A stretch of DNA of 64,000 nt from Whitmania pigra. Lineage: Eukaryota > Annelida > Clitellata > Hirudinida > Haemopidae. How positions within the stretch are numbered: position 1 is the stretch's first letter; each line of letters opens with the position of its first letter. Shown here one piece after another: positions 1-64,000 of this stretch. The notes beneath the pieces are model-generated. The model saw only the letters and a list, made by a program, of their open reading frames with translations, did no database searches and was not told where the DNA came from. The position numbers and the translations under genes were made by a program. The stretch lies in NCBI GenBank assembly GCA_021613335.1, contig JAJTWR010000308.1, positions 2,568,001 through 2,632,000 of the forward strand. Direction: 5' to 3'.

Positions 1-361
1 CAAAAGTTTAGGTTTTTTTAACCAGTTTTAAGTGCTTCAACAAAAACTCTAGACAAGTTTTGCTGCAGAGCAGTCAACGTTTTTTGGAAATAAACAAAAT
101 GAAACATTACAAGTACTTCAGAGACTGCTATTAGAAAATTTTGTTGCATATTGATAGCAAATGTTAATTTTAAAGAGTATCATTGTGTTTCTCAATTTGT
201 GATGATATTTAAAATCAAAGATGTAAAAAAATCTGGCCTGCAAAAATATGGATAATAATAATTATATAATTATATATGTAATATTATATAATTTAGTATT
301 ATTACTAAACTGGCAGTAGTTTAAATTGTAAAATGTTGATGTTTCGTTTGTCATTCTCCAG
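1..361 (+). other. Intron of the DOCK gene at the window edge
   Basis: AT-rich sequence upstream of the first visible DOCK exon, ending in the acceptor TCATTCTCCAG at 351-361. I see no DOCK-like coding stretch in it. Confidence 0.6.
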
Positions 362-3300
362 TATGATCCTCGTGGATTGCATCAACAGTGTTCCAGCAGA
401 CAAGCTGCTCATCAGGAGGATGCATTGCATCAACAGCCTCGTACACACACAACTTTTCCTCAGTCCTGGTTTGTTGCTTCTTTTAAAACTCACAGAGTTT
501 TTAGACTATTTTTAAATTTATTAAATAAGTAATAAATAAATATTTACTTTTGAATGACAGTATGTTTCAAACTTCTCGAACATGTCGTTCTCCAATTTTG
601 TTAATAAAAGCTCTTCAACTTTTCTAATAGCTCTTTAACTCTTTAAAATTCACTTTTCTAGTTTTTAGGATGGCTTTAAATCAAAATGAACATTTCAGTG
701 AAATTGTTAAAAAATAGTCGAAGCATAACATAACAAAAAGGACAAAATAAAATTATCCATCGACTTAGACATTGCATAAAATGAATGTTGTATTATTGTC
801 GTATTCCTTTTTGCATTTCATGATTCAGAATGCCGAAGAATCCTTCTCCCTGTGATGTTGGACCACGTGTACAACCTCATGTCGAGTCACATCGAGTCTA
901 TGCAGGAACATAACTACAGAGACAGTGATCCAGACACGACCAGGTATATAAATTACATATTCATACTTTAGTTGTATAAATTGCATATTTATACATTAGT
1001 TGTGTAAATTACATATTAACGTAATACATTTTAACATATGACATTCTTTCTTACATTTTAATTATTATGACAATGTTTTCATCATCAGGTACAATGAACT
1101 TGACATTTGCATCAAGATCCTTTCTGATGTCATGGATTACGAGTTTAAAAACACAGGGGTGAGTTTTATGGATGGTATGAATATGAATATAAATGTTTTT
1201 ATATAAACTGAGATAATTAAAACTCTTTTCAAGTACCATATTGTCTTTTTCCATTGCTAATAAATTCAAGAACTAATCCATAATCTTTGTATTTGCAGAC
1301 TGCAACTCCTAATGAAGACATGATGATCATCAGCAACAAGATGCTCAGACTGGTGACAAAAACCGTCATTTACCTCGACAAAGAATCTTCCCTCATTGTG
1401 AGTCAATTTATTTATTTTAAGCTCGAGCGAACAATTGCAAATTAAGCAATAATCAAACGTTTCACAATTGAAATCATTGAATCCTCGATTGAAGGGTAAC
1501 TGTGTGGCTGTGATGACCTCGGTCTTGAGGCAGATGACAGAGTACCAGTACAGTCAGTACATCACCAGGTTCGAGACTCCGTTCGATCTGCTCGATTACT
1601 TAATGGAGATTCTCATGATCTTCGAGGAGTTGATAACCAGGAATGTTTACCCGCCCGATTGGAACGAAATGATCCTCCATCAGAATTGGTCGGTTTTTTG
1701 GAATTTGATTTTCAAAAGAATAACAAATCTTTCATTGCAGGGTTTTTCTGAACACTTTGAAGTATTTCTCAAATACCATCAGGAGTGAATTCACAACCTC
1801 ATTCTGCTGTGATGTGAGTTTCTTAGTTTATTTTGTATATCTTCAATATTCATTTCATATTTATTTATATTTTGTTACTACTGAATCATATTATTTGATT
1901 CTCACAAATATATTTATTTTATGAATTACTTGCTTTTCAGCTGTGGAAAAGGTTCTTCCTGAGTTCCATAGCTTTCATTGTCCAAAAGCCACTGCAATTG
2001 GAAAACTTTTCTCCTGCCAAGAGGAACAAGATAACCTCTCGGTAAATGTTCTCAAATCTTTTCCTTTCTTTTAAATTTCTTCCATTAAAAAATAAAATTA
2101 AATATTGGTATTCCATTTATTATTGCTGTTATTTGAATGAAGACATACCAAGCTTCTTGCCGAACAAAATTAAACTTTAATTTGTCCTACTGTTTGTAAA
2201 TATTTATTTAAATTTCAGTTATCAAGACATGAGGATCGAGGCTGGGTTGGAAATTCGTTCCATGTGGAACAACCTTGGTGAGTTGTAATGTAGCATCAAG
2301 CAACATATATTGTAATATTGGTGAGTTGTAATATAGCATCAAACAACACATGTAATATTGGTGAGTTGTAATGTAGCATCAAACAACATATATTGTAATA
2401 TTGGTGAGTTGTAATATAGCATCAAACAACATATATTGTAATATTGGTGAGTTGTAATGTAGCATCAAACAACATATATTGTAATATTGGTGAGTTGTAA
2501 TATAGCATCAAACAACATATATTGTAATATTGGTGAGTTGTAATATAGCATCAAACAACATATATTGTAATATTGGTGAGTTGTAATATAGCATCAAACA
2601 ACACATGTAATATCGGTGAGTTGTAATGTAGCATCAAACAACATATATTGTAATATTGGTGAGTTGTAATATAGCATCAAACAACATATATTGTAATATT
2701 GGTGAGTTGTAATATAGCATCAAACAACACATGTAATATTGGTGAGTTGTAATATAGCATCAAACAACACATGTAATATTGGTGAGTTGTAGTGTAGCAT
2801 CAAACAACACATGTAATATTGGTGAGTTGTAATGTGGCATCAAACAACACATGTAATATTGGTGAGTTGTAATGTGGCATCAAACAACATATATTGTAAT
2901 ATTGGTGAGTTGTAATATAGCATCAAACAACATATATTGTAATATTGGTGAGTTGTAATATAGCATCAAACAACACATGTAATATTGGTGAGTTGTAGTG
3001 TAGCATCAAACAACATATATTGTAATATTGGTGAGTTGTAATATAGCATCAAACAACACATGTAATATTGGTGAGTTGTAATGTGGCATCAAACAACACA
3101 ACAACACACATAACATGAACTTTATAAAAGAATGGAACAGTTCAATGTATTAGATGATATCTTGTTAGTTATTACAGTGATAACAATGTAATTATGGTTT
3201 AATTTTAATAACACAATTATAATAATTTAATTATGCTGATATATTATAAAACAATTGATTTGTCAAACAGGTCAGCACAAGTTGGAGTTCATTCCAGAAA

Positions 3301-6300
3301 TAGTTGGACCTTTTCTTCAGATGACTCTCATTCCTGAGAGGGGTTAGTTTTATATAATGGTAGTTTTATATAACATCAGTTTTATATAATGGTAGTTTTA
3401 CATAACATCAGTTTTATATAACCTTAGTCATTTGTAGTTAGTTGTCATTTATTTTCACAAGTCAAGCCTTAAGAGTTTAAGCAATGAAACATTAAAATTT
3501 TTCATACATTGGAAGTATTTTTTTATGCAACAACGAACAAAAACAATGAGATGAATAATTAATTAGCAATTCAGAAGAACCATGAAAATAATTATTTAAT
3601 TTTGATTGTCTCTCAAGAGCTGAGGAAGAAGACCATTCCAATATTCTTTGATATGATGCAAGCTGAATTCATGGGGTCAACTGCAAATGTTAGGAGGAAC
3701 TTCATCAAGGTTTCTCAATCATTTATTTCTCAATCATTTGTTTCTCAATCATTTGTTTTTCAATCATTTGCTTCTCAATTATTTGTTTCTCAATCATTTG
3801 CCTCTCGATTATTTCAATTCTTCTCAATCATGTGCAAGTAAAATGTGAGTATGTGTGGGATGTTGCATTTACCATTTCAAAGTTATAGTTCGGTAGTCCA
3901 AGTAGTGCAAGACAAGTGATTATAACAAGAAATAGAAATTGACAAGAATTATAAAACGGGAATGTAATTAAATGAAAGTCATTTGCAAACCCAGTATATC
4001 TTCTTAGACATAATATTGTGTTTACTTGAGTTTCTTTTGTTTATGTTCTTTGAGGATACATTGGGAAATGGTAATAACTAAAAATTAATAAATGGTAATA
4101 ACTCAAAATTAATAAATGGTAATAACTCAAAATTAATAAATGGTAATAACTCAAAATTAATAAATTGTACTAACTAAAAATTAATAAATGGTAATAACTA
4201 AAAATAAATAACTTCTTTCCAGTTTGAGGACGAACTGATCGACCGTATTGATAAATTTGTCAAAGAAGGTCAAGGAGATGAGTCATACAAGGAAATGTTC
4301 TACGAGATGTAAGATATAATATTTATTATTTACACAAGTATTATATTTGTTATAAGGCATAATATTTGATTATATTGTTGTTGTTATTATTATTATTGAT
4401 TGCAATATGAAGAAATTATGAAATGTCTCCAACCTTCCATTTTATTAGCATAAGAGAGAAATGTGAGAGTCACAAGTTCATGAAGGATCAGGGTTTGACC
4501 TTTGTTGACACCATAAAAGACCTGTTCGCTCTGCTGCTTCAGTATCGATCCGTTTTCAGAGAAGACAACCACGACAACAAGATGAGTTGCATAGTCAGCC
4601 TCCTCGTAAGTTTTGGTCGTCACTTTTAGTTCGTCAGTTCCCATAATTGTTCGTATTTAACAATCGTAACACTGTTTATAATCTCTAAGCAGTTGTTCGC
4701 TAAATTGCATTGATTAAGTGTTTCTATAAATCTGCTTGTAATGATCACATGAAGGGAATGTTAAAAAGTACATTTACTTTTATCGTACCATTCTTTTCTC
4801 CACCAGAACTTCTACCGTGACATTCGCAGGGACGAGTTGTACATAAGATGCCTCAACGAACTTTGCGACCTTCATTTGGAGTGCGAAAATTACACAGAAG
4901 CCGGTTACACTCTTATGACCTATGCAAAGATGCTCAGGGTGAAAGTTACTTTTTGACGTGATATTTATTAAGTTCACTTAAACGTTTTATTTATTAAGTT
5001 CACTTAAACGTTTTATTTATTAAGTTCATTTAAACGTTTTATTTGTAAATATTTTAGCAATATATTTAACTATATTCATTACATTCACACATGTATTATG
5101 AATTTCCATCATGTCAATCTGCTGTTCAGTGGACAGATGAGAAGTTGCATCCCATGCTGCTGAGTTCAGCATGTCCCGAGTTGGACACCCACAGGAAGTT
5201 GAAGGAGCACCTGTATTACGAGATCATCTCCTGCTTCGACAAAGGAAAGGTAGGTTGTTATCAATTCCTCCTCATCAAGATTTAAACTTATTTTAAGTTA
5301 GGCAGATTATTATTCATAATGTTTTCTAAAACAAATGCTGAAATGGAATTTGAATGAAATTGAATAAAATAAAATTGAAATGTTAATTTATGTTTGGAAA
5401 GCAATTGCATCAAATAAAATTGAAATGATAATTTCTGTTTGCAGGTGTGGGAGGTAGGCATTGAACTTTGCAAGGAACTTGCACAGCAATGCGAAGTCGA
5501 AACGTTCGATTACATTCAACTCTCTCTCATCCTTGTGAGACTTAATTAATTAATCATTTAGACAGGAATAATTGATAATCGAATCTTAATCAATCAACAT
5601 TTTATAATTAATTAATTAGACTTGGTTAACTAATAATGGCGTCTTATTTTATTATTAATTAAGACTTAATTAATGATTGATTAATATTTGAGTCTTACTT
5701 CATCAACCACTTGCAAATGTTTTAGTAAGAATTTGGATCTAACTCAAGTAGCTGTATTTACACAAATGCAATACAGTGTAATGATATGTACCGTTCATAA
5801 AAGCATAAAAACATATGACAGTTATAATTATGTAATAATATAAGAACATATAACAACAGTTATAATCATGTAACAACGTAGCAGTTCACCTATAGTAGCT
5901 TTTGTCTCTCACACGACGCTCGTTGATGCTGCAGACGAAGCAGGCGGATTTGTACGACTCCATCATGAGGAAGGTCAGACCAGAACCCGAGTACTTCAGG
6001 GTTGGATATTTCGGACTTGGATTTCCTCCGTTTCTCCAGGTAAAATAATAAATTACTATTATTAGTCAAATAAATAATTAATTAATTATTATGATTAATT
6101 AAATATTGATGGGAATAATTTATTATTATTACTCGTCGTTAGGATGATTCTTATATTTGCCTTTTAAACAGAACCGAACTTTTGTGCATAGAGGCAAAGA
6201 ATACGAGAGGTTGTCAGATTTTGTGTCGAGGCTTCTCAACCAGTTCCCCAATGCTCAGGTGGAAGCACTTTTTGATTTCACAAATTCATATTTTATTTGG

Positions 6301-9300
6301 GCTTTTAAATTAGCTTTTAAACATCACTTTAAGCTGCTGAAAACCTTGAACCAACCGGGAGATGACATAAAAGAGAAGTTTGCCCAATGTAATCTCTTAA
6401 ATGTCTCTATGTGCATTTATTTACTCACATGTCTTTGCATTTGATTTTATTATTTTATGTCTTTGCAGAACTCTTTAATTACTCAAGTTGTTAGCATCAT
6501 CATCGTTGTTATTGTTGTCATTGTTGTTGTTGTTGTTGTTATTATTATTATTATTATCATTTATTATTATTAATTTTTTTATAATTAATTTGTGAATAAT
6601 AACAATAATATTTTTCCCTTGTGACCTCGAACTCTGAGAGCCATAATTAGCCAATATTAGTAATAATGAGAGCCATCTTAATTGACCTTATTTTGAAATA
6701 ACCTTCACCAGATCTACAAATCAACAAAGTAACACCAGTAATGGAGTTGAAAGAACATCTCCTTGGTAAAAGACTGAGTGACCAAATTCTCAAGTAAGTA
6801 ATTCAAGTCATTTGCAACAATCTTGTTACATTATTTAATATGTGAATTTTTTTACTGCTTAACATTGTCTACAGATATTTTAAAGTTAACGAGGTTCAGA
6901 AATTCACCTGTTCGCGCAAAAAAGATGAATCCATAAATGAAGTATCTGTGAGTAGTTTCATGTCCTCGGTGCATGATGCTGTTTGAAATAAACGGTTTGC
7001 AATCCTGCTGCAAAGTCCGGGTTGTTTTTCTTAATAAGTGTGGTTTAACGTGCATGATTGCCTTCCATTGAATTTGCACTTAATGGTCCATTATTGCAGT
7101 TCTTAATGGTTTTATTAATTTATGGCAGTCCATGTGGCTCGAAAGGACCATCCTTGTGACGTCATGCTCCCTTCCTGGAATCCTTCATTGGTTTCCTGTC
7201 ATTTCAACCCAAACGGTTTGAAGTCATTTTTACTCATGTTTTATGTCAGATCGTCGTTGATGATGATGATTGATATGATGCAGGTGGACGTGAGTCCTCT
7301 CGAATTGGCCACGGAAACCATCGAAGAGACGAACACGAAGTTGAAATCTCTCGTGGATCAACAGTTGAGTGATCCGACGTCGAGAATCGATCAACTCAGC
7401 ATGGTCATCAATGGAGTTGTCGATGCTGCTGTTAATGGAGGAATTGCCAACTACAAGGTACGTGTAAGGAGCAATAAGGCTGTAAACTCTGATTAAGAAG
7501 TTATTTACATCTTTAAGAAAGCATTTTAATTAACTTATATTTGTGGGCTAATTTTGTTTATAGGAATGGAGGCTTCCTGTTTGAATTAATGTCTTAATGT
7601 TGGCCTAAAGATGTCACATGTATTTGAATTAATATCTAAAAGTTTTTATGCACAAGATGTTTTATGTCTTTGGAGAATTGTCAAATGGTTGCATTTCTTT
7701 CAGGTGTTTTACTCTGAAAAATATCTCAAGGAGCATCCATCTCCCGAAGAGCGGATGTTAATAACTCGACTCAAGCAGTACACAACCTCACAGGTCGTGA
7801 TTCATATCTTTTAATCCTTTTAATCTTTTTTTTTTTAATACATTTATGCATGGTAATCTAACTTCTGATAAGGTAATAGGTCACATAGATTAATAAGTTA
7901 CTGTGTTATGTGTTTTAATGGTTGAAGTGGAAAATGTAAAGTTCCTTTAGGTGATCCTAGCACAAATATGTGTATACTTATTATAGGCATTTATGTATTT
8001 TTACTATATTTGTATGTTTACTTTGTTGGTTACTCGTTATCCTCATTGTTGTGTTGTGTTGTGTGTACTGTGAAGGTGATTTAAACAATGAGCTCATTCT
8101 AATTCAATTCCAGCTAGTCATCCTGAGATTTGCTCTCAACATCCATCAGAAGAGGGCACCAGAAAACCTTCAAGCTTTCCACTCACACATGGAGCAGAGG
8201 TACACAGAGATGAAGAAGACATTGGAAAAAGACTACGGCATAAAAGTTTGCCTGGTTAAAATTACTTTTAAGGCTCAATATTGTGATTCATAACCATTCA
8301 TAATTAATCTTCTTTTGATTAGTGAATTAAGTTATGGCAAAACAAAAATTTGCAGTTGAAAGATGATGATGCGTCGTACGAGGATTCGGATTATGTTTCT
8401 TCGGTTCAGTTTGCAAGAACTTCCTTGCATGAGCACGATAGCCTCAACAAGTAAATCGTTCTTTTTTTTCATTGTAACGGCTTATTATTATTATCTTTAT
8501 TATTATAAAAAATATTAATATGTAGGAGGAAATAAATCTTTATCATTTCAATAAATTATATTTCTGCATGTCAACAATTGTTTCCTCGTTGCCAGGCAAC
8601 TGTCAAGTTCAAGGTTAAACATCCCTCTGAGGGTTCATGGAAGCAGCAACTCTTCCAGATCAGAGTTTGTTATTTTCAACAATTTTGTTTTGAAACATAT
8701 CTCTGTGATGACATTGCAACTTTTATTTGCCAGATTTATTAGACAGTATTATTGGATCACAATAACTTATTATTATTATTGTTAATGCTTTTGATGTTGT
8801 TGTTAATACTGTTATAATTACTATTGCAGGTAGTATTATTGTTGTTAATACTATTATTATTAATGTTGTTAATGCAGGTATTATTATTGTTGTTAATCCT
8901 GCTGAGCCAAAACAGAATTTATAAGCCTTTTATTCAAGGCATTCTCCATCATCTTCGAGTCTGTCGATCGAACTCCGAACAAAAGGAAAAGCTTCAGGTT
9001 CGAGGACTTCCTTTGGTTCGACCTCCTTGGACTTCCTGGGCCAAAGACAAAGTGCTTCACCCAGAGTCTCTGGTTCATCTCTCATCAAAGGCATCGATCT
9101 TCAGAACTTCCTCTCAGAAGTGAATCCCAAGAAATAAGTTTTAGTTAACATCTCAGTTAATGTGTCAATAAGTCAATGCACGTGTTAAATTTTTCAGCAG
9201 GTATCACCGTTGAGGTCGAACAAGGGCGACAGTGGAACGCTGAAGGTTCAGCAGAGACAAACCACGGCCATGAGTCCCACCCTCGAGGATCCGCCCCCCC

Positions 9301-9670
9301 TGCCGAAGAAAACGAGTCAAGCCGATTATGCAAACATCGAGGTTGATCTCAAGGGGGTCCAGTCCGACAGCTTTCTTGCCCGCAGGGACACTCACAAAGA
9401 CAGGGTTTGTTGGATTATCTTCATGACGACAATTCCTCAGCCATTGTGTCACTCACTATTTATGTGATTCATCTTAATTAATTTGTTAATTATGTATTTG
9501 TTTTGTAAAACAGTATTGAAGTGATGTTGGTTGTATTCGGCAATGAAAATTAATGCAGTTAAAGGAATCATTTTTCAATTTTTTGGCAGCCAAAGCTTCC
9601 ATTGCCAACAACCTTGCCTCCAAAAAGATATAAAAAAGTTCCAAATGACTCCGAAATGAATTCCTCCTAA
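362..9670 (+). CDS. DOCK1/2/5-type Rac guanine nucleotide exchange factor (5' partial)
   Basis: A DOCK-A family protein activates Rac through its DHR2 domain, usually together with ELMO and Crk. I assembled 29 exons: 362-468, 829-943, 1089-1158, 1299-1397, 1495-1688, 1741-1813, 1941-2041, 2219-2277, 3271-3342, 3618-3709, 4224-4308, 4449-4605, 4807-4938, 5130-5249, 5445-5534, 5935-6039, 6172-6258, 6334-6388, 6712-6793, 6875-6941, 7129-7215, 7284-7457, 7704-7793, 8114-8245, 8356-8450, 8595-8664, 8939-9119, 9201-9404, 9590-9670. Recognisable pieces are RRILLPVMLDHV, ELRKKTIPIFFDMMQAEF, the DHR2 stretch with RGKEYERL, MWLERTI and LPGIL, and NGVVDAAVNGG, whose valine matches the DHR2 nucleotide sensor. 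The tail has PPPLPKK, a Crk-type SH3 ligand. The N-terminal SH3 and DHR1 regions lie outside the window. Stop at 9668; AATAAA at 10051. Family assignment is firm; the choice among DOCK1, 2 and 5 (or their single invertebrate orthologue) is open. Confidence 0.93.
2278..3105 (+). repeat. Tandem array of 40/43 bp units, each carrying a 5' splice site
   Basis: About 20 copies begin with GTGAGTTGTAAT, at 2278, 2321, 2361, 2404, 2447, 2490, 2533, 2576, 2616, 2659, 2702, 2742, 2782, 2822, 2862, 2906, 2949, 2989, 3031 and 3071. Two unit lengths alternate, differing by loss of three bases in the ATATATTG / ACATG part. The first copy is the real donor of the DOCK exon 2219-2277, so the array starts exactly at the exon end. 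Confidence 0.95.
3711..3830 (+). repeat. 15 bp tandem repeat (TCTCAATCATTTGTT type)
   Basis: Imperfect tandem copies of a 15-base unit immediately after the DOCK donor at 3710. Because 15 is a multiple of three, the array stays open and gives an artefactual serine/phenylalanine-rich reading frame. Confidence 0.85.
4070..4205 (+). repeat. ~24 bp tandem repeat in a DOCK intron
   Basis: About six copies of a unit reading TGGTAATAACTCAAAATTAA with small changes, ending just upstream of the acceptor of exon 4224-4308. Confidence 0.85.
4967..5042 (+). repeat. ~27 bp tandem repeat in a DOCK intron
   Basis: Three adjacent copies of TTTATTAAGTTCACTTAAAC or a close variant, between exons 4807-4938 and 5130-5249. 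Confidence 0.8.
6490..6575 (+). repeat. Trinucleotide microsatellite (GTT/ATT)n
   Basis: A run of GTT then ATT triplets in the DOCK intron after exon 6334-6388. A similar TTA/GTT-rich tract lies at about 8770-8895. Confidence 0.8.
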
Positions 9671-10335
9671 TTTGATTAATGAATTATTTGTTTTCTGATT
9701 CATTAAAATATTCAGTAGTTGAAACTCCCATTCCAAAGTTATTCCACAGCTTTTTCCTGCATTTCTCAAACCATTTGAGTCTGACTATTAAAACGTTTTG
9801 TATCTGGTCAAACCACTTCTACAAGTTGTTTCTATTTTTTAAAGCGTTATTAAATATTTTGTTATTAAATCTTGCTCATTCCTGCCTTGGTAATAACTTT
9901 TTATAATGTTGTATCAGTGCCTAATCGAGATGCTTCTAATTTTGCAAATAATCTAAGTTTTCATTACGCTTACGATTCGTTTAGTTATCGAATCTATGTT
10001 ATTCCATTTATATGCATTATACCAGTTGTTGACATTTGATCATGAATAAGAATAAAAGTTTGATCAAAATGATGTCAGCTATCCAGCTCACAAGGTAAAA
10101 TTCTTAATGTTCCTTTGTGAAATGGTTAAGTTCCTGTGGTATAACTACTTTGGAGGCCTCAAAAAGCCATTTATATGATCATTTCTTTCTTTATCTGATG
10201 TCATTTCACAGAGAAGCCTCCGTTAATCCCTCAGGCTGGTGAGGATATGAATGCCATTTTGTTTAAGGCCTGTGAAGGATTTGCAATGACGAGATGAAAA
10301 CCCTTTGAATCAGCACTTATCTTAATATATGAAGC
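9671..10335 (+). other. DOCK 3' UTR and spacer
   Basis: AT-rich, no open frame of note. AATAAA at 10051-10056 is the best polyadenylation signal for the DOCK gene. The hAT relic starts at 10336. Confidence 0.5.
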
Positions 10336-10387
10336 CAGGGATCTCCAAACTACGGCCTGTGGAAACCTCCAGCTGTGGTTTTCTGAC

Positions 10388-10747
10388 TTGGGTTCAAAGA
10401 CAGAAAAAATAAGACTTTTTCAAAACCCATTTCAATCAGATATGGCTAGTTGCCCAGATGAACTGCAGCTGGAGGTCATTGAGTTGCAAGCAAATGAACT
10501 TTGGGACAAGTTCAGAGAAGGACTGGTGGGTTTTTACCAGTTTTTGCCCAAGGAAGACTTTCCTAATGTCAAAAGTTTTGCATCAAGGTATCTTTCAATC
10601 TTTGGAACAACATACTTGTGTGAACAAACATTTTCAAGAATTAAATGCGTGAAGAACAATTTGAGAACAAACTTGTCCGATGACAATCTCAAGTTATTGT
10701 TGATGTTAGGGACATCAAATCTAAAGGGTGGTTTTAAAAAAAAATAA
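10388..10747 (+). pseudogene. hAT transposase C-terminal fragment (GTF2IRD2/ZBED5-like)
   Basis: A 119-codon open frame ends in the hAT dimerisation region: FLPKEDFPNVKSFASRYLSI, then FGTTYLCEQTFSRIK and NLRTNLSDDNLKLLL. The YLCEQTFS-type motif is typical of transposases related to the GTF2IRD2 and ZBED5 group. The BED finger and the catalytic N-terminal part are absent, so it cannot be an active transposase. The fragment starts close to the left terminus, pointing to a large internal deletion. Confidence 0.85.
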
Positions 10748-10776
10748 AAAAATTGGAAAATTCCTAGAAAGTAATG

Positions 10777-10875
10777 TTTTATTAACGTCCGTTGCATATC
10801 TAGATGATTAGGACGGTGCTCCCGCGCTGCCATCGTGAGAGGCGCAGCCTTAACCGTTAGGCCATGCGGGTGCAC
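10777..10875 (-). mobile_element. tRNA-derived SINE, B box deleted
   Basis: On the minus strand this reads a tRNA-like head with A box TGGCCTAACGG, then a tail ending ATGCAACGGACGTTAATAAA. Compared with the copies at 19009 and 22576 it lacks about 18 bp including the B box, so it should not be transcribable by RNA polymerase III. It lies inside the hAT relic. Confidence 0.8.
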
Positions 10876-11122
10876 AAATATTTCACGAGGACCACAGGGG
10901 CTTTTTATCTAAACCCCCTAGCCGTAACGGTGCTTCCTACAAAAAAGTTGTAGAATTCTCCCAATTTAGTCTTACGGGAAAAAAGTTTTTTAATCGGATC
11001 ATTGATTACTGAGATATGTGAATGTTTAGTTTACCGGTCTAGGTACTTTACATTATGCGCAACTTGGTTAAAAAGCACTTTAATACTTTACAAAATTAGC
11101 CTCTGTCGTTATATGGAATAAG

Positions 11123-12640
11123 TGTTGGGACTTGCAGTAATCAAAGAAAAAACAATACATTATAATGCAATTAATTTATTATCGACACACAAGCAACTAA
11201 CAATAATAATAACAATAACCACCTAATGTGCACAGCTATAATATAAGAACTGGATGGAACAAAAGAAAGTTCCCGCTCCTAGCTTCTGCAGCTTCATAGG
11301 CTGGTTACCATGCGCACCCACACATCTCCTATACGATGAGATACTTCTTCCTCTGAGAGTCCATCTCAAGTCTGCTTGGAGATCGACGTGTCCTTGTGGG
11401 TCTTGCTTGCGACTCTGGCTGCTCCATCGGACTGACATGCACTTCTCCATTCTCAGGTGGCCCCGGGTTATTTGCTTCCTCAGACGCTGTTTTCGGTGTC
11501 TCACTAGGCAGAAGGAATGGCAAGTCAAATGTGTCATTCATTACCTTCAGTGCTTCATCTGTCTATCACTTCCTCAACTGTCGATTTTGCACTCTTCCAT
11601 TGACGCCTACTTCGTAGACATGTCTTCCCAGTCGCCGTTGATCCTGCCAGGCACCCACTTCGGATGATTTGAATCACTGTAATCTCTGGCAAAGAAAGGA
11701 ATCAGACTTTGTTTCCTCTATCTTCTGATCGTTCCTAAAGAGATGAGTCTTCTGTTCCTTGAGTTGGAGGTCACTCAGTGGAGTTTTCATCTGTCTTCCT
11801 GGGAATTCCTCTACTGGTGTCTTCAATCCTAGCAAAGAAAAAATGTTTGGAGCACATCAGCCATCACTCCGTCCCCCTGTAGCTTCTGCAATGACATTTT
11901 AAAGGTGTCGGCAAGTGTTGATCCTCTCTCAAGCGCAATCATTCGGCCATAGAGGCAATTCATTCCTGACAGGCATCTTTGCAGCTAATTGACATGAATT
12001 GCACTGCTTCATCCTGTTTTCAATGTCCTTGCCAATAAACGTATCCCAGAGCAAGCACCCTCATTCTGATGATTTTTGGGTGTTGCACGTGCAGCATCTT
12101 CAAAACTTGGCTTTGCAGCACGTGATCCCATGAAGAGTGTACCTTCGTGAAACGACAGCTCCACAGAACGACTGAGGAAGGCGTAAGGTTGATCCAGCCT
12201 GGAAACTTGGCCATCGTCCTGTCCTTACAGCTTCCACTTCGGTCATCATCCAAACATCCTCCTTTGTGACTGGCAAGTGACGGATGACATCGCTTTGAAC
12301 TGCTCTGACATCTTGTTCAATCCTTGAGAAATCAATGTCTTCATCTTCATGCAGTTTCTTTTAAGCGATGAGACGGGATAAAGCATCGGCTTGGCCAAAT
12401 TGGGTAGATCGCCTGTACTCGATGACAAAATCGTATGCAAGTAAGATGAGTTCCCATCTTTGGAGTCGATTTGCTGAGTGAGCAGAAACGCCAACTTTTT
12501 AGCCTTTTCTATGACGGTCAATAAATCTCAGGATCAAACTTTAGAAAAACTTTGTATCTACCCACCAAACGTATCGGTTTTCAGCAATGGACAACTCTGT
12601 GTAGGTCCAGTGTACGATCGTTCAACTCTGTAACTAATGT
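11123..12640 (-). mobile_element. Ty3/Gypsy LTR retrotransposon, 3' fragment
   Basis: Read on the minus strand, broken frames give the end of RNase H (RWELILLAYDFVIEYRR, then QADALSRL), then a degraded integrase zinc-binding part (QHPKIIRMR followed by a CNSCQLAAKMPVR-like stretch) and a basic Gypsy C-terminus (RPTRTRRSPSRLE). About 200 bp at 11123-11325 starting TGTG and ending CCCAACA is the likely 3' LTR. Stops and frameshifts are frequent. The 5' part, including protease and most of reverse transcriptase, is missing. Confidence 0.75.
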
Positions 12641-12917
12641 CAGAAAACCAAGACATTAAAAATTTTTGACAAGGATGTTTAAAATGTAAGTAATAATATT
12701 AAGTTATGAAATCTACTGACATGTTTTTTATTACAATAAAAGATTATTTTGATTAGTTCTAGACGCGCGGGTGCCGCTAGTTAAATAAATAAATAATCTA
12801 TTAAAAACAAAATCTATGTTTTGATTTTTTTGTTTAGGACCTCGAGTGTATAGCCGGCACCAAACTGCTCTTTAATAGTCAATGCGGCCCTCGGGCTGAA
12901 AAGTTTGGAGACCCTTG

Positions 12918-13229
12918 TGTTAAACGAACGAATAAGTGAGTAATAATAATTTGCTTAAAGGAGACATTTAAATTGAGCCGTGAAATGGATGCGAAATATC
13001 TAATCTTTGTCAAATAAAAAATTCGGCTATGTTTCGTCCAAATATGCACTTTCTTAGAGTCATTGTCACGAAATTTATTCCTAACGCATGGAGATTAAGA
13101 TCCTTTCAAGATCAAACTATCATCACTTTCAAAAACTGTTATCAATACCTTCACTCGACTAAAAGCAGAATGCAACTGTCAAAGCTTTTCGGCGTTTGGG
13201 GATGATGATGATGATGATTCTCGAGGGTC
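12918..13229. other. Spacer upstream of the peptide gene
   Basis: No open frame or repeat that I can name. A GATGATGATGATGATGATT tract at about 13200-13219 sits just upstream of the TATA box at 13230. Confidence 0.4.
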
Positions 13230-13238
13230 TATAAAAAA
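13230..13238 (+). promoter_or_regulatory. TATA box of the candidate neuropeptide gene
   Basis: TATAAAAAA at 13230 places a transcription start near 13258. That is 32 bases before a GTGAGT donor at 13290, giving a short non-coding first exon. Confidence 0.55.
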
Positions 13239-13257
13239 AGGGGGTACCTTTTACCTT

Positions 13258-14190
13258 TACAGCATTCTGCATTCCAAGTCCCAAACGATGTGAGTCCTGT
13301 TCTTTCGTATAATAAAATATCAATGTATTTCGCATTTTATTGTGTAAGTACACTTTTTATTATTATTAAACTTAATCTAATGAAACAATGTAATATTTGT
13401 TTCAGTCTAGGTTTAGACAATTCTTTAGTATGAGACATACCATCATCCTGATCGTGCTGGTGACGTCATTCATGTGGCTTCGCAAAGTGCAAGCAAAACC
13501 ACCTGATTTCTTTAGATTGGGGTTTGAACAAAAACTTTTTGTATGTTTTGTCGGTTATAAATTGCTTATTCGTGTTGTGCCTATTGAATCAAAAAACGTA
13601 GGTATTACTTGTCGGCGGGACGACGACAGAAATTTTGGGCCCCTTGGCAAAACCTATGTCTATCTAGCCATAAAAAAGCAAGCCGGTTCTAAAAACCCGG
13701 TGGCTCTAAAAACTGTCGGATCTTCTCCCGCAGGTCCTGCTCGCCAGAGATAATAAATAGTTAATGATCACATATCTCTGTGGCTATTGATAGTTCATTT
13801 ATGTAGTTATGTAGTTTGCATGTCTGACGACAACATTCGAATTCTAAAAAATCGAACTATATCGTGTTCTTAACACAGTATGAGTGTTACAATTTCGGTT
13901 TACAATTTCAGGCGTGGTATCAACAAAGTGAGATCAAACGACAAATCAGACGAATTGAGCGCGTTCCTGTGTAACTACTGCGCTGCAAACACGTTCATTT
14001 CAGAATCAGATTGCAGAATGAAGCGTGCCAATGAACGAAGGAATTGTGTTTTGATGGTGATAGGTGAACTGGGGTAATATGCCATGAGGGAAGAAGCAAC
14101 TCCAAGAAAAAGTGGACATAGTTAATCCATTCATCAGTGAACAAGTAATACTTAACATTTCAGGAAATAAATCTGCACCAGCCAATTGAT
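13258..14190 (+). CDS. Candidate amidated neuropeptide precursor, luqin-like layout
   Basis: Proposed exons are about 13258-13289 (untranslated), 13406-13521 and 13912 to about 14190; coding parts are 13430-13521 and 13912-14077, 85 residues. Residues 1-22 form a signal peptide (MRHTIILIVLVTSF start, cleavage after VQA). KPPDFFRL follows at once, then Gly-Arg, an amidation and cleavage site. The rest carries Cys51, 54, 65 and 76, spaced Cx2Cx10Cx10C. Luqin/RYamide precursors also place one amidated peptide right after the signal peptide and end with two cysteines ten residues apart. The RL-amide ending is not the usual RF or RY, so membership is uncertain. The donor (GG|GTTTGA) is weak but the DOCK gene uses the same hexamer at 7216. 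AATAAA at 14166 follows the stop. Without this splice the frame runs to 13753 as a 107-residue protein. Confidence 0.5.
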
Positions 14191-15180
14191 GTTATTTTTG
14201 TTGTCATTTCACCCGTCTGTAAATAGCATGACTATTTTTTGGGCCATTATATTTATTTTGTGGAATTTGCTTGAAATCGATTTCTTCGTTATTCAAAGCG
14301 ACTGACATTTCTCTGAGTTAATTTGAACGATGTGGTTATGAATTAGATCTAGCGGTAACTGTTTATTAAGCCCAAGGCTGGGTGATAGATTGATTTTGAC
14401 ACCGTCAGCAGTCTTAACAATTACTTAAGGTAGGGGAACACAGTAAGGACCACGACCCGCGTGATTGTTAAAATCTATAAAAAAAAAGTTACTTCCATTC
14501 TAAAAATCCATTTAAAAAAATTTCATTTTACAATTTTAGACGAAAATATTAATAGTTCTGCTCCCTCTCCAAATATGCCATTGGTTTCAGTGGCATACCG
14601 CCAGAGTTTTCCAGATCCGCCCCTGGAGGAGCACGTTATGAACAGATAATGTTAGTCAGTGGTAAAATGGCCTTAAAATTGGCTATTGAATTATGTACAT
14701 TGTGCACTAACTATAGTTTTCCAATGCGTTTAAAAATAATTTCGAATGTTTAGACAACAAATAGCTGAAATACCATATAACTCGATTAAAATTTACTCGG
14801 TAAAGATATAACTAGGGGAAATAATTCACAATATTGCAAATATTTTGTAATATGTCCAATTTGATTAAATTAGGATCGTTTCAATTATCATGAAAACTTA
14901 ATTATCATGTGAAGAAGCTGAATATTATCCAGTAAACAATATTATAAAAACAAAGAGCTAAGAATGAAAATTAATCTCAAAATGGCTCTAATCAGCTAGC
15001 TGCGAATGATTTAATTAGCAATTAGTTACATGGAAGAATTTGTAACCTTCAGTAGGTTGTACGAATCCCCCGAATTATCTCAAAAGAATTCAGCAGAGGA
15101 GCATCGAAGCAGCAACTGGGAAAACTTCGCTTTCATTCTGCTTGGCTTCAGCACACTTTTCGTAAATTTTTTGCCATGTC
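14191..15180. other. Spacer without recognised genes
   Basis: AT-rich. A 62-codon frame at 14461-14649 has no features of a real gene. I see no RNA gene here. Confidence 0.4.
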
Positions 15181-15757
15181 TTCGGATTTCGAATAAGTAT
15201 TGAAGATTCAAAGGTATGAGATTGTTTTGGAATGTTTCTGAACAAATTATTTATGAAATTTCAAGAGACCAACAGCTTTTAAGTATTAATGTCTTCTGTT
15301 AGTTTAAATGATAGATAAAAAAGAAACATTACATCAAGAGAATCAAAGCAGAATTTTATGGTTCAGGATTTCAAAGAATAATTCAAATGGGCATCTTATT
15401 CAATGACACCAACGTATAATCTTTTAATGTTCTCTTAAATTCCCAATCTTAAAATCTCTTTAATACCTAAACGCCAGAAGGTCCCAGCCTTAATGTTATG
15501 CTGTGTAGGCAGAGCTTTTTTAAGACTTTCACACTTTAGTTTCTACTTCAGGGTTATTTATATATCCTTGAGCAAATATATTTCAATTTATTTGGATTCC
15601 ACTCGTCATCATACTTTGCACATATCATAATTTAAAAAAAAAATTTCGGCTAAGTTTGACGAGGTTTTTTAACAAATGCATTCAGTCTTAAATTGTGTTA
15701 AATTGCGAGAACGATTAAACAATAATTGAAATTGTGAATGTATTATTAAATTTTAGC

Positions 15758-18040
15758 ATGAGCGAGATGAATGATGCCTCGAAGGGACCACCCTCCGAAG
15801 AAAGTGATTGGGAAACAAACTCCAGCAGAGAATCCACCTTCGATGAAGGACCGGTAAGCCAACAAAACAGCAGTCTGACAGCAAAGTCAAATTTGCTTTC
15901 AACTTTGACGAAATCTTCCACAAAGGATGCCTCTCCTCCGTCCAACAACCCAGACATTGTTGAGACCCAAAGAGCGATACCGTTATCAAAGCATGCTAAA
16001 GCGATGCCGGATGGCGATGTGTTGTTTAAAAAAGTCGACGAAGTGAGCACAACTGCAAAACAGGAGAAGACATCCGTAAACACCGATGTTCCTGCGAATA
16101 AAATGACAAACAAATCCGTAGAAAAATGTAAAGCAACACGAGAACTTGAAGACTTTGTTCCTGATGTTGAGACATCTTTGCAGACGAATAAATCTCTGTC
16201 AAAGGTTCCCAATGTTTCAAGTGAAGTTGCGACAAAAGAAAACATCGCAGAAAATCGTTCATGCGTCGTCAAAAAAATAATCAAAGTGAAAAAGAAAAAA
16301 TTAAAACCCAAGATTGACATCATAGAAACATCACCTCCAGACACGGCAGTTGTTGATTCAATTGTTAGCAACCCCGGGATTGTGGCCGATTACACGGACA
16401 AATCAAAAATAGCTTCGGATGAATTTTCTTGCCTATCGAAAAGGGACAAACCACTCATACACGATGTTGTAGAAAATTATTCATCTGCAACTTTTGGAAT
16501 TAAAGAGGTTTCTCTCAAAGACCAATTTCTAACAACCTTTGATACAAAATTAAGTTCACCTGTTTTTTGCGAAGAAAAGGGGAAAGATCTTGAAAAAGAA
16601 AACATTTCTAGTCAAAATGAAAGAGGCTTTGCTGATTTTGAGAATTTGTGGAAACCTCAAACTAGGATGGAAAATGTTTGCAAAGAGTCTTCTTTCCTAA
16701 TTAATGGCGCCAATCAGAATTTGTCAAGTTTTGCTCCATATTCAGGCCATACCGAATCGAAAGCACTTGATAAATCTGAACGCAGTGATGAATTCAAGCA
16801 TAACGACACATCCAGAGGTTATTCATCATGCTCGAAGAATTTCACAGAGAACGGTGACGACGATGACATTGTTGAAAATATCACAAAATATTTAAGTAAA
16901 AAGTTTTCAAAAGACGTGGAACCAATATCAAACAAAGCTGACGATTACAACAGGGAAGATGAAAATGAGGATAGTGACAGTGAATTTTATCTTGAAAAGA
17001 ATATACTTTCGAGCAAGAAGCATAAATATAAATCCACGGATATGGAGAATGGAAAAGGTGAAGCTTTCATGGATCAAGTAAGACGCGAAAGAAATCTTAA
17101 ATCAACAAGACAAAGAAATGATTCATTGTTCCAGCCAAAAAGAAGAGGCGAAACAGACGAAAGAGTTGCAGAAAAGACGAAACATGTGAGGGCTCTGATT
17201 GATAAGCAAGTAGTTGTTGTTGACAATCTGAGGTCATCTATCCAAAGGTTTGCTGAATTAGAAACTTTGGTTAAAGATTTGAAAGCAGAAAGCTTGGAAT
17301 ATAAGGCTGACCTTGAAAACATGGAAGATCTATTCGACATAATTTACAACAAATATAAAAAAGAAACCGCCACAGCGGATGAAGCTTTAAGGATGCAAAG
17401 GAAAGAAAAGAAAACGAAGGTTAATAAAAATGACTTGAGTCACGTGCTGCGAGAATTTTTTGAAGAAGCCTTGAGTGGACGATTCGCAATGGCAGATGAA
17501 AGAACAAATAATAAAGCCGATGAACCTTTGTTTGATTTTTCAAATAATAAAAATCATAAGACAAATAAATTTCCACAAAGGAATGTTGACGTTTTCCCTT
17601 CTGAGAAAAACACTTATCCTGATTTTGAAGCAAGCAGTCTTCCAGCAACTAAGGACTTCAGCGACAAATTTCTTGCGAAATCACGACCAAGTACTTTGAA
17701 TAAACAAGCAGATGTTGGCATAGATGAACGGACAGATAAAACTTCACTTTCTGCAGAAGAATTTATTGAAAGAATTTGGAATAAATATGCCATTGTCTCT
17801 CCAAATTGGAATCAGAAAATGACTAGCAATTTATCACACCCTCAACGCGTCAGCACGCCACTTGACAAACTCACTTTTCTCCAGCTGAAGTCCGATTCTT
17901 CAGAAGGAAATGTTCCCGAACACAGAAAAGGTTTGTTGAGTAAAACCAGCAACCAGAGAGTAGGAAGAGAAAACATCCCAGTCCTCGGAACCGTTAAACC
18001 GAACACAAGCAGCGAGAGGCACAGAACAACTTTCTCTTAA
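15758..18040 (+). CDS. Unrecognised 760-residue disordered protein with a coiled coil
   Basis: A long uninterrupted frame. I take the start as ATG 15758, right after the acceptor AAATTTTAG at 15756; the next upstream ATG in frame lies in the intron. A non-coding first exon probably ends at the donor AAAG|GTATGAG near 15213. The protein is rich in Ser, Lys, Glu and Asp and looks mostly disordered. There is a basic patch KVKKKKLKPK near residue 180. Residues about 470-555 are heptad-like (VRALIDKQVVVVDNLRSSIQ, then FAELETLVKDLKAESLEYKA) and look like a coiled coil, followed by a helical stretch with HVLREFFEEALSGRF. No catalytic or membrane motif is visible. AATAAA at 18121 follows the stop by 80 bases. 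A cytoskeletal or centrosomal scaffold would fit, but I do not recognise the family. Confidence 0.8.
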   Translation: MSEMNDASKGPPSEESDWETNSSRESTFDEGPVSQQNSSLTAKSNLLSTLTKSSTKDASPPSNNPDIVETQRAIPLSKHAKAMPDGDVLFKKVDEVSTTAKQEKTSVNTDVPANKMTNKSVEKCKATRELEDFVPDVETSLQTNKSLSKVPNVSSEVATKENIAENRSCVVKKIIKVKKKKLKPKIDIIETSPPDTAVVDSIVSNPGIVADYTDKSKIASDEFSCLSKRDKPLIHDVVENYSSATFGIKEVSLKDQFLTTFDTKLSSPVFCEEKGKDLEKENISSQNERGFADFENLWKPQTRMENVCKESSFLINGANQNLSSFAPYSGHTESKALDKSERSDEFKHNDTSRGYSSCSKNFTENGDDDDIVENITKYLSKKFSKDVEPISNKADDYNREDENEDSDSEFYLEKNILSSKKHKYKSTDMENGKGEAFMDQVRRERNLKSTRQRNDSLFQPKRRGETDERVAEKTKHVRALIDKQVVVVDNLRSSIQRFAELETLVKDLKAESLEYKADLENMEDLFDIIYNKYKKETATADEALRMQRKEKKTKVNKNDLSHVLREFFEEALSGRFAMADERTNNKADEPLFDFSNNKNHKTNKFPQRNVDVFPSEKNTYPDFEASSLPATKDFSDKFLAKSRPSTLNKQADVGIDERTDKTSLSAEEFIERIWNKYAIVSPNWNQKMTSNLSHPQRVSTPLDKLTFLQLKSDSSEGNVPEHRKGLLSKTSNQRVGRENIPVLGTVKPNTSSERHRTTFS

Positions 18041-18373
18041 AAACTACGTTATATTCAATATCTAAGAATTATTTTAAATTTTTAGAAAACTTGGAACATT
18101 GTTTCGGCCTTTCAAAATTTAATAAAGCATAAGACCTTTCGTTCTGCATTATCGATATTTTTATTGGATTTTTTTAAATCTCCATCGGCGATTGTCTCAC
18201 TTAAGAAGGAGTGATTAATTTTATTTCATTTTTACTCCAAGCATTCAAAGCATTAAATTGTTATCTTGTTAATGTCTTAATTGGGCTTTTGACAAACAAT
18301 TTAATTCATCTCTTTTAATTTCCACTTTGAGCAGTAGCAAGTAGGTAAAAGTTTACTTAATAATATATAAGTA

Positions 18374-18592
18374 CAGTGGCATACCCAGAAGGGAGTGGTG
18401 GCACAATTGCTAAATAAAATAAAAATTAATGGATTAAACTATATTGTTAAATGGATTTAAACCCCGGCATATCGATATTTAACAAATATTATCGGTATAA
18501 TATTAAAAAGTAATCTCTGAAAAGTTAAAAATGTTTTAAAAATGTCTTCAATGGTTAATATTTCCACCGAAAAAATTCTGGGTGCGCCACTG
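18374..18592. mobile_element. hAT-type MITE
   Basis: Ends are CAGTGGCATACCCAGAA and, reverse complemented from the right, CAGTGGCGCACCCAGAA. Flanking 8-mers TATAAGTA and AACAAGTA agree at 6 of 8. It has no coding capacity. Confidence 0.8.
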
Positions 18593-18919
18593 AACAAGTA
18601 CAGAATAATCCACAGCATTATCGATTTTTAGACGTTCTTAACGTCAAAGCAACCTTAATTGAGACAACTGATTGGTTGATCGAACGCGACAAATTTAACC
18701 ATACTGTCGGCATGTTATAACAACTGTCGATAACATCGACACTCCTTGCAAACAGTTCTAGCAGACGAAACCATGTAGTCTGCAGTCTGTAGAGGCGAGA
18801 TCAATCGAGCAAAGCGAAGTAAACAAACTGAGCAAGTCAACGTGGGGTAATTCGCATGTGTTGTGATGTTCGGATCCCAGATGACGAATTGATGTGCTTG
18901 TTACGTCTCGGTCTCTCGA

Positions 18920-18982
18920 GCTCGAATCCGCGCTGCAGTCGTGAGAAGGGCAGCCTTAAACATAAGGCCATGCGGGCGCACA
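18920..18982 (-). mobile_element. tRNA-derived SINE, head fragment
   Basis: Minus-strand tRNA-like head with altered A box and a B-box-like GATTCGAGCTCG. The tail is missing. Confidence 0.65.
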
Positions 18983-19008
18983 ACTCCCCGAATGTGTGTT
19001 TTGGTGTA

Positions 19009-19126
19009 TTTTATTAGCGTCCATTTCATCACTAGATGATTAAGACGGTGCTACCGCAACGGGGTTTGAATCCGCGCTGCCATCGTGAGAGGCGCAGCAT
19101 TAACCGTTAGGCCACGCGGGCGCACC
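19009..19126 (-). mobile_element. tRNA-derived SINE, nearly complete
   Basis: Reading the minus strand, A box TGGCCTAACGG and B box GATTCAAACCC lie in a tRNA-like head starting GCGCCCGCG. A tail follows that ends in GGACGCTAATAAAA. This is one of the best copies in the window. Confidence 0.85.
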
Positions 19127-19146
19127 GGGCGCACACCTTTCTGATT

Positions 19147-19200
19147 ATTGATTATTTATTTATTTGATTAAAGTCCGTTGCATAATTAGGATGATTTGGA
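19147..19200 (-). mobile_element. SINE/LINE tail fragment
   Basis: Minus-strand copy of the shared tail: CCAAATCATCCTAATTATGC followed by AACGGACTTTAATCAAATAA. No head. Confidence 0.7.
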
Positions 19201-19689
19201 ATTGTTAGTTAGTGTTAACTATAGAAAAAGTAACGATATCATCATGTATCAGTGTAACAATGGGAATAAAATAATAATAAATTAAATAAAACTAAATTAA
19301 ATTTCAAGAAAGTATATATTGCTCGGCGTTGCTGTCGTTATTATTGCTCGTTGACACCATGTGTTTTTTGTGTTTTCGCTATTCTCGTGGATTATAGCCA
19401 GAGCCAAGCGAAGATCGACTCGGTTTCTACATGGCTCTTGCTTCGTACACTCGAGAAGAACTTCTGTCTCTTCTCCCGCCTTCAACCCCCTCAATAGAAG
19501 GTTTGAAAATCATCAGAGCGGTGAGAAAATTGTTATTTTCTCATGAAATATGGAGCTCTCGACGAGTTCGCTCTGAAACTCACCTCAAGTTGCAACTCTT
19601 AAGCTAAGCCTGTAGACGCCAAGCCAATTTGAAACTCGGCTTACTTAATTCAAGATCGGTTGTTAAAAAGGCTGCTCTTATAAAAAAAA

Positions 19690-22270
19690 AATAGCCTGCA
19701 CGATGGGGCGTTTGATATCTTCGTTTTGACTGAAACTTGGATACCGTGCGACGACCCTGGATGCATCATGCACAGTCTCGCTCCTGACAGCTTCATCACC
19801 GTTCATCAATACTGTGGATCTTCAAATGACAAACGCGGAGGTGACATAGCTGTCATTCACCGTCATGAATTGAAGTCCACCAACATCGGATCTTCTGCTC
19901 ATGATGAATTCGAAGGCCTCCACCTGAAGTTCAACAAGCACGAGATATCTTTCATCATCTCATCAAAATATCGTCCACCTGGTCCCGTCACATCATCTTT
20001 CATAAAAGAGTTTGAAGACCTCTGTCACGAGCTTCACTTTTAGCCCGTAACCGCTACCATAACCAACCCCAAATTCTACACCAGAAACAAGGAATTGGAA
20101 CTAAATCTTTATTTACAAGATACATATCTTAGACTAAAAACAGCTCTCATCGAGCCTATATTTACGTTGGATCTGATTATCAAATATCAGCCAATACTAA
20201 CAAATTCTACTAAAATATCAGCCAATTGAAATTCACGAAAAAAGGTCAATACACGTCTACCAGTTGATTAAACTAGTTGTCCTAAAAATAATAATCATTA
20301 TTTTAAATTACCTCCGCCTGGAGCTCAAGAATAACATTGGCTAGCTTAAACAAATAATCGATATCTAATTAAATGCACTCTCGAGCCACAAATCATCCTA
20401 TTAGTATCAAATCTGGGAGACATGTCTGGTGGTCTCAGAGACCCAGCCATGACAACATCATCGAGTTCATTTTTGCCCACAACTTACCTTTCATCATTTG
20501 CGGAAACTTCAACGCCGCTGGTTCAGGTACCATCACCGACGAACATCTAGTAAAATTGATCGACTCCCATGAACTCCTCCAACATGTAACTTCTCCAACT
20601 CACTCCAAAGGCCACATGCTTGACCTGCTCATCACCCCATCATCACACGATAGCCTTATCACAAGAAATAAATGAAGTCACCTACTCTGATCATCACCTC
20701 CTCTCCTGCAATATCTCTATTGACAAACCTCCACAAGTATCATTCATCGCCGCAGCCTTAGAAGGTCCAACTATGATGTTATTGTGGAAGAACTCTTTTG
20801 CGTCTCTGAAGAACTCCTAATCTACAATTTAAACACTTATGGCTTCACCATACAAGTCCATAAATTTCTAGAGGAGCTCCTCGACAGACACGTTCCAGTC
20901 AGAAAGTTTTCCATTCAAGTCGGTCACCAACCTAATTAACAGCTCTCTGATGAAGCAATCGAGGCAAAAAAAAGCCTGCCGGCCCTTGGAACGTCGCTAT
21001 CTTCGTCAACACAACGATGTCGACTAGCAACTCTGCAAGTCCGCCAAGATTGCCATCCTTAACTCTAGGACCTCCTCCATCAAGGAAGAACTCAAGTCTG
21101 ATGTAAATCCCCGTTCCTCCTCAACATTATGCCGACAATGAGTGCTCAAACTTGCTCAATTCTTTTAACTTTTTTCATCTCGAAGATCACCAAAATCCAC
21201 GAATCTATTGCCAACATTCTTGCCTCAGTAACTATCTCATCTTTTCCAGCCAGGCAATTCTCAGGCATCCCAATCTTAGTCTTAAAACCTGTGTTTTCGG
21301 AAGAGGTTCTCAAGCTAATTTGCTCACTGCCCAACAAGTCATCTCATCTCGATACTCTCCCCACTCCTCTTTTCTAGAAATACGTTCTGATTTTATCCCT
21401 AATCCTTTCTAAACTAGCAAACCTTTCTTTCAGCACTGGCACTTTTACATCCATCTTCAAGAGGGCCCAAGTTCCTTCTCCTCTAAAAAACCAAGCTTCG
21501 ATCCCAGTTTGCCCACCAATTGCAGATCTATCTCCAATCTCTCTACTATTTTGAAACTGCTTAAAAGACTCATTCTGTCAAGAATTCGCCTCATATCACA
21601 GCATCCTCTAATTTCTCTTCACTCCAATCTGCCTACAGACCAGTTTTCTCTACAGAAACAGCTCTTTCACATATCTTCAACAATCTCACTGACATCTATA
21701 GCAGGGGCAATTGCGCCGTGGTGGTTGACCTCGACCTCGACTTCCGTTGATATAACTTCTGCTCTTGCATGCTGCATTGTTCTCTCTCGTCTAGACTACT
21801 GTAACTCTCTTATGGCACATTTGCTTCTTTAATTCAATCCTTGCAACGCGTCCAAAACAAGCTTGCAAAGCTTATTCTCCTCAATAGCACGCCTAATAAC
21901 TGCCTGAAGAGATTGCATTGGTTGTCAATCGTATCATCTTCAAAATTGCCCTCAAGGTATATCACACTGTAGCGACATCTACTCCACCTTATCTCCATCA
22001 CCTAATAGATCGCCGCCAAACACCTGGTCATCGCTCATCGCCAACCACTCACCTTCACCAACCGGTACATAGATTATCCCTCCCAGAGTCTTTTCGTACA
22101 CCTCTCCAGATGTCTGGAACAGACTCCCTTCCACCGTCAGAGCCCAGCCATCCCTGGAGCTTTTTTAAGCGTCACCTAAAGATTCACTTTTTCAGGACTT
22201 TATGGGACAGCGAAGACACAAGGCGCCTCTGACTCTATGCACATTGTGCTTTATAAATTTATTATTATTA
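19690..22270 (+). mobile_element. CR1/L2-like non-LTR retrotransposon, decayed and deleted
   Basis: Fragments lie in order along the plus strand. Endonuclease pieces are VLTETWIPCDDPGCIMHS at 19720-20043, FIICGNFNAAGSG (degenerate GDFN motif) and YSDHHLLSCNI (SDH motif) at 20470-20720. Reverse-transcriptase pieces include SEEVLKLICSLPNKSS, a KPSFDP / NCRSISNLSTI stretch and TALSHIFNNLTDIY-like sequence near 21650. The frame then jumps from the FDT position directly to LSRLDYCNSLMAHLLL, so the catalytic YADD region is deleted. About 330 bp at 20045-20370 are foreign to the element. The 3' end has a TTATTATTATTA tract. Inactive. Confidence 0.8.
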
Positions 22271-22575
22271 AATAAGTGACTCAAATTTTTTCAAATCCTT
22301 CTTTAAATAATGTCCATACTTGCTGGATTGATAAGCATGGAAATCATCTCAGATATATTTGTATTGAGTTTAATTTCTCTCTTCGTGGCAGACTGGTCCA
22401 AACAGTCCATGAGTAAATGCCGAACATTTTCAGTTTTCTAATCTTCAATATCTGGCTTTTATCGTCCATGTGATGTTTTAAAAGAAATAGGTGTTGATTC
22501 AGAGCACATTTTCCAACCCGGAGTCTGGCCATAAGAACTCCTTCCTCCTTGAGGCAAACTCTCCGAATGTAACAA

Positions 22576-22670
22576 TGTTTTATTAACGTCCGTTGCATAG
22601 CTAGATGATTAGGACGGTGCTCCCACAGCGGGGTTCGAATCGGCGCTGCAGTCGTGAGAGGCGCATCCTT
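22576..22670 (-). mobile_element. tRNA-derived SINE, 5'-damaged
   Basis: Minus-strand copy with B box GATTCGAACCCC intact and the complete tail, but the A-box end is lost. Confidence 0.8.
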
Positions 22671-22730
22671 TATGAGGGAGCCCACCTTTCCGTATGTCTG
22701 TCTTTCACGTATTTATAGACATGGTCCATA

Positions 22731-24375
22731 CTTAATATCGACGTCCAAATCATCTTAGTCATGCAACAGACTATAATCAAATAAATAAAATAAACTTAAT
22801 ATCGACGTCTAAATCACAAGCAGTTTTATTTACAAAGAGCTGGGTCAAGAGGAGTGAGGCCAACATCAGACTTCGCATCGGAAGGGAGGGAAACCCCCTG
22901 CTCCAATGGCCACCTTCTTAGGAATCGTCCTAGACTCAAAACCAAGTTGGTCTGCTCACGCTCAAGTCACGTTGCTTGAAAAGACTCAGTGAGAGATTGG
23001 GAAGCTCATGGGGTGCTAGCAAATCCACTCTGCTACAAGTCTACAGAGCCACCATACGCTCCGTCCTTGACTATGTCTGCGAGGTGGTAGATCTGGGGAG
23101 CAAACAGATCAGGGACACCTATGACAGGCTTAAGTACCGAGCGCTAAAGATCTGCAGTGGTGGCATGAGGGGAACAAGTGCCTCGTCTCGACTGGTGGAA
23201 TGGGGTGAGCTTCCCCTCGACCTACGTCGTAAGAAGCTCATGTCAAACCACGCTCCCAGGTCTATCGCCATTAAAAATGAATCAATTAAAGCTAAATACT
23301 TCATTTCAAACGGCAAAAAGTCCAAGTCTCAAGCTAGGCTCCACTTCAAGATGAAGAAACGAGGAGAGACAACCCCGTACGAGAAAATCGAGTCCCTCCT
23401 TCCGGCAGACATCCTAGGAGATATCGAAGAGGAAACTCCCACAATTTCTCCTTGCAGACTGAGGAAACCGGTGATTGACACCTCGAATCTCTCCTTCGCA
23501 TCCGACGACCATCTGAGGAAGCTGGTAGCAATGGAGAAGATATGGGATCTCCAGGGAAGTCTCCTTTGTTGTACGGATGCCTCGAAGACGACGAACAACA
23601 AGGCAGGAATAGGGATCCACATCCCGAATAAAAACGTGAACTTAAGCCTCAGGACATCAAGTCACACCTGCATAAGTTCCGTCGAACTAGCAGCCATTGA
23701 GGACTGTCTGATTCACGTGAAGGACTCCTGTCAGGGGAGACTTTCGATATAGTTGTTCTGAGCGATTCGCAATAGGCAAATCGCAAAGGATTGCAATAAT
23801 GATGCTCGTGACATTAAAACAACCCAGTTTTTAATTTCAGATATCCAGGAGAGCGGCAGAAAGGTCACGCTTATCTGGGTTCCTGCACACGAATTCCTGG
23901 CAATGAGAAGGCCGATGCTCTGGCAAAAGCCGCCACTGCAAAGGATCAAATAGACCTCTGGATCCCAGCATGTATCAAGGATGTCAAAAGGTCTGTGGCC
24001 CGCAACATCATCCAACATAGAGAAACTTGTGTCGACTAAGAGCAAGTTCCACTGTGCCTCAAGGAGGAAGGAGGTCCTTATTTCCAGACCCCGAGTTGGA
24101 AAATCTGCCCTGAGGAGAGAAATCAGACTCAATACAAATCTATCTGATATGAGTTCCTTGCTTAGCAATCCAGCGAGTGTGGACATCATCTACAGGTGGA
24201 TTTGCAAAAATCGGAGTCAATTACTTTAGTGATTTTTATTTAACTTATTATTATTTTATCCCTATTATTACACTAATACATATTATTAATTTTTCATAAC
24301 TAACACTAACTAATAAGTCCAAATTATCCTAGTTATGCAACGGACTTTAATCGAATAAATAAACTTAATATCGAC
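22731..24375 (+). mobile_element. I/Jockey-like LINE with RNase H, 5'-truncated, with flanking 12-mers
   Basis: Between about 22812 and 24235 broken frames encode the end of reverse transcriptase (TFLGIVLDSK, GASKSTLLQVYRATIRSVLD, then YRALKICSGGM) and an RNase H domain (CCTDASKTTNNKAGIGIHI, SSVELAAIEDCL, VTLIWVPAHEFL, NEKADALAKAAT). The 3' tail CCAAATTATCCTAGTTATGC plus AACGGACTTTAATCGAATAA matches the SINE tails. CTTAATATCGAC occurs at 22731, 22795 and 24364; the last two flank the LINE, the first two flank a tail-only insert. Stops and frameshifts make it inactive. Confidence 0.8.
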
Positions 24376-24379
24376 AGTC

Positions 24380-25269
24380 ACGCTATAAACATTAATGTCC
24401 AATGAAAATAATCGTCATTCCTTTAACTCCACCCGACTGCACGGGTGATCTTTGGTGCATCGAGCTAATCTAAATATAATGGGAAACTAATGCTTGAAAC
24501 TGTCCGTGTGGGTGTTCACACTAACCGTGACAGTGGTTAAGAGTGATCATGACGCCATGTTCATCAGTTATTTTTACCTAGTCTTCAAAGTTCTTTCTTA
24601 GTCTGAAAGAGCTTCAAAGAACACCCATCGTGTTTCCCTTTTCAAACTTTCCTTTTAAAAAATCAGAGTTCAGCTGGTTGCTTTTTCGCTTCCGATATCT
24701 GAAATTCCAGCTTAACCCGTCAATTTCCTACTCTTGCTAGTGAGTTATAAAAAAAATGGAGAGTGACACTTAGGAATCCATTGAGGGCACTTTTTTTAGC
24801 CTGGGCCGGAGTACAAAATACATGTTTAGATATGAAACTTTCTAACGTATTAACGGTATAATTTTCAGCTCTTCAACTTTTTAAAACTGATGCAATGCTA
24901 GCATGAAAACTCATTGATGAATACAGTTATTTGGCTGTAATTCCATCATTTAAAGACTCATTTGTTGACATAAAATTTGTGTGCGAAGAGCACAGTCGAA
25001 AAGGCATCTGGAGGCATTCCATCCAACCAAAAGGCATTCCATTGCAAACATGACACGTAGCGACTGTTGCCATTACCGCCTTTGTAGGAAAGTAACCCAA
25101 CGAGCTAGCCTACAAGCCAACTTTCACTAATTACCTTGTGATTATAACTGGCGGCCATTAATACGATCTGCATTCTTATAAAAGCCGACATATGCCCTCA
25201 CAACATAAACTTTACTGATTATGAAATTAAGATAATTAATAATTTTATTCACCAGAAAAAAACACAGAT
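24380..25269. other. Spacer with a dispersed-repeat copy
   Basis: No gene seen. 25040-25100 (GACACGTAGCGACTGTTGCC and onward) resembles 62450-62510 inside a COQ2 intron, so both are copies of one interspersed repeat. Confidence 0.5.
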
Positions 25270-28200
25270 TTATGACAGACAAAATTTCAGATCAACCAAC
25301 TTTACAATAGGCTTGAAATTTGGTAATACCTGACTACTTTGAGCCACCATAGTATATGGTTGAGTCAAACTGTCAAATCTGACATCTTGATTTGGATGGT
25401 TAACTTCAAAATGTTGTTTCATGTCACTTGATGTAAAGGAAGCAAAGAGACAATGTTTACATTTTATGGGGTGAAGTGTTGTATGGGTGGTAACATGGGC
25501 TGTGAACTCTTCATCTTGAGTGGTTTGGAATAAACAGAATCCACACTTATGGTGCTTTGAGCCAGCTTCATCAGGAAACACTTCAAGTAAGGGAAATGTA
25601 ACCTTTTTTGAATAATGAATCTGAAGATGTATTCCAAAGTCTTCCAAAGCAGAGAATTTGAGCGGACATTGGTCGCAGCAAAATGTTGTAGGTTGCTCCA
25701 CATTTTTCACACGTCCGATCGAGTATGTACTTTTGTGCATAGCAGTGTTGAAATGAGAATTTTTTAGATGACTCTGCAGCAGATGTCTACAATGTAATAA
25801 AATAATATACTGAGCATAAATGTTGAAAAGAACTCAATACCTACATTGATGGAAATCCTTGATTGCAATAGCAACAAACCAACTTCTTCAAACATCTTGC
25901 CTTTAGAACTGGCCTCACTGAAAGAAAATTCATTAAATCACTATTGCGAACGTTATCGAGATTAGAAATGACAAAAATTGCAATTACTGTTTCTAACTAA
26001 TTTTGAAACTCTTCTTTTGAGAGATTTAAACCATTCACTTTTGACTTTTTTAGGATTCGCAGGTAAGAGGCAGTTTCTTACATAACATTTTCTCATGTGC
26101 CTTCTGAGCAGAAATAAGTTTTTATTAGCGTAACAACAAAAGCAACACTTAAGTCTGAACTTGTCATGAACACTTCTGTGAGAAATTAAGGCTTTTATAC
26201 TTGATGTTTCATATTGGCACTTTGAACATTTATGTAACTTCCCTCTGTAGTGCAATGATGAAATCAAAACGTTTTGCAAATTTGAAATACGAATTATGGG
26301 AATGTTCCCAGTTTTTTCAGGAGCTTTGTCAATTTTATTTGTATCATTTTTCACCATGCATTTTTGCAGATAATCAAATATTTGTAGCTCCTTTTTTGCA
26401 TTGACAGAATGTTTAATTGAAATAGTCATCCCAGGATGTTTGATCCTAAAATGCTTTCCCATCTTAGACTTGCATGGCTCTTCATATTGGCAGTAGGCAC
26501 AAGAAAAAGGTTTGTATTTCAACTCTCTCATAAGATGGTGTTTCATATCAGTCCTAATTGGTGTGACAAGAGAACAGAAACAACATTTGTAATAGATCCT
26601 CTGGTTGGCTGCAAAGTGTTGCTCATCTTTAATTATAGGAGAGACTTGTGAGGCAGTTTCAATGCCTGTGATATTTCCATCCGGATCAAGGGAAACTTTC
26701 TCGAATGAATTTCTCACTTGCTTTTCCATCTGCTCGTCTCTTTTGCAAATGAAACGTATTTCCTTGTCAGGATGTTTCAACTGAATGTGTTTTGTTATGG
26801 GAGAACTCTTGACAGAACAAACAAGATTACAATAAGGACATTGGTAAGGATGATACAACAGATGAGACATGATGTGATGTCGAATAACTGTTGCCTTGTC
26901 GGAATTGTAACTACAGAGTTTGCATTTGTATAAATATTCGAGCCCAGGCTTTGAATGTGAGCTTCTTTCAGGTGAGAAATCTAAAAAAACATACAAGATG
27001 TTGAGTTTCATGAATGGCAATCAATTCAATAAAAACTCACCTAATGGAGGTGAAATATTTGGAGAATCAACTTTCTCTTGGTCAGCTTTGTCCAATTCAT
27101 ATGCTCTAGGAGATTCAGTGAATCTATTCAAGTCCTCGGTTTGAATTCTTGCAGTAAGAGGAGCGATTTGTTTGTGCTTTATTGGTTTGGTTGGATGCCT
27201 GATGAGGCAGTGACTCTGCACTCTGCTAACCAGATTATTCTGATAATCACAGTAAAAACAGGCAAACACCTTGTGAACTCTTGAATGCGCTCCCAACGAA
27301 GCTTCACTTTCAGCAACATAACTACAATGATTGCAAGTCAACAAAGCTTTTGATTGGGATTTAGTTGATGTTTCCATTTCTGATTTGATTCTCAAAGAAC
27401 TTTTCCTGCCTGCTGCAAGTGAGTTTCTCTGTGTGGAATTTTTGTTTGACTGGAAGCCACTAATTTTTCTAATATTTTTTTGTAGGAAGAGGGCGTGGAT
27501 GTCGTACGACCTGCAGACGTATGCATCGGAACCAGGATGAAATTCTTCAATGTGATTTTCTACACATCCTTTTCCTCCCATGTATTGATGGCATTTCGAA
27601 CAGCTGTATAGTCCTATTTTAAGGTGCTTTTTAACGACATGGTACTTTGCTTTGTCGTGGCGAGGATCCTGATAACCACAAATCCTGCAGTGATAAATCG
27701 ATGAATACTTTTTGCTAGGAGTCTGCCTAATTCTATGGACGTTAGTTAATTTCTGCATGTACTTGTTGACTAATGACACTTTCTCTTTAGCGTTTTCTAT
27801 GTAGCACATATCTTCGTCCGGGTGATTACAGCGCATATGATTTTCCATGCTCTGCTTTTGCCAGTATTGAGCCTTACAATATTTACAGCTGTAAGGTTTG
27901 AGTTTCATGTGTTGACACATGACATGTCTTTTCATCATAACCTCACTGAACATCTGCAACCCACAAAACATACATTTCCATTCTTTTGAATTATCCACAT
28001 TATCTGGATAAATTTCTTCATCAACATCCTGACTGAAACCTTCATTTGCAGTTATCTTGTCAACAGAAGGGACAATTTCATCATCCTTGTCTAAATTTCC
28101 AGCTAAAGTCATGTCATTTTTGTTCTTTTTAACATTTAGTTTTAAGTATGATCCCAATTCTTCTAAGCTTAGAATCGGTGCCCCATTCTTTTTTACATAA

Positions 28201-31058
28201 GCAACGGTGATAACACCATCGCCATCTCTCAATGGTACGACAGAATTGAATAAAGCCAATTCATCCTTTATAATAATGGGCTTGCCAGGGTGAACTTTAG
28301 AACAATGATTCATCACCATTTGACTAGATTTTCTGCTTCCATAATCACAATAACTGCAAGTGTAGACTTTTTTCTGTAAGTGAACATGGAGGATATGAAG
28401 ACTTATGTCCCTTCTGTTCCATTTTGAAACTACATCACAATAAGCACATTTAAACAACTTCTTCGTGGTTACTCCATCTCCAGAGAATGACTGGACTGGG
28501 GAATCTCCTGAAAGAAACGTCTCCTCAGAAACCGACCTCTGGTATTCACATCGAGGTGGCGAATCCAAATTCCCGTCTCCTTCTTTTCCGCTTGCCTGAA
28601 AAATAAAATGCAATTTAAAAGATTAAATCCACAATCAATCAAAGCAAAGGTAGCCCTCACCTCTTGTGAGGTAGATTTATCTTTGGGAGTCTGCACCAAG
28701 TCCTCATACAAATGCTGTCTCATGTGCCTGATCAAATTGATTCTAACCCTATTTGCATAGTTGCAATTAGGGCATTTCACAGGCTCTGCAAATATCATGC
28801 CCCTAGGCAGAAAAGAATCAAAATATTCATTTGCGACTCTGTTACCTTCTTTTTTTGAAGAATTCTCTATCTTCTCAAATTGATTATTGTTTTTAACAAA
28901 CTCTGATTCTGTAATGTCAATCTCTTCACAGTTTGTAATTTTAACAACTTTTATAGGCAGCCTTTCATGATATTTCCCAAGGTGGAATTTTATGCAATTT
29001 ATTCTGTCATGCTTAAACATACAATAGCCGCATTTAAAACAATTTTCAAGGCTCTTGGCTCGTTCGTGTATGGCAGAGTGACGCTTGAAATTTAGAGATT
29101 TGTTGCACTGAAAAGGACACAATTTACACACAAATAGCATGGAGTTTTCCTTTTTTAATGCGGGTACAGCACTTGCATTTTCTTCTGCATCAAAAGCTTC
29201 ATAGTGGCTTTTTACGTGATCATTATAAACATTATAATTTGAATTCTTAAAATTGCATTTTATGCATTTAAATACATATTCCTCTGAAGTCACTTTGTTT
29301 GACTGGTTATCATCCGACATGCTTGACAAAGTAACAGGCAAGGTAATTTCCAGTTTATCTGTCAAAAATTGTTTTGGTAGAATGAGACTATTTTTTGAGA
29401 CATCTGAATTGCATTGAAGCATTAAATACTCAGCCAATGCTTTCAAATTGTGCTTGGTTGATAAATGATTGCAGAATCGAGACTTCCACTTAAAGGTTCC
29501 TTTACAAAGAGGACACAAAACCATATCTTGAAGATAACCTATGTTCTCTTGTCCTGCTTCAAACTTAAATGATGCCAAAGGATGCTGTTCAAGTAAATGG
29601 CTTTCTATGATGTCAATGCAGTTTGATTCTTTAGGACAGTAAGGACATGAGTAACACCTTAAAAATCTGGCATTGGTATGGAATGATAAGTGATTAATTA
29701 TTGTGTCTTTGTCATTTGTACTAAACTTACAGAAATTGCAAGAAAAATCTTTTGTAATATCTACATTTTCCAAATGTCCTTCTTTAATATGAATGTTTAA
29801 CAGATTATCATTGATGCAAGTGTAGGTGCAGTCACGACATTGATAGGGCAACGGTTTCGTGAGTGGTGATATAATAAGGCCATCGCAGCACGGAGCAATA
29901 TTGGTAATGTTATGCTTTGCACTTAGGCATTCATTTCGGAAATTTTTCTTTTTTAACCGTCTTTCGTGGTTTATCACTTCGACATGAAGATTAAGTTTTC
30001 TTAAAAATCCAGCATGGGATGCATTTATGTGCTTTATAACCTCTTCTCGCGAGTTAAAGATCAAGAGACAGTAGGCACATCTTAAAGTTCGCTTCAAATG
30101 ACTTCGGATATGTTTCATCATGTCTTCCTTAGAACAAGATTCACAAAAACAAAACGAGCAAGGTATCAGCTTGCAGTCTTTGTGACCGGAGTAAAGATGC
30201 TCTCTCAAATTTTCCAATCTTGGAAAAGGCATTGAACAATCGTTGACTTTGCACTCGAAAATGATTTTGTGTTGGTCATAATGGTACTTGCAAATATGCT
30301 CCAGCAATGAGTCATCGCAAACAAATCTCTCGCTGCATAGAGTGCAAAGAAATAAATCTTCACCCGCGTGTTTCAGCATGTAATGAATTTTCAATGCACT
30401 CAGGGATACCGAAGTGAAATCACAAACTTCCCCGCATCGATATGGCACCAGCAAATTATTTATACCACGTACCGAAAGCGAACTTTCGCCGAATCCGCGA
30501 AAATTGCAGGAGAGTTTCTTAGTGGCGCGTTCGTAAACTCGGCATCGTGTCGCAGCCGAACAACTCGTATCTGTCGCATTAAAATGTATATAATTCTAAA
30601 TAAGGTACATTGGACACCGAAATACAAACTTTAAAACATTACTCACCATCAATTTCTTTATGTAAGTCTTTAAAAATTGGTGCATTCCCTCTCGCTGGGG
30701 TAGAATCCCCCAATGATGTAATATGTTCTGAGCTATTGCTGCATTGCGTTGCGACTTCAGAATTTTCTCGAAAGGCGCAGTCGTTAATTTCACTATTCTC
30801 AGTATCGTTCCCAACAATACTACTCGAAGGTGATTTATTTTCAGATAAATCATCGTCTTTTTTGTCACTACAGACTGGTTCTTGTTTTCTAGCATCAACT
30901 TCTTCCAGTAGTTTTAAATCAGAATCAGAAATTTCTTCGGCTACATCTTCGCCACCATACTCTGATGACGAACGATCCTTTTGGCTCTGATCTGGATCGA
31001 AGCAACAGAGTGCATCGTCCTTGTGAGGAATTTCTTCATTTTCTATCGCTTCCAACAT
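25270..31058 (-). CDS. Poly-C2H2 zinc-finger protein, about 1819 residues
   Basis: Exons in transcript order are 30647-31058, 28661-30570, 27041-28595, 25988-26980, 25845-25917 and 25270-25786; they sum to 5460 bases, exactly 1820 codons. Each junction has GT-AG sites and restores the frame. Exon 1 is acidic and disordered (MLEAIENEEIPHKDD start). Exon 2 has about 13 C2H2 fingers, exon 3 about 8, exon 4 about 6 and exons 5-6 about 4. Most follow Cx2C-x12-Hx3-4H, with a few degenerate ones such as HHLMREL in place of the second histidine. One finger is split by the intron between exons 5 and 6 (CCYCNQGFPSI then HLLQSHLKNSH). Recurrent aromatic spacers of the yxCxyC kind recall REST, ZNF462 and Hunchback, but I cannot name an orthologue. 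Likely a nuclear DNA-binding regulator. The start is the first ATG in frame. Confidence 0.88.
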
Positions 31059-34000
31059 AGCAAATCGTCTTGAGTTTCAAAATTAATTTTCGTTAAGTTT
31101 CTTAACTAGAAGATCAAAACGCCCTCCAATCAATGCTATAAAGTAAGACCCTTATGTTTACGTTTATCTTTGACGAGTTAATTAAAAACCGCAAATCAGA
31201 GATACAACGAAGCCGAAAGTCAAGCATCAAATAAGCTCACAGACCCGTCCGGAGAGAAGCTCGCGTTAAATTGAAGAGAACAAGCAGTGGTTTGTGGAGC
31301 TCCTCTACATGAACAAGCATAATCATTGGGCCTGTGTGCACGTTACTGAGAGGATTTTGTAAGAGCGCATCGTGCGAGAGAAACATGCGTGGCTCCTTCA
31401 TAACACGTACTCAAGTGCAGAGAGAGAGAGAGAGATTATGTTCTCAAAATTTTGGCTCATTTGTCAAAGTCTCTTTAAAGTAGGATTCCAGATCCAAAGT
31501 AACAGACAATCGATTTTGGAGCTTTTGTCACTTTTTGTTAAGCAAAACAGAAGTTTGATTAGTTTTGGATAAGACATACAGTTTGTGCACATCCATGATT
31601 CAAAAAGAATTGTGTACAAAGAACCGAGAATACAAAGAAGTCCCGCTGGTCGATAGCTGATGCGTGCAGTACTTTTGATGCGAATATTGTTTCATGTTTG
31701 TACTGAGGAATGGCGGTATTAACTCAAGTTCAAGTTCTCATTTGATCATAATTGCTTCTACTTTAATTTTGAACACTAATAAATAGTTTTTATTTTACAA
31801 GGCTAACGGCTTATTTGTAGTTGCCTTGTCTAAAACACTTGTAACTTAAGCAGGTAACGTAAAGAATCTACTTCATGCTAGCTTAGAGATTAAAGATCAA
31901 ATTAAAATCACAAAACGTAGCTGTAAAATTTAATCTTCACACCAATAACGAAGTCATTTTTTTCGAAGAAGGGTTGCTTGAGAGATTACGAAGTTTGTTC
32001 GTCTTTTATTCACATGAATGACTACCATTGAGCTCCCGGGAGAGAATCGCTTCAATATCTCAAACTTTTTTTTCAAAGCTTGTAATTGTAATTCAGTCTT
32101 TAAGTAAATATATTAACAATTTCTTAACCCGAATATCTCCTGAATATCATCAGAAACGTTCTTTAAAGTAATTCGTAAAATTTAAGAAATCGCCCTAAAA
32201 TTTTTAGACATTGTTATCGGACAAAAACATAACGAGATGCTCCTCTGATTTTTCAACGAGTTGCAGTTGTAGCAAGAGATTGCAGAGAGATTGTGCTTAA
32301 AAATTAGCTGGAAGATAAACTTCTTTGAATATGTGTTATTTGTTTTAATTGGTCGATGGTCGGGAATCATAAATTATTTTGTTAAAAGTATATTTAGCAA
32401 TTGTCAGGAAGCAACCATTTAATAGGTTAATAAATTTGTTTGTTAACATTATAAATTATCCAATCTTTCGAAGAGACTCCGGCGGATGCAATCGAACCTC
32501 GCGTTGCTTTCGATGGAGAAATGATCAATATGAAATATTGTGATGGAATTTTCAATAAGATGAAATATTATGTTAAGAGTAAATTGAACAAGCTATTAAA
32601 TAATCTATGTAAATTTAAATAGCAAGTAACAAATATTATCAGGAGAAATGATCCAATTAGTAGACGAAGCGTCCGCACATGGTTGTAGTGTCAATTAATA
32701 ATACTATCACAAAAACAAAAAAACTCTACTTATATTAACCGCTAAACTAAAAATAAAATTAATCCATTAAACAGTTAATTGCACGTGGATGCAAAGATAT
32801 AAAGAGGACTTTGAAGGTTTCGATCAAAGGACGCATTCAATTTAATGCCTCGAGCCACAAGATCTGTGAAGGTTCTTCATTTAGTCCTGCCATGTATCAT
32901 TTTACATTCTCTCACAATTCCACGTGGTTTATCACTAACGTCAGTTGATTTTTATTATTAATATAATGCAATGTAATTTAAAAAAGTATAATTAAGAAGA
33001 CAATTAATCACCTTCATGCAATTTTTGCCACAAATAATTACAATTAAAATAACGACTGCTAGTGTTTGTCGTGAAAACTGAAGATTTGTTTTGTCCAATC
33101 TTTGATCTCTTGTAAATAGAGAATTATTCGCCTTAAGTATGTTATGAAAAAATGTATAGTATGTTCATGAATAACACTATTATAAAAACTAAAGAGCACT
33201 AATTATATTTACATCTATAGTAAGAATAAACAAAGACCGTGTTTTTTAAGTTAAGGAATAATAATAATAACAATGACGTTATTAATAATAAGTATAATAA
33301 TAACGCTGTTATTATTATTAATATTATATATTTATAGTAAAGAATAATTAGAATAATAATGTTATTATTATATTATATATTATTTTTTATTGTAATAATA
33401 TTACTATTATTAATAATGTTTAAAATGATCACTAAGACCATCGTTATTGCACACAGCACACCTCGATCTTCTTTTAAGGGAAAAGGAAATTTTCTTAAGA
33501 GAGAAAGATATTTTGTTTAATGTCTTTTCGAGATTGAACGAGTTTTATGGCGGATGTTTATAAAAGAAATTTAGAATTAATCATTTCAGTAGTGCGTTTA
33601 TTCGCCACAGAATTGGAATTCACTTTTTAGTTCAACACGACAAAAAATACAGTTTGGACAAATCGTTAAGTAATTTAACAGATTTCTAAAATTCATGGTG
33701 GCTGTAAACATTTCAAAGATGTTAGATTAATTTGATTAAATCGCAATCGTTTCAATATAAAGAGATTTTTTTGTACATTTTCCGCATATTTTGAATTTCA
33801 GTTAATCTTTTCATTTTACTTTTGTAATTTTGGTTTGAAAGTCACTTTCTGAATTGAATGGACAGATCTATTACATTTATTGTTATTTGAAATTTGCTTT
33901 AAACTTTAAAATGATGATCAAGTGCCAAACTCATTTTGAATGTGAACATTTTCATAAAATGGATAAATGACTAATTGTCGTTGGTCGTACAATAAATTCC

Positions 34001-37000
34001 CTTCCCACACCATCCATCATTTCTCCAAATTCCATACGATCTTCTTTCCACTGAGACTGCTCCATCAAAGCTTACTATTCGACTTCCTTTTTTGCTGTGA
34101 TCTATGGATCAGCATATCGCGCTGTACATCAGATCTTTCTATCCAACACAGCACGCTGTTAGGAATTCTATTGGCTCATTTTTTTGCAACAAAGTATTTA
34201 ATTTCTCTCGCCACATCGTAAAACTTCTCAATTCTTTTCTGCTCTGCTTAATAAAGCTTCCCATTAACCGTTCCCGCCATCGGCTAAGACCATGCAATGC
34301 AGATACAAGGTAATTTTTCAAAACAAAAAATGACGTGACACGTGCAACACTCGCGTAACCAATGCAATCAAATTGAATCAATTAGAAATTATTTGATATT
34401 TATTTTTATTAGTTTTAGTATTGTTGCAAAACTCGTTGCTTAAAATTTCCGAAATTAGCAAATTCTACGAAAACGTTTAAATTTTAAACATTGATTTCAT
34501 GCCCTTTGTAAAATAAAAATTATTATTTGCAGAAGTTATCACTATGAAAGACATTTAATTCAGCATGTCTCTCGAGAATGAACAAGTCAAAGATGAAACC
34601 ATAAAATCTTCGAATCACTCTTTGGCTGTTTTATTACATTATAATTATCTCTTATTATAATTATCTAGTATTATAAGGTTAAATTACATATTATTTGTTC
34701 CAGCAGAACTTCGTATTGCCTCCCAAAAGCTATAAAATGATCTTATCGGCTTCCTTTAATTGATCTCAACCCTTCCAAGTGATTTCACATTGATCCATTC
34801 ATTCCATGACGCATGACGTCATTTGCGATTAAAAATCCAAAATTTAGAACCGAGCAACATAGGAAGTATCTTGAGATCATCTTTTTCAAAGTAAATACAA
34901 GAAATTCCCAAATTTGAAATGTTGCGAATTTACATTCGTTATTGTTTTGGTAAATCACAATGTAAGTAAAACTCTATAACCATGGTTTTTCACTATTCGC
35001 TTTCTAGCTTAAATTTCATAAAAAAAACATCTTAAGTTTTATCACCTAGCTTATGACTCCTCAAGCAGCTTATTCCACTTAACCCAGCATTCTCGCACTT
35101 TAATGATATTTGCGCGAGGTAGCAATTGTTTCTCTAACTCACGTTTCTCAAGTGAAACTACTTTCACGGCCTCAGCAAACAGATGATGTGATGAATTTTC
35201 CTTTGCTGCAAAGGTCAAACAAGAATCACAGGTGTTACAGCTGCAGAAGTCAAATTTTGCTCAAAATCTGCTCTAACCATCTCAAAAACATTTTAAACAT
35301 TCTAACAAACGAATGCGAGTTTTGAGATCATGCGGGTAAAAACTCAACAAGGCAGAAGGCTACGAGGAAGTATTTATGCAGGAAAACACGAGGTTAAATG
35401 GTTTAATTAAATAAATATTTGATGTCTTGTGACATTTTTGAACAAGTGCTATCAATTTAAAAAATAATCTTGTAAATGCCTGATATTCCAAATTCTTTGC
35501 CAGGCTTAAAGCAGCTAAGATCTCAATAAAGTTCAGAATATTGTCGCGAAGAGTGTCACAGAGTTGTTATAACGTCGTTCGGAATAATATTGAAGGTTTC
35601 AGTTTGTATATCTTCTTGAAAATATGAGTAATAGTTTCTAAAGGGAATCAATTAAAAATTGAAGTAATTCTTAATAACCGGAAAGAGACGAAGAGAAATG
35701 CATGTTGAAGTGCTGTGTAAGGCTGAAATGAATAATGTATGCCATGGCTGCTATTCGTGCAAAGAAGACACTGCACAAGAGAGATCTTTCGTATGAAAAC
35801 AGCTGCCTGCTATTTCCTTTCTCTTGTTGTGTGCTGTTGTGCGCACCACTACGTAAAGCATTCTCACCGCATTACGAAGTCCCACTATGATTAAATGTTT
35901 ATTAAATTCTAGAAAGTACTAATGCTATCTCAAGCATTTATCATCAAATTGGACATATTGGAGATTTACCAAAAAAATTGCACAATACGAACCCATCACC
36001 TATCACAATAGACTGTTTTACTTTAGAAATCTAATTAGTTAATCTTCAGGATATTATCTGAAGTTTTTTCAAAGGATTACATTTTTTAATTTAAGAATTT
36101 TTCGTGAAAAATCAATGCGCAATAAAGGAAACTTGTTATTCCTTTGAAAATCCTGTTCATTTTGAGAAATTGATAGGTGCTTTAATAGTGCTTGAATTTG
36201 GCAAATGTCTCGCTCGAGTGCAAGATAACCAGGATGATTGGCCGTGCAACAACAATTTTGAGATTTTTTGAGAGTCTAAAATTGTTCTACTACAATTTTA
36301 AAGCTACATTCTACATGACCTTTAAGATATTTAAAATATTGTGACAGCTATGTGATGTGCTGTCTCAAAACATAATAGCAATACTTTCAGTGTAAGTTTC
36401 ATTTGATGCGATCAACACTTCAATGCATAAGGTTGTAGCTGGTAAAGTCTTATCGTGCACCAAAAGAATGAGTTCAGAACACGAAGAATCTTGAATAAAC
36501 AGCATTTCGTAGTTGTACTTGACAAATCGAATTAACCCGATTGCAACCGATTTCTACATTAACGAGAATTTCTGCCGAAATCGTATAGTTCACGTGATTT
36601 TCATGTGAAAGTGTATTCGCCCGAAACGCTCGTGCAGACGAGTATGATTGCATTTTGCGAGTGCGAAGTTAATTTTTCGTTGGTGATTTGAATTGCTGCG
36701 ATTAATGTTTAAAATGTAAGACTTACTTATAAATAAATTCTATATATCCATCAAAAGACCAGAGGTTTGCGGGTGTAATGAACAATCTTACGAGATATGT
36801 TGAATGAATTCTAAATATATTAATTAATTTAGCCTGGCAGGAAACCCATTCAGCTAATGATGCAACTGCTTTCTACAAATAGAGACGTGACTTCATTTTC
36901 AATTAAAAAAACCTTTAGACAATATGATATTTTGATTTTGAAGCTTGCGGTGAGACTTCATCACAGCAGGCCATATCTGCATTCAATTTTTAGAGAAAGT

Positions 37001-37094
37001 AATCTCGTTCATGAGAAAAACAGAGTAATAATAACATTATGTTGTAACGACATAACATTATCTTGTCAATATCTTGTAATCATTTCTTCTCGAC
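31059..37094. other. Gene-poor spacer, 5' side
   Basis: The first 200 bp probably hold the promoter and 5' UTR of the minus-strand zinc-finger gene. A short GA microsatellite lies at 31420-31435 and an ATT/AAT-rich low-complexity tract at about 33250-33420. 33990-34320 has somewhat higher GC and an 80-codon minus-strand frame, without a recognisable domain. I see no convincing gene or RNA. Confidence 0.4.
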
Positions 37095-37640
37095 TTTTCT
37101 GTTGGTTGTGAACTAGCATCGTCCTCTGCCTAAGATGCGGTGTGCCCCAATGTTCCATTTCACGGCTGAGCCTGAGAACGTCATTCGGGCGCTTGGACTC
37201 CAATGCCATATGCAGGTCTATGGCCAATTGAAAAACTGAGGTGTTCCTCCGGTCGTCGTGAAAATGAAATCTTTTCCAACCCGGTCTTCATCTGTTCGTT
37301 CTGAACTGATCTAGCCAGTATTTCGTATTTCGGGATTCAGACTGTCTCCTGGCCAAACACACTAACAAAACTAATTCCTGCAACTATGTCCTTTCAACGT
37401 ATTTCTCGGAGAAATTAGCAGCATTGCCGCTCCACTCTCACTTGATGCGCGAAAGTTTCTCATAACATCTTTGGTCCAACCAAAGATCGACTGCAGCAAT
37501 TCAACTCTGATCGGTTTACCTTTATTTCGCTCGAACAGCTTTAGCATGTAATCAACGCAGTCGTACACAGAAAACGAAAGCACGACCACGTTACTCCTTC
37601 ACAGCCTTCATTGATTTCACATTAGTCGAACTTTTAAACT
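37095..37640 (-). other. GC-richer island with minus-strand coding look, unrecognised
   Basis: This stretch stands out from its AT-rich surroundings. Minus-strand frames give SVYDCVDYMLKLFERNKGKP, then RVELLQSIFGWTKDVMRN, and in another frame LESKRPNDVLRLSREMEHWG. The codon-like composition and frame breaks suggest the remains of a gene or of a mobile-element ORF, but I do not recognise the family. Confidence 0.35.
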
Positions 37641-37746
37641 AATAAACACAATTTCTACACTCATCTTCAGATCTCTTCTAGGTATTCATGCGCCGTCATA
37701 CTTGCTTTTCACCTTCAACTCACATATCCAAGATAGACGAGGTCTC

Positions 37747-37894
37747 CTGGGACGTAATTTGAGGAGGGAGACAGGGAGAAAGGGTCCCGAATATTTAGCT
37801 TGGATGCAAAAAAAAGTTCACCTCCCCAAGACCCAACTCCCTTATCATTGAGCGAGAGTTTGTCCCCTTGGAATAAGCCGAAATGACGTCCCTG
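37747..37894. mobile_element. CAGGGACGT-family MITE
   Basis: Near-palindromic ends: CTGGGACGTAATTTGAGGAG on the left and AAATGACGTCCCTG on the right. The middle has an A-tract after GGATGC. Related copies or pieces lie at 38957, 46906 and 49535. Confidence 0.7.
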
Positions 37895-40800
37895 ATCATA
37901 ATCCAGAGGCGAGGCGTCAAATCATCTGCCCGACATGCGGCTTTGCAGATCTACTGATGTTGCCCACTGAGCTGGAAGGAACTCTCCCCTTCAGTTATCA
38001 AAACTGACCAAGCCGGTTTTTCACTCGTCCTATCCAGGGAAAGCCATCCCCATTATTGAAGTGGTCTTGAAGTTTGTTTTAGACTCAATCAAATTATGAT
38101 TCATTACCTTTATCATTTTGGAGAATGGATACATTGAGAATTACTTAATTATTTGATCTACATGATTTAAATCATATTTCGCTGATGTAAATATTATCAT
38201 TAATTATTATATATTTGTTATTAAGATGATAGTGCAATCCGAAATATTTTGTCAAATAGGCATCATCTACAAAACTCCTGCGCACATCAATCTTCTCCAG
38301 AAACCACAAGATATAAAAAACAACCTGTGTCTAGATAGTCAGTTTAACAAATAAGGGTTTTTGGTTCAGGGTAATTTCTCTACCATGACAACAGAAATCC
38401 GAATAATCGTAATTGCATTTTCTTATTTAAACAAAATAAATTAAGTTCTAATTCCTTTTCCATATTCTTGTCAGATTGAGAAATTCGGAATAACAAAATT
38501 TACCTCAGAACCTTTTTGTCGAGTAAATTTTCATGGTAAATTGTTAACAATAATTACATTATATTTTAGGCGTGCAAGTTGACTGAACGGATTGCATGTA
38601 ACGGTACAACGATGCAACCCATGGAGCGCCAACGAGTAGGAACGTAAAATAAATAATAAAAATTAAATAAATGGCAAAACGATTAAAAATTAAAATTCAC
38701 ATTCTACTCGGATATGTAAAGCACTCAAAAATATATACAAACAAACAAAACAATTAACCAATGTCAGAAGAACAACTGATGACTTAAAACTCATAAATAA
38801 ATATTATTGAATAAATTGCGATATACAAAAGTAAAGGTATTGTCAAATTGTTAAAATTTAATTTATTTCCAAATCAGTTCGTTGTTTAATCTGTTAACTG
38901 AACATTTGTTTTCGTTCATCTAACCGTCTTTCATCAACTGGGACTATGCACGTGCATCCCCTACAGGGACGTCATTTAGGCCTTTTCCAAGGTGGGGGTC
39001 CTTGCGTCCTTGCACAACTTGGAGATGATCTCCTGCCTCTACACAAACCTGGAGCCTTACAAGCGCCACTTGAAGACGCTTAATAGTTAAGAGTTGTCAT
39101 CAAATCCGTAACTTAGACTTGATGGCAATTACATGGACATTACAGCCCATTCCAGGTCCACAAATAAATCCCTGATGGTGGCATCTTTCTTTCTGCAGAC
39201 CTGCTGCAACATTCCTATCTTTAGCTTTGGAAAGCATGTCCCTTCTCTGGACCTTGTTCGTTTTCTTACTTTTTTGTAATTAATATTTTTGTAATCATAA
39301 CGACAAATATTTATATTATTGTTGTTGTTGTTTTATTCAGTAACCATGGATTTATGTGGGGATATCAAAGGAAAGTCAAAATTTACAATAATTACAGAGA
39401 AGCAACTGTGAAGGAAATAATATAATATCCTAGTAATAATTAACCAGTAATGTTTATCATATCAAGGTTATTTTGCCGCTTGAATTAATCTGTCTTCCTA
39501 ATACGGAAACTTCAGAGAATAAAAGTGCAGGCGCGCACTTTCAATTGAATCAATATCTTTGTTCTGCATCCCTGGATGTAGCCAGGGACCATGAAAGCAG
39601 TCTAAGGAAATCTACTTCCAAAATTACTGATCGAAATATTAAACATGACATTAACATTCAAGGTACTTTTGAATAGCATGATCAATCTATGTATCATCAT
39701 CATCACCTCCACCACCATTTTGTCATGGTCTTCTCCAGAATTACGATAAATATTCCCACAAAGATAAATAAGTGTATTGAATGTTTGTGCTACTTCGTCA
39801 GAACCTCTTTAAAATGGCAAGCTCTGGAGCTCTATAAATAGAGAAAATTTTATTAATTTTTAAATTATTTAATCAAACAAATTGTTTTATTTAATTTTTT
39901 TGGCGAAAAGCCGGATTTCATTTGTTCTGTCCTGTGGAAGCTTCTGCCGATTATCAAGTCATCGTGATAAACTCGTCCAAACTCGAATTTATCGTTAAAC
40001 TTCCAAGGTAATATAGCTTATATTGAAGGTTCTTCGCTCCATCAATTTCATTAATTTTTAGACAATTTTTTGTTATTCTGACTGAATGAAATTTTGCATG
40101 CGTTGTTCTAGCTTTTTCCGACCGGTTCTTCACATTTCAAAGAGATTTCTAGGAAAAATTTGAAAGACGATGGCGATAAAACAGGATTAAGTTCTTCCAA
40201 TCTCATTAATATCATAAATCTCATTTTTTAATTGCAAGTTGATTAATCATGATGGACTGCAATTTCATCTTGCAGGTGATGTAAAGCGCAGGTAAAAATA
40301 AGGTTTCTTGCGACAAAAAAAATCTCATATCAAAACCCAATTTTTCGTGATTAAAAGATTATTAAATTTGTGCTTGCTGGAGACTCCTGATTACATGGAA
40401 AACAAACGCTTCTATCTCTCTTTGTTGCTGGCGTTTAATCTAGTCGTATGGAAAACGCATGAAAACGATTCTTATTATTTTAAACATTCCATTCAAGAAA
40501 GCATCAACAACGTCAGCATGCCTCTCTCCGTCTAGCTCACATTTTTGCTGTTTGTGCCAGCGCGTGCACTCGGCTGACTATTTAAGTTTCTTCACTTCGA
40601 ATTCGAAGTAGAGCTTTTGTTTCTTCGAATACGAATTGCGTTTCATTTCCATTCCATTAAAAATTATCCTGCCTTATTTGGTTTCGAGTTCACTGGTCTC
40701 GAACGAATACAACATATTAATGCAAATAACTCATATCTTAGAAACGGCGTAATTGAATATCTGAAATAGGATAAGAAAGTCAGGCAAAAGGTTTTCTGGT

Positions 40801-41299
40801 TGTAAAGAATAAGAACCAGAGTTTGTATTTCTGAATTTTTGAGTGATATGTATTCAGGTCGAATGTGAAGGAACTTATTAATCAATCTCCATTTATATAA
40901 CGCTCTTACCCTAGGGCGAATGACCATGTTTTTAAATGATTTAAGAAACACCACACTTCCGAAGTGTGGAATGAAGGAGCAAAGGTGTATTGTTTGTAAG
41001 TTGACAAGCTTCTATTTCTTCATAGTGTCATAAATGCTATGAAGTACGTCAACAAGAGATTTAACTACAGTGCTTGTAATTGGAATACGACACACACCTG
41101 GTTTGACCATAATTTGAAATTATGCATCACATTTATACCAACTAATGATATGATGTGTGTAAGTTCATTAATTATAGAGAAATAATTGTATTAAGTGTTA
41201 TCAGAAAATTTTTATAATTTGAACAAAAAACATTGTAACTATCGTGACTATCATGTGCAAAATTCTGTCTTTATCAGGTTCAAACAAACTTTTAAGTTA
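37895..41299. other. Gene-poor spacer, 3' side
   Basis: Around 38955-39070 is a degraded piece of the CAGGGACGT MITE family (CAGGGACGTCATTTAGGCC). Otherwise AT-rich sequence with only short frames such as 40308-40535, which I do not regard as genes. Confidence 0.4.
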
Positions 41300-42300
41300 T
41301 AAAATAAGTAAATTTAATGACGCGACTTGTTATATTTCTTTTTAATTACATTCAAAATCAATTTTTATTTATTTATTTGAAGGGTTTACTGTTGAAGTAT
41401 TTCAGACATATCAACTGTTTCTATGCCTCTTGCAGAACCTTTTCCAGTTCAACTTTTCTTTAGTCTGAATATTTTATGACATTGCAATATACTTTGTTAG
41501 CAAGCTATTCCCATACATTTTTGATTGGACTTAAGCCTGGTGAGCGAGCAGGGCGCTTCCAAACTTGGATATTCCTCACCTGGAAGAACAACTTTACGAC
41601 TTTTGAGATGCTTCTCTTGCTGAAAAATAACTTTATCGATTTGAGCTTTGCTACACATGTGTATGAGGTACTACTCGTAGTTTCACCACGTTTTGAGAAA
41701 TTCTGCTTTCTCCGATGAATCAGGAAAAGGAAATGGTAGGCGAGGCAGTGGTGGATCCACCTCCAAATTTTCAATTTAAAAATGATTTTGGAGCTCCTGT
41801 AACCCCATGTCTGGATTATCCAATTTAATTTTTTTTATTAGAGAAAATAACAAAACTCATTCACCTCCAATTTCACCACTTCCCCGACCCAGTTAAACCA
41901 GACCTTTTCATGAATTTCTGTCATCAAAATGTCGTAAAGAAATTAAACAATTTTTTTCTGCGGGTGTATTTGCATATTATAGACTTGCTCTGATAAAAAT
42001 TCAGCTTGTTTTGAAGTTCTACGGAAAAAAAACCTTCGCTTTGGAAGCTTTGCTGACAAGGAATCTCTTCTGACGATGATAAAGTTTTCAAGTCTTCTTC
42101 ACATGTAATTAGTTCATATTCTCATAAAACTTCATAAAACCGTCTGACGACACCTCTGAAAAGTTTAACTATCCTTGAAATTTCAGACAATGATGTAGTT
42201 AGCTCGTTTTACTTTAGCTTTTATTTGTCCTTTCTCCGTGTCTCCCTTTCTAACAAAATTTAAAACAATCAAAAAGTTAATTACCATTTTTCTTTATATA
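41300..42300 (-). pseudogene. Tc1/mariner transposase relic
   Basis: On the minus strand, 41505-41774 ends with WKRPARSPGLSPIKNVWE, matching the conserved Tc1 motif around the second catalytic aspartate, which here reads G in place of D (SPGLSP for SPDLNP). Further upstream, 42100-42240 encodes IVEISRIVKLFRGVVRRFYEV-like helix-turn-helix sequence. Frames are broken repeatedly. Inactive. Confidence 0.6.
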
Positions 42301-42334
42301 CGGAACCTTATTATGATGTTCAGGAAAACCTTAA

Positions 42335-42430
42335 TCTTTGGAGTACTTGAGTACAGGTATTTGTACTTGGATTCCGAATACTTGTAGTTGTACTCGTACT
42401 TGGACCGCCAGTACTTGTTCCCATTTTATA
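42335..42430. repeat. TACTTG-rich dispersed repeat
   Basis: GGAGTACTTGAGTACAGG, followed by repeated TACTTG words and CCCATTTTATAGAAAAGC. The reverse complement of 58390-58495 has the same order of words, so this is a dispersed repeat family. Confidence 0.65.
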
Positions 42431-44149
42431 GAAAAGCCCTGTACGCATAATTGAAGGGATAGCAAGTTAGCAAGAATGTTTTTATAGTTTGCAAGACGAT
42501 ACTATTGTGAATACAATAATGTAAAATGGCTGCAATACTATTACTCTAATAATAATAAGTGATATTTTGACACGTAACTCTTGTCTCTTGTTCACTTCTC
42601 AATTTGTAGATATATTAAACGTACACTAAAAGGTTTATTGTGGTATCATAGCAATTTGAGGATACCAATAAAGTGATAATCCGCCGACGCCTCATCCGCA
42701 GTGCGCACAAAATTTTACTCTACCTCTATAATGTTACATAGAAGAAAGCGCACAGACTCAAAAAAAGTAGAGAAAACATTGTATACGACATAGGAGCATA
42801 CAATTTAGGGTAGGAAAGTTCATTTAGAGGTAAAGGAATAGTGATGTTGAGGCAGAACTACATAAAGATGACACTCGTAATATGTGCGGTAGGGTGCCAC
42901 TCAATTAATTTTTTTTTTAATTTCGATTGTCTACCCCCAAATGTGTTTGTAATATAAAAAAGAGAACGTCTTGCAATTTTTTTTTTATGTATTATATTTA
43001 TATTTACTCGTCTCTCAACGCTGACAAAGATTTTTATGATGAGGCTGAATTGATGTCCAACAATTTTTAAAAAAATCAACGTTTCAACACAATAATTTTA
43101 ATTTAAATGTTTAATTATTATTATGTATTGATCTCTATTATGTGTCTGGTAGTTATGAAACGATAGTGTCTAACATCCTTGCCGACTCTGTTGCTGCAGC
43201 AATTAGGGCGGACTTGTTAGGATTTGCAAAGTAATGGCAATGTTTCTTTATCATTTATAACAGGAACTGTTTCTGTTCCTTTTGAGTTGTTAGAACCCCA
43301 TTAAACTCTTAAATTAAAGCCATTCCTTTTTCAACTGCAGTACCACAACCATGACTGATTTTATCTGTGTCAGAGAATGATAAAGCGACTTCACTTAAAT
43401 ACCACATACGTCCAGAGAATGACTTAGTTGTACATTAGCTACATCTTTATTTGTTTGTAGCTTTCTGAATCACAGAATATAAACAGATCCTTCTGTGGAA
43501 CAGATGAAAAACATGAAAATACAAACCAGGCCTTCAGTTAGATATTCATTATAAAAATGGTGAAGTGGTAAAAAGACGTCAGCTCACATGCAGTTAGTTA
43601 AAGTTAGGACGAAACATACACATTTTAAGGCTTTTAATCACAGGCTTTAAAAATTTAAATTTTGCAATCCAACATTCCCAATGGATTGAAGTAATGTGCT
43701 GAAAGAAGAGAAATACTCTGAGCTAGCGAAAGATCTAGAGGTGAGCGGGTTTCGAGTAACGCTAATGCCCATTGAAGTTGGGGCGAGAGGTTTGGTTGGT
43801 AAGTCAGCCTACACGATCCTCATTAAAATTAGTTTATCGAGCCGGGAAAGAACTAGGGCTATGATAAAAATGTCGGAGGCTGCAGAGGCAGCATCGTGTT
43901 GGATTTGGGAGATGAGAGGTCGTAAGCGTTGTTAAGAATAGAGATCGCGGTTTGGTTGTTGAGTTGTTGACGCGCGCATTCGCAAATGACGTAAAAACGC
44001 GATTGAGCGTTTGAGGCAATATATGCGCGCGTGTGTGTGGCCCACCCCTCGAGAACGTCAGGAGTTTGGGCCGAAAAGTTTGATGACGGGGGCACTCCTC
44101 TGATGATTCCCTGTCGGTTAGCTCCGCGGTAGGAGTTTCTAAGTTCTAG
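42431..44149. other. Spacer without recognised genes
   Basis: AT-rich to about 43690. 43700-44110 is richer in GC and contains CGCGCG/TGTGTG runs; a 79-codon frame at 43696-43935 is not recognisable. It may be the 5' part of a degraded retroelement next to the CR1-like fragment. Confidence 0.35.
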
Positions 44150-44620
44150 TTGTTGAAAGGATGTAAGAGTATTGGAAAGAGTACAAAGAAGGGCAACCAG
44201 GATGATAGAAGGATTTGGAAAGCTGAGTTACAAGGAAAGATTAAGAGGATGCAAATAAACCACTCTGGAAAACAGAAGTAGAGGGGACCTCATCGAGGCA
44301 TTCAAAATCTTATCAGGAAGGGAAGGCCTTTTGCCTGAACAATTTTTCAAAACCACAAAAAGTGCTTCTATTAGAGAGCACGATTGCAAATTATACTTTC
44401 GGGAAGGCTTCAGGAAACTTAAAAAACAATTATTTTAGCGCAAGGGTGGTTTCCTTATGGAATAAACTAGATAAGGAAACCATCCATGCAGACACGGTAG
44501 ATAAATTTAAAATTTACTTAAGTAAATTTGGCTATTAGAACTAAAAAGAGTGGTTATTACAAAAATCCAGGTCTTCTTAACCACTATAAATAACTGTTGT
44601 TATGTTAATTTTAAATGTTA
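44150..44620 (+). mobile_element. CR1-like reverse-transcriptase 3' fragment, copy 1
   Basis: Broken plus-strand frames give RATRMIEGFGKLSYKERLR, then RGDLIEAFKILSGREGLLPE and KTTKSASIREHDCKLYF, ending with the DTVDKFKIYLSKFGY type C-terminus. It is closely similar to 46290-46580. Confidence 0.75.
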
Positions 44621-44639
44621 CAAAACTTTTTAGCTCATA

Positions 44640-45240
44640 TATTTGAGTGGCACCTTAGTATACAGGTTTATCAACAACCACATCGAGAGCCCATCGAGGC
44701 AGTAGTCGATGAGGTTAGGCAACGATGGACGCTGATGAGAGGCTTTTTTGTTTTATTAACGTCCATTGCATGGCAGGAAACATGGAGGAGGTTTTGTGAT
44801 GGTCTATGGGGGAATTTCAGCATTTGGAAGGACTGAACTGGTGTTTATGAAAGGGAGGCAGGACTCTCAGAATTACATCAAAATGCCTAATGATCATCTT
44901 CCTTTTGCTGAAAAGATCTTGAATCTCAACAAGTAAGTGTCTCCATTCATTTTTCCAAGGCAACCAGAGCACTTTTCCAGGAGTCCAACATGCAAGTAAT
45001 GGACTGGTAAGCACGTTCCTTTAACTTAAATTCGATTGAAAATGTCTGGGCCTTCTTTCAAGATCAGTTACGGCAAAGGACAGCAATATGACATTGAAAA
45101 GGATTCAAAAGAAGTGATTTTGGGCGCCTGGAGAAATCTGGATGAAAATATTATCAAAGCATTGATTTTCTCCATCAAAAATAGGTGCATATTAAAACAT
45201 ATGAAACATTATTTCATTAGTTTTGCATAAAAATTTTGCC
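44640..45240 (+). pseudogene. Tc1/mariner transposase relic with a SINE-tail insertion
   Basis: Plus-strand pieces are GGGFVMVYGGISAFGRTELV, MKGRQDSQNYIKM, then WRNLDENIIKALIFSIKNRC, all from the C-terminal half of a Tc1 transposase. Several stops and frameshifts. About 26 bases at 44746-44772 (TTTTATTAACGTCCATTGCA) are a SINE tail inserted inside it. Confidence 0.7.
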
Positions 45241-45605
45241 CAAATGCGTCTTCACGAGTATTTTTGGACCTGTCTTAATAATATTTCTATGCAAAAAAAT
45301 GGTTTTTGTGGAACTTGAGCTTAATTCCTGATCAAAGTGAAACAAAACATGCAAGTTATATTCTTTAAGGATATTAAGCAATTATTCCAAAGCTTAAAAT
45401 TTAAAGCTTTGTGCGATATTTTAAACTTAAAAATCAAAGAGATTTTTCCAAGAAATTTCAGTCTTATTCAAATTGTACTATGAAAATCTTTTGCCATATT
45501 ATTAAGTGTTAATATACGCACAAAATAATCAATACTTTGAGCAAATGTATGTAACAGCTTTTCAGATAACCTGACAAATAGTAAGATTTTTGCATGTGTC
45601 GTATT

Positions 45606-46727
45606 TAGAGATGTAAAAAAACATGTTTTTTTTTGTCAGAGTTTTTTATGTTTTTTTTTTTAAATTTGTTGAAAAGTGATGGTTCATGATTAGTTAAACA
45701 AGTTTATTGCAACATAAGTAAAAAATAATACAAAACTAGAGCAACAGTGCTAATTTAAATCAAGTTCTGAGTCCATTTCACCAAATAGTCTTCTGCTTCA
45801 GAGTTGTAATTACCTTCTGAAGAAGCTTACAGCTTTAAGTTTTGGGGAATAAAAACCAGTTTTGTAGCCCTGTTTGTGGTGAGTCGGTTCCGTTTATCAT
45901 TTTGGATAAATGAATATGCACTGAAACACTGGGTATACTTAAGGAAGACTTTAACACGTTATTCAAATGGGCAGAAGATTGGCAGATGCTTTTCAACGTA
46001 AGCAAATGCTCCATTATGCATATGGGATGCAAAAACACAAAAGTTGAATATGTATTTGGAGGAAGCATTCTGGAGCAGTCTAATCATAAAAGGGATCTGG
46101 GGGTAATAATGCAGAACAATGGAAAAGCATCTCAACAGTGCATGGAAGTTGCTAAAAAAGCAAACAGAGTACTTGGAATGATAAAGAGAACATTAGTGAG
46201 TAGGGTCAAGTATGTAATACTGAGATTGTATAAGGCATTAGTAAAGCCACATCTTGAGTACTGTGTGCAAGTGTGGAACCCTCATTTGAGAAAGGATGTA
46301 GAAGTGTTGGAAAGAGTACAAAAAAGGGCAACCAGGATGATAGAAGGTTTTGGAAAGCTGAGTTACGAGGAAAGATTAAGTAGATGTAAATTAATGACTC
46401 TGGAAAAGAGAAGAAATAGAGGGGACCTCATCGAGGCATTCAAAATTTTATCGGGAAGGGAAGGCCTTTTGCCTGAACAGTTTTTCGAAGCCACAAAAAG
46501 TGCTTCTACCAGAGGGCACAATTGTAAATTATATAGGAAGGCATCGGGAAACTTCAAAAATAATTATTTCAGGACAAGGGTGGTTTCTTTAGAACATCAA
46601 AACTTCATTTTTAAAGTTATAAATTTTTTGTTTTGTTTTTTATGTTTTTTTTTTGTGTTGAAATATTTCAAAAAGAACAAAACATTTTGAAATAAAACAA
46701 TTGAAGTATTTCACGCTCACATCTCTA
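45606..46727. mobile_element. Non-autonomous hAT element carrying a CR1 piece
   Basis: Both ends begin TAGAGATGT when read inward, and the element is flanked by a perfect 8 bp duplication GTCGTATT at 45598-45605 and 46728-46735. T-rich stretches lie near both ends. The interior holds a CR1-like reverse-transcriptase fragment. No transposase is encoded. Confidence 0.85.
45920..46590 (+). pseudogene. CR1-like reverse-transcriptase 3' fragment, copy 2
   Basis: A continuous frame from 45986 reads QMLFNVSKCSIMHMG (just upstream of the frame start), HKRDLGVIMQNNGKASQQC, AKKANRVLGMIKRTL, LYKALVKPHLEYCVQVWNP and LERVQKRATRMIEGFGK, the thumb and post-RT part of a CR1-type ORF2. The catalytic YADD part is absent. 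It sits inside the hAT element and ends at the element's T-rich arm. Confidence 0.85.
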
Positions 46728-46905
46728 GTCGTATTCCAATGACAAATTGACTCTATGTGACCAGTTTGAGACTTATCCATCTCCAAAACAGAAGAACAAT
46801 TTGTCTGAAATTTGTATCATCACTGTGGCAATAACCAGTGGCTACTACTAGGAATATGTGAAAAGAACCCAGGTGACACCAAAATCTTAATCTTTATGTT
46901 TTATG

Positions 46906-47013
46906 CAGGGATGTAATTTGGGGGCAGACTTTAGAACAGACCCCAAAAAAAGGTCATCTTCTCAAGTTGTGCAAGGGTTTGCCCCTTTGGAAAATGCTAA
47001 AATGACATCTCTG
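46906..47013. mobile_element. CAGGGACGT-family MITE, compact copy
   Basis: Starts CAGGGATGTAATTTGGGGGC and ends AAATGACATCTCTG, with CAAGGGTTTGCCCCTTTGGA in the right arm. 108 bp, near-palindromic at the ends. Confidence 0.75.
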
Positions 47014-47330
47014 ATTTCATAATGTATAACTTGGGAGGCCAATTAAAATTTTTTTTTTAATTTTTATGCCCACCTCCAAAATGTGTTTTAAAAACATACC
47101 TTCAAAATTTTGATGTGATGTATTCAATTAACATATCTTAATGCTGACAAGTTTAATATGATTAGGTTGAGTTGTTAACCAACAACATGTGAAATAAAAA
47201 ACATTAGAAGTCCAAATAATTTATCCTGTTTGTTCAATGTAACTATATCTCTAAAACTACCTTTAATATTTTAAAATTAACAGATATTAAAAAGCTACAC
47301 AAAACCCTTTATGTTTCACTTGTTCTCAAA

Positions 47331-49258
47331 TCAACACAATTTGGAAACTTCATCTCTAGAATAAAGGAACACTTTTTGCTTGACAGACAGAAGTAGTCCT
47401 GGCAATGTGCTTGTAAATGTTTCATTCATCTGAGGTATAAAACAAACGGCTGGCATCTGTGACCTTGTGACAGATAAAGGAGGAGGTATGGTCCGGAGAA
47501 GTTTGGATGTTTTTAAGTCCCAAACTCGGGTATAACTATCTGTGCCAACTAATAAAATAATCTAATTCAGCTTTCAATACGCTTAGTGTTAATTTTAGTA
47601 AAAGGAAATCAAATTTAAAGTATAATACAAAAGACATATTTTTAGATTTTTAAGACAACATAAAAGTGGTATAAGGATAACATTAAGCAATAGTCAACAA
47701 TTAAAAAGATTACATTATCACCATGATGTAGGTGACTGAAGGATAAACACTTAACATTTATAGCTTAGGCTATGTCCAAAAATAAGGTTTTGCAACTCAA
47801 CAACCAACCTGCAGTCATGTATTCTTCCGTTGAATTTACTATAATTGGAATTTTTGCATAGTCATTCTTGTGCTCCTCGTAGCTCAAAACAAATGTTTTC
47901 ATTCTTAAGTCTGACATTAATATCTGAAAAGCCAACATCCTGTAAGTTCAATATCTTCCTAATCATAAAGCAATAAATACTCACTCTGCCATCACTAAAT
48001 CCAGACACCAAGTAATTTGAATCAAGACATTCATGAAAGCTATCAACTCTGGCTCTTTCCTCCAAAGTGATTAAGTCATTTACTTGCTTTACCCTCGTAT
48101 CATACAGCCTGATATTCCCCCTTAAATCTCCATAGTATACAGCTCGTCCCTGGTAATTATATTTTATATAATTTATCCAAAATAAAATATCAAGCATTTA
48201 TAAGAATTTACATCTCTTGAGATTTTGATGGAGTGAACCTGACATCTGTCTGAGTTCAAGCTTCTGATTGGTTTGAAATCTTGGTTTACGTCACACAGTT
48301 TAGCACCAAACTCGTGCCCAAATGCAACAGTATTTTTCTCAAAACATGAACCTGATAATATAGAATCATCCAATGCCCACGAATCAACATTACTTCCTCT
48401 GCGTAAATGTATATAGCTGGGCTCATTTAAAGCTACAGCATTTGCAAAAATGGTGCACTCATTGACGCTATGCCATGTGAAGTCAACGACTTTATCATTT
48501 AGTAAAATAGAAGATTTGATGTCAATTGAACATTCTAAATTATCCTTTGGTAATGTTGAATCACTGAATGTCTCATCTTTCTCCAGTAGGACACCTTTTT
48601 TAGAAAAATCCATAGTCAAAAGCTTTAAGGATCGAAAATTACATCCCTCTATTACAAGTCCCAACGAATCTTTGGACGGACCCTCTGAGATTCTTTTCAA
48701 ATGTGAATCATCCAAAGTTCCAGTAAATGTAGACAAGTTAAAATAACCCTGAGACTTCAGCGCAGTAAAAATGGATGAACAGATTTCATGCTTTAAATGG
48801 TGTGGAGATTTTGGTTCGATTTGCCTCCGATTTAACAGTTGTGGTATGCTGATTTGTTTATGAGACGAAGACTTCAAGTCATTCTGTAAATCTTTTAAAC
48901 GTTTTTTTTCAGTTTCTTCAGATTTTATTTTTTCCTTAGTAAGAAGACCATTTATACCAGAATATTCATTTCCAGCCAATTTGTAAAGCCTTCTCGTCTT
49001 TTCATCATAAAAATGTCCAGGTATGTTCTTGTAGTACTCATCCTGAAAAATCATACCAAATCTGAATAATTTTAAAATACCATTTAAACAACCGATGACA
49101 TGTAACGAAAAACAGCATGAAGTGTAGAAACGAATGCAGTTAAACATCAGCAATCTCACCTAAGCAGAAATTAAAGCTTTTACAAATTCAAACTTTTTAT
49201 CAAAAATATTTAACAAATTTACATCAATCGGCTCTTTAGCACACTTTCTTTTCCCCAT
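47331..49258 (-). CDS. DCAF4-like WD40 protein (CUL4-DDB1 substrate receptor)
   Basis: DCAF4 proteins are WD40 receptors that bind DDB1 and bring substrates to CUL4 ubiquitin ligases. Exons in transcript order are 49223-49258, 48212-49042, 47985-48149, 47809-47923 and 47331-47548, totalling 1365 bases (454 residues plus stop). Protein starts MGKRKCAKEPID and then has IPGHFYDEKTRRLYKLAG and GLLTKEKIKSEETEKKRL, the characteristic DCAF4 N-terminal block (PGFYxDxxxxRYF...LTKE). WD blades include VYYGDLRGNIRLYDTRVK, LMSDLRMKTFVLSYEEH and VGTDSYTRVWDLKTSKLLRT. Length is close to vertebrate DCAF4 (about 500). The middle part is diverged, so blade count is uncertain. No neighbour is functionally linked. 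Confidence 0.85.
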
Positions 49259-49534
49259 TACGAACAACTCCGATACAACGCTAATACTATATCAGAATGT
49301 AATAAACACTCCTACTAACGCCTTAATGTAATATTACAACTTAATAAAATTCCATTCGATAATGCATCGCATATTATGATTTTTAAAATAAAACTTATTT
49401 TGAGTTTAAAACAATAACTAAATTTAGATGCAGCTGCAAATGTTTTCTATAGAATATAATGTCTTAATTTTAGATTACATTTGTAATAAAATGATTTATT
49501 AATTTAAAAATTTATTAACTACGACTAACCAGGG

Positions 49535-49597
49535 ACGTAATTTAGCAGGGAGGGAAACGCCTCCCTCCTAAGATTTTAGACTAGACGCAAAAAAAAA
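49535..49597. mobile_element. CAGGGACGT-family MITE, left arm (interrupted)
   Basis: CAGGGACGTAATTTAGCAGG to the A-tract at 49589-49597. The corresponding right arm (TTTACCCCCATGGAAAAAGC) lies at about 54681-54730, on the far side of the foldback element that is inserted in its A-tract. Confidence 0.65.
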
Positions 49598-50089
49598 CTG
49601 GAGTAATCGCAGTTTAATATCTATACAGACATTCCTTAGTAAACAAAGATAAACCACGCCTCCCCTATTATAATAATAAATTATGTATATGTTGAAATAA
49701 AATAAAACAAATAATTTCAAAACAAAACGTTGTTTAATTTTTTTTTTAAATTAAGGAACATTTATAATATATATGTATTTAAAATATCTGTCCTATTTAA
49801 GGTAGTTACACATAATGAATGTCGCTTTTGTAAAACATTCAAAATGCTATTCCAAAATTAAATTTAATATACTTTTAACCGTATATATATATAAATATTT
49901 AATTTGACAAAATTGTTTCAAATTATAAATATATTTTATATGCTCCCAATATCAATATGTACTCGGAGAGCTATAAAGGGATTTTTAACCGGGCTAATTA
50001 ATGAACATTAACAAAAGACAAATAACACACAAAAACAGGTTATTTAAACTACACATATAAATGACGCAAGTGTTGAAATAATGTTGAGC

Positions 50090-51060
50090 GTCTATAGCCC
50101 ATCAATATCCATATTGAGAGCTAAAAATAGATTCTGAATATCAAGACTCTTTAAGCCATATAGATAATGAGGCTAGCTTGTTAAGCGTTGAACCAATATT
50201 ATAATGAGTGCCTCTTTCCTATAGCCCACCAATATCCATATTGAGAGCTAAAAATAGATTCTGAATATCAAGACTCTTTACGCTATACAATAATGAGGCT
50301 AGTGTAATATTAATATTATAATGAGCATCCCTTTTCCCTAGCCCACCAATATCTATATTAAGAGCTAAAAATAGATTCTGAATATCAAGACTCTTTAAGC
50401 CATATAGACAATGAGGCTAGCTTGTCAAGCGTTGAACCAATATTATAATGAGTGCCTCTTTCCATATAGCCCACCAATATCCATATTGAGAGCTAAAAAT
50501 AGATTCTGAATATCAAGACTCTTTAAGCCATACAGATAATGAGGCTAGTGTAATATTAATATTATAATGAGCGGTCCTTTTCCATAGCCCACCAATATCC
50601 ATATTGAGAGCTAAAAATAGATTCTGAATATCAAGACTCTTTAAGCCATATAGATAATGAGGTTAGTTTGACAAGCTATGAACCAATATTATAATGAGTG
50701 CCTCTTTCCTATAGCCCACCAATATCCATATGGCGAGCTAAAAATAGATTCTGAAGCCATATAGATAATGAGGCTAGCTTGTCAAGCGTTGAACCAATAT
50801 TATAATGAGTGCCTCTTTCCTATAGCCCACCAATATCCATATTGAGAGCTAAAAATAGATTCTGAATATCAAGACTCTTTAAGCCATATAGATAATGAGG
50901 CTAGCTTGTCAAGCATTGAACCAATATTATAATGAGTGCCTCTTTCCTATTGCTCACCAATATCCATATTGAGAGCTATAAATAGATTCTGAATATCAAG
51001 ACTCTTTACGCTATACAGATAATGTGGCTAATGTTGAATTAATATTACAATGAGCAGAGT
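50090..51060 (+). repeat. ~120 bp tandem subrepeats, left arm
   Basis: About eight units, each with TAGCCCACCAATATCCATAT, then AAAATAGATTCTGAATATCA and AGACTCTTTAAGCCATATAG. Unit length varies from about 105 to 130 bases through loss or gain of a segment containing CTTGTCAAGCGTTGAACC. Confidence 0.9.
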
Positions 51061-53589
51061 TATGACGGCAGATCTCTATTGGGGCGCAGGGAAACACAAA
51101 ATTTGAATTTGAGGACGCTTTTTTCATTGGGGGTCGTCAACAAAAGATGTCCGCAAAAAACCTTAACTTTAATTTTTAATTTGTGTCACGTTACATAGAG
51201 GTTTACCCCCTCCCCCTCGAGCGTGACATATTTTATGGACGGTCCCAAAATTATCAATAAAATTATATTTAAGAAATAAAAATAAAATCAATAAAAAAAT
51301 AAATTATTTCGTTTTTATTTCGCAAAAAGCAATTGCCCTCCCCTCTCAGTATTCTTAGTATGCTTTTGAAGCCCCCCCACTTGCGAGCTTTTTTGAATGA
51401 CCCCTTGTCCTAAGGTCTACTTACGATTAGACCAAGGTTTTATTTTTTAATGCATATATTCCGTGCTAAGAATTAAATCTATATCTTTAAATCTTTCTTG
51501 TCAGATCGATTACGTTTAGCTTATCTAATCAATAGGCGATAGAAAGTATAGTGTGTTTAAAAGTGAACAATATTGAAATGAATATATTAGGGTAAAATTG
51601 CATTCAAATCCTTTCAATAATACATTCTAAAGTACAAGTACTAAAATTAAATATCACCCATGACTTGGAGACAAACATGTCTGAAGTTGAATTTCTAACT
51701 ACATATATTTAGCAAGATATTAATAAAAACGTGTTTAAAACAAACATTCATTTTCGTTTAAGAATCACTTTATAAAAGTATAGGTAATTACAATCTAACT
51801 AACATTATAATCATAGAAAAAAACGTTTGAACGTTATATTAAGAAAGATATTATAAATGTTCTGCAGAACATACAAGTGCCTAAAATCTCGACTTCAACC
51901 AATTTTAGAGAACCCATTCTTTTAAGCATGTTAGAAAATGAAGTTTTCTTCCATAATCTGAAGTTTGACCTTCCAATTCAAATTAGTTTGAGAGATATTC
52001 ACCATAAAGTAGTCAATCGAGAAACATGCACGACCTGAGATTCCAAATCTACTAGTGGGTAATGTAAATCCTAGTGACATTTTTCATAATCTGGTGTATA
52101 ATAAAAATAATAAAATTTTTAAAACATAACGTAGACTAATAGAATCTAATAAAACATTAATTATTAATTACTAATTATTATTTTTTTTATTAATTCTAAT
52201 AAATACCGAAATAACTGGGTTATTATTGGTTAAAAGCTAAATTTCAACATTTTATATAGTTTATTGTATACATTATTTTTAACATAAAAGACTTTAAAAC
52301 AAGAAAAGCTTTCCGTGACAGCAAACCTACTTTTTCCAAGATTTCTTTGAAATGCGTTTATTCGTTCCGCATAATTAAAAAGGAATCGTAGCCTAAACTC
52401 AAAATCGTTAGTTGATGCAATATATTATTATTAACTACAAAACAAAAAATTATTAAAACGATGTAAATAATAACTAGTATTATTCAACCGACAAAAAAAA
52501 TATCAGCCTTGAACAACCTATTCATTAAAGGAGGTATGGTCAAAGCAATTAAATGACTAGTTGATGAATGACAGATCAAATCAGAAAGAAATGAACACAT
52601 CCATTCTTGTGGATGATGTTACTCATTATTACTGTTATTTTCATTACTATTGGAATTTGCAACAACACATCCTAGTCATTTCAGCTTTTTTAGCGGACAA
52701 ACCCTCGCACAACCTGAGGAGACCTTTATTTGCTTCTAGCCAAAAGTCACGAGGCCAAACCCTCATAAATCATGACAAGATGATGTTTTTTCCATCTAGT
52801 CTAAAGTCGGGGGACAACGTCCCTGGTCCTAGTCATCTCCAAAATGACGTCATTAGACATTTTAAATGGTTTCATATAAAAAACCATTTACAAAGAGCCA
52901 TGTTAGAGTAACCAAATAACAAGTTGTCGGAGCGGTTGTAGCGAGAGCCAATCAGCATGCAGCGCTCATATTTATTTATTTGATGAAAGTCCATTGCATA
53001 ACTAAGAGCTTATAAAAACAATGTCTGCTTATAACTTTATACAAAGGATTTTATATATACGTGGAAAGTTATCATCGGTATATTGCAGGAGGCGTCTATA
53101 AAAGACGTCCGTAAAAATTGCAGATTTTGTCTCCCATCGCCTTCCTCCGCAAACGTCCGCTATTTTACGGTCGACGGCATTTTTTGCCAACCCAAACATT
53201 TCCTAAGAACTTACTTCAATGAATAAGCAATTATTTTTGTTTCAAGAATCCAATTGTTGCAGTTCATTAAAATTTGTAACCAATAATGTAATTTTTATTT
53301 GTCTTTTGTTAATTCACCGAAGATTTTTGTATTGTTTTTAGTTGTTTGAATTCGTTTATTTAAAAATTCTGAACAAGAAACAAAAAAATATACGTTGTAG
53401 CCCAAGGGATATAATTCCTGTCAAAATGATTAGTATAGTAACAACACAACCCTGCTGTCAAGTTTGTAGCATAAAAACAAAACGAATTTGAATCAAAGCT
53501 GTTAAGCGCAAATAACTTGAAAAATAAGTGTCTGATGACAAATAGATTAGTATTGTGAGAAAGATAAATTAAATTTCTTCAGAAGTAAA
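51061..53589. other. Core of the foldback-like element
   Basis: No transposase found. 51060-51420 is a G/C-tract-rich degraded segment. 52680-52840 resembles the CAGGGACGT MITE family (GGACAACGTCCCTGG). 52971-53003 is a SINE-tail fragment (GTCCATTGCATAACT). A 116-codon frame at 52561-52911 crosses these repeats and is not a gene. Confidence 0.55.
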
Positions 53590-54200
53590 CCTTAGACTTA
53601 CAATATTGGTTCAAGCTAGCCTCATTATCTGTATAGCGTAAAGAGTCTTGATATTCAGAATCTATTTTTAGCTCTCAATATGGATATTGGTGGGCTATAG
53701 GAAAGAGGCACTCATTATAATATTGGTTCAACGCTTGACAAGCTAGCCTCATTATCTGTATGGCTTAAAGAGTCTTGATATTCAGAATCTATTTTTAGCT
53801 CTCAATATGGATATTGGTTGGCTATGGAAAAGGACCGCTCATTATAATATTAATATTACACTAGCTCATTATTTGTATAGCGTAAAGAGTCTTGATATTC
53901 AGAATCTATTTTTAGCTCTCAATATAGATATTGGTGGGCTAGGGAAAAGGACGCTCATTATAATATTAATATTACACTAGCCTCATTATTTGTATAGCGT
54001 AAAGAGTCTTGATATTCAGAATCTATTTTTAGCTCTCAATATGGATATTGGTGGGCTATATGGAAAGAGGCACTCATTATAATATTGGTTCAACGCTTGA
54101 CTAGCTAGCCTCATTATCTGTATGGCTTAAAGAGTCTTGATATTCAGAATCTATTTTTAGCTCTCAATATGGATATTGGTGGGCTATAGACGCTGAATAT
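53590..54200 (-). repeat. ~120 bp tandem subrepeats, right arm
   Basis: About five inverted copies of the left-arm unit, with the same internal length variants. Confidence 0.9.
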
Positions 54201-54754
54201 TATTTCAACACTTGCATCATTTATATGTGTAGTTTAAATAACCTGTTTTTGTGTGTTATTTGTCTTTTGTTAATGTTCCTTAATTAGCCCGGTTAAAAAT
54301 CTCTTTATACCTCTCCGAGTACATATTGATATTGGGAGCATATAAAATATATTTATAATTTGAAACAATTTTGTCAAATTAAAATATTTATATATATACG
54401 GTTAAAAGTAAATTAAATTTAATTTTGGAATAGCATTTTGAATGTTTAACAAAAGCGACATTCATTATGTGTAACTATCTTAAGTGACACAGATATTCTA
54501 AATACATATATATTATAAATTTTCACTAATTTTTTAATAATTAAACAACGTTTTGTGTTGAAATAATTTGTTTTGTTTTATTTCAACATATACATAATTT
54601 ATTATTATAATAGGGGGGCGTGGTTTATCTTTGTTTACTAAGGAATGTCTGTATAGATATTAAACTGCGATTACTCCAGTCAAAAAAAAGATCGTCTCCG
54701 AATTGTTTACCCCCATGGAAAAAGCTGCAGTGATTAATTAGACTTACTAGAGCA

Positions 54755-55101
54755 GGCATGTCAAGCTCAAATGGGCCGCCTAAGACAATTTAAGTATACC
54801 GGCGGGCACATTTTTGTGTGTCTCGTTGAAATGCATTCGCAGTGCCAACTTGGATCAGGGATGATAATTGTTCATCAGTCTGCCTGTTCGCTGAATTTTT
54901 TTGTTGTTTTCGTGAAGGAAAACTGTTCACACACATACAGTGGCGGATTTATGGGGTATGGATATTACATTAAAAAATGTATTTTAATTTTTTAAATTAT
55001 TTTAATAATTTACCACTTTCGACGAAAATTTTTGCCATCCCCTTAATCCGACCATTGGTTCCAGTGTGTGGTCCCCCGCGGGCCGCGTGTTTGACATGCC
55101 T
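54755..55101. mobile_element. hAT-type MITE with a second MITE nested inside
   Basis: Left end CAGGCATGTCAAGCTCAAAT, right end reverse complemented CAGGCATGTCAAACACGCGG. The interior is interrupted by the element at 54940-55047. Confidence 0.75.
54940..55047. mobile_element. Small MITE nested in the 54755 element
   Basis: Left end CAGTGGCGGATTTATGGGG; right end reverse complemented CAATGGTCGGATTAAGGGG. About 108 bp. Confidence 0.7.
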
Positions 55102-55119
55102 GATGAATAAATGTCTTAA

Positions 55120-55360
55120 AGTCTTAACTTCGCGTCAAGTCCAAATCATCTTAATTAAGTAACAGGCTTCAGTTGCGGATTCTAAAGAGTGAGAGGGAGG
55201 TAGGGGCATAGCTACTAAGTTTTGTCCAGTCATTGAAAAAATTATAGGAAAATTAAATCAAAATAGATATAATTAATTATTTCTTATATTTTACAAAACA
55301 TGCCCCCCTCCTCTCCTAAATCCGCCACTGGCGAGTTTTAATCAAATAAATAAATACGCG
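55120..55360 (+). mobile_element. SINE tail split by a MITE (55170-55330)
   Basis: The tail starts GTCCAAATCATCTTAATTAA before 55169 and resumes TTTTAATCAAATAAATAAAT after 55331. The inserted MITE has ends CAGTTGCGGATTCTAAAG and, from the right, CAGTGGCGGATTTAGGAG, the same family as the element at 54940. Confidence 0.75.
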
Positions 55361-56094
55361 CCATGGCTCGTCTATTAACAGATAGGTTGATTCGCTAATT
55401 ATCAATTTCTAGTTTTTTTTTGTGAAATATGGTTTCCTCGGCTGCTCGGTATTGTCGTACAACCGGGAACGGCTTTAAAATTGAGCGGGTGGTCCTGCTC
55501 CCTCCAAGATTCTTCATTCCAAAAATGTTTGGGAAACGCTGTGCTAGTGTTTACTATTGCGGAGTCTTAACGTGAATCTTAATATGATGCATCATATTTG
55601 TCCCTTTGAGATCGAAACCGATCATGAATAAAACGAATTACAAATTCTAAAGGATATTGCTGAGATGCAATTTATTGAGTGTCTTCTCCTCCCAGTGGCA
55701 AGGGGGCGGCATTTTGAGGGGATTCATAAAAATTAAAATAATAAGCTAATATAAAATTTGAAATTTTATACCAAAATGAGTTTTTAGCTTTTTAGTTTTT
55801 GGTTTTATCCTAAACTATGAACGTTTTCCTAAATCAAATTATTGGCGCTATTTTAGCTTATTGATTTCGTGGAAGACATCCGTGATGATGGAGGCAGGGA
55901 AAATAGAGTGAATTTTTTTGTAGAATCGGTACATTTGTTGGCCCATGTTTAACCCTAAGCTTCATGGATATTTGGTGAGAGTTAAGTAAGCTGATAATAA
56001 CTTCTTATATGTCACCACCAGTTCAAAAAAATGTATGAGCATTTTGGCAGAGCAGGTAAGAAAGAAAATCATCGATGAGGTCAGAGAAAGTAAG

Positions 56095-57575
56095 TACAGT
56101 GGAACCCACTTATCTCAACCTAGGTTAACTCGCCAACTCCATTAAGTCGACGCTTTTGAATTGGAACCGTCTTATCATTTTCTCATCGGTTATGTCGACT
56201 CTTTTATGTCTTTTATGTTTACGAAACCTATGTTTTTATGTTTATCGAGCACAAAAGAAAGTCAAATTCGCTACTTTACTTCAGTTACCTCCCTTAGTTA
56301 GATCCCTTGACTAATTGCCGACCTTGAAGCGGAACCGCCAAATTCCCACGTTATTGCAGCCACAATCGGTTATGTTAATTCCTTTATTTCGCCGAACCCA
56401 TTTCACTCTTGCTAATTTTGTCTGAGAGGCAACATCCTATTCTGTCTATTTTTTTCGTTCTAAAATGTCTGGAAGTGTTAAGAAAAAACTGGATAATCAG
56501 TTAATAGAGAAAAAGTACGAAATCATACTGCAGCTAGAAAAAAGAAACAACACCAGCAGATCTTAGTCGTCAGCATGGCATTCCAGCAAATACCATTTCA
56601 GGTTGGAAAATGAAGACTGTTGATAAAGCAGATGCACGAATTGCACAAATCTATATTTGATCCAGTAAGAAAAACGTAAAATGTCTGAGCACAAAGATGT
56701 CGAGGATGCAGTGCTTCAATGGTTCACAAATTCGAGAGCAAACAAAACCCGTCAATGGTCCCTTCCTGATGGAGAAGGCGGACATCCTTGCTACCAAGCT
56801 GACTTTAAAGCAAGTCAGGGGTGGCTGGATCGTTTCATAAAGAGGTACAACCATTGTCTTCAAAGCAATTTGTGGAGAAAGCGCTGCAGTTCAGCATGAG
56901 CAAGTGGATTCGTGGCTCAACACTCAAATGCGCACAATTTTGGATACCTGTGAGAGTCGGAACATTTTTAATGCTGATGAAACTGGGGTATTTTGGAAAT
57001 GCCTTCTATGCAAGACTATGGCTTTTCAAAGAGACGCTTGTCACGGTAGAAAAAAAATTGAAGGATCTACTTAATGTGCTAGTTTCTGCTAATATGAAAG
57101 GAAGCTAAAAATTCCCGCACTACATTATAGGAAAATCGAAGAATTCCATATGCATTAAGCAGACCAAAGTTCTCCCATGCGACAAAGATGATCCAGGATC
57201 TATTCAGTGCATGGGTGAAAAAGTGGGACAGAAAGCAGAAAAAAAGAATCGTGGACAATTGTAAAGCTTATCCGGATGTTCCTGGGTTCAAGGCCATTAA
57301 GATTTTTTACCTCCCACCTAACACAATAAGCAAGCTCCAACCTAGGCCTTCATAAGCCTTAATGTAGTTAGCAAACACGTATGTAATGTTACCAATATCA
57401 AATATCAATTGCAGCTGTGTAGAAAAAACATTAAAAACACGTGCATGTACATTCTTATTTATTAACGCACATTATGTACAAGCACATGTTAATATACAGT
57501 CGTAACTCTGATTTTCGGTTATCTCGACTCTTTTTGGCGAGCCCTAGGCCGGCGTCATAACCGGGTTCGGCTGTA
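56095..57575 (+). mobile_element. pogo/Tigger DNA transposon relic
   Basis: Ends TACAGTGGAACCCACTTAT and, reverse complemented, TACAGCCGAACCCGGTTATG, with TA at the boundaries. Coding remains at 56465-57360 show a CENP-B-like DNA-binding part (MSGSVKKKLDNQLIEKKYEI, ADFKASQGWLDRFIKRYNH) and the catalytic stretch FNADETGVFWKCLP. Frameshifts and an altered start make it inactive. Confidence 0.85.
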
Positions 57576-57579
57576 TTTT

Positions 57580-58060
57580 GGAATCGTCATCGATAGCATT
57601 TCTGGTGCATGTCACAAGGACCAAATATCCTCTTCTTGGTCGTGCTGCAATTCAACAAGCTCTTCTGCTATTATTTCTTGGCTATTGCCCTCCAGCAACT
57701 ACTATATCATTCTCATCTACTTCGAGTTATAAACCTCTATAAAGGCTTACAACGTCTTGTACCACAGAATTATTATTCATTCACAACCTTCTTTGTCAGG
57801 CAAGCAATCTGACCAAAGTTTTTTCCATGCTGATTGCAATGTGCATGTGGTAACATTGTTCCAGGTTTTATCAACAAGATTTATGCAATTAAGGTGATCC
57901 TTCAAAAAATCACGAAGAGTCAAATCAGTGTCATTGGTGACCTGTCTATGGAGAATTTAGAAGAAAAAATGTTTATCACTCAAAGTACGCAACCCGAAAA
58001 CAATTCGAAAGGCGAAACTAACCTCTAAGTTCGTAAGCCGAAAAGCTCGTAAGGAGAGAT
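57580..58060 (+). pseudogene. Possible Ty3/Gypsy pol scrap
   Basis: Broken frames give VTRTKYPLLGRAAIQQ and LYKGLQRLVPQNYY, resembling the end of a Gypsy protease and the start of its reverse transcriptase. Short and degraded; the assignment is weak. Confidence 0.35.
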
Positions 58061-59736
58061 ATGACTGTATACCTTTTATAAAATCTTAATCCTATATTTG
58101 AGGATATACTTTTTTTGCTTGTCAGCTCAGCTTCTTGAACAACAAAACAGGTCTCTATCGACAAGCTGACAACTTGTTTTTTGCTTGTCAGATTTTGGGC
58201 TACTTGCTCATGGTGAAAGTCTGAAGGATCCCTAGTGATGCCGCTGATTATGTGCATTATGTGGTTCAATATAGACAGAGAGAATTAAATTGATTGTCAA
58301 AATCCTGTCGATCACCAAACAATAAGAAGTAACTTGCTAAATTTTATTTCAAAAGTCCAACTATGCAAATAGACCTCAATAAACTTGCTTTTCAATAAAA
58401 TGGGTACAAGTACCCGTGGTCCAAGTACATGTACAAGTATAAGCACTTGAAATTGGTACTCGAATACAAGTTCAAGCTGAATACTCCGTGTCCGGTCTTC
58501 AGTTCTCATATTTGTGGTTTAAGAAAAATTGAAGCATTAAGCCGATGTAATGTTTATGAGTACAGTAACACGATGAAGGTCTAGGACTAACATTGGCTGA
58601 AAGCCTTAGATCATTAAAAATAATCTTGCAGGCAGCAAAAGCAGTTGTTACTCCTATCCCAACTTGCACTAATCTGCATGCAACAAGATCTCCAACAGCA
58701 TAGGTTTGAAAACCCCACATTATGATTCATTATAACACCTCTTACATACTAACCAACTAAATTAAAAAGGCTACAACACCTGCAAATCTTCCAGACTGCA
58801 TGATTGTTCAATGTTTTAAAATAAATTTCTTGCAACAGCACAAAAATCAAGTTTTGGTCATATTTATTAAGAAAACTAAAATGGTTATTCACAGACATTA
58901 AATACAATGCCAGAGAAGTTGTGCGTATAGAATTGAGAAATGCCAGAAAAATACATGGAAAACAAATAAATGATTGTAAGGCATATCTGTTGACAAAAAT
59001 CATAATAATCATATTTCATAAATTTTTACATCCTAGTCAAAATATGATTAACCAATGAATCAATAGTGAATAATCCAGCTCTGAAACTTAGCAGCCCATT
59101 AAATCCAAATATTGTTTACAATAATTCATCAATAATCCAAGTAACCATTAAAAGATTTGGACAGATGAAATGGATATCCATGATAAACCATCAGACATGA
59201 AAATTAACTCAATAAACTTCAAAATTATCATAAACAGCTGGTCAAACCACATCTACTTCCAAATGAAATCCACATTCACAATTGAGCAAAACGCATTCCA
59301 GCCATTCTCAACTAAAAACCAAACGAATTAATCGTAATATCAATCTGATCACAAAACTCAAGGTAATGTAGATCAGACTTAAGAGATCAAGAACTAGCCA
59401 AATAATGATAAATCACTAGTAAATTACATACATACAAGTAATTTCTGATTATGCATTCATTAAAAGCACCATGTACACATGACAAAAAAGTTAAGGCATC
59501 CAGAAAAAGTGAAACCACCCGTTAAAATCCTAAGTAATCAGTAACCATGTGCGTCTCCTCATCAGGATATACAATTGCATAAGAAAATAAACTAAGAAAA
59601 ACCAAAAAATCAATAACAATTTTCAGATTTTATTAGACCTAACATTTCAGGAACCTATTACAAACCTATAATGTTTACGTAATATAAATAATTACCCTAG
59701 ATATAAATAACCATCAATAAAGTAAAATTTAAAAGA
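58061..59736. other. Spacer between the transposon cluster and COQ2
   Basis: 58390-58495 is an inverted copy of the TACTTG-rich repeat at 42335. The rest is AT-rich. TTTATT at 59629 is an AATAAA on the minus strand and a plausible COQ2 polyadenylation signal. Confidence 0.45.
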
Positions 59737-62700
59737 TTAAAAATGTTCAACAGCATCCATGTCTTTATCTTCATCTTCCTTGTTGTCCTTCTTGAGGAGA
59801 TTTGAAGCAACAATAACCATCCACAGCAGCAGCCCCAAGTTCCTGTTAGAACGGAACTTTCGTCCACAATCTTCCCCATCTTTCAGGTTCACTGACCATA
59901 TCTGAATGTGGTATGAAAACTCAATTAAGCCCCACTACGCACCATTTGAAGATCCCAATCATTCTTCACAAACCACAAAATTCTTACATAATGTTATATC
60001 ACGCTTAATATTTTTCATGTTCCATCAAGATTGAATTCAATGATTAAATTGCAAAATAAATCAACAAATTATTATTAAGTTAATTTAGTTATAAGTTTCA
60101 AATAACCTGATGGGCCAAGTGAGCAGCAAAAGCAGTTACCCCTCCAAAATAAAGCAATGTTTGGTCACAGAGGAACCCAGTGGCCAAGAGTCCCCCTGTT
60201 GTGCAAGCACCAAAGCCTGCTAACCAGTACTTGGTGTTTTCACCAAATTTAATGGCTGTGGACTTCACACCGATTCTCAAGTCATCATCTATGTCCTATT
60301 AGAAACATTGTTTTGTTATAGTTAACTAGATAAATACATCATTTATATTAATTATACCAAACAAATGTTCAGTTGTGACACAAAGGCATAACACCATTAT
60401 TTCAACAACAATTTAAATAGAAGTTTGAATTTAAAAAATAATAATTTTGAAAAATTATATAACTTCTGAGTTTTTTATACCTAATAGGGCATTTAGTGTC
60501 CAGTTATCTCATTAATTCACTAATTCAATAAAATTTGAATTTAAATTCAAGTTTCTTTATAATACATAACAATAACTTTTGCATTTAATGCCTTAACAAT
60601 AACAGGTCTCATTTGATGATTTTTTCTCTTATTTTTAATGGGCAATTCCAAATGCTGCTTGTGAGCAATAACATAGAATATAATAGCATAGGTATTTTTA
60701 TATATACATAATATATACATGCATAAAATATATAAGTAGTAAAAGTAAATATACAAGAGGTGCTACAGCAACATGCACAATTATAGATACATGTGTATGA
60801 TGCGCACGGGAAGACTCACTTGAAATGCATACACAGTGTCATAGAGTAAGGTCCACGTTATAGAAGACAAGTAGAGAGAAGCAACAACCCAGTCAAGAGA
60901 GTTGCAGACAGCACTCCATCCCATGACAACTCCCCAGTTAAAAGTAAGACCTAGCAACAAAATTTAATTCATAGCTTAATACAAACTCAACTGAAAGGAT
61001 TTAAGATTACACAAAACATCGGTAAAGAAGAGCAGAAGCTACTGCAAAGATGACAAATCAGAACTACTTGCTCAAAGCAGCATTTAAAATAATTTTCTGT
61101 GGTGGTTTCTTGTGAATGGTTGCCAATTTGATTTCACTAATTAGTTTTAGTATTGGAAGTGCCTATCAATTTATTTACACGATGACACTCCAATGGCTGC
61201 GTTGATGGCTCCCATTACGGAAAAATGTCACAATTGTTATCTTATTATCCAGTTATAATACCAAAATGTGCCAAAGTAATTCCACTATTACAGTTACAAA
61301 AAAATAAAATTAATCAAGTAAATTCACAGTAAAGTCCTCCTACATGATACAAAAACACCAATAAAAGTGGGAAACCTAAACAAGCCCTCTGACCTGATAA
61401 GAATAAATGGTGTCATAGGTCATAGTCCAAAAAATGCCAGATGCGAATAGAGACAAGGTTGGCCATGACAGAGCACCATGAGTTTCTGACCATGCTATAA
61501 GTATTCCCCATCCCTGGGTTATCCCTAGCAACAAGGCAGAGAATAGACTTAGCCTAATGAAAATATTGTGAATTTTGTCTATATAGCAATGTCAACCAAA
61601 TAAAACTACTGCAAAAGAAAGTTCATAAAAACTCATTTCTCAATTGAAGAATTTCTATGAAAATGCACTCCACCTACAAATATAAAGATTGAGTTCCAAA
61701 CTGAATAAGCATTATAAATATAAAAAGCCCACCTACTACTTTGAAATGTCATCCGACCATTTCTACCTAAACCCAGTAGCTTCAGCTCTTACTTCATAAG
61801 AAGATATCATTAAAAAATCATTACCTAAAAATGCTTGTGGCCAATATGTAAATCTTTTAGCCAAAGGATAAGCAATGCATGGGCCAAGTGAGCAGACTCC
61901 CAATAAAATCCTGAATGTCACACATAATAAATGTTACACCATAGAAATCCTGGCTGACGATAAATGTGATATCGATTACAATTTCATAATAAATTCTCTG
62001 ATAATTAGTACATCTGATCAAAGCATTGCATCAAAGAAGGTATGGAAAATGTAACACGTACGTGTTCCAATTGAAGGTAAGAAGGATGGATAGAGATAGG
62101 GAGAGGGGCAGGGAGAGGAAACAAAGTGCTTTGAATCTTGTTACTTCACCACATGCCAGTGGTCTGTTTCTTGTTCGAGCAACCTGCACAAGAAAGTAAT
62201 CCTGTCCATTTCTCGTTAAATTAATTTATCCTAGACTTAGGTGTGCTAGGTAATGTGCATGCTAGTTGTTCTATTGTTATTGTATGCTCAATTACATTAC
62301 GTCATATTTAGGTTGTTTCAGCAAAGTGATTGATAACACTATAAAAATTCAATCCATCTCACGTAGCGTCATAAGCGTAAGCATCAGGGGTGCTCAACCA
62401 TTTATATAGCACTCCAAGGGACGCTTTGTGGCGGTGCAAGCTGGTTCGCAAACACGACACGTGACGACTGTTGCTTTTACCGCCGTTTTGCAGGCACGCT
62501 ACCCTCTGAGACAGCTTGTTATTGTATGGTCAATTACACTATGTCATATTTAAGAGAAATAAACAGATTTTTTCGACATTTGTTAAGGTTGTTATCATCA
62601 TCAATTATTGACAATACTATGGCAAAGAAGAAAATAATTCTTACCTTAGCATCAAAGTCTTTGTCCCACATATCATTAATGACACAACCTGCACCCCTCA

Positions 62701-63288
62701 TAAGAAAAGATCCCATGCCAAACAAAAGGAGGATCTTAGGATCAGGAAGTTGTCCGGAAGGTGTGGCTAAGCTAATGCTCCATGCACATGGAAGAAAAAC
62801 TAGCCATGACCCTGAATTTTAAGTTTATTGAGCTGTTTATTAATTCCTAAACTTCAATATGACAAGGATGAGTATCAGAATTTTAAATTACCTATCGGTC
62901 TATCCATTCTCATCAACTTGAGATACGGTTTCATAGCATCGGGGCATGCATTGACAATCTTCACTGAAAGAGATTCAGGCGGAGTTTCAGGAACTATAAA
63001 TTGTGATGAGCGTTTTATCGAGTCATGATGAAGATTCTCTTTGGATAGACTATTTGTCTTAAAGACAACTTGACTTTGGTTATGTTTGGAATTATTCAAC
63101 AGAGTCGATGTAGTTGTAAAATAGCGACGCCAGCCCTGGATGGATAAAGGACCAGCATAATTTAAGGAATACTTATGGAGGAATTTCGGTTGGACTGAAA
63201 GATTTAGGAATTTGTGAGAATGCTTAGGAGGACACAATATGTGTTTAACATGCTGGACAAAAAACATATGTCTTTCCAAAATGCTCAT
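59737..63288 (-). CDS. COQ2: Mitochondrial 4-hydroxybenzoate polyprenyltransferase (COQ2)
   Basis: COQ2 attaches the polyprenyl tail to the quinone ring precursor in the inner mitochondrial membrane. Exons in transcript order are 62892-63288, 62645-62811, 62062-62183, 61825-61910, then either 61394-61524 or 60820-60950, then 60107-60295 and 59737-59901. With one alternative exon the coding length is 1257 bases (418 residues). Residues 1 to about 65 are basic and Ser/Thr-rich, a mitochondrial presequence. The first prenyl-binding motif is NDMWDKDFD, followed by NRPL; the second is DIDDD in the exon after the alternative pair. [30 protein letters not shown] and [19 protein letters not shown] are strong family matches, and membrane segments are spread through the protein. 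An acceptor just upstream of the ATG (near 63298) suggests a 5' UTR intron. Confidence 0.95.
60820..60950 (-). CDS. COQ2: COQ2 alternative exon, canonical version
   Basis: 131 bases, acceptor TTGCTAG and donor CAA|GTGAGT. It encodes [15 protein letters not shown], then [19 protein letters not shown], which matches the vertebrate-type COQ2 segment (LTFNWG, GWSA, WTLIYDTIYAHQ) better than the upstream version. Same length and same phases as 61394-61524. Probably the ubiquinone-type exon. Confidence 0.88.
61394..61524 (-). CDS. COQ2: COQ2 alternative exon, diverged version
   Basis: 131 bases, own acceptor (TTGCTAG) and donor (CAG|GTCAGA). It encodes 44 residues including the split first codon: [17 protein letters not shown], then [20 protein letters not shown]. 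It agrees with the other version at 19 of 44 positions without gaps. The usual FNWG motif of COQ2 reads QGWG here. By analogy with C. elegans coq-2 this would be the rhodoquinone-type exon; that is inference. Confidence 0.88.
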
Positions 63289-64000
63289 TTTTCATACCTA
63301 AGATTAAAAAAAAGCATTAGATTAGTTTATTTTAAATACAAAAAAACTATAATTATAAACAACACATATCTACACAAGTTAATAAGACAAGCAATTCCAG
63401 GTTAACTGTTGATGAGTCTTAATTCATGTCCAGTACCGACTCAAAAACTACATTATCTGTTGTTAAAACCATAATATGGTTTTAGCTTACAATTTTGAAT
63501 CAATTTTTCGACTTCGGTTTACATCCCAGTACTTTGAATATCAACATTAAGCAATTAGCCCCTCCTTTCTTCAAAGTCAAAGACAGAAATACCCCATAAT
63601 CTACCGTCACATACCGAACTGTCACTCGGGGGGCAACTAAGGTTAATTATGACTAATTGTTCAAAATTAGGATATTTTCATCAGAAAATGTTGTAAAATA
63701 CTATTTCAAATAAATAGTGGCAAATCGAGAAAATACAAACCTTCTAAAAAAATTTCCTCAAAACATGTCAGATTACAATCAACCCGCAAAAACACAAACC
63801 CTAAATTTGTGCAAATACTGACATAACGCTCATAGACCACTTAAGACGCATGTGCAACTTTCATAAATATGACATTTGCTTAAAATTAATTTTAAATTCT
63901 TATTTAAAAATTTGTATTTTAATGTTTAAATTAGAAAACTATTTCTATGTGATCAGCCACTTATTTCTTTACGAAAAAACTTTTCTGGACACCGCACGAC
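63289..64000. other. COQ2 upstream region
   Basis: Holds the probable 5' UTR intron acceptor next to the COQ2 start and presumably its promoter. I see no TATA box that I would defend and no further gene to the window end. Confidence 0.4.

Follow-up and report, generated by a model that had tools for sequence, protein, structure and literature searches.

A complete COQ2 gene with two alternative exons in the leech Whitmania pigra and glutamine at a published rhodoquinone-marker position

In Caenorhabditis elegans, the gene coq-2 contains two mutually exclusive exons of 134 nt, 6a and 6e, in which residues 204 and 243 of the protein are located (PMC7434440, where the figure legend names 6e ahead of 6a). 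The published description of exons of the rhodoquinone (RQ) type features two changes, namely Phe204 to Leu, with Leu being invariant, and Ala243 to Ser. When C. elegans COQ-2a was given both F204L and A243S, survival under RQ need was restored, indicating that these two columns matter for substrate choice. The pair Leu204/Ser243 has been used to recognize RQ-using animals from their genomes (PMC10136121), and COQ-2e has been proposed as an anthelmintic target. Here and below, comparisons with published systems refer to the available portions of the cited papers.

Within the annelids, adjacent a- and e-type exons of COQ2 were described for Alvinella, Lamellibrachia, Paraescarpia, and Dimorphilus (PMC12403961), and such exons were also reported for Capitella (PMC7434440). 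According to the former study, the annelid A/S residue is the third from the C-terminal end of the exon and follows no clear pattern, the F/L residue being more diagnostic. In cnidarian COQ2, residue 204 is represented by F, L, M, or I and in none of 16 cases by Gln; the residue pairs L;A, M;A, and I;A occur, and Nematostella features L;S (PMC10136121). RQ is also contained in mice, and an e-like exon was reported as not found in mouse or human. Annelids are counted among the phyla containing RQ, and both RQ and the a/e exon pair in annelids are already published, the arrangement treated here thus being of a known kind. To our knowledge, none of the first four annelid genera listed above is a clitellate. 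No work on a leech COQ2 exon pair or on RQ in leeches or sponges was named in the literature titles and abstract openings covered, a scope outside which most subscription papers fall.

The window, i.e., the whole stretch of 64,000 nucleotides of the W. pigra assembly that was analyzed, encodes a complete COQ2 gene on the minus strand (59737-63288), whose exons are compiled in Table 1. All internal exon borders follow the GT-AG pattern, and the deduced protein comprises 418 residues with either of the alternative exons, 5e or 5a. Both isoforms scored above the cut-off of TIGR01474 (4-hydroxybenzoate prenyltransferase family; 362.8 bits for the 5a isoform and 351.2 bits for the 5e isoform, cut-off 275.45) and of PF01040 (UbiA; 205.9 and 203.6, cut-off 34.2), in agreement with the identification of the gene as COQ2 in an earlier, sequence-only reading of this stretch. 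A stretch resembling a 3' splice site (T run followed by AG; 63289-63345, minus strand) ends nine bases ahead of the start codon and suggests a putative untranslated first exon upstream of COQ2. An Rfam scan of the 64-kb window at gathering scores yielded 0 matches.

Table 1. Exons of the COQ2 gene of W. pigra; positions refer to the window.
Feature	Position	Strand	Remarks
COQ2 exon 1, with start codon	62892..63288	-	GT donor, phase 1
COQ2 exon 2, holding NDMWDKDFD	62645..62811	-	PF01040 match
COQ2 exon 3	62062..62183	-	PF01040 match
COQ2 exon 4, ending in WPQAFLG	61825..61910	-	Window sequence
Alternative exon 5e, diverged, e-type-like, GITQGWG...IAWSE...YDTIYSYQ	61394..61524	-	Gln at Phe204 column, Ser at Ala243 column
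Alternative exon 5a, canonical, GLTFNWG...GWSA...YDTVYAFQ	60820..60950	-	Window sequence
COQ2 exon 6	60107..60295	-	PF01040 match
COQ2 exon 7, with stop codon	59737..59901	-	Window sequence

The two adjacent exons, previously noted as homologous and equal in length and phase, were confirmed at the positions given in Table 1. Exons 5e and 5a are each 131 nt long, lie between AG and GT, and are entered after base one of a split Gly codon; their protein sequences align without gaps and are identical at 19 of 44 residues (43%). At the DNA level, 63 of 131 positions are identical and 68 differ, the differences being distributed over codon positions 1, 2, and 3 as 21/44, 18/44, and 29/44, respectively. 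The BLOSUM62 score of the aligned pair was 126, as compared to a mean of -35 (s.d. 15.6, maximum 38) for 20000 shuffled versions of 5e. When 5a was diverged in silico without selection to the same DNA identity (63/131 nt), 19 identical residues were reached in none of the 20000 simulations (maximum 17), and a stop codon was gained in 18246 of them. Judged by these sequence comparisons, the similarity between 5e and 5a does not originate from unselected divergence, and coding has been conserved in both exons.

Inclusion of 5e and 5a together shifts the frame and leads to a stop 30 codons past 5e, while skipping of both leads to stops 2 codons beyond the junction. Since the frame is broken with both exons as well as with neither, they are necessarily alternatives if both are used; this rule follows from the frame and not from transcripts. 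A third convincing exon copy was not found in the window by tblastn with 5e and 5a. The assembly of 178 Mb was queried with 5e joined to a portion of exon 6, in a search that scores the best candidates only; the four matches returned were 5e, 5a, exon 6, and a bacterial-type UbiA gene on another contig (C81), and the COQ2 locus, residing on a contig of 3.6 Mb, appears to be single in the assembly. Ungapped matches between the introns flanking the two exons do not exceed 10-12 nt. The protein identity of 43%, the third positions differing in 29 of 44 codons, and the nearly unalike introns suggest that the duplication is old.

Within the introns near the pair, the final 10 bases ahead of 5a (60951-60960) and ahead of 5e (61525-61534) are identical on the minus strand (TTGTTGCTAG). 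The hexamer TGCATG, which we take to be an RBFOX-type motif, is located at 60772-60777 and 60718-60723 (minus strand), 43 and 97 nt into the intron following exon 5a. These two occurrences in the intron after 5a compare with 0.17 expected (Poisson p 0.013, uncorrected for motif choice). As a weak lead, an RBFOX-type factor could favor inclusion of 5a via these sites.

Compared to coq-2 6a/6e of C. elegans and other helminths (PMC7434440), the locus of W. pigra features the same enzyme, the same slot by counting, equal-length exons of 3n+2 nt, and Ser243 in the e-like exon. It differs in exon length (131 vs. 134 nt) and in residue 204 (Gln vs. Leu), and the pair is known here from sequence alone; the C. 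elegans exon is longer by one codon, which is located between the 204 and 243 columns. Residue counting and the position of the Ser show that the slot of 5e/5a coincides with that of the published COQ-2a/COQ-2e exons. In 5e, the Phe204 column, corresponding to exon residue 4, is occupied by Gln, followed by Gly replacing Asn, so that the published F204L change is absent. The Ala243 column holds Ser (YSYQ, as opposed to YAFQ in 5a), i.e., A243S is present, and this Ser is the third residue from the C-terminal end of 5e.

The annelid a/e exons (PMC12403961, PMC7434440) share with the W. pigra locus the phylum, the adjacency of the pair, and the A/S column third from the end. By comparison with their published description, the first and most diagnostic residue differs in 5e, being Gln (PMC12403961). 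Since F204L, the change regarded as more diagnostic in the Alvinella study (PMC12403961), is missing, the marker found in 5e is the weaker one. In cnidarian COQ2 (PMC10136121), partial matches to the RQ residue pair occur alongside the L;S of Nematostella, as compared to Gln;Ser in 5e. Gln at position 204 is absent from the accessible published description of COQ-2e, from the table of 16 cnidarians, and from 12 aligned bacterial UbiA sequences. Applied strictly, the published residue test excludes 5e from the standard COQ-2e exons. The sequence-only reading had interpreted the pair as the hallmark of a ubiquinone/RQ switch, which agrees with the published slot and with A243S, but not with the absence of F204L (Gln instead). 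It had quoted QGWG for the diverged exon, but made no mention of the departure from the published Leu204.

In the alignment of bacterial UbiA proteins, Phe and Ala occupy the two columns in 12 of 12 rows, and 5e departs from them at both. These rows represent 11 of the 12 loci of one UbiA search plus the bacterial-type locus L002 from the W. pigra assembly. L020 and L003-L008 have no row, owing to a length and motif filter or to the lack of a hit. L001 was excluded from the UbiA count with 26.8% identity, was read as a relative of heme O synthase, and contains neither the Phe-Asn-Trp nor the Tyr-Ala-His-Gln motif. Aligned with exon 5a, the archaeal UbiA of 4od4/4od5 features Leu and Ser at the two RQ-marker columns, and its crystal structure has been described as containing 4-hydroxybenzoate (4HB). 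The residue pair by itself thus does not define an enzyme for 3-hydroxyanthranilate (3HA).

Kynureninase is needed to make 3HA. In the assembly, it was identified as a multi-exon gene on one contig (C330), where all seven matches are located and extend, albeit with gaps, from position 1 to position 398 of the 400 in the model. For one piece of the gene, three of three solved-structure matches are kynureninases, and two of three pieces match TIGR01814 only. None of the exons attains the family cut-off on its own, and matches to this model occur in 9 of 14 control genomes as well, in 2 of them above the cut-off. The presence of kynureninase supports the predicted capability for RQ production.

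Further residues considered in connection with RQ-dependent metabolism are Phe437 of ETFDH (Cys in mammals), Pro133 of TDO, and Gly71 of SDHC (MEV-1). The animal-type ETFDH reads RPSF, as compared to RPSC in the pig protein (2gmh), i.e., Phe vs. Cys in a column that was equated with residue 437 by way of this F/C difference. All three bacterial-type ETFDH copies in the assembly (L030-L032) also feature Phe (RPSF), while the match L033 contains no such motif, and Phe was reported for 16 of 16 cnidarians (PMC10136121). The mammalian Cys therefore looks derived, and Phe, a state that does not discriminate, lends no support to RQ. A search of the assembly for SDHC (PF01127) gave 0 matches from 3 candidates, with 7 of 14 control genomes matching, and short exons may escape such a search. 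For alternative oxidase, the assembly and all 14 control genomes gave no match, and the result is hence uninformative.

Intronless bacterial-type genes for UbiA, ETFDH, and COX2 were observed on assembly contigs (L001-L008, L030-L032, L038, and L039). When COX2 was used to look for a mitochondrial contig in the assembly, two of 36 candidates matched, and the contigs carrying them were read as bacterial. These bacterial-type contigs indicate that the assembly probably includes symbiont or gut bacteria. Elsewhere in the window, exons of a DOCK-family gene are located at 1453-7496 (plus strand; PF23554 above and PF20421 slightly under the cut-off), and extended open reading frames encoding numerous C2H2-like zinc fingers were found at 25270-30595 (minus strand). 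For the latter, one PF13894 match (27.3 vs. a cut-off of 27) was obtained, ZNF462-type and PF00096 matches being below the cut-off.

A large cathepsin L-like family became apparent in the assembly from 73 matches to a silicatein probe, which form clusters on several contigs, C365, C120, and C220 among them. Silicatein carries Ser at the site where cathepsins have the Cys of GSCWAF. This cathepsin-type site was present in 11 of the 11 loci inspected among the 12 returned (L040-L051, with L049 left out; ten by motif scan and L050 by eye), instead of the silicatein Ser. The Antennapedia homeodomain had 66 matches in the assembly, including 11 full-length ones of 81-92% identity, which are dispersed over several contigs and include two identical copies. 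In L053, the homeodomain is followed by KLTGP, presumably the Lox5 signature of spiralians, and copies that we likewise take to be Ubd-A-like and Post2-like were among the Hox matches. These Hox genes point to a bilaterian, sponges not being known to possess any, and a sponge origin, to which the bacterial-type contigs had seemed to point, was rejected on this ground. Their dispersal fits a leech, as Hox genes are duplicated and dispersed in leeches.

Regarding the function of the pair, we lean towards the explanation that 5e represents an RQ-type COQ2e exon with an unusual substrate-pocket residue, which we consider probable, albeit not by far. According to this explanation, one of the tandem-duplicated exons would be chosen per transcript, giving rise to two COQ2 isoforms of 418 residues. 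The 5a isoform would prenylate 4HB for ubiquinone synthesis, and the 5e isoform, its aromatic pocket being remodeled by the exchanges of Phe204 for Gln, of the neighboring Asn for Gly, and of Ala243 for Ser, would prenylate 3HA of the kynurenine pathway, leading to RQ and, under low oxygen, to fumarate reduction. On this view, the Gln found at position 204 would represent a variation on the Leu described in the literature.

The main rival is that 5e descends from an ancestral RQ-type exon, the specificity of which has drifted or been lost, so that an exon still expressed and constrained would yield little RQ or act on another aromatic ring. We regard this as possible, but clearly less likely. 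The Gln in place of the published invariant Leu would fit such a history, clitellate annelids have been described as fast evolving, and siboglinids were reported to retain e-type exons, with key enzymes of the kynurenine pathway undetected there (PMC12403961); the intact and constrained state of 5e, the retained Ser243, and the presence of kynureninase argue in the opposite direction. At a similarly tentative level, the substrate choice of 5e may be unlike that of any described COQ-2e, with Gln-Gly and Ser243 forming a polar pocket that offers a new contact to the 3HA amino group or accommodates a third ring. In that case, the Leu204 rule could not serve as a definition of RQ synthesis in animals.

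That 5e goes back to a duplication which took place in this slot independently and in this lineage alone, unrelated to RQ, appears rather improbable. Mutually exclusive exons of mrp-1 were reported to have arisen separately in several lineages, the authors leaving the case of coq-2 open, and the absence of F204L in 5e would also be in line with this origin; however, the identity of 43%, the 29 differing third positions among 44, and the unlike introns point to an old duplication, and common descent is the simpler explanation as the pair is already present in other annelids (PMC12403961). That 5e is a dead copy or results from faulty assembly is very hard to reconcile with the open frame, both splice sites, conservation above the neutral level (0/20000), and the single locus within a 3.6 Mb contig, and 68 differences in 131 nt argue against a duplicated or misjoined recent repeat.

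Given the favored explanation of 5e as an RQ-type exon and the alternatives to it, an animal that possesses the exon pair, yet features Gln204, represents a natural test of the Leu204/Ser243 marker. Either the marker rule may be too strict, or this lineage may have altered the role of its second COQ2 isoform.
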